Assembly: GCA_022563315.1 (NCBI GenBank)
Contig: JADFNO010000002.1
Span: forward strand, 1 to 60,153
DNA: 60,153 nucleotides
Direction: 5' to 3'
From: Planctomycetota bacterium
GTDB taxonomy: Bacteria > Planctomycetota > Phycisphaerae > Phycisphaerales > SM1A02
Both the position numbers and the translations under genes were made by a program. Below the pieces are notes generated by a model. It searched no databases. It had not been told where the DNA came from and saw nothing but the letters and a program-made list of their open reading frames with translations. Every line of letters begins with the position of its first letter. Within the stretch, counting starts at the first letter, position 1. Below, one piece after another: positions 1 through 60,153 of this stretch.

Positions 1-56
1 TCGGCGAGACCATCCCACCTGAGAGCTTTGACGTTCAGGTCTGTGTCGTCGGATAA
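1..56 (+). CDS. 3' end of an unidentified gene
   Basis: An open frame enters from the left edge and ends at TAA 54-56. The visible tail reads GETIPPESFDVQVCVVG. Seventeen residues are too few to assign a family, and the frame may be chance. Confidence 0.3.
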   Translation, partial: GETIPPESFDVQVCVVG

Positions 57-307
57 CCAACCTATCCAGTTTCACCATGACCCGGTTGCTCATCCAAGGC
101 CAGCGGGTTTTTCAATTCCCCCGAACCGGGTATATACCCGGCAGATATTTCCACACAAACCCTTGACAGCGGTGTAGAGTCATGCGTTGCAACTCATCGC
201 CCGGCCAGCGGTCCAGCATGGAAGCTAGGCCAGTCGGGTGATTGACCGGAGGCCGGTGCATGGCTGCGCAGCACGGCAACGGCCCACTACACAACTGGAG
301 ATTCGCT
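57..307. other. Leader region of the small-ORF/hicA operon
   Basis: There is no convincing gene in these 251 bases. A perfect 16-bp palindrome lies at 126-141 and a TTGACA hexamer at 163-168, but no -10 box stands at a sensible distance from that hexamer. Confidence 0.5.
126..141. promoter_or_regulatory. Perfect palindrome CCGGGTATATACCCGG
   Basis: The 16 bases are fully self-complementary with an AT-rich centre, as in operators bound by dimeric repressors. It lies about 170 bp before the small ORF that precedes hicA. Toxin-antitoxin operons are often autoregulated through such sites, so an operator is plausible but inferred. Confidence 0.35.
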
Positions 308-478
308 ATGGCGACTCAGGAGTTAACTTCCAAACATTGGGATGATTCTAATGGCAACCTGTTCGATATCGAACCATTTGTCAAGCGCCTAGAAAGGGCT
401 TTTCGACTACGCCGACAAGGGCGAGATAAGCGGAAGCGAGTGCGAGAGGCCAATCGTCAGGGCGACACCGATGAGTAG
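308..478 (+). CDS. Small protein upstream of HicA, candidate antitoxin
   Basis: A 56-residue, highly charged protein with an Arg/Lys-rich second half. ATG 308 was chosen because GGAG stands 7 nt upstream; the frame could extend to a TTG at 242. Its stop overlaps the start of the HicA-like gene by 8 bases, so the two are very likely co-translated. It does not show the HicB pattern (N-terminal PDLPGC-like strand, GDT-EEA helix). The position suits an antitoxin, but the family is not recognised and the role is inference. Confidence 0.6.
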   Translation: MATQELTSKHWDDSNGNLFDIEPFVKRLERAFRLRRQGRDKRKRVREANRQGDTDE

Positions 479-707
479 TGGCCTGCCTGTTATCTCCGGG
501 CGAGATGCTGTTAAGGCGCTGGCCAAGGCCAGATTCGAGATCATCAAGGGCCGAGGCAAGGGCAGCCATTTCGTTGTCACCCGAGCTGAGCCCCGCACGA
601 TCCTCACGATCCCCGACCATCGCGAACTCGACCGGGGAACGCTCCGAGCGATCATTCGGCAAGCAGACTTGACGGTGGACGAGTTTGTTGCACTACTGCA
701 CGGGTGA
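471..707 (+). CDS. hicA: HicA-family toxin
   Basis: This 78-residue protein matches the HicA (YcfA) double-stranded-RNA-binding-like mRNA interferase family in size and pattern. It has an N-terminal G-R-D-A-V-K-A-L helix and the catalytic-type histidine in KGSHFVV (His33). These are followed by ILTIPDHRELDRGTLRAI and the final QADLTVDEFVALL helix. HicA toxins cleave mRNA and are neutralised by a HicB antitoxin; no HicB follows, since the next gene is lpxI, and the partner is most likely the small gene overlapping its start. Confidence 0.8.
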   Translation: MSSGLPVISGRDAVKALAKARFEIIKGRGKGSHFVVTRAEPRTILTIPDHRELDRGTLRAIIRQADLTVDEFVALLHG

Positions 708-718
708 TGGAGAGTTCT

Positions 719-1546
719 GTGAGCATGCCGCTGGGTCTCATCGCCGGGCAGGGAGCGCTTCCGCTGCTCGTTGCGTCGGGCATCAAGGCGGCCGGCGGTC
801 GGGTCTGCTGTGTCGGATTGCGCGATCAATATGATGCCAACCTACCGGGATTGTGCGATACGTTCAGCCCGGCAGGGATCGTACAGCTGGGCAAATGGAT
901 CCGACTGCTTCGGCGATGGGATGTCACCGAAGCGATCATGGTCGGCTCCGTGGCCAAAACACGCATGCACGATCCGCTGAAGCTGGTGCGCCAACTCCCG
1001 GATTGGCGCGCCGTGAGGCTTTGGTACCGTCGTCTACGCCACGATCGGCGAACGCCGGCATTGTTGGCGGCGGTCGCAGACGAATTGGCCAATTGCGGGA
1101 TCACCCTCATCGACTCGACGACGTACATTCCCGATCACCTGGCCGGCGAAGGCGTCATGGGTTCCGTGCCGCCAACCCACCAACAGCGCGGCGATATCGA
1201 GTTCGGCTGGCCGTTGCTTGAGAAAATCGTCGAGCTTGGGGTCGGCCAATCGATCGCCGTGCGCGAGCGCGATGTGATTGCGGTGGAAGCGGTGGAAGGC
1301 ACGGATGCCTTGATCGAACGAGCTGGTCAGTTGTGTCGCGCGAAGGGTTGGACACTACTCAAGACGGCATCCGGGGGTCACGACATGCGGGCGGACGTGC
1401 CAACGATCGGCGTGGAGACGATCGAGCAGTTAGCCAAGGCCGGGGCCGGTTGTGTAGCCCTCGGCGCCGGCCGCGTGATCCTGATCGACAAGCCAAAGGT
1501 GCTCGAGGCCGCGGACCGCGCAAAGATCGCGGTGGTGGGCGTGTGA
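719..1546 (+). CDS. lpxI: UDP-2,3-diacylglucosamine pyrophosphatase LpxI
   Basis: LpxI hydrolyses UDP-2,3-diacylglucosamine to lipid X and UMP in lipid A synthesis, replacing LpxH in many phyla. The 275-residue product has the family's N-terminal PLGLIAGQGALP, the central LIDSTTYIPDHLAGEGVMG and the C-terminal HDMRADVPTIGVETIE block, and the length is typical. Start choice is open: GTG 719 has GGAG 6 nt upstream and is used here. ATG 725 gives a more usual N-terminus, and the frame opens at GTG 704, overlapping the hicA stop. Together with the acyltransferase-like gene at 26.8 kb it suggests a lipid A-type outer membrane. Confidence 0.92.
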   Translation: MSMPLGLIAGQGALPLLVASGIKAAGGRVCCVGLRDQYDANLPGLCDTFSPAGIVQLGKWIRLLRRWDVTEAIMVGSVAKTRMHDPLKLVRQLPDWRAVRLWYRRLRHDRRTPALLAAVADELANCGITLIDSTTYIPDHLAGEGVMGSVPPTHQQRGDIEFGWPLLEKIVELGVGQSIAVRERDVIAVEAVEGTDALIERAGQLCRAKGWTLLKTASGGHDMRADVPTIGVETIEQLAKAGAGCVALGAGRVILIDKPKVLEAADRAKIAVVGV

Positions 1547-1620
1547 CTGAGCGACTCATATTCGAGTTGTACCGCTTGACCGACCACGAAATCCGCATGA
1601 TCGAGGACATGACGAGATGA
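1543..1620 (+). CDS. 25-residue ORF, possible restriction methylase tail remnant
   Basis: A GTG overlapping the lpxI stop opens a 25-codon frame. Its TGA overlaps the next start as ATGA, so it is tiled without a gap between two genes. The peptide, with FELYRLTDHEIRMIE, resembles the C-terminal LYGLTEEEIxIVE tail of Eco57I/TaqI-type adenine methyltransferases. It may be a relic, a coupling leader or chance. Confidence 0.3.
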   Translation: MTERLIFELYRLTDHEIRMIEDMTR

Positions 1621-1868
1621 ACGTACGACTCCATCCGCATGCCGCAGCGCGGTTGATCGAACGCGGGGCAACTGAGGCCGAGGTTGTCAGTGCGGTGGAA
1701 ACCGGCGAGAAGTTCAGCGCGAAGTTCGGTCGGACCGGTTTTCGGCGAAACTTTGCCTACAATGGGCAGTGGCGCGGCCGGCACTACGCCACGAAGCAGG
1801 TCGAGGCAATCGCTGTCGAAGATGGCCGCGGCTGGCTCGTGATTACTATGCTGGTGAAGTTCTTCTAA
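1617..1868 (+). CDS. DUF4258 family protein, putative toxin
   Basis: An 83-residue protein with the DUF4258 pattern: an N-terminal HPHAAARLIERGATEAEVVSAV helix, then basic strands ending in ITMLVKFF. This fold is related to RelE/BrnT-like toxins. It is followed after 14 bases by a DUF2283 gene; DUF4258-DUF2283 pairs recur in bacteria and are treated as putative toxin-antitoxin modules. The start overlaps the preceding mini-ORF by four bases. Activity is inferred from family and pairing only. Confidence 0.75.
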   Translation: MNVRLHPHAAARLIERGATEAEVVSAVETGEKFSAKFGRTGFRRNFAYNGQWRGRHYATKQVEAIAVEDGRGWLVITMLVKFF

Positions 1869-1882
1869 AAAGGACAGATGTT

Positions 1883-2128
1883 GTGAAGCTGACGTACGAT
1901 CCCGAGCACAACGTGGCGTACATTGCTCTGAAACGCAAGCCGGCCGAAGTCGAGACGATCCATCTCAGCGATGAGGTGAACGTGGACATCGCGCCCGACG
2001 GCACGGTCTACGGATTCGAGTTGCTCAACGCCAACGAACAGTTGGGCGCCGATCCCCCGGGAATGATCCTCATCATCAACGAAGCGTCGGGCGAATCATC
2101 TGAGATCAAACTGCCACGCGCAAGCTAG
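1883..2128 (+). CDS. DUF2283 family protein, putative antitoxin
   Basis: An 81-residue protein with the DUF2283 pattern: MKLTYDPEHNVAYIALK, the VNVDIAPDGTVYGFELLNA strand pair and a short C-terminal strand. GTG 1883 was chosen because AAGGA lies about 9 nt upstream and the family begins at this point; the frame is open further 5' without family similarity. The tight spacing behind the DUF4258 gene suggests one transcript and a partner role. Confidence 0.75.
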   Translation: MKLTYDPEHNVAYIALKRKPAEVETIHLSDEVNVDIAPDGTVYGFELLNANEQLGADPPGMILIINEASGESSEIKLPRAS

Positions 2129-2316
2129 CATTTCCAGGGGCTGCGGTCGCCGAGCACAACCGATGTCCCAAGCGTTCGCGAGCTCCCTCGCCGGACCGGT
2201 TGAAAAAAGACGAGTTGGCGGTGGGCATAGCGGAGTCGGACTGACCGCCCGGGCGGGGCTATTGTTGGGTTATCACGACGCACACCAATGACAAGAAGTA
2301 TGTTTCGCGGGCGGGG

Positions 2317-2958
2317 GTGAAACTCGAACATGCGCTGCGCGAGTTTAGCGTGGATGTGGCCGGGCTCGTCTGCGCGGATTTCGGCTGCAACGTCGGCGGA
2401 TTCACGGATTGCCTGCTCCAACACGGCGCGGCGAAGGTGTATGCGATCGACACCGGCTACGGCGGGCTGGACTATCGGCTTCGCACTGATGATCGTGTGG
2501 TGGTGATGGAGCGGACGAATGTGTTGCATGTTGAGTTGCCTTGGGAAGGGAAGAAAAGAAAAGACCCTCACCCCCAACCCCTCTCCCACCCCCGGACAGG
2601 GGAGAGGGGAGGAAGAGGCATCGATCTCGTGACCATCGATCTCGGCTGGACGCGGCAGCAGCACGCCATACCCGCGGCTCTGAAATGGCTCGCTTCCGGG
2701 GGTCGGATCATCACGCTTATCAAGCCGCACTATGAACTGGAGACCGATGAAAAGAACGCGTGGCTCGTCGATGGCACGCTGGCGGAGGAACGCGCTGAGG
2801 AAGTGCTCACACGCGTGCTCGCTCAACTGCCGCAGCTTGGCGTGGAGGTGCTGGCGAGCACGACCTCGCCGATTCGCGGGGCCAAGAGCGGCCGCAAGAC
2901 GCGGGGCCAAGGCAACGTCGAATACCTGGTTTGGGCCCGTAAAATCACCACGCCGTAG
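2317..2958 (+). CDS. FtsJ/TlyA-like RNA methyltransferase without S4 domain
   Basis: A Rossmann-fold SAM-dependent methyltransferase of the FtsJ/TlyA group, which 2'-O-methylates rRNA. Visible motifs are the SAM loop DFGCNVGGFTDCLLQ, the acidic motif VTIDLGWTRQQHAI and the catalytic-lysine strand IITLIKPHYE. TlyA proteins carry an N-terminal S4 domain, which is absent here. The conserved YVSRAGVKLE run starts before the first standard start (GTG 2317): the frame is open back to a stop at 2242-2244 with no ATG, GTG or TTG, so translation may begin at a rare codon such as ATC 2272, or the 5' end is damaged. A repeat-derived peptide of about 16 residues interrupts the domain. Confidence 0.7.
   Translation: MKLEHALREFSVDVAGLVCADFGCNVGGFTDCLLQHGAAKVYAIDTGYGGLDYRLRTDDRVVVMERTNVLHVELPWEGKKRKDPHPQPLSHPRTGERGGRGIDLVTIDLGWTRQQHAIPAALKWLASGGRIITLIKPHYELETDEKNAWLVDGTLAEERAEEVLTRVLAQLPQLGVEVLASTTSPIRGAKSGRKTRGQGNVEYLVWARKITTP
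2565..2612. repeat. Palindromic interspersed repeat inside a coding frame
   Basis: CCCCTCTCCC and GGGGAGAGGGG arms face each other around a C-rich loop. This type of repeat (coding for PLSHPxxGERG in this frame) is known scattered through many bacterial genomes. Here it sits in frame within the methyltransferase gene, adding roughly 16 residues between the first and second acidic motifs without breaking the frame. Confidence 0.75.
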
Positions 2959-3094
2959 CTGCGCAACACCGTCCGATCCGCCACCTCGCCACGCCCCGCA
3001 ACCGGGCCAAAATCGGCTACAATACGAGCCCTTCTTTTGAACACGATCAACGGCGCGGATTCCGCAACTTTCCAAGACTGGGACGACCCACCGG

Positions 3095-5722
3095 ATGCCC
3101 ATGGACGACGATCTGAACACCACCATGTCTGACAATCAATCAGGTCCGAATGGAGCGGGCCTGATCGTCGATCGGCCGATCGAGCGTGAGCTGCACGACA
3201 GCTATCTGACCTATGCGTTGTCCACGATCATGGACCGCGCCCTGCCGGACGTGCGCGACGGGCTCAAGCCATCGCAGCGTCGAATCCTGGTGGCGATGAA
3301 TGATCTGAACCTCTCGCCTCGGGCCAAGCACCGCAAATGCGCCAAGATTGCCGGCGATACCTCAGGCAACTACCACCCCCACGGCGAATCGGTGATCTAT
3401 CCAACCCTGGTCAACATGGGCCAAAATTGGAAGATGCGCCACATGCTCATCGACAAGCAGGGCAACTTCGGGTCGATCGACGGCGACCCCCCCGCGGCCA
3501 TGCGATACACCGAAGCGCGGATGACAGCCGAGGCGATGGAGCTGCTGGCGGATATCGATCTGGACACGGTCGATTTCAAGGCGAACTACGACGAGACGCG
3601 GCGCGAGCCGACGGTCCTGCCCGGCAAGTTCCCGAACCTGCTGGTCAACGGCTCCAGTGGAATCGCGGTGGGGATGGCCTGCTCGGTGCCGCCTCACAAT
3701 CTGACTGAAGTGTGTAAAGCCATCATCGCCTTGATCGAGGACCCGTCCATCACTTTGGAAGATGTGATGGAGATCATCCCCGGGCCGGACTTCCCCACCG
3801 GCGGGATAATCCTGGGCCGCCAGGGCATCATCGCCGCCTATGCCGCCGGGCGCGGCAAAGTCATGGTGCGCGGCAAGGTCCACTTCGAACAGAGCGGAAG
3901 TCGAGAACTCATCGTCATCGACGAGATTCCCTATCAGGTGGTCCAGAACAACCTGATCGAGCGCATCGTTGAAGCGGCGCGGTCCGGGCGAATCTCTGAC
4001 ATCGCCGACGTCAAGAACTTCTCAGGCAAGCGGCATCGCACGCGCATCGTCATTTACCTCAAGAAGGGCGCGTCACCGGAGATCGTCGAGAAGCAACTGT
4101 ACCAGTACACGCCGTTGCAATCGGTGGTGTCGATCATCAACATCGCGTTGGTGAATCGCCAGCCGCGAACGCTGGGGTTGAAGCAGATTCTGTTTTGTTA
4201 CATCGATCACCGCAAGGAGGTCATTCGGCGTCGCACGGAGCACCTGCTGCGCGAGGCGAAGAAGCAGGCGCACCGGCTGGAAGGTCTGATCTATGCGGTC
4301 TGCGATATCGACGAGGTGATCGCGCTGATCCGCAGCTCCAAGACGCGCGACGAGGCGATCGAGCGGCTAACGGAAAGGCGGTTCCGTATCGCGGCCGATC
4401 ACCAGTACGCTCAGCTTGTTCCAAATACGCTGATCGAACGATCCAATGAAGGTGACGGCGTTCAGTTGACGCGCGTGCAAGCTGAAGCCATCGGCGCGCT
4501 GCGCCTCATACAGCTCGTCGGACTGGAAATCGAAAAATTGACGAGTGACTACGCCAAGCTGCTCACGGAAATCCAGGGGCACGAGCGCATTCTTGCGGAC
4601 GAGCAACTTATTCTCGACATCGTCCGTGACGACGCCCGGGAACTGATCGAGAAATTCGGCAACGAGCGCAAGACACAGATCGACCGCACGGAGGCGGAAG
4701 ATTTCGAGATCTCCGAGCTCATACCCGAGCACGAGGTGGTGGTGACCATCTCTCACAAGGGCTACGTCAAGCGGCTGCCAACCGATACCTACCGTCGTCA
4801 GCAGCGCGGCGGCCGGGGCGTCAAGGGAACCGCGCCGCGCGAAGGCGATTTCATCGAGCACCTCTTCGTTGCGTCATCCCATGACGATTTATTGTGCTTT
4901 ACGGATCACGGTCGCGTGTTCCGGATGAAGGTGTTCCAGATCCCGGAGATGTCGCGCACCGCGAAGGGCCGGGCGATCATCAACCTGCTGGAACTGCGGC
5001 CCAATGAGCGGACGGTCGCGTATCTGAACATCGAGGACTTCGAGCGGGGCGAGGACTTCCTTCTCTTCGCCACGGCGCAGGGGCGGGTCAAGCGGACTGC
5101 GCTGAAGGATTACCGCAACGTCCATCGCGCGGGGATCATCGCGATCAATCTGAACGACGGCGATCACCTCATCGATGTGATACACACCAGCGGCTCCGAC
5201 CACGTGCTGCTGGCAACCTCGATCGGCATGTCGATCCGATTCGACGAAAACGACGTTCGTGTCATGGGTCGAAGTGCAGCCGGCGTCAAAGGCATCGACC
5301 TGCGCGGCGGCGACGAAGTCGTCGGTCTCGTTCGCGCGCTTGATGTGGAGGACCTATTGACGATCACCCGCAACGGCTACGGCAAACGGACGCCGCTGAA
5401 GGAGTACCTCGTGTGCGGCGAGGACGGATCGACCCGGGCCCAGAGCCGCGGCGGCAAGGGACGAATCGACATCCGCACCACGACTCGCAACGGCCGTGTC
5501 GTCGCAATTCGCTGCCTGCGCAACACCGACAGCGTTATGTTCATCTCCGAGCGCGGGATGATCGTCCGCGTCCCCGCCCACACGATCTCCCGCATTGGCC
5601 GGAATACCCAGGGCGTTCGCCTGGTCAATCTCAAGTCCGGGGACCAGTTGATCGCTGCGGCCAGAGTCGTCGAAGGCGACACTGTCGATGCGGTCGCCGA
5701 GGCGTCAGCCGAGCCGGGCTGA
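3095..5722 (+). CDS. gyrA: DNA gyrase subunit A
   Basis: The breakage-reunion subunit of a type IIA topoisomerase, 875 residues, the usual GyrA length. The N-terminal domain has [17 protein letters not shown] and the catalytic tyrosine Tyr138 in [10 protein letters not shown]. The C-terminal beta-pinwheel carries the GyrA-box QRGGRGVKG near residue 570, which favours gyrase over ParC. In the quinolone region the residue matching E. coli Ser83 is Ser99, while the position of Asp87 is Pro103. ATG 3095 is the first of three possible starts (also 3101 and 3125) and none has a strong ribosome site. No gyrB is nearby. Confidence 0.93.
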
Positions 5723-5776
5723 TTGCGGCGGCGGAGTCTGCTTCGGTCACCCAACTACATTAGGGGAGGCGCCTTC

Positions 5777-6127
5777 ATGCCCCTGCAACAGTGGTCCGAC
5801 AGCATCCTAATCGCCGAGTTGACCGACGAGCCGATGTTCTCCGAGGAGTTCGAGACGCTGATGCGTCAGCTCGAGGACAAAGATAACGCGACGCCGGACG
5901 TCATCGTCGATCTCAAACGCGTGACCTACCTCAACTCCTCGAATATCGCTCAACTGCTCAGACTGCGCAAGAAACTGGAGAGCGCCGAACGGCAGCTTCG
6001 CATCTGCTCCATTGGAGATACGGTCTGGTCGGTCATGCTGATCACCGGGCTCGACAAGCTCTTTGAGTTCCTTGACGATGTCAGCACGTCCCTGGCATCG
6101 CTGCAAATCGACCAGGAAGATAACTAG
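5777..6127 (+). CDS. STAS-domain anti-sigma factor antagonist
   Basis: A single STAS domain of 116 residues. The conserved phosphorylation loop reads VTYLNSSNIAQL, with Ser54/Ser55 at the position phosphorylated in SpoIIAA. Such proteins bind anti-sigma kinases in partner-switching networks. ATG 5777 is fixed by a strong GGAGG seven bases upstream. No RsbW/SpoIIAB-type kinase or sigma factor is in the window, so its partner is elsewhere. Confidence 0.85.
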   Translation: MPLQQWSDSILIAELTDEPMFSEEFETLMRQLEDKDNATPDVIVDLKRVTYLNSSNIAQLLRLRKKLESAERQLRICSIGDTVWSVMLITGLDKLFEFLDDVSTSLASLQIDQEDN

Positions 6128-6133
6128 GCGCCC

Positions 6134-6190
6134 CATGCCTAATGCCCGATGCATAACGCCTAATGCCTAATGCCTAATGCCTAATGCCTT
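6134..6190. repeat. Heptamer array (TAATGCC)n before exbD
   Basis: Imperfect then perfect tandem copies of TAATGCC fill the gap between the STAS gene and the ExbD gene. The array itself contains in-frame ATGs for the next gene. The 7-bp period is not a multiple of three, so copy changes would alter spacing or frame of any start inside it. Confidence 0.9.
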
Positions 6191-6198
6191 CTTCTCAC

Positions 6199-6621
6199 AT
6201 GCTCACCCTACGCCGAACAGAGAATGAGCCGCGCATCGAGATCATGCCGATGATCGACGTGATCTTTTTACTGTTGACGTTTTTCATCTATGCGATGGTG
6301 TTGATGATCCCAGCGCGACTGTTGCCACTGCAGCTTCCGGAGTTCGCCTCCGGAGAACCGGCCACGATTCCGCCCGCGGTGACCATCAGCCTCGATCGAC
6401 AGGGAAGGCTTTTTCTGGATCGCGAGCCGATCACGGTGGACGAGATCGTCGGGCGGCTCCGGAAGATCAAAGCCGAGGATCCCGAGACGGTGATTTTCCT
6501 GGCCGCTGAGGAGCGAGGAACGGTCGATCGGCTGCCCTTGTTCCTGGAGCTGTACGACGAGCTGGCCTTCGCCGGGCTGGAAATCAAGCTGGTCGGGCGA
6601 CCGCCGGAGATAGGTCCTTAG
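6199..6621 (+). CDS. ExbD/TolR-family protein
   Basis: A 140-residue single-span protein of the ExbD/TolR family, which couples the proton gradient to TonB or Tol machinery at the inner membrane. The pattern is a short cytoplasmic start with EPRIEIMPMIDVIFLLLTFFI carried by the membrane helix. The essential Asp is Asp20, and a periplasmic domain with ISLDRQGRLFLDREPI follows. ATG 6199 is preferred because the alternative at 6184 lies within the heptamer array. No ExbB/TolQ gene is adjacent; a TonB-like gene follows. Confidence 0.85.
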   Translation: MLTLRRTENEPRIEIMPMIDVIFLLLTFFIYAMVLMIPARLLPLQLPEFASGEPATIPPAVTISLDRQGRLFLDREPITVDEIVGRLRKIKAEDPETVIFLAAEERGTVDRLPLFLELYDELAFAGLEIKLVGRPPEIGP

Positions 6622-6633
6622 AGACTTCAGATA

Positions 6634-6735
6634 CAGTGGCACGGGCTTCCAGCCCGTGCGGTTCATCACGGCGTGGGGTCCGCACGGGCAAGATGCCCGT
6701 GCCACTGTCAGCAGGTCCAGTCTATGAGAGATAGT
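6634..6735. repeat. Palindromic mobile-type repeat between exbD and tonB-like genes
   Basis: Perfect 13-bp inverted arms CAGTGGCACGGGC (6634-6646) and its complement (6695-6707) enclose two smaller hairpins built on CACGGGC/GCCCGTG. The right flank ends in GAGATAGTTA, the same end sequence as the element at 41453-41590, so the two appear related. It could also terminate exbD transcription. Confidence 0.75.
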
Positions 6736-6779
6736 TACGGAGTGACTGTTCTGCCACCGCACCGTCATACAATGACGCC

Positions 6780-7796
6780 GTGACGGATCACCGCTCGATC
6801 ATTCCGCTTGTTCTCGGCTTCGTCACCTCGGTGCTCGCGCATGTGGCGGTCATTGTGCCGTTGCTCGTGGCGATCATGACGGCGTCCGGTTGGCAGAGTG
6901 TTCGTCTCGACACGGCGTTCGATCCGGAAGATTTCAAGGCGCCGGAGCAAGAGCCTGACCAAGACGACGAAGTTCATCTCGGAATCGACGCGCGCACCCC
7001 ATCATCGTTCACTTGGATTGGGTATGAGGAGTATCAGGAACACCTCGCGGTGCTGGCCGAGGTAGAGCAAGCTGCGAACTCACCGGCCGCACCAGCAGAA
7101 CTCTCTGATCCATTGAACGCCGAACCCCCGGAACCCCCGGAACCCCCGGAGCCTCCGGAACAGGACCAATCACAACCGGAGATTGATGCCCGTGCTGCGG
7201 CGGCGCAACTTTCCAAGCTGCTGGAGATCCTTGAGCTGGCGGCCTCACCAACCAAATCGACCAACGACCAGGCCGACACGCCCAACACTGACCGCACTGG
7301 TCTGCAACGCGCACTGGCGTCGCTTGATGAATTGCTTGCAAAAGCAATGGAAAAAGCTCGTGAGGAAACGGAGGTTGTCGCGACCAACCCGCCGGCGCCG
7401 AAGCCCAACCCTCAGGCGACGCCGACGTCAGGCAACGCTTCTGAGATGGAGTCCGATCCGACCTCCAAGCTCGAAGTACCCCTGGCGGATATCAAGCTGG
7501 GCAAGCCGATTGCCGGGCACGGCTTGCAGATCAAGCCCCGCCGGCCGAGCTTCACCACGTTGACAATGCTCACCGCGGCCCCGGGAAACCCCTTGGTCGA
7601 AATCCGGTTTCCGCACAGCGGCCGACCGGTGCTGGCCAAAATCCTGGAAAGCTCCGGCGACCGGCGCGTGGACGAGGCGATTCTCAACAGCCTCTATCGC
7701 TGGCGGGCGCAGGGCGAGCAACTCGAAGCGCTGGGCGAAGGCCAGTCGATCCCCATTCGCCTCCGCATCATGCTCGTCAAGCCGCGCGGCTCATGA
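6780..7796 (+). CDS. TonB-like energy transducer
   Basis: A 338-residue inner-membrane protein with a TonB architecture. It has one N-terminal helix (about residues 8-33), a long Pro/Glu/Ala-rich periplasmic spacer with a repeated PEP block, and a C-terminal domain. The latter includes VEIRFPHSGRPVLAKILESSGDRRVDEAILNSLYRW, split here as VEIRFPHSGRPVLAKIL and RRVDEAILNSLYRW, which match the TonB C-terminal strand-helix pattern. Start is GTG 6780. Following exbD, it probably forms part of an ExbBD-TonB-type system for outer-membrane uptake, with ExbB supplied from elsewhere. Confidence 0.78.
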   Translation: MTDHRSIIPLVLGFVTSVLAHVAVIVPLLVAIMTASGWQSVRLDTAFDPEDFKAPEQEPDQDDEVHLGIDARTPSSFTWIGYEEYQEHLAVLAEVEQAANSPAAPAELSDPLNAEPPEPPEPPEPPEQDQSQPEIDARAAAAQLSKLLEILELAASPTKSTNDQADTPNTDRTGLQRALASLDELLAKAMEKAREETEVVATNPPAPKPNPQATPTSGNASEMESDPTSKLEVPLADIKLGKPIAGHGLQIKPRRPSFTTLTMLTAAPGNPLVEIRFPHSGRPVLAKILESSGDRRVDEAILNSLYRWRAQGEQLEALGEGQSIPIRLRIMLVKPRGS

Positions 7797-7810
7797 CGTG
7801 AAAAGAAGGC

Positions 7811-8018
7811 ACTAGGCATTAGGCATTTGGCATTAGGGAAGCCGGACCTGACGAGCGACCGAAGGAAGCGAGGAAGGTCCGGGTACTTCCAATTACCACG
7901 CGCCCCTCGCCACCCCCCAATTCCCAATTCCCCAATGCCTAATGCCTAATGCCTAGTGCCTAGTGCCTAGTGCCTAGTGCCTAGTCCCTAATGCCTAGTC
8001 CCTAATGCCTAATGCCTT
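7811..8018. repeat. Inverted heptamer arrays forming a long stem-loop
   Basis: A left block of TAGGCAT/TTAGGCA units (7811-7838) faces a right block of about a dozen CCTAATG/CCTAGTG units (7930-8018) in inverse orientation. A smaller inner hairpin pairs CCGGACCT (7842) with AGGTCCGG (7874). The whole lies between convergent genes, and the right block supplies the last three codons and the stop of surE. Confidence 0.85.
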
Positions 8019-8803
8019 CCTTCCAACCGTTCCGTCCAGGTTTGAAGCCGAGCGTGATCAGTGAGTACGTACGTCAGCGGCGTCACCGTCACACATCGCT
8101 CCAGCAGCGCCTCGACATCCGTATCCGGCGCGGTGTGGGTGAACGCCATTCCGTCGGTCGCCACCCAGTAGTAAACCTGCCCCGCGGGGCTGACCCGCCG
8201 TTCGTATTTCTCGGTGCCCGGCGCTGCGTTCATCTCCACCACGCGAATCGCCGGCATCGGCGCATCATCGCTCTCCGTGCGCGGGATGTTGATGTTCACC
8301 ACACCGTGCGCGTCCAGCTTATGCTCCAACACCCGATCGATGACGGACCGTGCGATCTGGGCTGCGCGTTTGTAGTAAATCTTGCTGCGATCACCGATGT
8401 GGAGGCTCACGGCAATGGCGGGCACGCCGAGGAACGCCGACTCAATCGCCGCCGCCACCGTACCCGAGTAGAGAATATTGATTCCCACGTTCGCGCCGAT
8501 GTTCATCCCGCTGATGGTCAGGTCAGGGGCGGTGTCAGCGCCGAACCGGTCCGGCCAAATTGTGCGCAGGGCGAGTTTGACGCAATCCGCCGGCCGACCG
8601 TCCACCGCGATCCCCTTCATTCGTTCGTTTACGATCGCCTCCTCGACCATCAACGGCTCGTTGAACGTGATGCCGTGGCCGGTGGCGGATTGAACGGTCA
8701 GCGGCGCGACGGGGAAAATCTCGCCGAGCCCGTGTAATGCGTCATAGAGCGCCGCAATACCCGGCGAATTAATCCCGTCGTCGTTGGTCAGCAGAATCCG
8801 CAT
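8009..8803 (-). CDS. surE: 5'/3'-nucleotidase SurE
   Basis: SurE is a metal-dependent nucleoside monophosphatase. The 264-residue product starts MRILLTNDDG with the metal-binding Asp pair (Asp8-Asp9). It has the conserved SGINxGxN-type segment (TISGMNIGANVG) and the SGTVAAA block with the catalytic-site Ser/Thr. Length is typical. The C-terminal G-R-H and the TAG stop come from the heptamer array, so the original end may have been replaced. It is divergent from nnrE. Confidence 0.93.
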   Translation of the reverse strand: MRILLTNDDGINSPGIAALYDALHGLGEIFPVAPLTVQSATGHGITFNEPLMVEEAIVNERMKGIAVDGRPADCVKLALRTIWPDRFGADTAPDLTISGMNIGANVGINILYSGTVAAAIESAFLGVPAIAVSLHIGDRSKIYYKRAAQIARSVIDRVLEHKLDAHGVVNINIPRTESDDAPMPAIRVVEMNAAPGTEKYERRVSPAGQVYYWVATDGMAFTHTAPDTDVEALLERCVTVTPLTYVLTDHARLQTWTERLEGRH

Positions 8804-8921
8804 GCGTCACACAACCTCCGGTCTTTCTTGCACTGGGCCTCAGCGTCATGATCGCCGATCCAGAGCCGAAGTGTACTCGACACCACCTGCGACCATCGGT
8901 CGCCTGCTAAACTACGCGACG

Positions 8922-9614
8922 ATGAGCCAAATCCAGTACATCCTCGATCGCGAATCGGTGCGCGCCGTCGATCGAGCTGCGGTCGAAGAATACGGCATCC
9001 CGGGGATCGTGCTGATGGAGAACGCCGCCCGCGGATTGGCGGACCAGGCCTTGCGCATGCTCGCCGAAGCGCCAAATTCACCACCCACTGCCCTGATCGT
9101 CTGCGGCTCGGGGAACAACGGCGGCGACGGCTACGCGCTGGGTCGGCACCTGCACAACGCCGGCGTCAAGACGGTATTCGTCAAGCTGGGCGAACCGCGC
9201 GCGGGAACCGACGCTGCGATCAACCGTGAAATATGCCTGAAGATGGGATTGTCCGAAGTCCCGCTCGACGAGATCGCATCACACGCCGAGGCTGATCTGA
9301 TCGTCGATGCGATCTTTGGAACGGGTCTCGATCGGCCGGTGAGGGGACCGGCGGCGCAGGCGATCGAATGGATGAACGGCGCATCGGCGCCGGTGCTGGC
9401 GGTGGATGTCCCCTCGGGGCTGGATTGCGATACCGGCGAGCCGCTGGGGACGATCGTACGAGCTGACTGCACCGTCACCTTCGTCGCCAAGAAGCCCGGA
9501 TTGATCACGGCCGAGGCCAAGGAATATGTGGGCAAGGTTGTCGTGGCCGACATCGGTGCGCCGATCGAACTGGTGCAACGGCTCGGCCGGCCCATGGATC
9601 AATTCACGCCCTGA
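8922..9614 (+). CDS. nnrE: NAD(P)H-hydrate epimerase
   Basis: This 230-residue YjeF_N-domain enzyme repairs damaged NAD(P)H hydrates by epimerising the R form. Family marks are RAVDRAAVEEYGIPGIVLMENAARG, seen as VEEYGIPGIVLMENAARG, the nucleotide loop CGSGNNGGDGYALGRHL and the catalytic-type DAIFGTGLDRPVRG. It lacks the fused NnrD dehydratase half found in E. coli YjeF. ATG 8922 is chosen because similarity begins there, though the frame extends to 8784. Confidence 0.9.
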   Translation: MSQIQYILDRESVRAVDRAAVEEYGIPGIVLMENAARGLADQALRMLAEAPNSPPTALIVCGSGNNGGDGYALGRHLHNAGVKTVFVKLGEPRAGTDAAINREICLKMGLSEVPLDEIASHAEADLIVDAIFGTGLDRPVRGPAAQAIEWMNGASAPVLAVDVPSGLDCDTGEPLGTIVRADCTVTFVAKKPGLITAEAKEYVGKVVVADIGAPIELVQRLGRPMDQFTP

Positions 9615-9696
9615 AGCGCCTAATACCAGGTCCCGCGCCGGGTCAGTTGTTCCAGCCCGCGCCCGCGACTAGGCTCACGACAACCGCAGTCGTCCC

Positions 9697-9802
9697 CTGC
9701 CTTCGTGCCTTCGTGCCTTCGTGCCTTCGTGCCTTCGTGCCTTCGTGCCTTCGTGCCTTCGTGCCTCCGTGCCTCCGTCCCTCCGTGCCTCCGTGCCTTC
9801 TT
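9697..9802. repeat. Octamer array (CCTTCGTG)n before the LolC-like gene
   Basis: About twelve tandem octamers, first CCTTCGTG then CCTCCGTG variants, end seven bases before the start codon of the downstream permease. In two frames the array is open and yields spurious repetitive ORFs. An 8-bp unit is prone to slippage and could vary the untranslated leader. Confidence 0.9.
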
Positions 9803-9808
9803 CCCCCC

Positions 9809-11473
9809 ATGTACCACGCTCTTCTCGCCAACCGCTACCTCACCTCGCGCGTGATCCCGATGGTCGCGGTGGGCGCGGTGGCGCTGTGCGTGGCGTTGGT
9901 CATCATCGTCGTCTCGGTCATGACCGGGTTCCTGGACATGGTGCGCTCCTCCGGACGAACGCTCATGGGCGATGTGATCGTCGCCTATCCGGTCAACGGC
10001 ATCCCGCACTATGAGCGCTTGATCGCGCGGATCGAAGCGCTGCCGGAGGCCAAGGCCGCGACGCCGGTCGTCGATGGCTGGGGCTTGTTGCGCATGCCGT
10101 ATCCGGTCGGAAGGCGCAAGGACACCAAGAGCGTGCAGTTCTGGGCGATCGAGCCGGCCGGTTTCGCTCGCGTCACCGGATACGACGACACGCTGTACTG
10201 GCGACCGCCGACGGACGAGGTATCCGAGACGGACTTTCGGCGCGAGCTTCCCTCGGAGGTGCTCGAACCGGTGCTCGAAGACGGCCGAACGCTGCGCGAC
10301 AACCGCTCCGGCAAACCGGGCATCGTGCTCGGCGTGCACGTGTCCATCGCCAACGAACGGCAATCCGACGGTACGATCCGGCCGATCCGGCGACAACGCG
10401 GCGACTCGTGGTGGATGCCTGGCTATCAAGTCACACTTACCGCCCAACCGACGGCGGGCGGAACCATGCTGACCCAACCCAAGAGCGTCATTTTCCCGGT
10501 CGTGAACGAGTTTTTCTCAGGCGTATACCTGATCGACGAATCTCGAGTGATGATTCCGCTTGACGTCGGCCAGGAGATGCTGCACCTGGACGAAGGGCAG
10601 ATCATCGACGACCAACAACTCGACGACCTTGGCATGCCGAAGGTGATCGGTATCGATCCGGCGCGGGCGACGATGGTCTTGGTGCGAGCAGTTGACGGTG
10701 TGGACGCCACGGCGCTTCGACGGCAAGTTGAAACGGCCTATGTCGCGTTCCAACAGGAGCTGATCGACGAAGGCGCGCTTGTGCCGCCGCCTTCGTATAT
10801 CAGTGGGGGCGTGTCAATCAAGACCTGGGCGGAACAACAAGCGAAGTTCATTCAGCCGATCGAGAAGGAGCGTGAACTGATGCGCACCCTCTTCTCACTC
10901 GTGTATTTGGTGTGCGCAGGACTCGTGCTCGCGATCTTCTGGGCGATTGTGTACGAAAAGACGCGCGACATCGGCATTCTGCGGTCGATCGGCGCGTCGC
11001 GCTTGGGGATTTCCTGGATCTTCTTGCGCTACGGCCTCGTCATCGGAGTCGGCGGCGCGGTCTTCGGGCTCGGCCTGGCCTATCTCATTGTGCGAAATAT
11101 CAACACCATCCATGGTGCGATGGGCGATCCGCCGACCGAACTGATCTACATCACCGGCGGTCTGGCGCTCACGTCGTTGCTGATCACCATCGTCCGTAGC
11201 CTGGGCGGAAGATTGCTGCCGATGGTTCTTGGGGTTCTGGTGACCGTGACGTTTGCACTTGCCTTCGTTGGTGTCGTCATGCTCAAGCGAGCCGGCGGCG
11301 TCGTGATCTGGGATCCCTCGGTCTACTATTTCTCTCGAATCCCCAACGAAGTGGATCGGCAAGCCGCGGTGATCACGATGATCGGGGCGGTCTTGTTTTC
11401 ATTGATCGGGGCGTTTCTACCTGCGGCCCAAGCCGCCGACGTCGATCCCGTCAAGGCCCTTCGGTATGAGTGA
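9809..11473 (+). CDS. LolC/FtsX-type ABC transporter permease
   Basis: A 554-residue inner-membrane permease. It has one N-terminal helix (about 16-40), a large periplasmic MacB-PCD-like domain and a C-terminal FtsX domain of three or more helices, ending in DVDPVKALRYE. That ending is characteristic of LolC/LolE/MacB proteins. With the ATPase that overlaps its end by eight bases it should form a lipoprotein-release or related envelope exporter. The FtsX domain is longer than usual. ATG 9809 directly follows the octamer array; the frame extends upstream through the array without family similarity. Confidence 0.85.
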   Translation: MYHALLANRYLTSRVIPMVAVGAVALCVALVIIVVSVMTGFLDMVRSSGRTLMGDVIVAYPVNGIPHYERLIARIEALPEAKAATPVVDGWGLLRMPYPVGRRKDTKSVQFWAIEPAGFARVTGYDDTLYWRPPTDEVSETDFRRELPSEVLEPVLEDGRTLRDNRSGKPGIVLGVHVSIANERQSDGTIRPIRRQRGDSWWMPGYQVTLTAQPTAGGTMLTQPKSVIFPVVNEFFSGVYLIDESRVMIPLDVGQEMLHLDEGQIIDDQQLDDLGMPKVIGIDPARATMVLVRAVDGVDATALRRQVETAYVAFQQELIDEGALVPPPSYISGGVSIKTWAEQQAKFIQPIEKERELMRTLFSLVYLVCAGLVLAIFWAIVYEKTRDIGILRSIGASRLGISWIFLRYGLVIGVGGAVFGLGLAYLIVRNINTIHGAMGDPPTELIYITGGLALTSLLITIVRSLGGRLLPMVLGVLVTVTFALAFVGVVMLKRAGGVVIWDPSVYYFSRIPNEVDRQAAVITMIGAVLFSLIGAFLPAAQAADVDPVKALRYE

Positions 11474-12362
11474 GATTCGCGTGGCCCAACGACCTGCCCT
11501 TGCCGCTACAGACACCGAGCCGGCTACGCACTCCTTGCTCAGCGCGGTGGAACTCTACAAGACGTATCAGCTCGGGCGGATCGACGTACCCGTACTCAAG
11601 GGCGCGACCTTGCACGTGAAGCAAGGCGAGTGGGTTGCTGTACTCGGCGCATCCGGATCAGGCAAGAGCACGCTGTTGCACTTGTTTGGCGATCTTGATC
11701 AGCCGGACTCGACAACACGCAAATCAGAAGACGGCATCCCGATCTCCAAGCGCAAGCGCAGCATGCGGCGGGGCGTCTGCCCAAAGTGTAATTATCCGAT
11801 CGGGGCCTCGGCCGTCTGCACCGACTGCGGCTATTGCTTCGGCGAAGTCTTTTTTGAAGGTACGCCGCTGAGCAGTATGTCCCGTCGCCAACGCGATCAG
11901 TATCGCAACAAATCCGTCGGGTTCGTGTTTCAGTTCTACCATCTCTTGCCGGAGCTGACGGTTCTGGAGAACACGGTCCTGCCCGGGCTCGTCGGCCTGT
12001 CTCGATGGCGGTACTACCGGCAGATCGGCCAACTTCGAGCGCGGGCCCGCAGTGTGCTGGAATCCTTCGGCCTTGGGCCTCGGCTCAAGCATCGGCCGCG
12101 CGAACTCTCAGGCGGCGAGCGCCAGCGCGTCGCCATGGCCCGCGCTTTGATGAATCAGCCCAAGGTCCTGCTCGCTGACGAGCCCACCGGCAACCTCGAC
12201 GAAATGACCGGCGAGGAGATTCTCGACCTCATCGCCGAACAGCATCGTGATGGCTTGACCATCGTGATGGTCACGCACGATCCAGCGATCGCCCGCCGCG
12301 CCGATCGACTGGTGCAGCTGCACGATGGACGAATTCAAGACCTACCAGACGCCCACGGATAG
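11466..12362 (+). CDS. LolD-type ABC ATPase with inserted zinc ribbon
   Basis: An ABC ATPase of the LolD/MacB class: Walker A GASGSGKST at residues 61-69, Q-loop near 156, signature LSGGERQRVAMARAL, and Walker B VLLADEPTGNLD. It is 298 residues against about 230 in the family. The extra length includes an N-terminal extension and an insert between Walker A and the Q-loop. This insert has Cys105-x2-Cys108 and Cys118-x2-Cys121 (plus Cys124), a zinc-ribbon pattern. The start lies within the permease gene, so translation is coupled. Confidence 0.9.
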   Translation: MSEIRVAQRPALAATDTEPATHSLLSAVELYKTYQLGRIDVPVLKGATLHVKQGEWVAVLGASGSGKSTLLHLFGDLDQPDSTTRKSEDGIPISKRKRSMRRGVCPKCNYPIGASAVCTDCGYCFGEVFFEGTPLSSMSRRQRDQYRNKSVGFVFQFYHLLPELTVLENTVLPGLVGLSRWRYYRQIGQLRARARSVLESFGLGPRLKHRPRELSGGERQRVAMARALMNQPKVLLADEPTGNLDEMTGEEILDLIAEQHRDGLTIVMVTHDPAIARRADRLVQLHDGRIQDLPDAHG

Positions 12363-12412
12363 CAATCCGTGGGTCAATCCGTGAGTTAATCCGTGAGTTA
12401 CGAACTACCCAC

Positions 12413-13726
12413 TCAATCATTCACCAGGTAATACTGCACGAAAGCGCCGACCAGCCGGCTTCGGGATACGCCGTAGCGGGCGCGCAGGGCTTGGGGCCAA
12501 TCGTCGCCCTGCTTCACCGCCCTCACCCAGGCGCCGAACCCAGCTGGGTTCTCGCGGATCATGAGTTCGATCAACAAGAACCCAACGGCCCGGCCGATCT
12601 CGTTCGGGCCCGGCCAGGTGTCGTCCGCATACTTCAGATCGAGCACCGCTTGAACGTTGCCACCGCTGCGAATGAATTGAAGTGCTAAGCGACGAAGTGC
12701 GTCGTCAGCCGGATCAGCCTTGACCGACGCGGCGACAACGTATTCAGCCAACCCCTCGTTGGCCCATGCAGGCAGGCGCTTGGGCGTACCGAAGCGGTGC
12801 AGGTAGCCGTGCACCATTTCACGCACCAGCGTCGCCGCCAGCTCGTCGTCGTCCGCAGTCGCATAGCAACTGATGAACACCTTTGGCCCGACGGGATGAC
12901 ACATGCCCGTCACCTTCAGCGGCACAAGCTGTCCAAAGGTTTCGGCCTCAACAAGCCGAAAACGATCCTGATCCTTGAAGACGAGCACGACTGCCTTTCC
13001 CCAGAAGATATTTCGGCCGTCGCGCAACCCGACGAGCCTCGATATCTCGTCGTACGTCCGATCAAGCATCCGCGCCAACTTGGCGGCCTGGAGCCGGGGC
13101 ATATCCGAATAGAACAGCACGTAATCGGTTTCGATGGGTGCGATGGGCAACGTCGCCTGCCGAGCGATCTGTTGGGCCTCGTTCCTCATCACCGACAGCG
13201 CCGTTTGCTGTTCGTCTGCCGTCAATGGAGGCCAGGGGTCCGCGGGCCAGGGACCAGCCTCGGGTGAGCGGGTGTTGAGGCGCTCGGCTTCGATGGCCCG
13301 CTGAAGCTCGGCGCGCTGCCGACGGGCTTCCTCCGCGACAAGACGCGCCGCATCGATCCGGTCGGTCACAGTCCGATCCAGGCGCAGGGCCTGTGTGAAA
13401 GCCTTCTGGGCCTGGGATTCACCATCATCCATCAGCAGCAGCACGCCGCCGAGATCAACCCACTGACCGGCATCTTGATCGGCCATTACCCGCCGGTACA
13501 GTCTCCAGACGTCGTCGGCGATCAGATCGACCCATTCTCGACGACCGAACGATCCGTCAAAGCCCTCGGCATCCCAGGCCGCCATCATCCCAGCGACCTG
13601 AACGCCGTCCGCGAGCTTGAACCGCACTTGAAGCGGCTCTGGAAGGGGTCCGGGAAGTGGCCCCAGACCGGCCAAACCCGTCAATCCCGTCATTACCGCC
13701 AAAATGGCACCTTGCCTTCGCTGCAT
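12413..13726 (-). CDS. Peptidase MA-like exported protein with degenerate active site
   Basis: A 437-residue protein with a hydrophobic N-terminus and a C-terminal gluzincin-like domain (peptidase MA/DUF1570 type). The region that should read HExxH is Arg302-Glu303-Met-Val-His306, followed by the third-ligand motif NEGLAEYV (Glu324). The first zinc ligand is therefore replaced by Arg, which would impair metal binding. The middle is helical and Arg/Glu-rich. It is convergent with the LolD-like gene. Confidence 0.7.
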   Translation of the reverse strand: MQRRQGAILAVMTGLTGLAGLGPLPGPLPEPLQVRFKLADGVQVAGMMAAWDAEGFDGSFGRREWVDLIADDVWRLYRRVMADQDAGQWVDLGGVLLLMDDGESQAQKAFTQALRLDRTVTDRIDAARLVAEEARRQRAELQRAIEAERLNTRSPEAGPWPADPWPPLTADEQQTALSVMRNEAQQIARQATLPIAPIETDYVLFYSDMPRLQAAKLARMLDRTYDEISRLVGLRDGRNIFWGKAVVLVFKDQDRFRLVEAETFGQLVPLKVTGMCHPVGPKVFISCYATADDDELAATLVREMVHGYLHRFGTPKRLPAWANEGLAEYVVAASVKADPADDALRRLALQFIRSGGNVQAVLDLKYADDTWPGPNEIGRAVGFLLIELMIRENPAGFGAWVRAVKQGDDWPQALRARYGVSRSRLVGAFVQYYLVND

Positions 13727-13928
13727 GGTGGAATAGGCATGGGTATCGGGCGTTCAACAGGCTCCACGGCCCTGAAAATATGATCCGTTGCCGTCGGGTC
13801 GCCGAATAGAATGGTACCGGGGTTGTTCCATCTATGGGTGGGATCGGTCTTGGCGTACGAGGCCGACTGCGAACCCCGATCGTGGCAACTTCCCGTCCCG
13901 GCGAGCTGGGCCGGTGATTCGGAGTTGA

Positions 13929-16502
13929 ATGATGTTCGAACGCCTGACCGATCGAGCCCGGAAAGTGATGGCCCTGGCCAACCAGGAAGCCCAGCGCTTC
14001 AATCATGAATACATCGGGACCGAGCACATTCTGCTCGGGCTGGTGAAGGAAGGATCCGGGGTCGGCGCTAATGTGCTGAAGAATCTGGATATCGATCTGC
14101 GCAAGGTGCGCCTGGAGGTCGAGAAGCTGGTCAAGTCCGGCCCGGACATGGTGACGATGGGCAAGCTTCCGCAAACGCCCCGGGCCAAGAAGGTGATCGA
14201 GTACGCGATCGAAGAAGCGCGGAACCTCAACCACAACTATGTCGGAACGGAGCACTTGCTGCTGGGCCTGTTGCGCGAGCACGAGGGTGTGGCGGCGCAG
14301 GTGCTGATGAATCTCGGGCTGAAGCTCGAGGAGGTGCGCGAGGAAGTGCTCAACCTCCTCGGGGCGGGTGTGGAAACCGACGAAGGGGTTGACTCACTGG
14401 AGCCGGCCGGCGCCGGTGAGCCGGGCGGTTCACCCCGCCGCAGCAAGAGCAAGACCCCCGCCCTTGACAGCTTCGGCCGCGACCTCACCGAACTCGCCCG
14501 CAGCGGCGAGCTCGACCCCGTCATCGGCCGGCAAGATGAAATCGAGCGCCTTATCCAGGTCCTGTGCCGTCGCACGAAGAACAACCCGGTGCTGCTAGGC
14601 GAGGCGGGCGTGGGCAAGACCGCGATCGTCGAAGGTCTGGCCCAGCAGATCATCAACCAAGAGGTGCCCGATCTGCTGCACGATCGAAGGGTGATCGTTC
14701 TGGATCTGGCGATGATGGTCGCCGGCACCAAATACCGAGGCCAATTCGAGGAACGAATCAAGGCCGTTATGAACGAAGTGCGCCGGGCCAAGAACGTGAT
14801 CCTGTTTATCGACGAGCTACACACGCTGGTGGGCGCCGGCGGCGCGGAAGGCGCGATCGACGCGTCCAACGTGCTCAAGCCGGCCTTGGCCCGCGGCGAG
14901 ATCCAGTGCATCGGCGCCACCACCTTCGATGAGTATCGCAAGTACATCGAGAAAGACGCGGCGCTAGAGCGGCGATTCCAATCGATCACCGTGGACCCGC
15001 CCAGCTCGAAAGAAACGATCGAGATCCTCAAGGGGCTGCGCGAGCGTTACGCCCAGCACCACCGCGTGCGCATCACCGATGATGCGCTGGAATCTGCGGT
15101 GGAGCTGTCTGATCGCTACATCACCGGGCGCGTTCAGCCGGACAAGTCCATCGACGTGATGGACGAAGCCGGCGCGCGAGTCCGGCTCAAGTCGATGACC
15201 AAGCCGCCGAATCTTGCCGAGCTCGAAGAGCAGATCGAGTTGCTGTCCATCGAGAAGGAAGAGGCGGTCAAGGGCGCCGACTACGAGAAGGCGGCCGAAC
15301 TGCGTGACCGCGCCGAGAAGCTGCGCAAGGAAAAGGACACCATTCAGCAGGATTGGCGTAAGAAGCTGAACGAGATCGACGGCGTCGTTGATGCAGAAGT
15401 CATCGGGGAGGTCGTCTCCAAGATGACCGGCGTTCCGCTGACCCGTTTGGAGAAGGACGAATCCGAGCGGCTGCTGAACCTCGAAGAGGAGCTGCACAAG
15501 ACCGTCATCAGCCAGCAAGAAGCGGTCAAGGCCGTCGCTCGCGCCATCCGCAAGGCCCGTTCCGGACTGAAAGATCCCCGCCGGCCGATGGGCTCGTTCA
15601 TCTTCGTCGGGCCCTCCGGCGTCGGAAAAACGTTGCTCGCCAAGGCCCTGGCGGACTTCATGTTCGGCGACCCCGATGCCTTGGTCTACTTGGACATGAG
15701 CGAGTACATGGAGAAGCACAACGTCTCCAGACTCATCGGCGCACCGCCCGGCTACGTGGGCTACGAAGAAGGCGGACAGCTCACCGAGCGCATTCGCCGT
15801 CGGCCTTACGCCGTCGTCCTCCTCGACGAGGTCGAAAAGGCGCACCCCGACGTCTTCAACATGCTCCTTCAGATCATGGAGGAGGGCCGGCTCACCGACT
15901 CGTTCGGCCGGCACATCGACTTCAAAAACGTCATCCTGATCATGACCTCCAACATCGGCGCGGAACTGATCAAAGGCGGACAACAGTTCGGCTTCGGCAA
16001 ACGCGACGACGTTCAGGATTACGAGAGAATGAAGTCCACGCTGATGGCCGAGGCGGAGAAGTACTTCCGACCCGAGTTCATCAACCGCCTGGACGAGATC
16101 ATCGTTTTCCGGCCGCTGACCAAGGACGATCTGTTCAACATCATCGAGATCGAGCTGGCCAAGGTGCGCGAACGGCTCCAGGCCAAGGGCATTGAACTCG
16201 ATCTGGACAAGAAGGCCAAGGAGTTCCTGATCGAGAAGGGATTCAATCCGGACTTCGGGGCCCGGCCGCTGCGCCGCGCCATCAGCTCCTACATCGAGGA
16301 TCCGCTGGCCGAGTCATTGCTCAGCCGTGACTTTCAGTCGGGTGAGAAGATCACGGTCACCCACAAGAAGGACGCCGAGAATCTCTACTTCCAGTCCGAG
16401 CCGATACCCAAGGACGAGGGTGGGGACGATGGCGGCGACGACGGGGACTCGCCCGAGCCAAGCCCCGACCGCCCGACCGAAGAACCTGCGGCCACGGCCT
16501 GA
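13929..16502 (+). CDS. clpC: ATP-dependent Clp protease ATP-binding subunit ClpC
   Basis: An 857-residue AAA+ unfoldase. It has two N-terminal Clp_N repeats ([15 protein letters not shown] and [15 protein letters not shown]), a first AAA domain with [10 protein letters not shown] and a UVR/M-type coiled segment with [18 protein letters not shown] that distinguishes ClpC from ClpA. The second AAA domain has [10 protein letters not shown]. It feeds substrates to ClpP and usually needs an adaptor such as MecA. The acidic, disordered tail is longer than usual. GGAG lies just before tandem ATGs at 13929 and 13932. Confidence 0.95.
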
Positions 16503-16539
16503 ATCCCAGCTACACGAATCCACGACCATCGATATCCCC

Positions 16540-16568
16540 CGGCGGGCCCTCCAAAGCCCGCCGTTTTC
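16540..16568 (+). terminator. Intrinsic terminator after clpC
   Basis: CGGCGGGC (16540-16547) pairs perfectly with GCCCGCCG (16556-16563) across an 8-base loop and is followed by TTTT. It lies 38 bases past the clpC stop. Confidence 0.8.
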
Positions 16569-16656
16569 ATTTGGTTTTCATTTGCGCTGGGACATCTGAA
16601 ACTCGCCCGCGGCCCTTCCCAACAACCTGCTGAGCCCCCAGCTTCGGAGCCCAGCC

Positions 16657-16947
16657 ATGACCCAATGTTGCCCGTGCTGTCAGGAACAACCCACCACCAC
16701 GCCTCGCCGGCGCTTCCGGCCGATCGCGGTGTTGCTGAACCTCGTCCTCGCCTATGCCCTGCTCGTCGTCGGCGGCGGCACGCTGATCAACACCGGCCAC
16801 CCAGTCGCGGTCGAAGTCGGCAGAATCATGCAGTTGGTCACGCTCGTTCAGCCAACGATCCATTGGGCCCAGGCCAACGACCATGACACGATGGCCGGCG
16901 GCCTGACGGTGCTCGCCGGCGGCGTCCCCGTCGGACGGTCGCTTTAG
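16657..16947 (+). CDS. Small membrane protein of unknown function
   Basis: A 96-residue product with a Cys-rich start (CCPCC), a basic stretch RRRFRP and one clear membrane helix (about residues 23-44). A weakly hydrophobic tail follows. GGAG stands seven bases before ATG 16657. I recognise no family. The CCPCC cluster could bind a metal or be incidental. Confidence 0.55.
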   Translation: MTQCCPCCQEQPTTTPRRRFRPIAVLLNLVLAYALLVVGGGTLINTGHPVAVEVGRIMQLVTLVQPTIHWAQANDHDTMAGGLTVLAGGVPVGRSL

Positions 16948-16989
16948 GCATACGCGAGGATTTGCTGCGTTGACGCCATCTTCGATTCG

Positions 16990-17008
16990 CGTCGGGTCAA
17001 GCCCGACG
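16990..17008. terminator. Hairpin between convergent genes
   Basis: CGTCGGG and CCCGACG pair around a five-base loop between two converging genes. There is no clear T-run, so termination is only a suggestion. Confidence 0.35.
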
Positions 17009-17046
17009 GCCAAACCCCAATGCCTCTCTCCCGTGATGCCACTGCT

Positions 17047-17724
17047 TCAGTGGATCATCAGCAGCTTCAAGCCGGGGCCTTCGCTGACGACATCGACGGT
17101 CTTGAACCTGAACAGCCTGCCCACCTGCGGGTGGAATCGGATTCGTATCACGCCCCCGCCGAGGTTCTCCATGACCACTTCATGGCGTGGGATACCCAGC
17201 ATCATGCGATTGACGGTCTTGGCCAGATCGTTGCGGCGCTGGCCGAAGTAGCGGGCGAAGTCCTCAACGCCCAGCCCCTGCCGTTCGTAAGAACGCTTTG
17301 TTCGCTCAGACAGCAACTGCGCCCACAGCAGCTCGTACTCCTGATTTCGCAGGCAGGTCAAGGTGTTGGCCAACACATGCTCGGGCACGCGCGCACGCAG
17401 GATGATGCTGCCGTCCTCGAATTCCTCACGGATCTGAAGCGGCTTGACAGCGCCGTCGTTGTTCTTGTTTCGTTTTCCAACCAGATCGGTCGTCTCGTAC
17501 ACGATCACCGTGCCGTCCGCGAGCGTGACACGATCTGGAAGCTCGCCCAGCGCCGCGTCGTGGTAGTAAGCGGGCCGGCGGTGATGTTCGACGCGGTACT
17601 CTTCGCAGCCAACCGTTGTGATGAACAACACGAACCCGCCGACTGCCAGCGCACGGAAAACCGGGCGGGGACTAAGGTCCGCACCGATGTGTTTGTTCTT
17701 ATGGTGTGGAACGCTGCGACACAT
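17047..17724 (-). CDS. Putative lipoprotein
   Basis: A 225-residue protein with an N-terminal hydrophobic stretch ending in the lipobox-like TVGC (Cys40). A soluble periplasmic domain of unknown family follows. ATG 17724 is chosen over TTG 17745 because GGAG lies six bases upstream. It overlaps the end of the upstream TolB-like gene by 26 bases, so the two form an operon. Confidence 0.65.
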   Translation of the reverse strand: MCRSVPHHKNKHIGADLSPRPVFRALAVGGFVLFITTVGCEEYRVEHHRRPAYYHDAALGELPDRVTLADGTVIVYETTDLVGKRNKNNDGAVKPLQIREEFEDGSIILRARVPEHVLANTLTCLRNQEYELLWAQLLSERTKRSYERQGLGVEDFARYFGQRRNDLAKTVNRMMLGIPRHEVVMENLGGGVIRIRFHPQVGRLFRFKTVDVVSEGPGLKLLMIH

Positions 17725-18895
17725 CCGCCGCTCCCGGAGAATCAAGCTCGATCACAAAATCCGCGACCCAAAGTTGACTCTCGCCATCGACACTGCGCTG
17801 GCTGGTCCAGATCATGACGCTTCCATCGGAGTTGAAGGCCGGCAGGACGTCAGCCCTGGCTGCATGCGTAATACGCCGGCGGTGCGTGCCGTATTTGATC
17901 GTGCCGGTCGAACCGTCCAGATCACCGGGGTCGGCATCGAGCAGGAACACCTCGTAGTTGTGGTGACCGATTTCACTGGTGGCGTATACGAGGAACCGCC
18001 CGTTCGGATGCCAGAATGGCCCCCAATTCACGTGTCCGTTGTCGGTGATTTGATATTCCCGCGATAGACCCACGATCTCGCCGCGCTCGTTGAACGCCAA
18101 CTCGCCGATGAAAAGCTGCAAGTAGTGATCGCCCCGCCGATCGGAGCGATAGCAAATGCGCCTTTCGTCCGGCGAGAAGAACGGCCCGCCGTCGTATCCC
18201 TCGGCCTGGACAATGCGATTGACGTTGCCCGTGGTGAGGTCCTTGATGAACAGATCACCTGCATTGGACGTCAAGTCACAAAACAACAGATGCCGGGCGT
18301 CCTTCGTCAGCGAACCTTCAGCCTGATACGAACTGTCATCACCGTAGATCACCTCGATCGATTCGGCGGCGCCGTCGGCGGTATCCAACTCACAGCGGAC
18401 GATCTTCATCTCCGGCGGGAACATCCAGCGGTACCGGTCGGTGTCGCGCACAAACCCCGGCGGCTGTTGTTCGACCGGCGGCTGGACCGTCGAGGCAAAC
18501 AACACGACATTCGGATCGGTCGGGTGAAACCACCCGCAGGTGTTGGCCGACCCGGGCGGGCTGAGCCGTTTGAAGTTCTCGATCCCGGTAATTCGTCCCG
18601 CGCTATTTCGCACGATGTCGGCGACGATCATCGCGTAGAACGGATCGGCCGCCTGACCCGCGGGCGGCAATTCGACCGCTTGGAAAATCACCTTGGAGTC
18701 ATCGGGCGAGAAATACGACTCCCCAGCCTTGACGAACCGATCGGCAAACGTCAACTGCAACTGATTGGCGAGAATCCCCGCCTCCGCCTCTTGCCAGTTG
18801 GGATTCGGTTCGGCCTCGCCGCTGGGGGCTTGTGCCAATGCGTGGGAACAAAGTCCAAGGCCGGCAAACGCGGCGAAGAAGCGGTGATATCTCAT
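17699..18895 (-). CDS. TolB-like beta-propeller periplasmic protein
   Basis: A 398-residue exported protein. The signal peptide MRYHRFFAAFAGLGLCSHALAQ ends at ALA-QA (split here: RFFAAFAGLGLC, then SHALAQA). It is followed by repeated PD40/TolB-type blades such as FSPDDSKVIFQ, FFSPDERRICYRSDRRG, FWHPNGRFLVYATS and FNSDGSVMIWTSQ. Such propellers act as scaffolds or surface sensors; the exact role is unknown. The frame extends to 18985, but ATG 18895 starts the signal peptide. It is co-transcribed with the overlapping lipoprotein gene. Confidence 0.8.
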   Translation of the reverse strand: MRYHRFFAAFAGLGLCSHALAQAPSGEAEPNPNWQEAEAGILANQLQLTFADRFVKAGESYFSPDDSKVIFQAVELPPAGQAADPFYAMIVADIVRNSAGRITGIENFKRLSPPGSANTCGWFHPTDPNVVLFASTVQPPVEQQPPGFVRDTDRYRWMFPPEMKIVRCELDTADGAAESIEVIYGDDSSYQAEGSLTKDARHLLFCDLTSNAGDLFIKDLTTGNVNRIVQAEGYDGGPFFSPDERRICYRSDRRGDHYLQLFIGELAFNERGEIVGLSREYQITDNGHVNWGPFWHPNGRFLVYATSEIGHHNYEVFLLDADPGDLDGSTGTIKYGTHRRRITHAARADVLPAFNSDGSVMIWTSQRSVDGESQLWVADFVIELDSPGAADVSQRSTP

Positions 18896-19007
18896 CGTGA
18901 CGAAGCTCGCTTGGGGGTTTGGGTGTCGTACATCGGTGGGCCCAATCATACCACCGGATCGGCCCGTGATTGCAGCACGGCACAAGGCTGGACTACCCTA
19001 GCCGCCC

Positions 19008-19637
19008 ATGGCTTTGGATGTCATTCATCAAGACGAGCGAATTCTCGTGCTCAACAAGCCCCCCGGGCTGCTGTCCGTGCCGGGGATCGGGCCTGACAAG
19101 CAGGATTGCCTCGCCACGCGCGTGCAACGTGAATTCCCGGGGGCCCGCATCGTCCATCGACTCGATCGCGACACGTCCGGCGTGATCGTCATGGGCCTGG
19201 ACGCTGAGGCCCATCGTGAATTGAGTCGGCAATTCCATGATCGTGAGGTGCATAAAATTTATGTCGCGATCGTCCACGGGATGGTCGAGCCGGATGAGGG
19301 TGAGGTAAACCTGCCCATGCGCAAGGACATGGACCCCCGGAACGCGCCGCGCCAGGTCATCGATCACGAGCAGGGGCGATCGGCGGTGACGAAGTATCGC
19401 GTGCTGAAGCGCGACGCCGACCGCACGCGCTTGGAACTCCGTCCGATCACCGGGCGCTCGCACCAGATTCGTTTGCACTTGCAATCGATCGGCCACCCGA
19501 TTCTCGGCGACGATCTGTACGCGCCCCCGGAAGTAGCGGCCATGGCCGATCGTTTGTTGCTGCACGCGCAGTCGTTGTGGCTCGTGCATCCGGGCGCCGC
19601 ACAACCGATGACGTTCGAATCGCCGTGTCCGTTCTGA
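19008..19637 (+). CDS. RluA-family pseudouridine synthase
   Basis: A 209-residue catalytic domain without an S4 domain, like RluA/TruC. The active-site block IVHRLDRDTSGVIVM carries the catalytic Asp, with KIYVAIVHG and the substrate-binding RPITGRSHQIRLHL downstream. The RNA target (23S rRNA or tRNA) cannot be decided from sequence alone. It is divergent from the propeller gene and convergent with shc. Confidence 0.9.
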   Translation: MALDVIHQDERILVLNKPPGLLSVPGIGPDKQDCLATRVQREFPGARIVHRLDRDTSGVIVMGLDAEAHRELSRQFHDREVHKIYVAIVHGMVEPDEGEVNLPMRKDMDPRNAPRQVIDHEQGRSAVTKYRVLKRDADRTRLELRPITGRSHQIRLHLQSIGHPILGDDLYAPPEVAAMADRLLLHAQSLWLVHPGAAQPMTFESPCPF

Positions 19638-19684
19638 GCGTTTCGTGCTGCCATGCGTGTACGACACCGGGCCTTACACCCACG

Positions 19685-19714
19685 GAAGCCCACGGGCTCG
19701 AGCCCGTGGGCTTC
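19685..19714. repeat. Perfect 30-bp palindrome, likely bidirectional terminator
   Basis: GAAGCCCACGGGCTC is followed immediately by its exact reverse complement. It lies in the 125-bp gap between convergent rluA-type and shc genes. The GCCCACGGGC core resembles the CACGGGC/GCCCGTG hairpins at 6.6 and 41.5 kb, so it may be a solo relic of that repeat family doubling as a terminator. Confidence 0.8.
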
Positions 19715-19762
19715 ACCGGGGCGCTGTGTTCGCTGCGAGGCGACAACGCAGGATCGTCGCGC

Positions 19763-21814
19763 TCACGCCCCCACGGCTACCTTCGGCATCATCTTTATTG
19801 CAGACGGCTCGATCGGCGCATCGCCAATCGAGACGCCGTGCGCCGCGAGATACCGCCCCATCGCCATCAGCGGGAAATACAGCCGATACAGGTGATAGCG
19901 CAGATAGAACACGCGCGGGAAACCCGTGCCCGTGAACCAAGGCTCATACCACGAACCGGCGGGATCACCATCGGGATTCTGCGCGCGATCGACCGATTGC
20001 GCCTCAGTCAATTGCGTACCGGCCAGCCATTGGATCGCCCGTCGCAAATCAGGATCATCCGGGCCATAGACCTCCTGCAGAATCATCGCCGCCCATGCAG
20101 TTTGCGAAGCAGTGGACGGCCCGCGGCCTTTCATCGTTTTATCGATGTATGAATTCGCTGACTCACCAAACGCTCCGTCAGCTTGCTGCACCGACTTGAT
20201 CCAGCGTCCCGCTCGTGTGATCCATTCTTGCTCGAAACCCTCACCGCAACGGATCGGCCCCACCACCGCCTGCCACGTGCCATAGATGTAGTTCACCCCC
20301 CACCGCCCGAACCAACACCCTTCCGGCTCCTGGCAACGCTTGATGTATTCGACAGCGCGCCGCACCGGCTCATCATCAACCGTGAACCCGAGCCAACTGA
20401 GACACTCCAGCGTTCGGCCGGTAATGTCCGGGCACGATGGATCCTGCATCGCGTTGTGGTCGGCGAACGGGATGTATTCGAGGATCTGCCGATGCTGGGT
20501 CTTGTCGAACGCAGCCCACCCGCCGTCGTCGTTTTGCAGGGCGAGTATCCACTGCACGCCGCGCTTGGCGGCGGCGACGTTCTCGCGCCCCCCGGCACGC
20601 TTCAATCCCATCACCACCATCGCGGTGTCGTCAATATCCGGGTACCAACCGTTTGCATACTCGAAGTACCACCCGCCCGGCCGCAGGTGCGGCTTGACGT
20701 TGTCCGCCCAATCGCCGCGATGTCGACATTCCTTGCTCACCAACCAGGAGGCAGCTTTGCGGACGGCTGGATGCCCAGCGTCCAACCCGCAGTCGGTCAG
20801 CGCATACAGTGCAATCCCCGTATCCCACACCGGGCTGAAGCATGGCTGAATGCGAATTGTGTCCTCTTGCTCGATGAACAGGGCATCGAGGTCGCGCTCG
20901 GCCCGCTGAATTACCGCCTCGTCTCGCTGGTATCCCAACGCCTTCAACGCAATTTGGATGTACACCATCGGCGGGAAGATCGCGCCCAAGCCGGCCGTGG
21001 ATGAAATGCCATCCTGCCCCGCACGATCCAACAGCCATTGCTCGGTCCTCTTGATCGCCAGCCGCTGAAACGGCGATCCGCCGATGCGATGCACGATCTT
21101 GAGAACCCGATCGATCGCCAAAAAGAACGCCGACCAACCGGGCGGGGTGCTTTGGGTCAGGGCAAACGTGAAACGATGCCGTTCGTGCTGCGAGCAGAAC
21201 AGTTCATCGATCCCCAAACGAGCGGGAAGTTTCCGCACCGGGCGCAGCGTCGTCACCAACGACAGCGGCGTGATCATCGTTCGTGTCCATGCGCTGACGT
21301 TGTTGAGGTTGAAATAGAACCAGCGGGGCAGGAGAATGATCTCCGGCGGGATCGCGGGCACCGCATTGAAAGAGACTTGCCCCAAACACGCCAAGTAGAA
21401 ATTCGAGAAGCTGTTGCAGCGTTCCGCGCCGCCGTGATTCAGCACCACCTGGCGAGCCTTGACCATGTGCTGAGCATCGGGATCGTCGCCCATCAGCTTC
21501 AGCGCGAAATATCCCTTGACCGTCGCGGACAAATCGGCCCCGGCGCCTGGGTACTGGCCCCACGATCCGTCGTCGCGCTGGAGGCTGCGTAGATAGTTGG
21601 CGATCTTTGGAAGCACCTCGCAGGCAGGCCGGCCGTCCGCCATCGGTTCATCTTCTTGACAGAGGATGAACTTCATGAGCAGGTACTCGCTTTGGAGGAT
21701 AGAGTCGCCTTGCAGCTCACCGCAGAAGTGGCCGTCGTCGTGCTGCACCGACAGCAACGCCTCCACCGCTTTGGAAAGCGCGCTGGTAAAGCGAGTTCGG
21801 TCTTGGACCTTCAA
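19763..21814 (-). CDS. shc: Squalene-hopene cyclase
   Basis: The enzyme cyclises squalene to hopene or diplopterol at the membrane. The 683-residue length is typical. The catalytic DxDDTA motif is Asp393-Ile-Asp395-Asp396-Thr-Ala, and several QW repeats are visible (for example RSLQRDDGSWGQYPG, ALQNDDGGWAAFDK, RCQEPEGCWFGRWGVNYIYG, VQQADGAFGESANSY). It is not clustered with hpn squalene-forming genes in this window. Confidence 0.95.
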   Translation of the reverse strand: MKVQDRTRFTSALSKAVEALLSVQHDDGHFCGELQGDSILQSEYLLMKFILCQEDEPMADGRPACEVLPKIANYLRSLQRDDGSWGQYPGAGADLSATVKGYFALKLMGDDPDAQHMVKARQVVLNHGGAERCNSFSNFYLACLGQVSFNAVPAIPPEIILLPRWFYFNLNNVSAWTRTMITPLSLVTTLRPVRKLPARLGIDELFCSQHERHRFTFALTQSTPPGWSAFFLAIDRVLKIVHRIGGSPFQRLAIKRTEQWLLDRAGQDGISSTAGLGAIFPPMVYIQIALKALGYQRDEAVIQRAERDLDALFIEQEDTIRIQPCFSPVWDTGIALYALTDCGLDAGHPAVRKAASWLVSKECRHRGDWADNVKPHLRPGGWYFEYANGWYPDIDDTAMVVMGLKRAGGRENVAAAKRGVQWILALQNDDGGWAAFDKTQHRQILEYIPFADHNAMQDPSCPDITGRTLECLSWLGFTVDDEPVRRAVEYIKRCQEPEGCWFGRWGVNYIYGTWQAVVGPIRCGEGFEQEWITRAGRWIKSVQQADGAFGESANSYIDKTMKGRGPSTASQTAWAAMILQEVYGPDDPDLRRAIQWLAGTQLTEAQSVDRAQNPDGDPAGSWYEPWFTGTGFPRVFYLRYHLYRLYFPLMAMGRYLAAHGVSIGDAPIEPSAIKMMPKVAVGA

Positions 21815-21972
21815 TGGACTGGCCAGGGCTGATCTCCTGAAGCTGCGCTTCGCGGTCGAACGTCCATTCTAAGCAGGCGTGGGAGCAATGCGTTCACGCT
21901 CAACCAACGTTTTGGGGCTTGGAAGTGGTTATCGGAGACCGCCCCCTTCGCCATCTTGCCGCTACGATCCAG

Positions 21973-23187
21973 ATGATGAACACAAAGTCCACAGCGACGG
22001 CGCCCTTTGCGGCTGCGGCTATCAGCGGGCATCTCGATACCCGCACCGCCGCCACCGAGGTCGCCCACGATCTTTACGACCACATCGGCGGCTCTTGCGA
22101 CCTCGCGCTGCTGTTTGGAAGCTTTCACCACCGGGCGGCGCTATCAGAAGCGGCCGAGACGCTCCGCCACACCATCGGCCCGCGGACGATGCTCGCGGTG
22201 ACGGCCGAAGGGGTGCTAGGCGTGGATCAGGAGCTGGAGGGGCTGGCCGGTTTGTCGGCGGTCGCGTTCCAACTGCCGGGCGTGGACCTGCACCCGTGGA
22301 CATACCAAGCTGAACACCACGCGGGAATCCTCAAGTCACGCCAGGCCATGCGCGAGCACATTGGCCTCAACGACGATCTGCGGACCGTGTTCATGCTGGG
22401 CGATCCGTTCTCGACGCCGATCACGAAACTTCTGCCCGCTTTGACGACCTGCGGCGGGCCTGAGCAACCCGTGCCGGTCGCGGGTGGGATGTGCTCGGGC
22501 GCCAGCCAGCCCGGACACAACGTGCTGGTCCTTGACGACCGAACGTTTGAGGCGGGGCTGATCGGGGTGACGATCAGCGGCGCGGTGGACATCGACTTCG
22601 TCGTCAGCCAGGGATGCCGGCCCATCGGCGAGCCGTTGGTCATCACCAAATGTGAGGGGAATGTCGTGCTTCAACTCGGCGGTCGCAAGGCGCTGGACGT
22701 CGCGCAGGAGTTGACCGACAGCCTCGATGAGCACGAGCGATCATTGCTCTCGCGGGGGCTGCTGGTGGGAATGGTGATCGACGAATACAAGGAGCGGTTC
22801 GGGCGCGGCGACTTCATCATCCGCAACATGCTGGGGTACGACAAGAAGCAGGGCGCAATCGCCGTAGGGGAGATCATCCGCGTGGGGCAGACGATGCAGT
22901 TTCACGTCCGCGATGCGGATACCGCCGACGAGGATTTGCAGTTGTTGCTCGATGGTCAGCAACTGAAGGAGCCGCCGTTCGGCGCAGTGCTGTTTACGTG
23001 CAACGGCCGGGGCAAGCAGTTGTTCGAGACTGACAACCATGATATCGGCGTGATTCAAGAGCGACTGGGCCAGGTGCCGTTGGCCGGGTTCTTCGCCGCG
23101 GGCGAGATCGGCCCGATCGGCAGTCAGTCGTTTCTCCACGGCCACACGGCGGTGCTGGCGCTGTTTCGCGCGCGGGGCTCGATTTAG
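21973..23187 (+). CDS. FIST-domain sensory protein
   Basis: A 404-residue FIST_N plus FIST_C protein, a family of ligand-binding sensors found with chemotaxis or two-component proteins. Marks include an N-terminal LALLFGSFHHRAALSEAA block, the central GMCSGASQPGHNVLVL segment and the C-terminal GAVLFTCNGRGKQLF plus LAGFFAAGEIGPIG motifs of FIST_C. ATG 21973 or 21976 is used because upstream codons lack similarity. No output domain is fused. Confidence 0.88.
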   Translation: MMNTKSTATAPFAAAAISGHLDTRTAATEVAHDLYDHIGGSCDLALLFGSFHHRAALSEAAETLRHTIGPRTMLAVTAEGVLGVDQELEGLAGLSAVAFQLPGVDLHPWTYQAEHHAGILKSRQAMREHIGLNDDLRTVFMLGDPFSTPITKLLPALTTCGGPEQPVPVAGGMCSGASQPGHNVLVLDDRTFEAGLIGVTISGAVDIDFVVSQGCRPIGEPLVITKCEGNVVLQLGGRKALDVAQELTDSLDEHERSLLSRGLLVGMVIDEYKERFGRGDFIIRNMLGYDKKQGAIAVGEIIRVGQTMQFHVRDADTADEDLQLLLDGQQLKEPPFGAVLFTCNGRGKQLFETDNHDIGVIQERLGQVPLAGFFAAGEIGPIGSQSFLHGHTAVLALFRARGSI

Positions 23188-23191
23188 GTCG

Positions 23192-23237
23192 CGCGAAGCC
23201 GCAAGCGGCGTCAACTCCCGCCGCTTGCGGCTTCGCG
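23192..23237. terminator. Perfect 18-bp hairpin after the FIST gene
   Basis: CGCGAAGCCGCAAGCGGC pairs exactly with its complement across a 10-base loop, starting five bases after the stop. There is no T-run; it may be a REP-type palindrome or a terminator. Confidence 0.6.
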
Positions 23238-23321
23238 TGAATCCACGGCAAGGTCTACGCCAAAGCCCACCCTGGTTATCCATTGCGGCAATCCATATCG
23301 CCCGGCCGATATCACCCGGCG

Positions 23322-25052
23322 ATGACGACTGTGGCGATTGATCGAATCCCCGCCCAACCGCGGCGGTACAATGAAGATGCCGTGGGTATAGGAAGCATTC
23401 TTCTTGAGCGGGGGCTGATCAAGGAAGAGCAGCTCGAACAGGCGAGCGCCGAGCAGAACCGCACCGGCGAGCGGCTGGACCATGCGCTGGTGCGCCTGGG
23501 GTTCGTCAGCTCCGGCGAGGTGCTGAAGGCGATCGGTCAGCAGTTCGCCATGCCCATCGTCGACCTCAATGACCTGGAGGTGGCGGAGGACATTCTGGGG
23601 ACGCTGCCGCCGAAGCTCGTCTTCAAGCAACAGTGCGTTCCCATCGGGCGCAACAACGGCGCGTTGCAAGTCGCCACCTGCGATCCCTTTGAGTTGACCG
23701 CGTTCGACGAGCTGCGCTTATTGACCGGCATGGCCATCGAGCTCGTCCTGGCGGATGAGCAGGACATCCGCAAGTTCATCCGCACACACTACGGCGTGGC
23801 GGGCGACACGCTCGACGAACTATCCGCTGAGATCGAGGTCACCGAGACCGAGGTCACAGGGGCCGAAGCGCAGGAGCTGGAGCAAGCCCAAGCAGCCAGC
23901 GTCATCAAGCTCGTCAACGATCTGATGCTGGAGGCGATCCGCGAGCGGGCCACCGACGTTCACATCGAGCCCTATGAAGATCGCCTGGAGATCCGCTATC
24001 GCATCGACGGGGTGCTGAGCCACGCCGGCGTGCCCTCGACGGTGAACCGTTTCCGGAATGCGATCGTCAGCCGAATCAAGATCATGGCGAATCTCAACAT
24101 CGCCGAGAAGCGCAAGCCACAGGACGGGCGAATCACGCTGCGCCATAAGGGGCGGGAATACGACCTGCGCATCAGCGTGATTCCGATGATCTTCGGCGAA
24201 GGGGTGGTGTTGCGGATCCTCAACAAGACCGCGGCCATGTTCCAACTCGAAGAACTGGGCATGGCTGACGAGAATCTGCGCCGCTGGGACGAGCTGATCA
24301 TCCGCCCGCACGGGATTCTGCTCGTGACCGGCCCCACCGGCTGCGGGAAATCGACGACGCTGTACGCATCGCTGACGCGCATCGTCAGCGACGAAGTCAA
24401 AGCGATCACGATCGAGGACCCGGTCGAGTATCACGTCGACGGCGTGAACCAGATCCAGATCAAGCCCCAGGTGGGACTGACCTTCGCCACCGGATTGCGG
24501 TCGATCCTTCGGCACGACCCGGACACGATCATGATCGGTGAGATCCGCGATCTGGAGACGGCGGAGGCGGCGGTGCAGGCGTCGCTGACCGGTCACCTGG
24601 TCTTCTCGACCCTGCACACCAACGACGCGCCGGGGGCGTTGACTCGACTGCTGGACATGGGCGTCGAGCCGTTCCTGGTAGCCAGCTCACTGGAAGGGGT
24701 GATGGGGCAGCGTCTGCTGCGGCGTATCTGTAACGCCTGCAAGGAGCCGTACAAGCCTGAGGCGAGCGAGTTCCCGCCCGACTTCAAGCGGCCAAGAGGC
24801 CTTCAGCTCTACCACGGGACCGGGTGCCGGGAATGCCGCCAGACCGGCTTCCGAGGCCGGGTCGGCCTCTATGAGCTGCTGGTGATGAACGAGCAGACGC
24901 GGGAGATGGTCATGACCAAGGCCAATGCCCGCGAGATTGCCAAGGTGGCGGTGGCGGCAGGCGATCTGACGCTGCTCCGCGATGCCGGCTTCGACAAGGT
25001 CCGAGCGGGCGTCACCACCATCCCCGAGGCCCTCCGCGCAACCCAGGCCTGA
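23322..25052 (+). CDS. Type II secretion / type IV pilus assembly ATPase (GspE/PilB)
   Basis: A 576-residue hexameric secretion ATPase. It has an N-terminal GspE_N/MshEN domain with LLERGLIKEEQLEQA, an N2 domain and the ATPase core with Walker A GPTGCGKST (337-345). The Asp box, Walker B GEIRDLETAEAAVQASLTGH and His box follow. A four-Cys zinc element (CNAC then CREC, about residues 470-507) is typical of GspE and PilB. Other secretion genes are absent nearby. Confidence 0.92.
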   Translation: MTTVAIDRIPAQPRRYNEDAVGIGSILLERGLIKEEQLEQASAEQNRTGERLDHALVRLGFVSSGEVLKAIGQQFAMPIVDLNDLEVAEDILGTLPPKLVFKQQCVPIGRNNGALQVATCDPFELTAFDELRLLTGMAIELVLADEQDIRKFIRTHYGVAGDTLDELSAEIEVTETEVTGAEAQELEQAQAASVIKLVNDLMLEAIRERATDVHIEPYEDRLEIRYRIDGVLSHAGVPSTVNRFRNAIVSRIKIMANLNIAEKRKPQDGRITLRHKGREYDLRISVIPMIFGEGVVLRILNKTAAMFQLEELGMADENLRRWDELIIRPHGILLVTGPTGCGKSTTLYASLTRIVSDEVKAITIEDPVEYHVDGVNQIQIKPQVGLTFATGLRSILRHDPDTIMIGEIRDLETAEAAVQASLTGHLVFSTLHTNDAPGALTRLLDMGVEPFLVASSLEGVMGQRLLRRICNACKEPYKPEASEFPPDFKRPRGLQLYHGTGCRECRQTGFRGRVGLYELLVMNEQTREMVMTKANAREIAKVAVAAGDLTLLRDAGFDKVRAGVTTIPEALRATQA

Positions 25053-25275
25053 GTATCACCTGTGGGTCACCCTGGGCAAGCTGTGTCAAGGGAACCACTT
25101 GCGACCGGCGTGCGTATTGGCGAGGCGAGCGCTTCGTCCTTGACGCGACGGGCTGCGGACGGGACACTGGCTGTTCTGGAGCCCATTTGAGCCCATTCGC
25201 CCTTCGCGGGTCGGCGGGCCGGATGCCCCCGGGCCGGGACTTTTACATGAAACCGTGGTTGGGAGGTTACTACCT

Positions 25276-26661
25276 ATGGCTGCACGAACAGAAGCTGGCA
25301 CCGGCGTTGTGGTGTCCCTGGTCGTCTTTGTACTTTCGACGATCTTTCTGCTGGTGCTGACGATCGTCTTCTACGCCCGCCAGAGCAAAGAGATTCAGGC
25401 CGCCGTGGAAGCGGAAGAGTCCCTGGCGAAGTATGTGACGCGCGAGCAGCGCAACCGTGACGAGATCAAAGCCCTGGAGGGTCGCGCCAATCCCGCGGCC
25501 GGGCAATCGGTGGTCCGAATGCTCCAGGACGACAAGCACCAGATCATGCAGTACCTGACCGGCAACGGGAGCGACTCGCTCGATACTGCCAAAGACAGCT
25601 TAGTGAGCCTCGGTGTTGGCGACGGTGAGACCGTGCGCGAGATCCTTCGGGACCTCTCTCGGGACCAGCGAACCAAGCAGCAGGAGATCGGCGGTCTGGA
25701 GTCCAAGCTCGCCAACCGCCAGGACGAGATCGACGACCTCAAGGCTTCCATGCGCCAGCTTGAGGAGGACCATCGCGCTGAGGTTGACGGCATCAATACC
25801 GAGGTCAACGGGTATCGCACGGAAGCCTTGCGCAATCGCGATCGTCTCGATGAGGCGGAAGGTGAGTACCGCGCCGCTGTCGATCGGCTTGATGACCGCT
25901 ACCAGGGCGAGATCGCCGATCTGCAGAATCAAAACGACCGGCTCAACGAGGAGAGCGTTCGCCTCAAAGACCGGGTCGGCGATTTGCAGGCAATCATCGC
26001 GCGCAGTCGACCGACCGGCGGCGATCCCTCGCTGCTCGTTGACGGCCACATCATCGATCAAGCAGGAAGCTCCGACGCGGTCTTCATCGATCGCGGCAAG
26101 AAACACCACATCGTCCTCGGCATGACCTTCGAGGTCTACGACCGCGAGACGGCCATTCAGGTCGACCCGCTGTCGGGTCGGATGTCGCGCGGCAAGGCAA
26201 GTCTTCAGGTGACAAACGTTGCAGCGACAACCTCGACGTGCAAGATTATCCGGGCCGTACCGGGTCGGCCCGTCGTCCGAGACGATGTCATCGCCAACGC
26301 GGTCTATGACCCGAAATACGTGTTCAAGTTCCTGATCCACGGGAGGTTTGACGTGGACGGCGACGGCCGACCGTCCGCGGCCGAGGCCCAACATCTTCGC
26401 AGCCGCGTGATCCGGTGGGGCGGAGCGATCGTCACCGGCGACGACCTGCCGGGCGACCTGGATTTCCTGGTGCTCGGCGCCCAGCCGCCGATTCCCGGAC
26501 CGCTAGCCACTCAAGCCACCGACCGTCAGACCGAGATTTGGATCGATAAGCGCAACGCCTACGAGAAATACCAAGAGTTGATGAAGCAGGCGATGGACGC
26601 GCAGATCCCCGTGCTCAACGCCAACCGCTTCTTCATTCTGATCGGACACACCATTCGGTAA
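25276..26661 (+). CDS. Membrane-anchored coiled-coil protein with EF-hand-like loop
   Basis: A 461-residue protein: one N-terminal membrane helix (about 12-36), a long heptad-rich coiled coil (about 45-245) and a C-terminal globular domain beginning near LLVDGHIIDQAGSSDAVFID. The C-terminal part holds FDVDGDGRPSAAEAQHL, a calcium-loop-like sequence (about 358-374). GGGAGG stands about ten bases before ATG 25276. It follows the GspE-like gene by 220 bases. No named family recognised; possibly a structural or secretion-associated protein. Confidence 0.7.
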   Translation: MAARTEAGTGVVVSLVVFVLSTIFLLVLTIVFYARQSKEIQAAVEAEESLAKYVTREQRNRDEIKALEGRANPAAGQSVVRMLQDDKHQIMQYLTGNGSDSLDTAKDSLVSLGVGDGETVREILRDLSRDQRTKQQEIGGLESKLANRQDEIDDLKASMRQLEEDHRAEVDGINTEVNGYRTEALRNRDRLDEAEGEYRAAVDRLDDRYQGEIADLQNQNDRLNEESVRLKDRVGDLQAIIARSRPTGGDPSLLVDGHIIDQAGSSDAVFIDRGKKHHIVLGMTFEVYDRETAIQVDPLSGRMSRGKASLQVTNVAATTSTCKIIRAVPGRPVVRDDVIANAVYDPKYVFKFLIHGRFDVDGDGRPSAAEAQHLRSRVIRWGGAIVTGDDLPGDLDFLVLGAQPPIPGPLATQATDRQTEIWIDKRNAYEKYQELMKQAMDAQIPVLNANRFFILIGHTIR

Positions 26662-26699
26662 CCGCCGGCGGTCCGAAGACGATCGACGCAACCTCACCG

Positions 26700-26727
26700 A
26701 GCCTCGCACCACATGGCGGGGCTTTTT
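26700..26727 (+). terminator. Intrinsic terminator
   Basis: AGCCTCGC and GCGGGGCT pair (one G-T) around an eight-base loop and run into TTTTT. It ends the coiled-coil protein gene. Confidence 0.75.
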
Positions 26728-26802
26728 CCTTTTCTGCCCGTTACAACCGCCCTGCCCCCGGCGGATATGATCGCCCTCCCCTGGTCTTGAGGAACACCCG
26801 CC

Positions 26803-27837
26803 GTGGCGGCAAACCAGTCAGCGCTGGTCAACTGGAGTCAGTACCTGTCCCTGCGCGCCTTCGCCGGGATCATGCATTGTTTCGACATCGACCAGAACCT
26901 CCAGTCCGCGGCCGGCGTGGGGTCGCTCTTCCACAAATTCAGTCACCGACACCGCCGGCGCGCACAGCACAACATCGCCCAGAGCTTTCCCGACTGGCCG
27001 AGCACGCGCGTGGCCACGGTTGCCGAGCGCTCGATGCAGCACATGTTCCAACTGTTCATGGTTGATGCGTTGATTACGCCTCGCTGCATCACCGAATCCT
27101 CCTGGCCGAAATACGTGCGCGTCGGCGAGCTTCCCCGCGCATTGGAGCGGCTCGTGAGAGGCCAACCCGCGATCTTCATCACCGGACATTGCGGGAACTG
27201 GGAACTGCTCGGCTACAGCCTCGCGGTGATGGGCTACCCGTTGCACGCGCTGGCCCGGCCGCTGGACAACCCGCTCCTGAACCGCTGGGTCATGGGTATG
27301 CGTGAGGATCGCGGCCTGCGCATCATCACCAAGTGGGGCGCCATGCCGATCCTTCAGCAGATTCTGGGCGCCGGTGGCTGGATCGCGTTCATCGCCGATC
27401 AGAACGCCGGCGATCAAGGCTTGTTCGTTCCCTTCTTCGGCTCACTCGCCTCGAGCTACAAGTCGATCGGTCTGCTCGCCATGCGGTACAACATCCCCAT
27501 CGTAGCCGGGTTCGCCCGCCGCTTGGATGGTCGATTTCGATACGAGCTTTCCTGCACCGATTTCATCACCCCCGATGATTGGGCGAATCGTGACGACCCC
27601 CTTTTCTACATCACCGCTCGCTTCAATCACGCGATGGAGCAGATGATCCGATCCGCGCCCGAGCAATACCTGTGGGTGCACCGACGCTGGAAGAGTCGGC
27701 CTCGGCATGAGCGGCTCGGCCGGCCCGTGCCGCCGCGGCTCGTGGCCAAGCTGCGATCACTGCCCTGGCTGAGCAATGACGAAGTGGACCTGATCGTCGA
27801 TCGGTCCAACAAACTAGCCCGCCGAGAGCAGCCGTAA
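26803..27837 (+). CDS. Lipid A biosynthesis acyltransferase (LpxL/HtrB-like)
   Basis: A 344-residue member of the LpxL/LpxM acyltransferase family, which adds secondary acyl chains to lipid A at the inner membrane. The catalytic H-x4-E motif is His129-Cys-Gly-Asn-Trp-Glu134, followed by the ADQNAGDQGLFVPFFG block and the EQYLWVHRRWKSRP C-terminal motif. GTG 26803 is the start. An ornithine-lipid or other lysophospholipid acceptor cannot be excluded. Confidence 0.85.
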   Translation: MAANQSALVNWSQYLSLRAFAGIMHCFDIDQNLQSAAGVGSLFHKFSHRHRRRAQHNIAQSFPDWPSTRVATVAERSMQHMFQLFMVDALITPRCITESSWPKYVRVGELPRALERLVRGQPAIFITGHCGNWELLGYSLAVMGYPLHALARPLDNPLLNRWVMGMREDRGLRIITKWGAMPILQQILGAGGWIAFIADQNAGDQGLFVPFFGSLASSYKSIGLLAMRYNIPIVAGFARRLDGRFRYELSCTDFITPDDWANRDDPLFYITARFNHAMEQMIRSAPEQYLWVHRRWKSRPRHERLGRPVPPRLVAKLRSLPWLSNDEVDLIVDRSNKLARREQP

Positions 27838-27891
27838 CGCCTCCATCGGCCCCGCGATGCTACGATTGTCCCCCCACCGCCGCAGAACACC

Positions 27892-28305
27892 ATGAACACC
27901 TCACGATTACAAGGCAAAAAAGTTCTTATCGTCGACGACGATGAGGATGTCCTCAGCAGCATCGAGCTAGCAATGCGGGCGGAGGGCGCGACCACCCACA
28001 CCGTCACCGACGGAAACGCCGCCATCATCGCCTGCCAGGGCGGGTCCCCTGATGCCATCGTGCTGGACATGATGCTTCCCAAGCGCTCCGGCTTCCTCGT
28101 GTTGGAGAAGCTCAAGTCCCAAGCCAACGCCCCGATCATCGTCATGATCACCGCCAATCAGGGCAAGCGCCACATGGTCTACGCCGAATCACTCGGCGTG
28201 GACGCGTACCTGGTCAAGCCCGTACCCTTGTATCGGCTTGTGGACAAAGTGGTTCAGCTACTCGAGCCCGACGACGACGAGCACGAAGAGGCGGTCCAAG
28301 CGTAG
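27892..28305 (+). CDS. Single-domain response regulator
   Basis: A 137-residue CheY-like receiver with no output domain. The acidic pocket is VDDDED (14-19), the phosphoacceptor Asp59 in VLDMMLP and the conserved Lys in AYLVKPV. No histidine kinase gene is adjacent. The acidic C-terminal tail (DDDEHEE) is unusual but short. Confidence 0.9.
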   Translation: MNTSRLQGKKVLIVDDDEDVLSSIELAMRAEGATTHTVTDGNAAIIACQGGSPDAIVLDMMLPKRSGFLVLEKLKSQANAPIIVMITANQGKRHMVYAESLGVDAYLVKPVPLYRLVDKVVQLLEPDDDEHEEAVQA

Positions 28306-28376
28306 CTTGCCGGCCCGTGTGTAATCCAATCGCCGCGAACATGCGCTGCCGCCGCCCGCAAACGGCCGAGACCGAA

Positions 28377-28730
28377 ATGTCCGAAACCGGCACACTCATG
28401 GATCAAGCCACCTCCGGCCGACAATTCGTCGTCCTCTCCAACCGTCCAGCCGACGGTGAGGCCGCGCTCGTTCCCATCGGCCCGAGGCGCGACGTGGTCA
28501 ACGACCTGTTCGATTGCAACACCGGGCCCGAGTCCGACAACGACGACGTCCTGTACGGCCCGGGCCTTCGCATCGAGCTGACGCCCGGACAGGACCCCAT
28601 CACCCAGATGCTCCTCACCATCACCGAGGAAGAAGTCGGCTGGCAAGTCCTCACCCGATTCGTCAAGAAGTTCGGGTGGAGGCTGCTCGATCCCGCCACC
28701 GGCCGTGAACTCAATCCAGCCTCACAGTGA
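28377..28730 (+). CDS. Conserved-looking hypothetical protein
   Basis: A 117-residue soluble acidic protein containing LRIELTPGQDPITQMLLTITEEE and a C-terminal FVKKFGWRLLDPATGREL (quoted as separate parts). I recognise no family. ATG 28377 begins the part with normal codon use. Its position 71 bases after a response regulator suggests, but does not prove, co-transcription. Confidence 0.6.
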   Translation: MSETGTLMDQATSGRQFVVLSNRPADGEAALVPIGPRRDVVNDLFDCNTGPESDNDDVLYGPGLRIELTPGQDPITQMLLTITEEEVGWQVLTRFVKKFGWRLLDPATGRELNPASQ

Positions 28731-28760
28731 GGTGCTGAGTCGGGCGGGTCTGATCCACTC

Positions 28761-29231
28761 GTGAGTACAGTCCACAAGATCATCTCAGGCGGGCAGACTG
28801 GGGTTGATCGGGCGGCACTGGACGCGGCCATCGAGCTGGGAATCACCGGCGGCGGTTGGTGCCCCAAAGGCCGAGCCAGTGAAGACGGTCCAATCCCCGA
28901 TCACTATCCGCTGACCGAGACACCCTTTGCTGATCCCGCCCAACGCACTGAATGGAACGTGCGAGACGCCGATGCGACGCTCATCATCGCACAAGGCAAG
29001 CTCACCGGCGGAACCGCTCGGACACAGCGGCTCGCCACATCCCAGCCCAAACCATGCCTTGTCATCAACCCGACCGAGGCGACCTCAGCCGCGACGGTCC
29101 GAGCGTGGCTCAACGAGCATGCGGTCACGACGCTCAACGTGGCCGGCCCTCGCGCAAGCACCGATCCGGATATCTACGAACTTGCCCAGCAGCTTCTGAG
29201 GGAGGTTCTCGCCCCCGACGCCGAACGCTGA
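28761..29231 (+). CDS. Putative molybdenum carrier protein (SLOG-like)
   Basis: A 156-residue Rossmann-type protein matching the putative molybdenum carrier family (PF12694), related to SLOG and LOG proteins. The diagnostic start is IISGGQTGVDRAALDAAIELG, split as IISGGQTGVDRAAL and DAAIELG. GWCPKGRASEDGPIP, DADATLIIAQGKLTGGTARTQ and a final GPRASTDPDIYE follow. GTG 28761 begins the protein. The family function is not firmly established. Confidence 0.85.
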   Translation: MSTVHKIISGGQTGVDRAALDAAIELGITGGGWCPKGRASEDGPIPDHYPLTETPFADPAQRTEWNVRDADATLIIAQGKLTGGTARTQRLATSQPKPCLVINPTEATSAATVRAWLNEHAVTTLNVAGPRASTDPDIYELAQQLLREVLAPDAER

Positions 29232-29295
29232 TCCGCCTCCCACGGCAGGGCGACCTTTACGATGGATACAATCACGGCCAACGCCGAGTCGCGCT

Positions 29296-29685
29296 ATGCC
29301 AGACGAACCCACCATCTCATCGGATCACACCGCCCCCGCGGGGACGGTGGTTGACGCCTCGGACCCCGAGGCCCTTCGCCGCGCGCTCGACGATGCGCTC
29401 AGCTTTCGCGGCGACGTGACGATCACCCGCCGATCGACCGGCGAGACAATCGAGGGCTATCTCTTTGATTGCACTTCACAGGCGAGCCTCGCCCAATCGG
29501 CAGTTCGGCTGATACCCAAGGACGGCTCCGAGCGCGTGACAATCCGGGGCAATGACATTGCGAGAATCGAGTTCGGCGGCAAGGATCCGGCGGCTGGCAA
29601 GTCGTTCCAGACGTGGGTCAAGAAGTACGTCGCCAAGAAACTGGCAGGTGAATCCGCCAACATCGAGTCCGAGCCGTTGCCATGA
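29296..29685 (+). CDS. Hypothetical protein upstream of DUF1573 lipoprotein
   Basis: A 129-residue protein with a central beta-rich region (FRGDVTITRRSTGETIEGYL, VRLIPKDGSERVTIRGNDIARI) recalling small SH3/Sm-like barrels. The end is a basic helix. No named family is recognised. Its stop overlaps the next start as ATGA, so the two genes are translationally coupled. Confidence 0.65.
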   Translation: MPDEPTISSDHTAPAGTVVDASDPEALRRALDDALSFRGDVTITRRSTGETIEGYLFDCTSQASLAQSAVRLIPKDGSERVTIRGNDIARIEFGGKDPAAGKSFQTWVKKYVAKKLAGESANIESEPLP

Positions 29686-30872
29686 AGCACCACGACAAGA
29701 CACCTGTGATCGAACCGGCGAACCGGCGCTTCGGGCGATCGGCCCCAGTGGCGGCGATCGCGGTCACGGCCATGCTTGTCGGCTGCCCCAACACCCCCGC
29801 CGAGTCATCCGATCCCCCGCCTGTCGCCACGCAATCTGCTCCGCCCCAACCTGCCGGGTCCGTCAGCCCCCAGCCCATACCTCCGGCCAAGACCGTCCCC
29901 CTCGCGCCCATCATCGCAGGTCCGTTGCGCGTCGAACCCGGCGGGTTCAACTTCGGCATGATCGGGCCAAAATCCGTCCATGCTGTCAACACAACGCTCT
30001 ACAACACCAGCGCGGCCCCCATCACCATTATCAAAGTCTCACCATCATGCGCTTGCACAATGCCGCAGGACCTGACAGGCACGGTCATCCCGCCCGGCGG
30101 ATCAATTCCCTTCTCCGCGACGTTCAGCGCTCCGACGAAGCCAGGCCTCAAGAACGCCTATGTCCAGCTCGTGTTCAGTTACGGCGGTCGGCGGGCCCAT
30201 GCGAAGATCAATTTCCAGGGCATGATCACCATGCCCGTCCGCGCCGAACCACCCTATGTCGATGCGCTCAAGGGCGTGACCACCGGCCGAACCCGCGTCG
30301 AGTCCGTTGACGGCCGGCCGTTTCGGATCATCTCTGCCAACGGTGAGTCGCCGATTTACGCGGACGGGTTCGATCCGCAGACGGACCAGCCGCGCAACAC
30401 CTACGAAGTCCAATGGAACATTCCGCCGCGCACCGACGAGAACTGCCAGGGCATGCGCCTTTGGTGGGTGATCGAAACCGACCATCCCGATTGTCCGATC
30501 CTTCCCATGCGCGTACGCCACGAATGTACCGGCCTCAAGGCCGACCCCGATTGGCGACAACGCACCTGGCGGTTCCCGGAGTACATCGCGCAGCTCGGAG
30601 CGCTTCACGCCGGGGTGCCGGTTGAGGTCGATATCGATATCGTCAACGAGAACAACGTGCGCATCTTCGCCGTCCAATCCGGATCATCGGGCGCGGACGC
30701 CGAACTGGTCTCGACCACCCCCAAGGACGGCGATATCACGACGTACCGCGTCCGTTTGACGCCGCGCCTTGGGTATGAAGGCATGCTCTATGCGATGGTC
30801 TTGTTCCGCTCCGACACGGGAAGCAAGGACATCGCCTTCATCGGCCGGGTCATGCCGCAAGCCGGCGGTTGA
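29682..30872 (+). CDS. DUF1573-containing lipoprotein
   Basis: A 396-residue lipoprotein: signal peptide with lipobox MLVGC (Cys35), a Pro/Ser-rich linker, then a DUF1573 Ig-like domain. Its usual marks are FNFGMIGPKSVHAVNTTLYNTSAAPI, shown as FNFGMIGPK and LYNTSAAPITI, and the SPSCACT cysteine pair. A second beta-rich region follows. DUF1573 proteins are common and multiplied in Planctomycetota; their role is unknown. A second, shorter DUF1573 gene is at 54.1 kb. Confidence 0.8.
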   Translation: MKHHDKTPVIEPANRRFGRSAPVAAIAVTAMLVGCPNTPAESSDPPPVATQSAPPQPAGSVSPQPIPPAKTVPLAPIIAGPLRVEPGGFNFGMIGPKSVHAVNTTLYNTSAAPITIIKVSPSCACTMPQDLTGTVIPPGGSIPFSATFSAPTKPGLKNAYVQLVFSYGGRRAHAKINFQGMITMPVRAEPPYVDALKGVTTGRTRVESVDGRPFRIISANGESPIYADGFDPQTDQPRNTYEVQWNIPPRTDENCQGMRLWWVIETDHPDCPILPMRVRHECTGLKADPDWRQRTWRFPEYIAQLGALHAGVPVEVDIDIVNENNVRIFAVQSGSSGADAELVSTTPKDGDITTYRVRLTPRLGYEGMLYAMVLFRSDTGSKDIAFIGRVMPQAGG

Positions 30873-30974
30873 GACGAACGGCGCGACCCCGGTGGCGCTG
30901 CTCACCAGCCATGGCGCCAAAAATACCTAATAATCCGCAGCCGCCCGCGCCGACGGCCGACGTAGAAACAGGCC

Positions 30975-32645
30975 ATGTCCGATTTTGTCAACATCCTCAG
31001 CATCTTCGGCGGCGTAGCCCTGCTCGTCTTCGGCGTGCGGTACCTGCGCAAGGGGCTCGACCGGCTGTTCGGACAGCGGCTGGGAACTTGGATGCAACGT
31101 CTCGCCTCGAAGCGCGGCTGGGCGTTCCTCGCGGGAGTGGCCGTCTCGCTCGTCGCTCCCTCCAGCACCACAATCTCACTGCTTGCCGTACAAACCGTCC
31201 GAGCCGGTCACATGAACGCCCGGCAGATGCTCGCCAGCGTGCTCGGTGCGAACATCGGGCTCACCGTTATGGTCCTGCTCATCGCCCTTCGATTCGAACA
31301 GGCGGCGCCGATCATCATTCTCGTCGGCGTCGCGCTCTATCAGTTCACCCAAGGTCCGCGCAGCCGCGGCATCGGACAAGTCTTGCTGGCGCTGGGATTC
31401 ATTTTCCTTGGTATCCGCATCATGATGGAAGCCGCGTCGGCCGGCTCGTTCGATTCGGAGTCCGGCCTGGGGTCAATCATCAACTTCGACAAGCTCGAGC
31501 AATACGCGGTGCTGCTGGCTTGCTTCGCCGCCGTGCTCGCCCTGGTATTGCAATCAAGCACGGCCACCATCGGACTTGTCATCGGACTCGGGGCCGCCGG
31601 CGCGATCAATTTCAGGATGGCCGCCCCCATCGTCCTGGGCGCGAACGTGGGGCTTGCTGTGACCACGTTGATCCTGGGGTGGCGGCTCGTCGAATCGAGA
31701 CGCCTCGCATTGGCGAACCTCCTGCTGAAAGTGCTCGTCGCCGCCGCGGGTTTGACGGTGCTTCAACTCATGGGCGACTCCCTCCCGCAGCCCAACGTGA
31801 ACACCATGTCCTTGGCCGTGGCCGGGCTCCATACCGGCTTCAACGTCGTGGTCGCGATCATCGGCCTGCCGACTATCGGTCTTATCTCGTCCCTCTTGGC
31901 GCATCTCGTGCCCACGCCCCTGCCCGGAAAACCAGGCGCGTTCGGGCCGCGGTACATCACCGAAGGCCCGATCGGCGGCGCGGCCTTGGCCATGGGTCAG
32001 GCCCGGCGCGAGATCATGTACACATCCGAGATCGTCAGCAGCATGTTGCGCGACGCCTGGCAAGCGCTCAAGTCCAACAACGAGCAGCTCATCCGCGAAG
32101 TGTCGCAGCGCGATGATCAGGTCGATCTGTTGGATACCGAGATCAAACGTTTCCTCACGGGACTCGCCCGCGAGGAGGCTGAGCAGTTCGACGCCGACGA
32201 GCAGATGCGCCAGCTTCGCTATCTCAGCGAGTTGGAAACGATCGGCGACATCATCGACAAGAACATCAGCGAGTTGATTCTCAAAAAAATCCGCCTCGGC
32301 GCGTCATTCTCAGACGACGGCGAAAAGGAGCTCGACGATTTCTACAACAAGGTGCGGGAGAACTTTACTATCGCCGAGAACGCCTTTCCCACCGGCGATC
32401 GTCAGCTCGCCCAACAACTGCTACGCCACAAGGAGCGGATCAACCAGTACGAACACGAGCTGCGTGATCGGCATTTTGCTCGTCTCAACGCCGGTCTTAC
32501 CGAGGCCTACGAAACCAGCGCCATCTACCTCGACCTGCTGACGCACCTCAAGCGGATCAACAGTTGCCTCTCGCACTTGGCCTATGCGATCCTCCAGGAC
32601 ACCGAGCCCAAGCCCACTGCCGCCCACACTACGACCGGCGAGTGA
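30975..32645 (+). CDS. Na/Pi-cotransporter with PhoU-like domain
   Basis: A 556-residue protein of the NptA/YjbB family: two inverted Na_Pi_cotrans repeats with PSSTTISLLAVQTVRAG and LQSSTATIGLVIGLG, each following the QSSS-type transport motif. The C-terminal PhoU-like helical domain begins near residue 355. It probably moves phosphate with sodium across the inner membrane. Eight or more membrane helices can be counted. Confidence 0.9.
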   Translation: MSDFVNILSIFGGVALLVFGVRYLRKGLDRLFGQRLGTWMQRLASKRGWAFLAGVAVSLVAPSSTTISLLAVQTVRAGHMNARQMLASVLGANIGLTVMVLLIALRFEQAAPIIILVGVALYQFTQGPRSRGIGQVLLALGFIFLGIRIMMEAASAGSFDSESGLGSIINFDKLEQYAVLLACFAAVLALVLQSSTATIGLVIGLGAAGAINFRMAAPIVLGANVGLAVTTLILGWRLVESRRLALANLLLKVLVAAAGLTVLQLMGDSLPQPNVNTMSLAVAGLHTGFNVVVAIIGLPTIGLISSLLAHLVPTPLPGKPGAFGPRYITEGPIGGAALAMGQARREIMYTSEIVSSMLRDAWQALKSNNEQLIREVSQRDDQVDLLDTEIKRFLTGLAREEAEQFDADEQMRQLRYLSELETIGDIIDKNISELILKKIRLGASFSDDGEKELDDFYNKVRENFTIAENAFPTGDRQLAQQLLRHKERINQYEHELRDRHFARLNAGLTEAYETSAIYLDLLTHLKRINSCLSHLAYAILQDTEPKPTAAHTTTGE

Positions 32646-32722
32646 CACAGACGCCATCCGGTAAACCGCGGCACCTCGCAAAAGCTCGCAAAACACTTAG
32701 GAGCCGCATGAGGGCGATCGAT

Positions 32723-33835
32723 TCATCGCGCGACCCCCGGCCGAGCGTCTCTGCGAAATGCGATGTCCGGCCGAGGGCTCGGATGCTGCGCTACGTACGC
32801 TGTTCGCCAACAGCCAACCCAGTGGTTCGGCGCGATCTCGTGCAAAACGTACGCATCACCGCCTGAAGACGGCGCGACATCATCCGGCGGCGGCAGTGTC
32901 GGCCACCATGGCACAACACCTTTGTGGTACTCCGGGAGCTTCTTGTATTCCTGTGGATCGTTGACAACGGTGTCGACGGTCGTCAGCCGATGCTTCGTCT
33001 CGCCGAGCTTGGGTATCGACGCCAACAGCCCGCGCGTGTAGGGGTGATGCGACTTGGCGAACAGATCAAACACGTTGGCGTACTCGACGACGCGCCCGGC
33101 GTACATGACGCAAACCACGTCCGCGTTCTCCGCCACCACCCCCAGATCGTGGGTGATGAGCATCACCGCCATGCCCCGCTCGCGCTTCAGTTTCTTCAGT
33201 AACTCGAGAATCTGCGCCTGAATCGTAACGTCAAGGGCCGTCGTCGGTTCGTCGGCGAGCAGCAATTTGGGTTGACACGCGAGCGCCATCGCAATCATCA
33301 CTCGTTGGCGCATTCCGCCGGAGAATTGGTGCGGGTAGGCGCGCAGGCGTTGCTTGGGGTTTGGGATGCCGACCTCGTGCATCGCTGCGATCGCGATCTC
33401 GGCCGCCTCCTTGTTATTCACATCCTGGTGCAGCAGGATCGCCTCGACGATCTGATCGCCGACGGTATAGACGGGGTTGAGACTCGTCGTCGGCTCCTGG
33501 AAGATCATCGCGATGTCTTTGCCGCGCACCTTCAGCATCTGCTTCTCGCTCAAGCGCAACAAATCGCGCCCGTCCAGAAGGATCGAACCGCGCTCGATGC
33601 GCCCCGGCGGCTGGGGAATCAGTTGCAAGATGGCCAGGGCGGTGACGGATTTTCCGCAACCGGACTCACCCACCAGCGCGAAAGTCTGTCGCGGGTGGAT
33701 CGTCAAGCTCAGGCCGTCCACGGCTTGTACGTTCCCATCAGCCGTAGCAAACGAAACCGCTAAATCCGCAACCGCAAGCAACGGCCCGGGTTTGGTTGTC
33801 TCAGCCGCGGCTGGTTGAGTCTGCACGCTGGTCAT
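32723..33835 (-). CDS. Oligopeptide ABC transporter ATPase (DppD/OppD-like)
   Basis: A 370-residue ABC ATPase with Walker [10 protein letters not shown]-loop [12 protein letters not shown], signature FSGGMRQRV and Walker [13 protein letters not shown]. The [12 protein letters not shown] segment is typical of the DppD/OppD C-terminus. The frame opens at 33919, but ATG 33835 matches the family start. The C-terminal iron-sulfur-like Cys cluster seen in some homologues is reduced. It is the last gene of the dpp-like group on the minus strand, separated from the permeases by 0.8 kb of repeats; no DppF partner is present. Confidence 0.9.
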
Positions 33836-33872
33836 CGTGGGAATTGTACCGTGAGGGCGGGCGATGGGACAT

Positions 33873-33898
33873 AAAGCCGCGACCGTTGGTCGCGTTTC
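33873..33898 (-). terminator. CCGCGACC-family hairpin, copy 1
   Basis: CGCGACC and GGTCGCG pair around GTT. Read on the minus strand it ends in GGCTTTAT, so it could terminate transcripts before dppD. Four similar hairpins occur in the window. Confidence 0.6.
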
Positions 33899-34194
33899 TT
33901 CCAAACAAAAGAGATTCACCGGCGTTTAGCGGGTGACGCGCAGCGTCCCGAGCGCGATGAATGATTGAAACACAGAGGGCCACGGAGAACCACGGAGGGG
34001 GAAGTTGGATCGATCAAACGAAACCTGTCGTGCTCTGTTGAGATCCGCTCCCGAGCGGCCTGTGCAAACTGTTTCGCTGGTGGTACGGTCTTAAAATCCC
34101 CAGGGGTTTGGCGGGCAAGCTCCGAAGACTCCGCTTGCCCATAGCACGCTCAGAGAGGTCTTCAACAGAGCGATCCTGACAGCTTCTCTTTGTG

Positions 34195-34293
34195 GCGAGC
34201 CGGCCCGTGTCGGGCCGGTGGACGCGGCATACCGGTGGCGCTCGGATGCACAGTGAGTTCGGGCGTCCACCGGGTTGACACAACCCGGCTCGC
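34195..34293. repeat. REP-like paired palindrome
   Basis: The left arm begins GCGAGCCGG and ends CCGGTGGACGC; the right arm is its inverse with a different inner loop. Outer halves are complementary over GCGAGCCGG and CCGGTGGACGC, giving two small hairpins inside a large inverted repeat, the usual layout of bacterial interspersed mosaic elements. Confidence 0.8.
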
Positions 34294-34380
34294 TGGCAGT
34301 GCTTGAACGCGGACACGCACGACTCGCCCCGGCGCGCAGGGACTCGCTGTGCGCGGCACCCGGCGCAACTTCCCAATCAG

Positions 34381-34500
34381 TGTGCATCTGTGTTCATCTG
34401 TGGTTTCATTCGTTCCGTAGCTCTCGGGACGCTGCGCGTCACCCGCTAAACGGCGCGATTCTCACTCACTGTTCCCCCTCATGGCGCATGGCTTATCCCC
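34381..34500. repeat. Composite repeat block, forward copy
   Basis: The block runs decamers, a GGGACGCTGCGCGTCACCC unit, CTCACTCACTGTTCCC and CTCATGGCGCATGGCT. The same modules in the same order occur inverted at 39183-39303, so the pair brackets the dppC-dppB-dppA genes. Confidence 0.85.
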
Positions 34501-34574
34501 CATCCCTCTTTCCGCCCATCTGTGGCTCTCCCCCTCCGTGGTCCTTCGTGTTTCAATCCGAATTTCCAGAAAAA

Positions 34575-34600
34575 CCGCGACCACCGGTCTCGGCTTTTTG
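34575..34600 (+). terminator. CCGCGACC-family hairpin, copy 2
   Basis: CCGCGACC pairs with GGTCTCGG (one mismatch) around ACC and runs into CTTTTT on the plus strand. Confidence 0.5.
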
Positions 34601-34632
34601 CTTTATCCGTCAACCCTCATCCCTCTTCCCGC

Positions 34633-34664
34633 CCATCTGTGTTCATCTGTGTTCATCTGTGGTT
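34633..34664. repeat. Decamer tract at the 3' end of a dppC-like gene
   Basis: Three copies of CATCTGTGTT (AACACAGATG on the minus strand). The dppC-like gene reads into the tract and its stop codon TGA lies within it. Confidence 0.85.
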
Positions 34665-35899
34665 TCTTCCCTCCCCTGCTTCGGGTCAATCGCGTCGCGC
34701 AGCGTATCGCCGATGATGTTCAGTGAGAACACCGTCAGGAAGATCATCACCCCCGGAAACAGAGCCAGCCACCAACGGAACACGCCGGTCGCGGGATCGA
34801 TCGCTTGGGCGAGCATTTGCCCCCAACTCGGATCGGGCGGCTTGATGCCGAAGCCTAAAAAGCTGAGGTTCGCTTCCAGCAGGATGGCGGCGGCGATCGC
34901 GAAGCTCGAATCGACGAGGATCGGCGTCATACCGTTGGGCAACATGTGGCGAAAGAGAATCGAACGAATCGGCAAGCCCACCGCCCGCGCGGCGTGAACG
35001 AACTCCTGGTCGCGCAGGCGCAGAAACTCGGCCCGCAGGAACCGAGCGCCGCCCATCCACGACGTGGCGCCGATGACGGCCATGATCGCGTAGAGCATGT
35101 ATTGGTTCCATTGCGGTGGAATGAACGCCATGATCATCAGCAGCAGGAACAAGCGCGGGATGGCCATGAATATCTCGACGATGCGCATGCCGAGCATGTC
35201 GATCCATCCGCCGAAGTATCCCATCAACGCCCCGAAGACGACGCCGATGACAAGCGCGATCCCGGTGGCGACGAACCCGATGGCCAGCGCGACGCGGGTG
35301 GCGTGGATGAGTCGCGCGGCGACATCAGCCCCGGCATCGTCGGTCCCCAGCCAATGCCGGGGCGCCGCTTTGGATTGACGCTCAAACCCATCGCGCCGGC
35401 CCGGCGCCATGTTGCGGGCATCGATCTGCGATGCCGTCGCTTCGTGTGCGATCGGCGTAAACAGGGCGAAAGCGCCGTCTTGCTCGGCCGCGGCGCGATA
35501 GTTCGTCAGATCAATGACGGGATGCTTGAGTGTGCCGGCGATCGATGGAATGAGCACCAGCCCAAGCAGCGCAACAACCACCAGGGAGCGAACCTTCACG
35601 CCACGCCGATGCAGGACAATCGCGGCGATCGCCTCGATGAAAGCAACCAACAGGACCCAGTCCACGACGCCAAGAGCGCGAAACAGCGGAAACTGAACAC
35701 CGTCGTCGTTGATGAGAACATACGGCCGATGGTTCGCCAGCAACGGGGCGACGATCGCTATGAGCCCCAGCAATCCCATGACGCACAGCGCCGCGACGGC
35801 AAGACGATTGTGGCGGTATCTCTGCCACACCAACCGCCAATGCGATCGGGCATGATCGGCGGGAGGCGTTGTTCTTAGATTGCTCGTTCGTTTTGACAT
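34643..35899 (-). CDS. Oligopeptide ABC transporter permease (DppC-like, long form)
   Basis: A 418-residue permease with the binding-protein-dependent transport domain. The EAA-type loop includes HAARAVGLPIRSILFRHMLPN, split as HAARAVGLP and ILFRHMLPN, and the end motif is LSFLGFGIKPPDPSWGQML. It is about 120 residues longer than usual because two extra helices and a periplasmic segment sit after the first helix. ATG 35899 is preferred over TTG 35905. The last residues (TTDEHR) and stop come from a decamer repeat. Ten bases separate it from the DppB-like gene. Confidence 0.9.
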   Translation of the reverse strand: MSKRTSNLRTTPPADHARSHWRLVWQRYRHNRLAVAALCVMGLLGLIAIVAPLLANHRPYVLINDDGVQFPLFRALGVVDWVLLVAFIEAIAAIVLHRRGVKVRSLVVVALLGLVLIPSIAGTLKHPVIDLTNYRAAAEQDGAFALFTPIAHEATASQIDARNMAPGRRDGFERQSKAAPRHWLGTDDAGADVAARLIHATRVALAIGFVATGIALVIGVVFGALMGYFGGWIDMLGMRIVEIFMAIPRLFLLLMIMAFIPPQWNQYMLYAIMAVIGATSWMGGARFLRAEFLRLRDQEFVHAARAVGLPIRSILFRHMLPNGMTPILVDSSFAIAAAILLEANLSFLGFGIKPPDPSWGQMLAQAIDPATGVFRWWLALFPGVMIFLTVFSLNIIGDTLRDAIDPKQGREETTDEHR

Positions 35900-35914
35900 T
35901 AGCAAATGCGAGCA

Positions 35915-37189
35915 CTACTCGAAGGCGATGCGGGGATCGACCACGGCATAGGCGATGTCCGCGAGAAGGATTCCCGTCATATTCAACACGCCGGCGATCA
36001 GCGCCATCGCCTGGACGACGTCGTAATCGCGATTCATGACGGCACGAAACGTAAACAACCCCATGCCCTCGATGTTGAATATCTTCTCGATGATGACGGA
36101 GCCCCCAATGAGGTACGGCAGGAGCGTGGCAAACATCGTGATCAACGGCAGCACGCTGTTGCGAAGAACATGATGAAGCACGACGTCCCGGCTCGACACG
36201 CCCTTGGCTCTGGCTGTGCGCACGTACTCCATCGTGAGATTGTCGAGCACGGCCGCCCGCATCTGCTTGGCGAGGTACGCGAACCCGCCGTAGGTGATGC
36301 AAATCACAGGCAGCACAAGATGCCAGGCGCGATCACCAAGCCAGGCGAAGAACGGCAGTCGTTCAGCGTCGATGCTGGAAAGTCCGTGGTTGGGGAACCA
36401 CGGTACGCCTGCGCCGCCGGTGGTCAGGTAACCGACGAACACCGTTGCGGCCAGCACGATCGGAACGGACCACAGCCCCAGCATGAGCGCGTTGGATCCC
36501 ACGTCGAACCGCCCCCCGCGCTTCACCGCCATCACCACGCCGGTCGGGATCGCAATGACGTAGATCAACGCCAACGCGATGACGTTGATGAGCAAAGTGA
36601 TCGGCAGCCGACGCCGCAGCTCGTGCATGACCGTGGTTCGGCTCGTTTGTGATTGACCGAGGGTGACGGCGAATACTGTGGCCGAATAGCGATAACGGTG
36701 AATTTCGTTCTCGTTGATCTGCTCATCGAGCGGTATGAACGTCCCGGAAAGCTGCGCTCGACGTGATCGGCCGACGATTCGAGCCTGCGGTGTTCCGTCG
36801 GTATTGATCGCGACGAATTGCACCCATTGCCCGTCCGCGCCTTTGACGAGAAGCGTGCGCGTCGATTCCGCGGACGCTCCGGTTGCGTCGCCCACGATGT
36901 AGATCGGCCGGGGCTCCGGTTCGTCCGTCCACGCCGGCGCGTCGATTTCGGCGCTGAACATACTCCGCCACCAGTTGAAATACTGCCGCCAAATCGGCTG
37001 ATCGAGCCCCAGCTTCTTCTCGTAGTAGGCCTCGACGGCGGCGCGCGATTCCGATGAGATCGCACCGGCATCCCTTGGAGCCGCCACCGGATTTCCGGGG
37101 GCGAAGCGCACGATCAGAAACACCATCACGGTGATCCCCAGCAGCGTCGGGATCATCAAGAGGATGCGCCGGACGATGTACGTGATCAT
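35915..37189 (-). CDS. Oligopeptide ABC transporter permease (DppB-like)
   Basis: A 424-residue permease beginning MITYIVRRILLMIPTLLGI, the classic DppB start. The core includes MEYVRTARAKGVSSRDVVLHHVLRN, split as YVRTARAKGV and VLHHVLRN. Compared with 310-340 residue homologues it has about 100 additional residues in the periplasmic region between the first two helices. It lies between the solute-binding gene and the dppC-like gene with gaps of 10 and 15 bases, clearly one transcript. Confidence 0.92.
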   Translation of the reverse strand: MITYIVRRILLMIPTLLGITVMVFLIVRFAPGNPVAAPRDAGAISSESRAAVEAYYEKKLGLDQPIWRQYFNWWRSMFSAEIDAPAWTDEPEPRPIYIVGDATGASAESTRTLLVKGADGQWVQFVAINTDGTPQARIVGRSRRAQLSGTFIPLDEQINENEIHRYRYSATVFAVTLGQSQTSRTTVMHELRRRLPITLLINVIALALIYVIAIPTGVVMAVKRGGRFDVGSNALMLGLWSVPIVLAATVFVGYLTTGGAGVPWFPNHGLSSIDAERLPFFAWLGDRAWHLVLPVICITYGGFAYLAKQMRAAVLDNLTMEYVRTARAKGVSSRDVVLHHVLRNSVLPLITMFATLLPYLIGGSVIIEKIFNIEGMGLFTFRAVMNRDYDVVQAMALIAGVLNMTGILLADIAYAVVDPRIAFE

Positions 37190-37204
37190 CAGGCAGCTCG
37201 GTCC

Positions 37205-39097
37205 TTAGCGCCGTTGCAGATCGGCGGGAACGTACCACTCACTCGTATACAGTCGAAGCGAACGGCGTTGGACGTTCTTGAAGCGTTGGTCGATGAACGT
37301 GAGGCGCGGGCCGGTGAAGAGGAACGTGTATGGCTGTTCAACGTGCAGGAGCCGGTGGAATTGACGCCACAGCTCCATGCGTGGCTCGTACTCCATCGTT
37401 TGTCTCGCCTGTTCGATGAGTCGATCAGCCTCGTCGTTGACGAAACCGACGATGTTCGAGCCCTGGTCGATGACTTGGCTGGAATGCCACATCGCAAAGG
37501 CGTCGGTCTCGGGGTTGCCGGTCCACGCCATCACGATCATCTCGAAGTCGCGGCTCACAAGGCGCTGCTCGAAGACGGACCATTCCAATTGATCGAGATT
37601 GACCTTGATCCCCGCCTGCTTGAATTGCGCCTGAACATATCGTTGGTAGCGTTCGTGGAGATTGCTACGGGCCGCAAGGAAGTTGATCTGGAACGGCTCG
37701 CGCGCCCCGTCGCCATCGAGATCATTGTCAATCACGCCGTCGCCGTTCGTATCGCTCCACCCCGCTTCGCCCAGGAGTTGCCGGGCGCGATCGGGATCAT
37801 ACGGCCAGGGCTCGATCGTTGTGTCGTACTGATCGGACCCGAAATAGAACGGCCCGGTGACGATGCGCCCAAGCCCGCCGCGCAACGTGTCGATCATCGC
37901 CTGACGATCCAGGAGCATGGTCAACGCTTGACGCACTCGTTTGTCTGCGAACTTCCCAAGGCGAAGGTTGTAACCGAAGAAGTAGTACCCGCGCAAGGGC
38001 GTGTAGTAACTGATCGCCCGACCGCGTTCTTTGAGACGTAGATCATCAGCATAGACGATCCACTGCTCCTCAGTGGGCCCGATGATGTCAGCGTTGCCCG
38101 CCCAGAATTCTTGCAGTTCCGCCAACTCGCCGGTGATGAACCGAAGCACCTGCTTGTTGAGCGCGGGCTTCGGTCCCCAATAGTTCGCGTTGCGCTTCAA
38201 GACGAGCTGCCGGCCTCGATCCCAGGATTCCACCAGCCACGGCCCGGAGCCAACACAAAGATCGCCGATGCGGCTGTTGTACGTTTCCGCCTCGAATTCG
38301 CCGTAGATATGCCGCGGCAGAATCCACAGCAGATTCCCGCAGATTCCCACCGCATCGAAATAAGGACGCTGCATGCGGAATCGAACGGTGTGACGATCCA
38401 GCGCAGCGTAGTCTGCGACGTTGTCCGCAAGCAGACTGCGCGGCATAGGGGCATCGACCCGTTCGTTGAGCACGAGATCCAATGTGAAGATCACGTCATC
38501 GGCCGTGACCGGCTTGCCGTCCGACCAGCGGGCGTTGGGAAACAGATGGAATACGAGTTCCAGGCCGTCGTCGCTCACGATCCACGATCGCGCCAAGCCC
38601 GGGACATAGTGAAACGGCGGGTCGAGGTCACGCCAACACAGTTTCTCGAACACATCGGCATGGATGTCGTTGGCGTAACTGTCGCGCGCGACGAACGGCG
38701 TGAGGGTTGCCGGCTCGGCGTTGCGGATGTGGATGATCGTCCCGCCCGGGGCGAAATCCGCGGGCAACTGTGAATCCGGCGCGGTTTGCCATTGTTGATC
38801 GAGTCCGCGCCGATTGACGGCTGAACTTGGTGAGCTGAAGGTGATGTCCGAAGCAAGGGCTTCAGTGGGGACGGCTGGGAAGCTATCACGAAACATGACG
38901 CGCGCGCCGTCGGTTGGATCGGCAATCGCATGGATCAACTCTTGCAATGTCGCCGCTTGATCTTGCAGCGCCTCTTCGACGCCGGCCAACGCCTCGACCT
39001 CGCGATTCGTCTTGACCATGTTCAAGAACAACAACAGACAAACAACGAGCCCGATCAGCAGGAAGAGAAGGTCCTTGATGGTGAATCGATTAGGCAT
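37205..39097 (-). CDS. Membrane-anchored peptide-binding protein (SBP family 5)
   Basis: A 630-residue extracellular solute-binding protein of family 5 (DppA/OppA). Family marks include PHYVPGLARSW-like FHYVPGLARSWIVSDDGLEL, the RWSDGKPVTADDVIFTLDL segment and the TNGDGVIDNDLDGDG loop. Instead of a cleavable signal or lipobox it has an N-terminal membrane helix (about 8-27) followed by a short coiled coil, so it is probably tethered to the inner membrane. ATG 39097 is used although the frame begins at 39118. Confidence 0.9.
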   Translation of the reverse strand: MPNRFTIKDLLFLLIGLVVCLLLFLNMVKTNREVEALAGVEEALQDQAATLQELIHAIADPTDGARVMFRDSFPAVPTEALASDITFSSPSSAVNRRGLDQQWQTAPDSQLPADFAPGGTIIHIRNAEPATLTPFVARDSYANDIHADVFEKLCWRDLDPPFHYVPGLARSWIVSDDGLELVFHLFPNARWSDGKPVTADDVIFTLDLVLNERVDAPMPRSLLADNVADYAALDRHTVRFRMQRPYFDAVGICGNLLWILPRHIYGEFEAETYNSRIGDLCVGSGPWLVESWDRGRQLVLKRNANYWGPKPALNKQVLRFITGELAELQEFWAGNADIIGPTEEQWIVYADDLRLKERGRAISYYTPLRGYYFFGYNLRLGKFADKRVRQALTMLLDRQAMIDTLRGGLGRIVTGPFYFGSDQYDTTIEPWPYDPDRARQLLGEAGWSDTNGDGVIDNDLDGDGAREPFQINFLAARSNLHERYQRYVQAQFKQAGIKVNLDQLEWSVFEQRLVSRDFEMIVMAWTGNPETDAFAMWHSSQVIDQGSNIVGFVNDEADRLIEQARQTMEYEPRMELWRQFHRLLHVEQPYTFLFTGPRLTFIDQRFKNVQRRSLRLYTSEWYVPADLQRR

Positions 39098-39182
39098 GAC
39101 TTTGAGCGACCTCAGCATAGCGAATCACCACTGAGGGAGGAGAAACCACAGATGAACACAGATGGGAGGAAAATGGGGATGA

Positions 39183-39303
39183 GGGATGAGCCATGCGCCA
39201 TGAGGCGGGAACAGTGAGTGAGAGCCTGCCCGTTTAGCGGGTGACGCGCAGCGTCCCGAGAGCTGCGGAGGAAATGAAACCACAGACGGACACAGATGGG
39301 CGG
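39183..39303. repeat. Composite repeat block, inverted copy
   Basis: The reverse complement of this block follows 34381-34500 module by module with only scattered differences, including the GGGTGACGCGCAGCGTCCCG hairpin core and the decamers. Confidence 0.85.
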
Positions 39304-39352
39304 GATGCGGGATGAGCCATGCGCCATGAGCGATGACAAATCAAGCATAAAG

Positions 39353-39371
39353 CCGCGACCGATGGTCGCGG
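39353..39371. terminator. CCGCGACC-family hairpin, copy 3
   Basis: CCGCGACC and GGTCGCGG pair perfectly around GAT. It lies downstream of the second dppC-like gene on the minus strand, where GGCTTTATG follows. Confidence 0.6.
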
Positions 39372-39545
39372 TCTTTCTTCATTCTCAAGAACTGTGCGTT
39401 GCGGGAGTGTGACTGTGGTTTGGTGAGACCGCGGGTTACGACTGCGCGGCTATTTCGAGGTGTTGCGCCGAGGTAGATTGACCGACAACCGGGCTGATCC
39501 GCTTCCGAATCCGTGTTTATCTGTGTTCATCTGTAGTTTCATTCG

Positions 39546-40547
39546 TTACGCGCGCGTGCGCCATTTGGGGTCGAATGCTTCGCGTAGTCGCTCCCCGAGG
39601 AAGTTCATCGCGACCAACGTCACGGCGATGAACAGGCACGGCCACAGCAACAGCCACCATCGGACCCGCACGATGTTCAGCTCATTGAGCCCGTCGGCGG
39701 CGAGGTTCCCCCAGCTCGGCAGCGGCTCCTTCACCCCGATCCCCAGGAAACTCAGGAACGACTCGGACAGGATCGCGGCGGGAACCGTCAACGTGGCGTA
39801 GACGATGATCGGCCCCATCAGGTTGGGCAGCAGATGATGGACGAACTGGCGGCGAAGCGGCGCGCCGATCGCGCGGCTGGCTTCCATGAACGGTTGCTGC
39901 TTGAGGCTGAGGACCTGGCCGCGGATGACTCGGGCCATGGTGAGCCAACTCACGCCGCCGATGGCGACCAGGAGTGTGACGACGTTGATGAGTTGTCCCA
40001 GCGCGGGGCTGAGATCGCGCCCGGCGCGTTGCAAGAAGCCGTCAGTGGCGACGGCGAGCAACACCACGAGCAGGATGTACGGCAGGCCGAAGAGAACGTC
40101 CACGATGCGCATCATCGTGGCATCGACGCGGCCGCCGAGGTAGGCGGCCGTCGTACCGTAGATCGTGCCGATGAACACCGCGATCGCCGCCGCCGCCAGA
40201 CCGATACCGAGGCTGATCCCGCCTCCGGTCAGACAGCGGATGAACAGATCGCGCCCGAACCGGTCGGTCCCCATGAGATACTTGGGACTGATGCCGTCCT
40301 TGGCGTGCGCTGCGTCCAACCGTTGTCGTTCATCCAACTTGTGCGCAGCCCAGAACGGGGGAAGCAGGGCGTGGTCGAAGTTCCCGGCTTCGTAACGACG
40401 AAGCGAGAGTCCCACCTGCTCGGGCTCGGCGCGGGATTTTCCCAAGGTGTACGGCAACGTGGCCAGACAACCCAGCACCATTACCGCCAGCACACCCGCT
40501 CCGAACAGGCCCATCGCCCGACTCGATCTTTGCCCGCGGCCCGCCAT
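39546..40547 (-). CDS. Second DppC-like permease
   Basis: A 333-residue oligopeptide permease of the DppC type: GTDRFGRDLFIRCLTGG, the EAA loop EASRAIGAPLRRQFVHHLLPN (split EASRAIGAP, FVHHLLPN) and SESFLSFLGIGVKEPLPSWG. It is first in the minus-strand dpp series, separated from the binding-protein gene by 450 bp of repeats. With the other DppC-like protein it gives two C-type permeases for one B-type, so either an alternative heterodimer or a second, now incomplete, transporter. Confidence 0.88.
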   Translation of the reverse strand: MAGRGQRSSRAMGLFGAGVLAVMVLGCLATLPYTLGKSRAEPEQVGLSLRRYEAGNFDHALLPPFWAAHKLDERQRLDAAHAKDGISPKYLMGTDRFGRDLFIRCLTGGGISLGIGLAAAAIAVFIGTIYGTTAAYLGGRVDATMMRIVDVLFGLPYILLVVLLAVATDGFLQRAGRDLSPALGQLINVVTLLVAIGGVSWLTMARVIRGQVLSLKQQPFMEASRAIGAPLRRQFVHHLLPNLMGPIIVYATLTVPAAILSESFLSFLGIGVKEPLPSWGNLAADGLNELNIVRVRWWLLLWPCLFIAVTLVAMNFLGERLREAFDPKWRTRA

Positions 40548-40599
40548 CGTGCGGCCATACTAACGCAGGTCAACGCCACGCGGACCGCCGCCCATTCGG

Positions 40600-40635
40600 C
40601 ATCCAGCCGCACCGGCCCATCCAGCCGCACCGGCC
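40600..40635. repeat. Perfect tandem 18-bp duplication
   Basis: CATCCAGCCGCACCGGCC occurs twice head to tail in the gap between divergent genes. It may be a simple slippage product. Confidence 0.85.
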
Positions 40636-40749
40636 GATCCAACCCCTGGCCCGGGATGGTATAACAGTGCCGCAGGCTGCCGGCCGAGCGTCGGCCGATC
40701 ATGGCCCGTGCCGTATCACCTTCGGGAGAGGAAACAGGAGTCAAAGGAC

Positions 40750-41382
40750 ATGAGAATCAACAAGAACATTGCCGGGGTGGCCGCGATTGCGGCGGTAGCG
40801 TTCACAGTAGGTCGCCTCGGATTACCACTTGGTAATCAATCAACGGCGGTAGCACAAGACCAGGGCGAGATGAAGATGACGCCCGAGATGGAAGCCGGAA
40901 TGAAGGCGTCCACACCGGGCCAACATCATCGGTATCTTGAAGCCCTCGTTGGCGATTTCGCAGCGGATGTGAAGATATGGATGACCCCGGATAGCGAGCC
41001 GATGCAGTTCAATGGAACCGTGAGCCGTGAGTGGGTCTTGGACGGCCACTTCATTAAGGAGACCATCAAGGCCGACAGTGATATGGGGCCATTCAAAGCG
41101 ATCAGTTACATCGGCTACAACAACATCGATGGTCAATACGAGTCAATCTGGTTGGAGAACACCTCCACCGCAATCACCTCCGGCTCGGGGACGTACAATC
41201 CGGCGACGAAGACACTGTCTATGATGGGCAAGCATCGAGACCCAACGACCGGCCACCTCATCACCACCTGGAACAAGATCGATCTAAGCGATCCGTATCG
41301 TCAAACGGGAACCGGCTACCAGATTGGCGATGATGGCAAGGAGTTCAAGAACTTCGAAGGCGTCTTTGTGCGCAAGCAGTAA
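40750..41382 (+). CDS. DUF1579 family exported protein
   Basis: A 210-residue protein with a signal-like N-terminus (hydrophobic INKNIAGVAAIAAVAFTVG) and a DUF1579 lipocalin-like domain: GQHHRYLEALVGDFAADVKIW, quoted as HHRYLEALVGDF, then SREWVLDGHFIKETIK, ISYIGYNNIDGQYESIW and a final FEGVFVRKQ. AGGAG lies nine bases before ATG 40750. The family's function is not known. Confidence 0.85.
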   Translation: MRINKNIAGVAAIAAVAFTVGRLGLPLGNQSTAVAQDQGEMKMTPEMEAGMKASTPGQHHRYLEALVGDFAADVKIWMTPDSEPMQFNGTVSREWVLDGHFIKETIKADSDMGPFKAISYIGYNNIDGQYESIWLENTSTAITSGSGTYNPATKTLSMMGKHRDPTTGHLITTWNKIDLSDPYRQTGTGYQIGDDGKEFKNFEGVFVRKQ

Positions 41383-41414
41383 AACACTGCCGACCGACAT
41401 CCCAAGGTTTCATC

Positions 41415-41444
41415 AAGCCGCGACCATCCATCGCGGCTTTTTGT
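41415..41444 (+). terminator. Intrinsic terminator after the DUF1579 gene (hairpin family copy 4)
   Basis: AAGCCGCGA and TCGCGGCTT pair perfectly around CCATCCA and run into TTT. Sequence resembles the other CCGCGACC hairpins of the window. Confidence 0.85.
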
Positions 41445-41452
41445 TTCGAATG

Positions 41453-41590
41453 CTAAGTAACTATCTCAAAACCGGTGGCACGGGCATCTTGCCCGTGCAA
41501 ACGTCTCGCCGTGCACGCGTAGCGTCATCATGAAGCGTACGGGCAGGATGCCCGTACCACCGCAACTAGGGTTCTGAGATAGTTTCTAAG
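41453..41590. mobile_element. MITE-like element with inverted ends
   Basis: About 15-bp inverted ends, TAACTATCTCAAAAC left and GTTCTGAGATAGTTT right, match at 13 positions and are each bordered by CTAAG, which could be a 5-bp target duplication. Inside are GGTGGCACGGGC and GCCCGTACCACC arms. At 138 bp it has no coding capacity. A relative lies at 6634-6735. Confidence 0.7.
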
Positions 41591-41645
41591 GCGTTCCGCT
41601 GCGGCCTCGTGCACCATGCCCGAGGGGCGGTTGGCGCAGCAGAAA

Positions 41646-41669
41646 ACGGCCGCCATGGGTGGCGGCCGT
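41646..41669 (-). terminator. Intrinsic terminator of the minus-strand basic protein gene
   Basis: ACGGCCGCCA pairs perfectly with TGGCGGCCGT around TGGG, and on the minus strand is followed by TTTTC. Confidence 0.8.
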
Positions 41670-41726
41670 CATTATCGAACTCTCCAAAAACCCGCTCGGT
41701 TGATGGACCCGGCTGGGAACTTCGCG

Positions 41727-42647
41727 TCAGCGCTTTCGCTTGATCTCACGACGCAGTTTTTCAAACTCACGGTCGGCATCTTCAGGCTTGATGGTGCGGT
41801 CGGCCTGTTCCTTCGCATCTTGACGCGAAAGACCTCGATAGACGCGCGAAGCTCGTCTCTTTTGATCGGGGCGCTCATCCCGCTTGTCGGTTACGCGGTG
41901 ACGCCGCTCCACAGACTGGCGATCGTGTTGACCTTTATCGCCCGATCTCGCACCGTCATGTGGACCCTCATTCCGACCCTCGCGACTGAGACGTCGAGCC
42001 TCATGATGCCGACTCGCAACGCCCTCGCGCTTCGTGGCGCGCTGCTGATGAGATTTGTGCTGATCATCAGCAACTTCATGACGCTGACTTGCGCGACGTT
42101 TATCGGCATCTCGATGATCTTTCACTGCTTCGTCTCGCCGCTGGACATGAGCCTTTCGTTGCTCCTGTCGACGCTCGACGTGGCGTTCCGACGCTTCCGC
42201 TCGGCGCTCTGCCTCACGCTCGCGAGCCTCACGGTGTCGCTCCACAGTTCGCTCATGAGATTTCAGTTCCGCTTTGACGTGCGTGGAGCGCGCACGATGC
42301 TTGCTCAGCAGCTCGTCAACGTGCGCCTTGTGCGACGCATTCATTTGAGCGCGCCGCTCGTGCAGCAACTTGACATGGCCCTCGCCCAGATGCTCCATGA
42401 GCCGCTCAATTTCACCGGCTCGCGCGAGGCGGCCATGCTCCATCGCCAGCTGATGCAGACGCATGAGACGCGCGTGCCGATGGCGAAAAAGTCCTTCCGA
42501 CTCGAGAACCGCGTCGTACGAAGCGCTCTTCTCAACACTATGTTTAGCCGATGCCCCGGCCGTTTGATCAGCCGCCGCCGCAGTGGGCAAGCCCATCGTC
42601 GTCCACAGCATCGCCGCGGCAAGCAAAACAAGTTGCGTGATCCTCAT
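41727..42647 (-). CDS. Secreted Arg/His/Glu-rich helical protein
   Basis: A 306-residue protein with a clear signal peptide (MRITQLVLLAAAMLWTTM through an AAAA-DQ cleavage region) and a low-complexity, almost entirely charged body rich in Arg, His and Glu, predicted as one long helix. GGAGG lies before ATG 42647, and a terminator follows the stop. The longer plus-strand frame over the same DNA lacks a signal and ribosome site and is a shadow. No family assigned; the His content might bind metal. Confidence 0.65.
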   Translation of the reverse strand: MRITQLVLLAAAMLWTTMGLPTAAAADQTAGASAKHSVEKSASYDAVLESEGLFRHRHARLMRLHQLAMEHGRLARAGEIERLMEHLGEGHVKLLHERRAQMNASHKAHVDELLSKHRARSTHVKAELKSHERTVERHREAREREAERRAEASERHVERRQEQRKAHVQRRDEAVKDHRDADKRRASQRHEVADDQHKSHQQRATKREGVASRHHEARRLSREGRNEGPHDGARSGDKGQHDRQSVERRHRVTDKRDERPDQKRRASRVYRGLSRQDAKEQADRTIKPEDADREFEKLRREIKRKR

Positions 42648-42838
42648 CCTCGATCCCTCCGTTCATCAAGGTTGCACTCAACGACCCGCCGTGCAGCTCC
42701 CGCCTGCATCCGGCGCCGGGTTCTCGGACGAACGAACTTCGCCCGGCCGAGCACAACTTGTGTAACGTCGGAATCCGGGGCGAGCGAATCAAGGCGGTTC
42801 AGGCGGCGCTCATAGAGAGCTAGACGAACCCACGCCAT
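42644..42838 (-). CDS. Small ORF coupled to the basic secreted protein
   Basis: A 64-residue basic ORF (MAWVRLALYERRLNRLDSLA at the start). GAGGGG lies close upstream of ATG 42838, and its TGA overlaps the next ATG as ATGA. These two signs support translation; no family is recognised and codon evidence is weak. The frame is open further upstream to 43015. The rest of 42839-43050 shows nothing. Confidence 0.35.
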   Translation of the reverse strand: MAWVRLALYERRLNRLDSLAPDSDVTQVVLGRAKFVRPRTRRRMQAGAARRVVECNLDERRDRG

Positions 42839-43053
42839 CCAACCCCTCGGGATTCGCCAGTCTGACAGCGACCAGACGCCGGGGTGGGTTATCAGCCCCC
42901 GGCCACCCCCTCGTGAGAAGCGCATCCCCAGCCGATTCTCACCCCCACGATGCGATTCTTCTTGCCTCAGGCGACATCCTCGTCGGCAAGTGGGCGCCCA
43001 TCGGACGGATAACACGGTTGCGAAAGATGGAAACGGGACGGCTATGAATGAAG

Positions 43054-43077
43054 AAACGCGACCACTGGTCGCGGCTT
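43054..43077 (-). terminator. Terminator after nuoI (hairpin family copy 5)
   Basis: CGCGACC and GGTCGCG pair around ACT; on the minus strand the stem is followed by TTTCTTC, suitable for terminating nuoI. Confidence 0.7.
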
Positions 43078-43104
43078 TACACTCGATGCCTCGGCGCCTT
43101 CTTC

Positions 43105-43662
43105 TTACATCGGCTTCTCGTCGATGGTGCGGTCGAACACCTCCAGCAGCTTCGTCTTATCGAAGATCATCTCCTGGCGGGTCATGCCGGTGATCTCGTA
43201 GTGCGGCGTCAACTCAATCGCGTCGCACGGGCACGCTTCCTCGCACATGCCGCAATAGATGCACCGCAGCTCGTCGATATCAAACTGCTTGGGGTATTTC
43301 TCGCGATCCTCCCACGGCGATTCCTCAGCAACGATGTGAATACAGTCGGCGGGGCAGGCGGTCGCGCACAGGAAACAGGCGACGCAGCGGACTCGACCGT
43401 CCTCATCGCGATTCAACCGATGCACGCCTCGGAATGTCTCGCGGTACTGCCCGCCCTCCTCCACCGGTCGATCGTCGCGCTTTTCTTCGGGGTATTGAAC
43501 GACCCAGATGTTCTTCTTGTTCTTGCCGGCGCGCCAGAAGTTCTGGAACAGGTGGCGCATCGTCGTGCCGAGACCCTTGACCACAGCCGGGACGAACAAC
43601 CCCTCGGTCCGATTGAGCTTGGTGGGCGTAACGTCGATGATGTCGCGGTCGGCGATGGGCAT
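43105..43662 (-). CDS. nuoI: NADH-quinone oxidoreductase subunit I
   Basis: A 185-residue two-[4Fe-4S] ferredoxin-like subunit of complex I. Both cluster motifs are complete: CVACFLCATACP and CIYCGMCEEACP, each followed by the partner-cluster Cys-Pro. The N-terminal PAVVKGLGTTMRHLFQNFW helix is typical of NuoI. ATG 43662 is chosen because the upstream extension has no similarity. No other nuo gene is adjacent, so it is detached from a complex I operon. Confidence 0.9.
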   Translation of the reverse strand: MPIADRDIIDVTPTKLNRTEGLFVPAVVKGLGTTMRHLFQNFWRAGKNKKNIWVVQYPEEKRDDRPVEEGGQYRETFRGVHRLNRDEDGRVRCVACFLCATACPADCIHIVAEESPWEDREKYPKQFDIDELRCIYCGMCEEACPCDAIELTPHYEITGMTRQEMIFDKTKLLEVFDRTIDEKPM

Positions 43663-43738
43663 GGGTCTGAGGTTGAGCAATAGTAGCTGGTCAATAGATC
43701 GGCTGCGCGGTCGGCGTCGGATTGGTATAACCCAGGCT

Positions 43739-44059
43739 GTGGACACGGCCAAGATTCCAAACCAAGACCATCTGGAAAGCGAGATACGCGTTGGGTGGCG
43801 GATGGCGGGGCTGGGCATGGAGGTGTCGTTTCAGGTCGCGGCCGGCGCTCTGTTGGGATGGGGATTCGACCAATGGCGAGGCACCAGCCCCAAGGGGATG
43901 CTGACCGGCTCGCTCATCGGGATCGTGGTGGCGATGTGGAGCCTCATCAGAGGGGCGCTCAAGCTCAATCGAATGCTCGATGAGCAGCATCCGACCAAGG
44001 GCCGGGGTCGGCCGCTTCCACCGGAGGAAGACGACAACGGCGACTGGACGAATGACTAG
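43739..44059 (+). CDS. AtpZ/AtpI-type ATP synthase accessory protein
   Basis: A two-helix protein of the AtpZ group that precedes F0 genes: GMEVSFQVAAGALLGWGFDQW followed by GMLTGSLIGIVVAMWSLIRGA (quoted as two parts GALLGWGFDQW and GSLIGIVVAMWSL). The start is uncertain: GTG 43739 gives 106 residues, ATG 43802 gives 85. Its last eight bases overlap the next gene. It is divergent from nuoI. Confidence 0.75.
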   Translation: MDTAKIPNQDHLESEIRVGWRMAGLGMEVSFQVAAGALLGWGFDQWRGTSPKGMLTGSLIGIVVAMWSLIRGALKLNRMLDEQHPTKGRGRPLPPEEDDNGDWTND

Positions 44060-44477
44060 CCCCGCACCGGCGACGAAGGAGCCGATCATCGCCCTTCCGA
44101 TCGGACGGATGGTGGGGTCGATCGTTGGGCTGTCGGGGCTGACGTATGTCGGGTGGCTGGCCGTGGTCTGGCTGGGCGGGTTCGGCATCGATGCGGTCGC
44201 GGCGGGTCTGGCGGGATCGGCGTTGGTCGCAGCAGTGGGCGTCGCCGCGGCGCTGCTGATGCGCCCGTGGCGGCCTCGGCCGGTGAGCTCGTGGATGACG
44301 TGGTGGCTGGCGGGGATCGTGGGACGATTGCTGGTCACCCCAGTCGTGGCCTACCTGCTATACTCCGCGACTTCGCTCAGCGGGACCCCGCTGCTGCTGT
44401 CGGTTGCCACAACGTACGTGATCGTCCAGTGCGGCGAAGCGGCGGTCTTGGCCCTGCACATCAAGCGCGTCACCTGA
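44052..44477 (+). CDS. AtpI-like membrane protein
   Basis: A 141-residue protein with four predicted membrane helices, placed between atpZ and atpB where AtpI (Mg import/c-ring assembly factor) is normally encoded. Sequence similarity to AtpI is weak, so the call rests on position, topology and size. ATG 44052 overlaps the upstream stop. Confidence 0.6.
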   Translation: MTSPAPATKEPIIALPIGRMVGSIVGLSGLTYVGWLAVVWLGGFGIDAVAAGLAGSALVAAVGVAAALLMRPWRPRPVSSWMTWWLAGIVGRLLVTPVVAYLLYSATSLSGTPLLLSVATTYVIVQCGEAAVLALHIKRVT

Positions 44478-44513
44478 GCCGCACGCTTCAACGAACTTAG
44501 GCAGCACTCGCAG

Positions 44514-45443
44514 ATGTATTTTCTCGCCTCCGGCGACCCAACCGAACACGTCAAGGATGTCGTTTTGTGGGCGACCGCCGACGGGACCCCCCTTCTGACC
44601 ATGCACATGGTCACGATCGTCGTCGTCACGGCTGTGTTCGTATTGGCGATGATGAAGGTCGCCAAGTCGATCGCGACCGGTCCTGAATCTGACGGCAACG
44701 AGCGCTATATCACCAAGGGCCGGTTCAGCCAGATGATCGAGACGATGGTGATTTATCTGCGTGATGAGATGCTCGAGCCCGTGCTGGGCAAAGCAAATAC
44801 GAAGCGGTATCTGCCGTACCTGATGACGGTGTTCTTTTTCATCCTCTTCAATAATCTCGTCGGCCTCATCCCGATTCTTGACATGACGCGTCTCGTGTTC
44901 GGTCGCGACACGACGACATGGTTCGGCGGGACGGCCACCGCCAACATCATGGTGACCGGCGCGTTGGCGTCCCTCTCCTTCCTTCTGATCCAGATCCACG
45001 GCTTCCGCGAGCTGGGATTCAAGGGGTGGGCGGCGCACCTGACCGGCGGACTCATCGATGAGCCGTGGTACATCTGGCCGGTGATGTTGATCGTAGTACC
45101 GGTCGAGCTGGTCGGTCACCTCATCAAGCCGATGGCGCTGGCGATTCGACTGTTTGCGAACATGGTTGCCGGGCATACACTGATGGCGGTACTGCTGGGT
45201 TTCGGCGCCGCGGCGGCGAAGGGTGGGTCGGGGGTGTTTGGTATCGGAGCTATTACACTGGTCAGTGGCGTTGCCGCTGTGCTGGTTACATTCCTTGAAC
45301 TGTTCGTCGCCTTCCTCCAGGCGTTTATCTTTATGTTCCTGACTGCGGTGTTCATGAGCCTTCTGTCGTACCATGATGAAGATCATGAGCATGAACACGA
45401 CGAAGAACCAGCATTGGAGGCGGCGGCAGGGTCGATCGGTTGA
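44514..45443 (+). CDS. atpB: ATP synthase F0 subunit a
   Basis: A 309-residue subunit a. The essential arginine is in MALAIRLFANMVAGH, preceded by PVELVGHLIKP; the amphipathic helix pair and final LQAFIFMFLTAVFM are typical. The tail is rich in His, Asp and Glu (HDEDHEHEHDEE), unusual and possibly metal-binding. It forms the proton half-channels with the c-ring. Confidence 0.95.
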   Translation: MYFLASGDPTEHVKDVVLWATADGTPLLTMHMVTIVVVTAVFVLAMMKVAKSIATGPESDGNERYITKGRFSQMIETMVIYLRDEMLEPVLGKANTKRYLPYLMTVFFFILFNNLVGLIPILDMTRLVFGRDTTTWFGGTATANIMVTGALASLSFLLIQIHGFRELGFKGWAAHLTGGLIDEPWYIWPVMLIVVPVELVGHLIKPMALAIRLFANMVAGHTLMAVLLGFGAAAAKGGSGVFGIGAITLVSGVAAVLVTFLELFVAFLQAFIFMFLTAVFMSLLSYHDEDHEHEHDEEPALEAAAGSIG

Positions 45444-45540
45444 TGAGTAGTCGGCGTGAGCGTGGGATACGCTGGCTGATCGAAACGCAAACGGAAATCG
45501 TGACGCGTGCCCACAGCGTTGCCAGGAGAGTCGATCTCAA

Positions 45541-45888
45541 ATGAAAAAGCTCTTTGTCTTGATGTTGGTCGCCTTTGCAGGCATGACCTTGTTCGCCACA
45601 GGCACGGCTTCGGCGCAAGATGTTGAAGGCGCCTCGGCGCTCGGTGGATTGCTGCTGGGCCAAGGTGAGATGCTTGGGTTGGGCGCAGGGCTCGCGGCCG
45701 GCCTGGGCGTGGTTGGTGCGGGTCTGGGCATCGGGCGGATCGGCGGAAGCGCTGTCGAAGCAATCGCCCGCCAACCCGAGATGGCCGGACGAATCTTCAT
45801 CAACATGATCCTCACCGCCGCGCTGGTCGAAGGTGTGGCGCTGTTTTCGGTCATCGTGGGCGTGATGGCGCTCGGCAAGATTCCGTGA
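45541..45888 (+). CDS. atpE: ATP synthase F0 subunit c with signal peptide
   Basis: A 115-residue precursor. The first 25 residues form a signal peptide ending TASA-QD; the mature two-helix hairpin has GLGIGRIGGSAVEAIARQPE in the polar loop region and the ion-binding Glu97 in ALVEGVALFSV. The Glu is followed by Gly-Val rather than Ser-Thr, and the helix-1 Gln of Na-type rings is missing, so a proton ring is likely. Confidence 0.95.
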   Translation: MKKLFVLMLVAFAGMTLFATGTASAQDVEGASALGGLLLGQGEMLGLGAGLAAGLGVVGAGLGIGRIGGSAVEAIARQPEMAGRIFINMILTAALVEGVALFSVIVGVMALGKIP

Positions 45889-45915
45889 TCACCGCTTCAA
45901 CGAGGATGGTAGAAA

Positions 45916-46473
45916 ATGCGCTTTCTGCTACTTGCTGCTGAAGAAGTCGGCGAGCACGCCGCGCCGCAGCACACGGAACTGATGGCCGCCAACTGGCTTC
46001 CAGCGGTCACGGCGCTGGTGGTGTTCCTGCTTGCGTTCGGCTTCCTGTACGTAAAGGTTTGGCCGAAGATCGCCCAGGGGTTAGAGGATCGCGAGAACAA
46101 GATTCGCCGGGAGATCGAATCGGCCGAGCAGGCGCGTGAACAAGCCACGGCCGCATTGGCTGAATACGAGCGGAGCTTGGCTTCGGCGCGCGAGGAAGCC
46201 AACGCCATGATCGTCAAGGCCAAGGCCGACGCCAAGGCGGCCGGAGAGCAGCTTCGCGCGCACAATGAAGCTCATCTTGTGGAAATGAAGCTGCGGGCCA
46301 CGCGCGATATCGACTCCGCCAAGGCGGCGGCGATCGGCGAGCTGCACACGCAAGCGGCGATGCTTGCCACCGATATCGCCGGGAAGATCCTCGCGCGGGA
46401 GATAACCGCTGAGGATCAACAACGCCTCATCAACGAATCACTGGATGAGCTTGGTACTGCGAGCCGAACGTAG
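45916..46473 (+). CDS. atpF: ATP synthase F0 subunit b
   Basis: A 185-residue peripheral-stalk subunit with a single N-terminal membrane helix (about 26-48) and a long charged coiled coil (RREIESAEQAREQATAALAEYE region, within the limits quoted as AEQAREQATAALAEYE). The preceding MRFLLLAAEEVGEHAAP is a short periplasmic start. It follows atpE by 27 bases. Confidence 0.93.
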   Translation: MRFLLLAAEEVGEHAAPQHTELMAANWLPAVTALVVFLLAFGFLYVKVWPKIAQGLEDRENKIRREIESAEQAREQATAALAEYERSLASAREEANAMIVKAKADAKAAGEQLRAHNEAHLVEMKLRATRDIDSAKAAAIGELHTQAAMLATDIAGKILAREITAEDQQRLINESLDELGTASRT

Positions 46474-46524
46474 CCGCGCCGAGCTAAACGCTTTCACGAA
46501 CTTTCGACGAACGCACTACCAACC

Positions 46525-47136
46525 ATGGCCATCCACACTGACGCGATCGCTAAGGTCTACGCGAAAAGCTTGTACGAGCTGGCTGACGATGCCGGCGGTC
46601 GCGACAAGATCGTGGAGCTTGCCGAGGAACTCGAACAGATCTGCGAGCTGGCGCGCGGTGATCGCACGTTCCGAGAGTTCCTCGCCTCGCCGATCATCAA
46701 CACCAAGGCCAGGGGCGAGGCCATACGCCGCATCTTCCACGGCCGGGTCACGGACCTGGCGCTTCGGTTCCTGTTGGTGCTCAACAACAAAGCCCGACTT
46801 CGTCGGCTCGAATCCATCAGCGCCGCGTTCGATCAGTTGGTCCACGAAGCGTTGGGCCGGATCGAGGTCGATATCTACACGCCCGGGCCGTTGGGGCCGG
46901 AGCAACTCGATACGATCAAGCAGCGAATTCAAGCTGCACTTGGCAAAGACCCGGTGCTGTACTCGTACACCGACGCGGCGATGATCGGCGGCGTGAGACT
47001 TCGCATCGGCGACCAGTTGATCGACGGCTCGGTGGCCAGTCGGCTTCGCCGCCTCCGCCAGCACTTGCTGACCTCGGGCTCCTCGGCGGTGCGCCAGCGC
47101 TTGGACAGGATCATTGAAGAAGGAGCGGAAGGATGA
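46525..47136 (+). CDS. atpH: ATP synthase F1 subunit delta
   Basis: A 203-residue OSCP/delta subunit: N-terminal helical bundle starting DAIAKVYAKSLYELA and C-terminal GPLGPEQLDTIKQRI plus the conserved DAAMIGGVRLRIGDQLIDGS, given as IGGVRLRIGDQLIDGS. It connects the b-dimer to F1. Its stop overlaps the following SIMPL gene by four bases. Confidence 0.93.
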   Translation: MAIHTDAIAKVYAKSLYELADDAGGRDKIVELAEELEQICELARGDRTFREFLASPIINTKARGEAIRRIFHGRVTDLALRFLLVLNNKARLRRLESISAAFDQLVHEALGRIEVDIYTPGPLGPEQLDTIKQRIQAALGKDPVLYSYTDAAMIGGVRLRIGDQLIDGSVASRLRRLRQHLLTSGSSAVRQRLDRIIEEGAEG

Positions 47137-47882
47137 AAACCTCCATCATCGGACTGTTCGTGTCCGTTTGCATGTTGCAGCTTGTGACTATGGCGACCGC
47201 GGATGAAGTCGACGCCGTCGTGCCCGTGCTCACAGTGCGCGGTGATGCGCAATTGGACAAACCCGCCGATGAATTGCGAATCCGCGTGGGCGTCGTGACC
47301 GAGTCGGATGAAGCGACGATCGCGCTGCAAGAAAACAGCCGACGGATGAATGATGTGATCGACGCGCTGAAAAAGACCGGGCTGACGGACAAGGAATATC
47401 AAACGAGCCAGTTTCAGATTCAGCCGATGTATACGCGAAGACCGCGTCAGGCTCCCGTGGATTGGAAGCCGAAGATCGTCGGTTACCGTGTCAGTAACAG
47501 TCTGAACGTCAAGACAAAGAAGCTGGAGCTGGCCGGGGAGCTGATTCAGGCCGCCAACGAAGCCGGGGCGAACTCGATCGACTCCATCAGCTTCGGACTT
47601 GCCGATCCGCGAACGCATCGGGCTGAAGCGATCCGGGCGGCGACGGCCAATGCGCTCACCGACGCGCGCACATTGGCTGACGCTGCGGGTCTGCGGTTGG
47701 TGCGTGTGCTGTCAATCACCCTGGATCAGGCCGCAGCCCCTCGGCCGATCCCAATCCAGCGCATGAGCGCCGGCATGGCCATGGCCGAGGCCGCCCCCCC
47801 GCCCATTCAGCCAGGCGACGTCACCGTGTACGCCAACGTCACGGTTGTATATGAGATCGCTGAGCGAAACGATGCTGACTAA
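47133..47882 (+). CDS. SIMPL/DUF541 exported protein inside the atp operon
   Basis: A 249-residue SIMPL-domain protein with a signal peptide (cleavage near ATA-DE). Family features are VLTVRGDAQLDKPADELRIRVGV near the start (quoted VRGDAQLDKPADELRI), the DKEYQTSQFQIQP block and the GYRVSNSLNVK segment. The start overlaps atpH as ATGA, so expression is coupled to the ATP synthase. SIMPL proteins are periplasmic or outer-membrane proteins of poorly known role; this position is unusual. Confidence 0.88.
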   Translation: MKTSIIGLFVSVCMLQLVTMATADEVDAVVPVLTVRGDAQLDKPADELRIRVGVVTESDEATIALQENSRRMNDVIDALKKTGLTDKEYQTSQFQIQPMYTRRPRQAPVDWKPKIVGYRVSNSLNVKTKKLELAGELIQAANEAGANSIDSISFGLADPRTHRAEAIRAATANALTDARTLADAAGLRLVRVLSITLDQAAAPRPIPIQRMSAGMAMAEAAPPPIQPGDVTVYANVTVVYEIAERNDAD

Positions 47883-48279
47883 GAAGCAACCACAGATACA
47901 CACAGATGAACGCAGTAAAGAGGTGGATAAAATCACCGAGGCGATCATCGGGTGCGCGTATGCCGTGGCCAACACGCTCGGCGCCGGATTCCTAGAAAAG
48001 GTCTACGAGAACGCCCTTGCGCATGAATTGCGAAAACGCGGACTGTTGGTCTCTCAACAGACCCCACTAACCGTCCAGTATGACGAAGTTGTAGTCGGAC
48101 AGTACGTTGCAGACCTTGTGGTTGCCGATCAGATTCTCGTCGAACTGAAGGCGGCAAAGAGTCTCGACGAGATTCACATGGCGCAATGCCTGAACTATCT
48201 TAAAGCCACCGGCCTTCCCATCTGTTTGTTAATCAACTTCGGAAGACCGAAGATTCAGATCAAACGCTTCGTAATGTAG
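47872..48279 (+). CDS. GxxExxY family protein
   Basis: A 135-residue PF13366 protein: ITEAIIGCAYAVANTLGAGF, the name-giving GFLEKVY, then ALAHELRKRGLLVSQQ, GQYVADLVVADQILVELKA with nuclease-like Asp and Glu-x-Lys spacing, and LPICLLINFGRPKIQIKRFV (each quoted within limits). The fold recalls PD-(D/E)xK nucleases, but function is unproven. The first residues are encoded by a decamer repeat. ATG 47872 lies within the preceding gene; GTG 47923 is an alternative after the repeat. Confidence 0.88.
   Translation: MLTKKQPQIHTDERSKEVDKITEAIIGCAYAVANTLGAGFLEKVYENALAHELRKRGLLVSQQTPLTVQYDEVVVGQYVADLVVADQILVELKAAKSLDEIHMAQCLNYLKATGLPICLLINFGRPKIQIKRFVM
47888..47916. repeat. Left inverted copy flanking the GxxExxY gene
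   Basis: Begins AACCACAGAT and matches the reverse complement of 48312-48340 at 24 of 29 positions. It starts five bases past the SIMPL stop codon. Confidence 0.8.
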
Positions 48280-48311
48280 GGCTCTGGATGACCTCCCCTA
48301 TCTCGCTCTTC

Positions 48312-48340
48312 TCTGTGTCCATCTGTGTTCATCTGTGGTT
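48312..48340. repeat. Right inverted copy flanking the GxxExxY gene
   Basis: Ends ATCTGTGGTT; together with the left copy it bounds a 453-bp unit holding the GxxExxY gene. It lies 22 bases before the atpA start. Confidence 0.8.
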
Positions 48341-48361
48341 CCATTCCCAAGAGACTAAACC

Positions 48362-49927
48362 GTGAAGATCAAGACCGACGAAATCACGTCCATTATCAAG
48401 CAGGAAATCGAGCAGTTCTCCACCGAATTGGAGATCTCAGAAGTTGGCCGCGTCGTGGAGGTCGGCGACGGCATCGCGCGCATCTACGGGCTGTCACGAG
48501 CCATGGCGGGCGAGCTGCTGGAGTTCGACACGGCCGAAGGCGCGGTCATGGGCCAGGTGATGAACCTGGAGCTGGATACCGTCGGGGCGGTGATCTACGG
48601 CAACTTCCTGGCCGTGCGCGAAGGCGACACCGTCAAGTCCACCAACCGGCTGCTGGAAGTTCCCGTCGGTGAAGGCATGCTGGGCCGGGTCGTCGATCCC
48701 TTGGGTCGAGCGATGGATGGCGGACCGCCCATCGACACCGGCGGCGTGACCCGCAAGCTCGATATCGTTGCCCCCGGCATTGCGTATCGCCAACCGGTGA
48801 AGGAGCCGTTGCAAACCGGCATCAAGGCGATCGACTCGATGATTCCCATCGGCCGGGGCCAGCGCGAGCTGATCATCGGCGATCGCAAGACCGGCAAGAC
48901 GGCGGTAGCGGTGGACGCCATCATCAATCAGCGCGGTTGGTGGGGCACGCCGGATGCGGTCGTTTGCATCTACGTCGCGATCGGCCAAAAGGCATCGACG
49001 GTAGCGGGCGTGGTTGAGACGCTCAAAGCGCACGGCGCGATGGACTATACGATCGTGGTCATTGCAGGCGCCGCCGATCCCGCCCCGATGCAGTACATCG
49101 CGCCGTACGCCGGTTGCGCGATGGGCGAGCACTTCATGTGGCAAGGCAAGGAAGGCAAAACGCCCAAGCACGTGTTGTGCGTGTACGACGATCTGACGAA
49201 GCAGGCGCACTCGTATCGCCAACTCTCATTGCTGCTGCGGCGGCCGCCGGGGCGCGAGGCCTATCCGGGCGACGTGTTCTATCTGCACAGTCGCCTGCTG
49301 GAGCGCGCCACCAAGCTCGCCGATCAACACGGCGGCGGTTCGCTGACGGCCTTGCCGATCATCGAGACCCAAGAAGGCGACGTGTCGGCGTACATTCCTA
49401 CGAACGTCATCTCGATCACCGACGGGCAGATTTACCTCCAGCCGGAACTGTTCGCAGCCGGTACACGACCGGCCATCAACGTCGGTATCTCCGTCAGCCG
49501 CGTAGGCGGCAACGCGCAGATCAAGGCGATGAAAGAGGTCGCCGGTTCGCTGCGCTTGGACTTGGCGGCGTACCGGGAGTTGGAAGCGTTCGCCCAGCTC
49601 GGCACCGACCTGGATGCGACCAGCCAACGGCAGCTCGATCGCGGCGGGCGAATGGTGCAGTTGCTCAAGCAGGATCAATACATCCCGTTCGACGCCATCG
49701 ACCAATGCATATCGATCTTCGCCGCGGCGAACGGCTTTCTCGACGATCTGGACCTCACTGCAGTTCATCCGTTTGAGCGTGACTTGTTGGAGTTCTTCGC
49801 CGGACCAAGGAAGGATCTGCGAGACAAGCTGGCCGACACCAAGTCGTTCAAGGGTCTTGAAGAGGACTTCACCGCTGCCGTGCGCGACTTCAAAGCCAAC
49901 TGGAATCCACCAAGCGGCAGCGCCTAG
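48362..49927 (+). CDS. atpA: ATP synthase F1 subunit alpha
   Basis: A 521-residue alpha subunit. The P-loop is GDRKTGKT (173-180), with Lys176 in place of the usual Gln. The arginine-finger region [13 protein letters not shown] is intact, and the beta-barrel start [20 protein letters not shown] is typical. GTG 48362 is the start. No atpG, atpD or atpC follows within the window. Confidence 0.95.
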
Positions 49928-49948
49928 CGCAAGCGCCTAGAGTTGCCC

Positions 49949-50506
49949 ATGAACCCCGGGACGGCCCCACGTATCCGCGAGGAGGCACTGCTGATCTTGC
50001 ACGGCCGCGGAGCGATTCTGGAGATTGCGCGCGAGATCTCGGATTTGCTGCGCGCCGAGAATCTAGACGGCGTGATCATCGGCGGCGTTGCGGTCACGCT
50101 GCACGGACATGTTCGCACCACCGTCGATGTCGATCTTTATGTAGCAGATACGGTTCGGGTCGGAGAGGCCCTCTCGCGTCATGGCTTCACCTTCGACGCC
50201 CAGGCGAAGCAGTTCGTCAAGAACGATGTGCCGGTCCATCTCGTGACCATAAGCCAACTCAAAGTCGCACCGAGGTCAGTTCAGGACATCGAAGGAATCC
50301 GCACCGTCGCGCTCGCCGACCTCATCAACATGAAGTTGCGAAGCGGAACCCTCAATGTCCTGCGGGCGCAGGATCTCGCCGATGTGATCGGGCTGATTCG
50401 CGCCAATCGGCTCGAATCGGCATTTGTCACACAAATAGACAAGGAGCTCCGCCGGGAGTTCCGCAAACTGGCGACGGCCGTTGCGGAAGAGTCCGACAAA
50501 CCGTAG
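49949..50506 (+). CDS. Nucleotidyltransferase-fold protein (AbiEii-like)
   Basis: A protein of about 185 residues of the minimal nucleotidyltransferase type. The loop GVIIGGVAVTLHG is followed by RTTVDVDLYV, giving the Gly-Gly and Asp-x-Asp (Asp60, Asp62 counted from the ATG at 49949 or two codons earlier) of AbiEii/MNT-like enzymes. The later ALADLINMKLRSG plus DLADVIGLIRAN pattern is also typical. It stands about 20 bases after atpA, in place of atpG. No antitoxin-like AbiEi partner is visible. Confidence 0.75.
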   Translation: MNPGTAPRIREEALLILHGRGAILEIAREISDLLRAENLDGVIIGGVAVTLHGHVRTTVDVDLYVADTVRVGEALSRHGFTFDAQAKQFVKNDVPVHLVTISQLKVAPRSVQDIEGIRTVALADLINMKLRSGTLNVLRAQDLADVIGLIRANRLESAFVTQIDKELRREFRKLATAVAEESDKP

Positions 50507-50779
50507 TTCACGCCTCGCGCCGATCGGAAAGGATCCAGTCGACGGCGAGCGCAGCGAACCGCGAGGGCGCCGGCCGCGTAGGGCTGGGAGTTGGACGCCC
50601 GGTGCCTGCCAAAGATTGAGCCGCCCAGCCATCGTTCCCTATAACGAGGACGAGCGTCATGTCTCACGTCACTGGTTGTGTGTGCCGAAGACCCCATCCG
50701 AGTGGCCTATCACGCTTGTGGTGCCATTGCGTGCATATTTTACTCGTCGGCATAGATTGGGGATGCCCCCTGCGCAGGC
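50507..50779. other. Gap without recognisable gene
   Basis: All three forward frames lack an atpG-like sequence or any family signature; GC content falls toward the right end. I see only the regulatory elements that start at 50780. Confidence 0.6.
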
Positions 50780-50807
50780 GTCACCTGAACAGGGGTCACC
50801 TCAACAG
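50780..50807 (+). promoter_or_regulatory. Paired direct repeats upstream of the -35 box
   Basis: GTCACCTGAACAG (50780-50792) and GTCACCTCAACAG (50795-50807) match at 12 of 13 positions with a 15-bp period. The second ends five bases before the -35 hexamer, where an activator dimer would be expected. Confidence 0.6.
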
Positions 50808-50812
50808 TGGTC

Positions 50813-50841
50813 TTGACCAGTTGATGCCAAGAGGGTAGTAT
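50813..50841 (+). promoter_or_regulatory. Sigma-70-type promoter
   Basis: TTGACC (-35) and TAGTAT (-10) are separated by exactly 17 bases. Transcription would begin near 50848, about 60 bases before the start codon of the next gene. Confidence 0.65.
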
Positions 50842-50858
50842 GACGCGTGTCTAGGATC

Positions 50859-50876
50859 CGAACCAGGTAAGGTTCG
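50859..50876 (+). other. Leader hairpin
   Basis: CGAACC and GGTTCG pair around AGGTAA within the predicted 5' leader; no riboswitch class is recognised. Confidence 0.4.
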
Positions 50877-50909
50877 CTTGGCCCGCATTGTGGGGGGTAG
50901 ACCACAGCG

Positions 50910-52370
50910 ATGTGCTTCTTTCACGATCATCGACGCCCGGGGTTGAGTTGGTTTGAGTTTTCTCGCTCGGGCTTGTGGTCAATCGCCGCGTTGGTCATTG
51001 CTTCTTTAGCGCCGTGGGCGAGCGCCGTAGCGGTTGACCCGCCGCCGACGCAGGAGGACCAGAGCTCATCGTCGCCCCGCTATGCCGAGCTGTTGCCGGC
51101 GGAGCCGCAGGATTCTCAACCCACACTCGAAGAGATCGAGCAGCAGCTTCGGCGGAACACCGAGATCATCCAGCCTCACATGAGCCGACGGGACTTCGTT
51201 GCCCTGTGCAGGCGGTTGGAACTCGATGAGTCCCAGACGGCCTGTGCCGACGAGGCGTTTGACAGATACGACCACGAGGTGCAGCAGATTCACCAAGAAC
51301 AGCTCGATCGGATCGTGCCTTTGGCGCTGCAATACTTTCAAGCTCTTCAGGAGGGCGGCGAGGAACTGGCGCGCGTCCAAGCCGGCGCGGCGATGATGGC
51401 AACCGCCAAGATAGGGGAGCGCTATCAGGCCCAAATCAGACAGGGGCTCGACGCGTTCCTCGAGCAGTTGCAAACATGCTTCAGCGAATCGCAGTTGGAA
51501 GCCTACCCGGGGGCTCTCCGCGCCTGGCGCCGCTCGGTCATGCTCAACCCACACGCCACCGACAGCTGTTACAGCCTGGGGTACCACGTCGATATCTTCG
51601 AGGTCATAGAGACGGCCTGCCAAGAGGAGCCGGGGCTTGGGGCGATTCTGGATTGCGGAGCTGAGCCTCCTTCGGACCCGGCGTTGGCCGAAGCACGGCG
51701 CAAGTGCCTGGAGCTTCTGGACGCCTTTGAGCTTGAGCTTGACCGGCTGATACAGAGGCGGTTCTGGCGGAGGTGGGACAGCTTTTTTGCGAGTATGCAG
51801 GCCTGGGGGGACGACGATGAGGACGCAGCCCAACGGACCCGTCGCAATGACCGCCGCGACTGGATGAAGGTTTACAAGCTCAACACCAACGCCGCCGAAA
51901 GCCTCGGGTTGATTATTCAGGATGCCTCCGGAATGGCGCTTGCCGACGCCTGGCGCGACCGCTATTACGCCGCCTACTCCCCGGCCATGCATCGGCCGAA
52001 ATCTACCGATCTGCTCTACGAGTGGCTCATCAACGAAGTAGATTTTGCCGCCGAGCAGCAGGCGGCCATTGAAGCGATCTATGCCCAGTATCTCGAATCG
52101 CGGCGCAGCCTTCGAGCCCGCACCCGTTCCATGCTGCTTCGGCTCACCGAGGAACTGAACCTCAGCAGCCCGGTCATGATCGCAGTGTACGAGGTTCGCG
52201 GTACGTTGCCACCTAAGAAAGCCCAGCTCGACCAGCAGCGCCGCACGCTCAGGGAGCATACCAACCTCCGGTTTCGAAACATCCTGAGCGGCGATCAGCA
52301 AGCCGCGTTTGATCAAGCGCTACAGCGCCTTCACCGGCGCGGCTTCGATCACGAACCCCTTGAGTTCTAA
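50910..52370 (+). CDS. Exported helical protein, first gene of the Cys-miniprotein operon
   Basis: A 486-residue protein with an N-terminal signal peptide (hydrophobic part LWSIAALVIASLAPWASA, then VAVDPP) and a largely helical, charged body. Parts such as LLRLTEELNLSSPVMIAVYE and FRNILSGDQQAAFDQALQRL recall Spy/CpxP-like LTxxQ helices, but the match is loose. The body contains several cysteines, which fits export. It is the first gene behind the promoter at 50813. Function unknown. Confidence 0.65.
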   Translation: MCFFHDHRRPGLSWFEFSRSGLWSIAALVIASLAPWASAVAVDPPPTQEDQSSSSPRYAELLPAEPQDSQPTLEEIEQQLRRNTEIIQPHMSRRDFVALCRRLELDESQTACADEAFDRYDHEVQQIHQEQLDRIVPLALQYFQALQEGGEELARVQAGAAMMATAKIGERYQAQIRQGLDAFLEQLQTCFSESQLEAYPGALRAWRRSVMLNPHATDSCYSLGYHVDIFEVIETACQEEPGLGAILDCGAEPPSDPALAEARRKCLELLDAFELELDRLIQRRFWRRWDSFFASMQAWGDDDEDAAQRTRRNDRRDWMKVYKLNTNAAESLGLIIQDASGMALADAWRDRYYAAYSPAMHRPKSTDLLYEWLINEVDFAAEQQAAIEAIYAQYLESRRSLRARTRSMLLRLTEELNLSSPVMIAVYEVRGTLPPKKAQLDQQRRTLREHTNLRFRNILSGDQQAAFDQALQRLHRRGFDHEPLEF

Positions 52371-52412
52371 ACACTCGATTTGCTTCCAACTCAATCTCAT
52401 GGAGAACGAACG

Positions 52413-52805
52413 ATGAAAGAAAACCTGAAAAACTCATGCATTCTGACGATCACGGCGGTATTGACCAGCGCGCTGGCCTTCGGTGTGCTTGACCGCGATC
52501 TGTTCGCCGACGTTGATCCAGACCCCGGCGTGCAGGCCTGGTTTTCCAAGTGTGTGTGGGACACGAATTGCCCTGTGGTCAACTGCAACCAACCGGACAA
52601 CCAGAGGTGCGCTGTGTGCGCGCAAGCATTGACGCGTAAGAAATGTGAAGCCTGGAATTGGAGCACGTGCAACAAGAATACTCCTCCACCCGACGATAAC
52701 CCAAACTGCGGGGATAGATGGACTGGTTTCTGTCTGACTGGACAATGCTTCTACGATCCTGTCCAGGACCTGGACGGCACTTGCAAGCGGAGTTGGTGTA
52801 GCTAG
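52413..52805 (+). CDS. Secreted 12-cysteine miniprotein
   Basis: A 130-residue precursor: a signal peptide (ILTITAVLTSALAFGVL) and then about 95 residues containing twelve cysteines, for example CVWDTNCPVVNCNQ, CAVCAQALTRKKCEAW, NCGDRWTGFCLTGQCF and CKRSWCS. An even number suggests six disulfides after export. Base use is more AT-rich than in neighbouring genes. GGAG stands eight bases before ATG 52413. No family is recognised; it may be a structural, toxin-like or adhesive product. Confidence 0.7.
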   Translation: MKENLKNSCILTITAVLTSALAFGVLDRDLFADVDPDPGVQAWFSKCVWDTNCPVVNCNQPDNQRCAVCAQALTRKKCEAWNWSTCNKNTPPPDDNPNCGDRWTGFCLTGQCFYDPVQDLDGTCKRSWCS

Positions 52806-52884
52806 CCAACTTGTGCCCAAAGCGCGATCCTGAGCGGCAATCCCGAGCAGACAGCTTCGCTGTCTCTCTGAACGGGCCATAATC

Positions 52885-54102
52885 ATGCAGGAATATATGT
52901 TTGTCGCAACCTTGGCGACGGCTCTCGTGCAGGCAGAGCCGGTGAACAAGCTCAGTGCAGACGATCTCGCGGACAAGCTGGAGGCGGCGAATGTTCTTCT
53001 GAACCGTGATTTTGATACCACGTTCGAATATCGCGTGCTCAAAGCCAGCCGGCTTGAAGATGAGCGCCCCCGGCAGGCCGAGGACTGGGAGTTCTTCGAG
53101 TCCTTCCGCTATGTAACCCTCGGCGCCAACCTCTACACGCAACGCCTGGTCTATGAACGCCCCGCCGCAGCTGGCTTGGAGCCGAATGTCAAGTACCGCC
53201 AAGAGAACATCTGGGCAGACGGCACATGGGCTCTTCGCGTCGAGGGACAACAAGCCGTCTCGTTCTATGCCCAGCCACGCCCGACGGATCTCCAGACCAA
53301 GGGGTTCATCTTCAACCTCTTGGAGGGGCGATACCCTTCGTATCAAACCCTCGCGGACCTTGTTCGAACGGGAACGGTCTTGAATCAGTCCGTTAAGGAC
53401 GGGGTGTTGAGTTATCGGTTTGCCAGGCACGATACCCCAGCCTGGCGCGTACAGCACGTCATCCGGGCGCAGATGGAGCCGGCCTTTGTGCTCCTTGGCT
53501 ACACCACAGAATTGTCAGACTCACCAACACTCGAAGATTTTCAGCGCCAGGTCCATCTGAGAAACACCTACACCGTAGTGGAATGGCAGCAGGTCGGCGA
53601 CCTTCGAATTCCCAGGATTGCGCAAATCGAATCTTTCGGCTCAGCGAAGGGCTTACAAGGGTATTCTCCGCCACTGAGCTCGCTGACGTTTTACACGCGT
53701 CGGTCGTTTCGAGAGATTCTAGAAAACGAAGTCGATCCCAAACTCTTCATGGTGCCACTTCCCATCGGAACAAGCGTCTACGACGATCGGATCAAGCTGA
53801 GCTTTGAGATCGGCAACACATATCTCTCCCTTGACGGCACGCTGTATCAACTTGACGGACCGATTATGGAGCATCCGGGCGATCGTCTGGGCGAGATGAT
53901 CCGAAACGCGACACCACAGCATCCGCCGTCGGGATCTTCATCGCCGGCACCATCAGCGCAGGCTACGGCCGCCACGATGGAGCCGACCCCGTCCGGTCTC
54001 TTGCGATCGCGGATCGTTCTGGCGGGCTTGGTCGGAGTCGGCGTTGCGTTGTTGACACTCGCCGTCATCCGCGCTCGGCGTGCTCAGCGAAAGGCGGCCT
54101 GA
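52885..54102 (+). CDS. Membrane-anchored LolA-like exported protein
   Basis: A 405-residue protein: a short signal peptide (MFVATLATALVQA-EP), a large beta-rich domain recalling outer-membrane lipoprotein carrier folds (FDTTFEYRVLKAS, RQENIWADGTWALRVEG), a Ser/Pro/Ala linker and a C-terminal membrane helix (GLVGVGVALLTLAVI) with a basic tail. The final four bases overlap the next gene. The fold call is tentative. Confidence 0.65.
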   Translation: MQEYMFVATLATALVQAEPVNKLSADDLADKLEAANVLLNRDFDTTFEYRVLKASRLEDERPRQAEDWEFFESFRYVTLGANLYTQRLVYERPAAAGLEPNVKYRQENIWADGTWALRVEGQQAVSFYAQPRPTDLQTKGFIFNLLEGRYPSYQTLADLVRTGTVLNQSVKDGVLSYRFARHDTPAWRVQHVIRAQMEPAFVLLGYTTELSDSPTLEDFQRQVHLRNTYTVVEWQQVGDLRIPRIAQIESFGSAKGLQGYSPPLSSLTFYTRRSFREILENEVDPKLFMVPLPIGTSVYDDRIKLSFEIGNTYLSLDGTLYQLDGPIMEHPGDRLGEMIRNATPQHPPSGSSSPAPSAQATAATMEPTPSGLLRSRIVLAGLVGVGVALLTLAVIRARRAQRKAA

Positions 54103-54848
54103 TGGGCGGTCGCGGGGTTTTCAGAGCCGACGTTTTGCTGCCGGCGGTCGTAGGGCTATGCCTCCTTGGCGTCGTTGCGATCATTGCGGCTCGACAGGAC
54201 GTCAGGCCCAACGGCCTCCCCCTGATCGGGACGATGATCCACGACTTCGGGATTATCGAACTGGGCAATACAGCTTCTCCGTTGCGACATACCTTCGTTC
54301 TGCGAAATCAATCCAAGAGCCCGGTCGAGATTCGGAAGGTATCGACCACCTGCGGCTGCACGGACGCTTCGGCCGATGTGGATCGCGTGCCACCCGGTGG
54401 CAGCGTGCGCATCTCAGCCACCCTTACGCTATCCGACTCTGGAGCCAAGCAAGCCCAAGTTCTCATCGTCATTGACGGGGAAGAACAGGGCATTGTGACT
54501 CTGACGCTCCGGGCGACCGGACGGCGAAGTTCGCAGCTGATGGTGCTTGAGAGACATCTGCAGATCCAGCCAGGTGGTTCGGCCGCCATTACGATCTTTG
54601 CCATCGACTACGAAAGTGATCGCATGCCAAGCGCACCGGAGTTGTCCGCCACCGACGGACTGACGTTGACTTTCAACGGCTGGACCCTCATCCACCAGCG
54701 TCATAAGCCCAGCGGGCAACCCGCCCGCTGGCAGGGGCGCATTGAGGTCAACGCGTCCTTACTCGGTCCGGGCACAAGCACTGCGAGCGTGACCATCGAG
54801 TCCGCCGCGGCTTCGGCTATATCCATACCGGTAGATATCCGCAACTAG
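54102..54848 (+). CDS. Membrane-anchored DUF1573 protein
   Basis: A 248-residue protein with one N-terminal helix (LPAVVGLCLLGVVAIIA) and a DUF1573 Ig-like domain: FGIIELGNTASPLRHTFVLRNQS region (quoted FGIIELGN, HTFVLRNQSKSPVEI), then VSTTCGCTDASAD with the Cys pair and VPPGGSVRISATL. The remainder is a second beta-rich domain. ATGA overlap with the gene before. It completes the operon started at 50910. Confidence 0.8.
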   Translation: MGGRGVFRADVLLPAVVGLCLLGVVAIIAARQDVRPNGLPLIGTMIHDFGIIELGNTASPLRHTFVLRNQSKSPVEIRKVSTTCGCTDASADVDRVPPGGSVRISATLTLSDSGAKQAQVLIVIDGEEQGIVTLTLRATGRRSSQLMVLERHLQIQPGGSAAITIFAIDYESDRMPSAPELSATDGLTLTFNGWTLIHQRHKPSGQPARWQGRIEVNASLLGPGTSTASVTIESAAASAISIPVDIRN

Positions 54849-54988
54849 GCTCGGTGCGGCAGTGATGGGCCTCGCTCGAACGGCGGCCGGGATTGATCCG
54901 TCGGCGCGTATGATCGAAGGAGAATGGCAAATTGCCGATTCCCGTGCGGTCGTCAGGCCGATAGATTCTCGGCGAGGTCACCGAACCA

Positions 54989-56005
54989 ATGAGCCACGAT
55001 ATCCATCTTTCAGCAGCGCTCGGTGCGGTTCGTGACGCATGCCGGGTGGCCCGCGCGATCCAGCAGGATCTGGCGCAGGTCCGTGAAATCACCAAGGATG
55101 ATCGAAGCCCCGTCACCGTGGCCGACTTTGCGGTTCAAGCGATCGTGGCGATGGCGATCCATAGCATCGACCAAGAGATGCGGATCGTGGGCGAGGAGCA
55201 TGCCGGCGAACTGCGCCGCGATGAACATGCAGCCGTGCTCGACGCAGTAGTGGCAGCGGTCCACACCTATCGACCGGACGTCTCGGCGGACGAAGTGCTC
55301 GACGCGATCGATACCGGCAATCACGACCCCGATGGAAGCGGGGACGCCTACTGGGCGCTCGATCCTATCGACGGGACGAAGGGGTTTTTGCGCGGACAAC
55401 AATACGCGATCGCCCTGGCCCGAATCGAGAATGGTCGCGTTGTCCTGGGCGTAATGGGATGTCCCAATCTGCCGGCTGATTCTTCGCAGCCGCTCGATAA
55501 GCCGGATGCGCACGGCACGATCTACAGCGCCGTACATCAGGGCGGGGCATGGGAGCTTCCCGCGGACGACCCGAGCGCGCAGCCCAACCCCATCGCAGCC
55601 GCAACTGAACCGATAGGCGAAGGACTGCGCATCTGCGAGTCCGTGGAGAAGGCGCACTCCAAGCGCAGCGATGCAGCGCGAATCGCCGAGACTTTCGGCG
55701 GTCCGGCGCGGCCCGTGCGTTTGGATAGTCAATGCAAGTACGCGGTGGTGGCGCGCGGCCAAGCCGACGCCTATCTTCGGATGCCAACGAGCAAGACGTA
55801 CGTCGAGAAGATCTGGGATCATGCCGCGGGCAGTATCATCGCCACGGAGGCGGGGGCGGTTGTCACGGACATCAATGGCGCGGCATTGGACTTCACGCAC
55901 GGACGGCAGTTGGAGACGAATCGCGGCGTCGTTTGCGCTGTGCCGCACGTGCACGGACGGATCATCGAGGCGATCGAAAGACTTGGAATTGGCGCGACGG
56001 TCTAG
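54989..56005 (+). CDS. Hal2/CysQ-type 3'(2'),5'-bisphosphate nucleotidase
   Basis: A 338-residue inositol-monophosphatase-fold enzyme of the Hal2/SAL1 type, which converts PAP to AMP. Metal and substrate motifs are DRSPVTVADF (38-47), VGEEH, DPIDGTKGF (125-133) and WDHAAGSIIATEAGA. The long insertion between VGEEH and DPIDGT is shared with eukaryote-like Hal2 proteins. It precedes an SLC13 transporter by 36 bases. Confidence 0.88.
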   Translation: MSHDIHLSAALGAVRDACRVARAIQQDLAQVREITKDDRSPVTVADFAVQAIVAMAIHSIDQEMRIVGEEHAGELRRDEHAAVLDAVVAAVHTYRPDVSADEVLDAIDTGNHDPDGSGDAYWALDPIDGTKGFLRGQQYAIALARIENGRVVLGVMGCPNLPADSSQPLDKPDAHGTIYSAVHQGGAWELPADDPSAQPNPIAAATEPIGEGLRICESVEKAHSKRSDAARIAETFGGPARPVRLDSQCKYAVVARGQADAYLRMPTSKTYVEKIWDHAAGSIIATEAGAVVTDINGAALDFTHGRQLETNRGVVCAVPHVHGRIIEAIERLGIGATV

Positions 56006-56041
56006 GCGCAGACACCGGCCGCCGAGGGCGCATCGATCATC

Positions 56042-57913
56042 ATGACGTTTGCACCTGAAGCATGGTTCACGATCGTCATTATCGGGTTGGTCATCGCAGC
56101 GCTGATGACGAATCGAATCAGTGTCGACGTCGCGATGGTCGGCGGGCTGACGCTGTTGATGGTCGGCGACTTTATCTTCGGCGAGGTGCTGGGGAGGGGC
56201 GGCGTGCTCTCCGTGCCGGACGCTATTGCCGGGTTCGCCCACCAGGCAGTCATGATGATCGGCGCATTGTTCGTGGTCGCGGCGGGACTTCAGGAAACCG
56301 GGGGCATGCAAATCATTGCCCAGCGGCTGCTCGGCCGGCCCAAGACGATTCTCGGCGCGCAGCTTCGCCTCATGGGGCCGGTGGCGCTGTTGAGCGGGTT
56401 TATGAACAACACGCCGATCGTGGCGATGTATCTCCCCATCGTCGGGGATTGGGCGAAGAAGCTGCGCATCAGTCCCTCCAAGCTGTTCATGCCGCTGAGC
56501 TTCGCGGCGATCCTGGGCGGCAAGCTGACCTACATCGGCACGGCGTCCAATATCGTCGTGATGGGATTGTTCATTCGTTTTCTTGCTGACCCGCTAGAGC
56601 AGAAATGGCTCGACGCCCTTGGGGTTACCGAGCCTTCTTCCACCGTGCAATTCTGGGGCATCGCCGTGATCGGTGTGCCGACCGCGATAGCGGGGATTGT
56701 GTTCATCGCACTGACCTCGAAGTGGCTCTTGCCGCAGCGCACACCGGCTGAGCCCGTCACCCTCGACGCCCGCAAGTACGAAGTCGAAATGATTGTCAAA
56801 CCCGACTCCGCCATCGTGGGAAAGACCATCGAGGCAGCCGGGCTTCGTCATCTGCCGGGGTTGTTCCTCACGCAGATCGAACGAGCGGGAACGGTTCTCT
56901 GGGCGGTCTCCCCGAACCAGCGCATCGAGGCCGACGATCGCCTCGCGTTCGTCGGCGTTCTCGAATCGGTCGTCGATCTGCGCAAGATTCGCGGCCTCGT
57001 TCCGGCCACGGACCAAGTGCAGAAGCTCGCCATCGGCAGCCAACCGCGGATGTTCGTCGAAGCGGTCGTGTCGCACAATTCGCCGCTGGTGGGTCGAACG
57101 GTGCGTAAATCCAAGTTCCGCGGCAGATACAACGCGGCGATCATTGCGGTCCACCGTAACGGCGAGCACATCAACGCCAAGATCGGCGACATCGTTCTCA
57201 AGCCGGGCGACACGCTCCTGCTGGACACCCATGCCGGGTTTGTCGACGCCTACCGCAACAGCGACGACTTCTATTTGGTGTCCACAGTCGAGGACTCGCG
57301 ACCGGTTCGACATGAACGGGCGTGGCTGGCGCTGGGCATTCTCGCGGCGCTGATCGTCATGCTGACCGTCACGCCGATCTCACCCGTCATCGCCGCTTTC
57401 TTGTGCGCCATGGCCATGATCACGACGCGATGTGTCACGGGCACCGTGGCTCGAGCCGCCATCAACTGGCAGGTGCTGATCGTGATCGGCTGCGCGCTGG
57501 GGATGGGCGTTGCCCTGCAACAAACCGGCGCAGCGGATGTCATCACCCACATGATCCTCGATCTGTGCGCTCGGATCGGCGTCAGCCAGAACCCGCATGC
57601 GATGCTGTTCGCGATGTTCATGCTCGCCGCCGTTTTCGCGCAGTTGATCACGAACTACGGCGCTGCGGTGCTGATGTTCCCGATTATGATGGCCACGGCG
57701 CGTGATCTCGGCGTGCGGCCGGAGCCGTTCGTCTTTTGTCTCATGGCTGCGGCCGGCTCGAGCTTCATGTCGCCCGTCGCCTACCAGACCAATTTGATGG
57801 TCTATGGGCCCGGCCGGTACCGATTCATGGACTACGTGAAGCTGGGCACGCCGCTCACCTTGATCGTGGCGGTGATCGCATGCACGGTCGCGCCGCTGTT
57901 CTTCCCGTTTTGA
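56042..57913 (+). CDS. SLC13-family anion transporter with TrkA-C domains
   Basis: A 623-residue permease: an N-terminal CitMHS/SLC13 half with SGFMNNTPIVAMYLP, two cytoplasmic TrkA-C (RCK-C) domains (about 235-410) and a C-terminal half with LITNYGAAVLMFPI. Such proteins carry sulfate or dicarboxylates with sodium. Directly downstream of a PAP phosphatase, sulfate is the most likely substrate, an inference from context. Confidence 0.9.
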   Translation: MTFAPEAWFTIVIIGLVIAALMTNRISVDVAMVGGLTLLMVGDFIFGEVLGRGGVLSVPDAIAGFAHQAVMMIGALFVVAAGLQETGGMQIIAQRLLGRPKTILGAQLRLMGPVALLSGFMNNTPIVAMYLPIVGDWAKKLRISPSKLFMPLSFAAILGGKLTYIGTASNIVVMGLFIRFLADPLEQKWLDALGVTEPSSTVQFWGIAVIGVPTAIAGIVFIALTSKWLLPQRTPAEPVTLDARKYEVEMIVKPDSAIVGKTIEAAGLRHLPGLFLTQIERAGTVLWAVSPNQRIEADDRLAFVGVLESVVDLRKIRGLVPATDQVQKLAIGSQPRMFVEAVVSHNSPLVGRTVRKSKFRGRYNAAIIAVHRNGEHINAKIGDIVLKPGDTLLLDTHAGFVDAYRNSDDFYLVSTVEDSRPVRHERAWLALGILAALIVMLTVTPISPVIAAFLCAMAMITTRCVTGTVARAAINWQVLIVIGCALGMGVALQQTGAADVITHMILDLCARIGVSQNPHAMLFAMFMLAAVFAQLITNYGAAVLMFPIMMATARDLGVRPEPFVFCLMAAAGSSFMSPVAYQTNLMVYGPGRYRFMDYVKLGTPLTLIVAVIACTVAPLFFPF

Positions 57914-57944
57914 TTCCACTGGGCCGTAACACAGCAGTTGCCCG

Positions 57945-58910
57945 TTGATCCGTACAACGCTCAAAATACTCGCCACAGGTTTGGTCGCGCTGGCGATGCT
58001 CGTGCTGATCGCCTGGCTGACCGGACGAATCGTCTCTGATCGCTACGACTGGTCGCAGTGGCTGCTGTGGATTCCCACGCCGGGGGCGATCCTTGTCGCG
58101 CTGCTCGGTTTTCTCGGCGCGTTGAGGCCGGCCGACAAACCGCATCGGCGCAGACGCCGACTGCTCGTCTGGGGGATCACCGCCTTGGCGCTCGTCGGCT
58201 ACTTCACGCTACACGAGCACCGAATCCTCCATCGCTCGCCATCGCTGACAGCCGGCGTGCGCATCGCGTACTGGAACCCAAATTCCGGCGCCCTCCACGA
58301 CAGCGCCGAGGCGCGCAACGCAATTTTCATCGACCTCGATGCCGATCTAACGATCCTCGCCAATGCCCGCGGCCTCAAAGAGTACGACCCGTTTGCCGAC
58401 ACGCTCGGCCCCGAGGGAAGAGCGTTTCGCGTTCGGCCGTTCCTCTTCTTCACCCGCCTGCCCCTGCTGGAGTACCAGACATTGATCTCCAATGGCGGAA
58501 TCGAGGTCGTGCATCTTCGGCTGGACGCTACGGCCGCGCTGGGGCGGGCGATCTCCATCTACGCCGTGGACCTTCCCTCGGATCCGAGGTCGCCGCGCCT
58601 GCAAACGGCCCGACGTTTACGCCGGTTACTTGACAGTGTCGCCGCTGGGCCGCCGGACATCGTGATCGGCGATTTCAACATGACGCGCGGTGGTGCAGCC
58701 CTTCGTATCGCGTTCCCGGATTTGGAGCACGCCTACGACCAAGCCGGGCACGGCTACGGCGCGACGTACCCGCGCGCATTTCCCCTGTATCACATCGACC
58801 ACGTTCTGCTCGCCGAGACGTTGCAAGCTCAAGACTATCGCCTCGTGAATCCGGGGGTCGGCCGGCATGTGATTCAGGTGGTGGAGGTGCGAACTCGCAA
58901 TGCGCCTTGA
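57945..58910 (+). CDS. Endonuclease/exonuclease/phosphatase-fold membrane protein
   Basis: A 321-residue protein with three N-terminal membrane helices and a C-terminal EEP domain: start strand IAYWNPNSG, metal-site VIGDFNMTRGG and the YHIDHVLL strand are conserved. The catalytic Glu region reads LTILANARG and the final strand GRHVIQVVEV lacks the usual Ser-Asp-His, so key residues are missing. TTG 57945 starts the frame. The nearest known layout is the EEP/YafD-like membrane family. Confidence 0.75.
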   Translation: MIRTTLKILATGLVALAMLVLIAWLTGRIVSDRYDWSQWLLWIPTPGAILVALLGFLGALRPADKPHRRRRRLLVWGITALALVGYFTLHEHRILHRSPSLTAGVRIAYWNPNSGALHDSAEARNAIFIDLDADLTILANARGLKEYDPFADTLGPEGRAFRVRPFLFFTRLPLLEYQTLISNGGIEVVHLRLDATAALGRAISIYAVDLPSDPRSPRLQTARRLRRLLDSVAAGPPDIVIGDFNMTRGGAALRIAFPDLEHAYDQAGHGYGATYPRAFPLYHIDHVLLAETLQAQDYRLVNPGVGRHVIQVVEVRTRNAP

Positions 58911-59025
58911 CGCCCCGTGACCTACTCCCCGTGAGCCGCACACAATCAACCGCTCTTCCCGAAAGCCCAGGAATTCCATCCCTGGGATTCTTCCTTCAAG
59001 CCTCACGCCCCAAAGCCTGCTTTCC

Positions 59026-60051
59026 TCACGGACAAGCTCCAAAGTGCATCGCCACCGCTGCCACGTCTCTGCCGTTGACAATACCGTCGCCGTTAACATC
59101 CCACGGGCAGTTGTCGGAATCGTCGCAAAGTCCCAAGTTGTGAACCACCTCAACAAGATCGTGGTGGTCAACAACGCCGTCGTCGTTGACATCCCACGGG
59201 CAGTTCGTCGCCTGGAACTCATACGCCCCCATGTCCACGATCGGCGGATCGCCGTTGCCAGTGTCGTCGGTATCCGGGTCATCAACAAAGCGAGGATTAC
59301 CGTCGAGGTCGGTCGTGATACCCTCCAGCCCGGCGGTGTTGTCACCGGCGTCGATACAGGGTGAGCCGGGTGAGAGCCGGAAGTCACGAGTGTCGGTATC
59401 CGCGAATAACGGGTTAGCGTCGATGTTACCGCCGCCGTCCACAGCGCCCGCCGGCAAGCCGCCTTGCACATCGCTGAAACTTACGATGGGGTGATCGAAG
59501 CCGGGTTCGTGGTTGACGATCTCATCCGGCATGTCGCCCCAAAGAATGCAGTTGGTCACCGTCGGGCTGCTCTCGATGGCGTTGAACATCCCGCCGCCGG
59601 CGCTGTTGGCTGAGTTCTCGCTGAATATGCAGTTGGTCACCGATGGGCTACTTTCGAAGAAGTTGTACATCCCGCCGCCGGCGCTGTTGGCTGAGTTATC
59701 ACTGAAAACGCAGTTAGTGAACGTCGGGCTGCTGACTTGGTTATATATCCCACCGCCACCGCCAGCCGTGTTCGCAATGAAGACGCAATTGGTTACCGAC
59801 GGGCTGCTATCGAAGATGTTGAACATGCCACCGCCTGCGGCGGCTGAGTTCTCGCTGAAAATGCAGTTGATCACAGAAGGGCTGCTCTCGAAGACGTTGT
59901 ACATCCCACCGCCTCCCGAGCTTGTGGTATTCTGAGTGAACCTGCAATCGGTTACTGTCGGCGAGCTATTGGAGTTGACCATTCCACCCCCATTGCTGGC
60001 ATTGCCGCCGATTATCGTGAATCCCTCTAGGTCGTGTCCCGTAAGTCCCAA
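59026..60051 (-). CDS. Beta-helix protein with dockerin-like C-terminus, 5' end missing
   Basis: A surface-type protein: six or more repeats of about 26 residues with the pattern SSPSVTNCxFSxNSAxxxGGGMYN, a parallel-beta-helix signature, then a DAGDN-type region and a C-terminal pair of calcium loops, CPWDVNDDGVVDHHDLVEVV and CPWDVNGDGIVNGRDVAAVA. Such tails may anchor or sort secreted proteins in Planctomycetota. The frame is open to the window end, but similarity stops at LEGFTI (near 60030), where an inverted-repeat element begins. Confidence 0.8.
   Translation of the reverse strand: MGLTGHDLEGFTIIGGNASNGGGMVNSNSSPTVTDCRFTQNTTSSGGGGMYNVFESSPSVINCIFSENSAAAGGGMFNIFDSSPSVTNCVFIANTAGGGGGIYNQVSSPTFTNCVFSDNSANSAGGGMYNFFESSPSVTNCIFSENSANSAGGGMFNAIESSPTVTNCILWGDMPDEIVNHEPGFDHPIVSFSDVQGGLPAGAVDGGGNIDANPLFADTDTRDFRLSPGSPCIDAGDNTAGLEGITTDLDGNPRFVDDPDTDDTGNGDPPIVDMGAYEFQATNCPWDVNDDGVVDHHDLVEVVHNLGLCDDSDNCPWDVNGDGIVNGRDVAAVAMHFGACP
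59540..59990. repeat. 78-81 bp tandem coding repeats
   Basis: Six units carrying variants of CAGTTGGTCACCGAYGGGCT recur every 78-82 bases; they encode the beta-helix coils. Neighbouring units are close enough to recombine. Confidence 0.8.
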
Positions 60052-60153
60052 AACGCGCTGGGAGGGTCGTGAGTGCGAGTCCGAATTAGCGTTCTTCGGC
60101 CGTTGACGACAGCCCCGGTTGGGACTGGATGCAGGACCGGAGACTTGCGGGAC
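60030..60153. mobile_element. Probable MITE or IS end cut by the window edge
   Basis: GTCCCGTAAGTCCC (60036-60049) and the inverse of the terminal bases 60139-60153 (GTCCCGCAAGTCTCC) form imperfect inverted ends about 100 bp apart. The intervening translation is unlike the beta-helix gene. CTAG borders the left end. Confidence 0.45.

Follow-up and report, generated by a model that had tools for sequence, protein, structure and literature searches.

What is a gene of the GxxExxY family doing inside an ATP synthase operon, and what are the inverted repeats that frame it? In the window, that is, the whole 60,153-nucleotide stretch of planctomycete DNA analysed here, direct reading of the sequence confirmed what the first-pass annotation had described, a GxxExxY unit bounded by inverted repeats in the ATP synthase operon. 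The unit is 453 bp in length, contains GxxExxY as its single gene and has inverted arms of 29 bp each, identical at 24 of 29 positions. As a refinement, we found that each window arm is built from about three tandem copies of a 10-bp motif. The unit and its neighbours are arranged as follows:

47133-47882, + strand: SIMPL-domain gene, the upstream neighbour, syntenic both in relatives that have the cassette and in those that lack it
47872-48279, + strand: GxxExxY open reading frame (stop TAG at 48277-48279; domain at 47923-48276)
47888-47916, + strand: left inverted arm, AACCACAGATACACACAGATGAACGCAGT, with about three 10-bp iterations (AACCACAGAT, ACACACAGAT and GAACGCAG)
48312-48340, - strand: right inverted arm, whose reverse complement is AACCACAGATGAACACAGATGGACACAGA
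48362-49927, + strand: atpA, the downstream neighbour, with a GTG start at 48362

The GxxExxY reading frame most likely starts at the ATG at 47872, which overlaps the SIMPL stop, the left arm being translated through; the orthologues in genomes G066, G037 and G044 have an equivalent in-frame ATG overlapping or near the end of the upstream gene. The encoded protein exceeded the curated thresholds of TIGR04256 (149.8 bits; cut-off 35) and PF13366 (143.8 bits; cut-off 22), and GxxExxY and PDDEXK_3 were its only profile matches. At occupied sites the atpA leader remains beside the start codon and is similar to the leader of the empty site in G012.

Repeats of the same kind are scattered well beyond the unit. 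The 18-mer AACCACAGATGAACACAG had 10 matches in the window at up to 3 mismatches (0.02 expected) and 35 genome-wide, where a reversed control pattern had 0. Solo copies had been reported at six other places; six matches do lie outside the unit, but two of them overlap, leaving five places:

34388-34405, - strand: solo repeat copy (18-mer match)
34637-34664, - strand: solo repeat copy with two overlapping iterations (18-mer match)
39144-39161, + strand: repeat copy, half of a gene-less pair (18-mer match)
39278-39295, + strand: diverged repeat copy (18-mer match)
39521-39538, - strand: repeat copy, the other half of the gene-less pair (18-mer match)

The copies at 39144-39161 and 39521-39538 lie about 395 bp from each other as an inverted pair that holds no GxxExxY gene. 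When the solo repeats of the window were compared with G037 and G066, the repeats were rearranged and no clean empty site was found. A second interspersed repeat, CGTTTAGCGGGTGACGCGCAGCGTCCCGAG, occurs at about 33930, 34430 and 39230 of the window, beside several of the solo copies. The same genome encodes three GxxExxY genes, each with inverted arms of its own flavour; the two ends of one unit are alike and the flavours differ between units:

L001, in the pdhB-E2 operon (neighbours named by reading their sequence): flavour CCACAGAGG
the window unit: flavour CCACAGATGAA
L003, ahead of a xylulokinase-type-like kinase gene (neighbour named by reading its sequence): flavour CCACGGAGA

The first-pass annotation had taken the unit for a small mobile cassette, a reading that is supported and that extends to the whole GxxExxY family. 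Our sample comprised 108 GxxExxY loci, drawn partly from the bacterial family to which the window belongs and partly from named genomes (Planctomycetota, Acidobacteriota, Desulfuromonadota-type and other proteobacteria, Cyanobacteria, Bacteroidota, Chloroflexota, Armatimonadota and archaea). Flanks of this kind accompany the gene elsewhere too: of 96 loci, 82% had an inverted-pair score of at least 18 beside the gene, a level reached in 0-2% of displaced windows (350-1000 bp) and in 0% of the reversed control. At the gene the median score was 25.4; pairing arms with those of another locus lowered it to 11.6, and the reversed control gave 10.6. Inverted arms are near-universal in the family, and GxxExxY units carry the terminal inverted repeats characteristic of a classical insertion sequence or MITE. 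The arm motif is of the CRCNGA type in about three tandem iterations, with a period of 10 in 129 of 186 arms, 9 in 23 and 8 in 17, a distribution in which the 80 named loci lean to period 10 because they are the closest relatives of the query. Both ends had the same period in 78 of 93 units, and no such period was seen in shuffled arms. The reading frame was co-directional with both neighbours at 47 loci and opposed to both at 7. Nested inverted pairs were present at L206 and L216. Head-to-tail arrays of units of about 150-170 bp bounded by cassette repeats were observed at L222 (G026:C24) and L229 (G088:C226). A search of a phage collection gave no match, and a plasmid search returned eight records, every one classed as non-mobilizable.

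The 5' arm frequently provides the start codon (ATGAACACAGAT being read as MNTD), and an in-frame ATG lies inside this arm in 38 of 87 units, often yielding MNTD or MNAD. On this evidence the repeats might serve the gene as signals for regulation or translation start and not be the ends of a mobile unit; we hold this to be very improbable, as it leaves unexplained the inverted 3' arm, the scattered gene-less pairs and the in-place swaps described below.

The protein itself is nuclease-like. Residues D64, E74, K76 and Q88 do not vary among 42 sequences, the PD-(D/E)XK residues D, ExK and Q all being present, and GxxExxY retains this catalytic core under strong purifying selection, with dN/dS values of 0.03-0.13 in seven of the eight measurable pairs and 0.27 in L003/L058 (in the remaining pairs silent sites were saturated or there were no silent changes). 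The AlphaFold model (pLDDT 96; pTM 0.88) has as its closest PDB structures LHK-Exo, Cas4 SSO0001 and lambda exonuclease, in weak Foldseek matches (E ~1e-3), and a lambda-exonuclease/Cas4-like fold is predicted. Sequence searches gave weak Cas4-like matches alone in PADLOC (E 0.02), a single match in PDB (E 0.1) and none in PHROGs. The family is widespread, and in the open-access literature searched we found neither a function for GxxExxY nor a description of the cassette or its repeats.

Arm flavour is tied to the type of protein and not to the host. The more alike two proteins are, the more alike are their arms (Mantel r = 0.61, p = 0.001), and the arms of a cassette were closer to those of the nearest protein elsewhere than to those of the co-resident cassette in 14 of 15 same-genome tests. 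Repeat load follows the gene as well. Copies of two flavours were counted in 151 genomes of the family: the 21 that are GxxExxY-positive contained 572, the other 130 together 19. Presence of the repeats was associated with presence of the gene (16 genomes with both, 3 with repeats only, 5 with the gene only and 127 with neither; Fisher p = 1e-14, an optimistic value because genera are not independent samples), an association that persists among S23-positive and among S23-negative genomes. Two genomes of the same genus illustrate the specificity: G026, with a flavour A cassette, holds 101 A and 0 B copies, and G059, with a flavour B cassette, holds 0 A and 16 B copies. The exceptions are three genomes with repeats but no GxxExxY gene, and G009, G003 and G071, which have flavour-A repeats without a flavour-A GxxExxY gene.

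Relatives were searched for empty sites, which had been proposed as a check on mobility, and SIMPL directly precedes atpA with a short gap in G012, G023, G029, G057, G021 and G020. The cassette is present at this site in G000, G037, G066 and G044, frameshift-broken in G091 and represented by a gene-less inverted pair in G040. The insertion is therefore not fixed in all relatives, but it is common to genus g1 and part of g44 and must for that reason be old. Gene-less inverted pairs are frequent, accounting for 12 of 16 loci in G071 (several sites of this genome were left out for messy alignments).

Whole cassettes have been exchanged in place, the breakpoints lying at or close to the arms. In the pairs L002/L056 (atp site) and L001/L037 and L054/L055 (pdhB-E2 site), identity was mostly 93-100% in the flank before the unit, 47-75% inside it and 92-100% after it, whereas in the control pairs L036/L054 and L039/L056 it was uniform throughout. 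At the atp site the breakpoints fall inside the arms; at the pdh site the exchanged segment runs from the stop of the upstream gene to the start of the downstream gene, and two flavours, together with their protein types, are common to two genera. Such swaps, and pdh-site allele types that cross genus lines, would be expected if GxxExxY were a nuclease of the homing type, cutting either a resident cassette or an empty site and leaving gene conversion to copy the whole cassette, with no true transposition. This is a sub-variant of the selfish-cassette explanation set out below and not an exclusive rival to it; we think it rather unlikely as the whole account, given cassettes at many unrelated sites in one genome and scattered related repeats. 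Selfish replacement of alleles at a fixed site, as proposed here, and a predicted nuclease fold with a D-ExK-QxxxY core, as in homing endonucleases and lambda-exonuclease/Cas4-type PD-(D/E)XK nucleases, do recall homing endonuclease genes, but the cassettes involve no intron or intein, bring their own inverted iterated ends and occupy many unrelated sites.

Some gene-less copies carry the marks of an insertion sequence. Gene-less elements in g1 and g44 have CCCGGATTATTCATCACC ends and 4-bp target duplications (TTAG), and clean filled and empty sites were found for one gene-less element; at gene-bearing cassettes a clean target duplication was looked for and none was found. An element in G059 (L310; G059:C1:44000-46150) contains a transposase-like ORF, has CCCGGATTATTCGTCA ends and shows a CTAG duplication; from its sequence it is read as IS1380-like. 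Ends of this type also bound the gene-less g1 and g44 elements that contain the CACAGAGG repeat. The TTAG case may reflect IS1380-type movement, because its outermost ends match those of the G059 element, and an IS1380 transposase may move some gene-less copies. At L269, a shared 8-bp CAGCCTAC is ambiguous, because the ends resemble IS1380-like ends and a 4-bp CCTA fits equally well.

These elements are what one would expect if the arms belonged to a MITE or insertion sequence (e.g. IS1380-like) moved by a separate transposase, GxxExxY riding along as cargo whose role is cellular or defensive. Such passive carriage seems improbable to us. The CCCGGATTATTCATCACC ends are few in G000 (5 matches at up to 3 mismatches, vs 37 flavour-B copies), absent from the repeat-rich G014 and G088, and not seen at the gene-bearing cassettes inspected, while flavour follows the GxxExxY protein across phyla. 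What the system shares with IS1380-like insertion sequences and their MITEs is that some gene-less pairs in this bacterial family are enclosed by ends of that type, with duplications of 4 bp; GxxExxY itself is no DDE transposase.

A second, unrelated gene family is framed in a parallel manner. In the same genomes, genes for S23/four-helix proteins (TIGR02436) have inverted frames, mostly of heptamer iterations; 14 of 26 reach a score of 16 or more, compared with 0 of 22 displaced windows. S23 and GxxExxY co-occur in 15 of 21 cases. Iterated frames need therefore not be made by a nuclease. The S23 loci L142-L165 display inverted tandem heptamers of the types AGCNGTC, GGAGTCA, GGCTNTT and AGGCATCA, both ends having the same flavour. 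In G104, an S23 gene lies directly 3' of atpA (L178; G104:C162:9828-10154), so that in this bacterial family both cassette types have hit the ATP operon.

In Coxiella, RNase III excises the 23S rRNA intervening sequence (IVS), in which tandem GACAGAT heptamers precede an S23 ORF (PMC4990558). This precedent, the iterated inverted frames of the S23 genes and the co-directional position of cassettes in operons suggest another explanation, in which the arms pair in the polycistronic mRNA, the stem loops out the ORF as in the S23 IVS, and RNase III trims it. The two also resemble each other in layout, the IVS being a unit of about 430 bp whose one small ORF lies between inverted ends, with short tandem iterations close to the start codon (PMC4990558). 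We nevertheless judge pairing in RNA to be an unlikely explanation. Mismatches between arms showed no bias to G-U-tolerant types (126 vs 131, p = 0.80), a result that speaks against selection for an RNA stem; a stem needs neither iteration within the arm nor a period tied to the protein; and there was no Rfam match. The protein fold also differs, the iterations are of 8-10 bp as opposed to heptamers, excision from RNA is documented for the IVS and no RNA signature was found in GxxExxY units, and the window unit lies between SIMPL and atpA, not in 23S rRNA, with a GxxExxY and not an S23 ORF.

We consider it fairly probable that GxxExxY units are minimal selfish cassettes whose nuclease recognises its own ends, a RAYT-REPIN-like arrangement with an unrelated enzyme. 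Its best-supported mechanism, on the correlative basis of flavour-protein coupling and co-occurrence, would be action of the GxxExxY nuclease on the arms. The cassette, one small gene for a PD-(D/E)XK nuclease between two inverted arms, would insert between genes, preferring co-directional operon positions, and be expressed by read-through. Its protein would bind the iterated motif as DNA and cut or process the ends of its own cassette and of related repeats, after which repair would copy or exchange the cassette between sites. Gene-less pairs and solo repeats would be non-autonomous derivatives or scars, like the REPINs beside a RAYT. We count against this model the flavour-A repeats without a flavour-A gene, the genomes that have repeats but no GxxExxY gene, the S23 frames, the IS1380-like ends, the failure to find a clean target duplication at a gene-bearing cassette, the age of the atp insertion and the weakness of the Foldseek matches.

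In RAYT-REP/REPIN systems a gene lies between inverted short repeats, cognate repeats are dispersed as inverted doublets, repeat classes differ with protein types and higher-order tandem arrays occur (PMC3686654). GxxExxY shares the inverted cognate repeats at the gene and the cognate doublets dispersed in the genome. It differs in having a PD-(D/E)XK nuclease in place of an HUH/Y1 transposase, in arms of tandem 8-10 bp CRCNGA iterations without the RAYT-type GTAG/GTGG tetranucleotide and palindrome, in the in-place exchange of cassettes and in its inclusion of archaea.

The framing of GxxExxY by co-varying inverted repeats suggests a minimal mobile element of a kind not described before. More tentatively, GxxExxY and the parallel S23 cassettes may together represent an unrecognised class of minimal mobile elements with ends of short tandem iterations in inverted orientation, a protein that reads both the period and the sequence of these iterations, and in-place exchange across genera at fixed operon sites. 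The near-constant cognate framing gives GxxExxY a testable role, that of a nuclease recognising the ends of its own cassette, and offers an origin for the scattered ACAGATGAACACAG and CACAGAGG repeats of environmental genomes. If this is true, few autonomous mobile elements would be smaller than these cassettes; and should the coupling of flavour to protein reflect recognition, the cassettes would provide a natural set of matched nuclease-site pairs.
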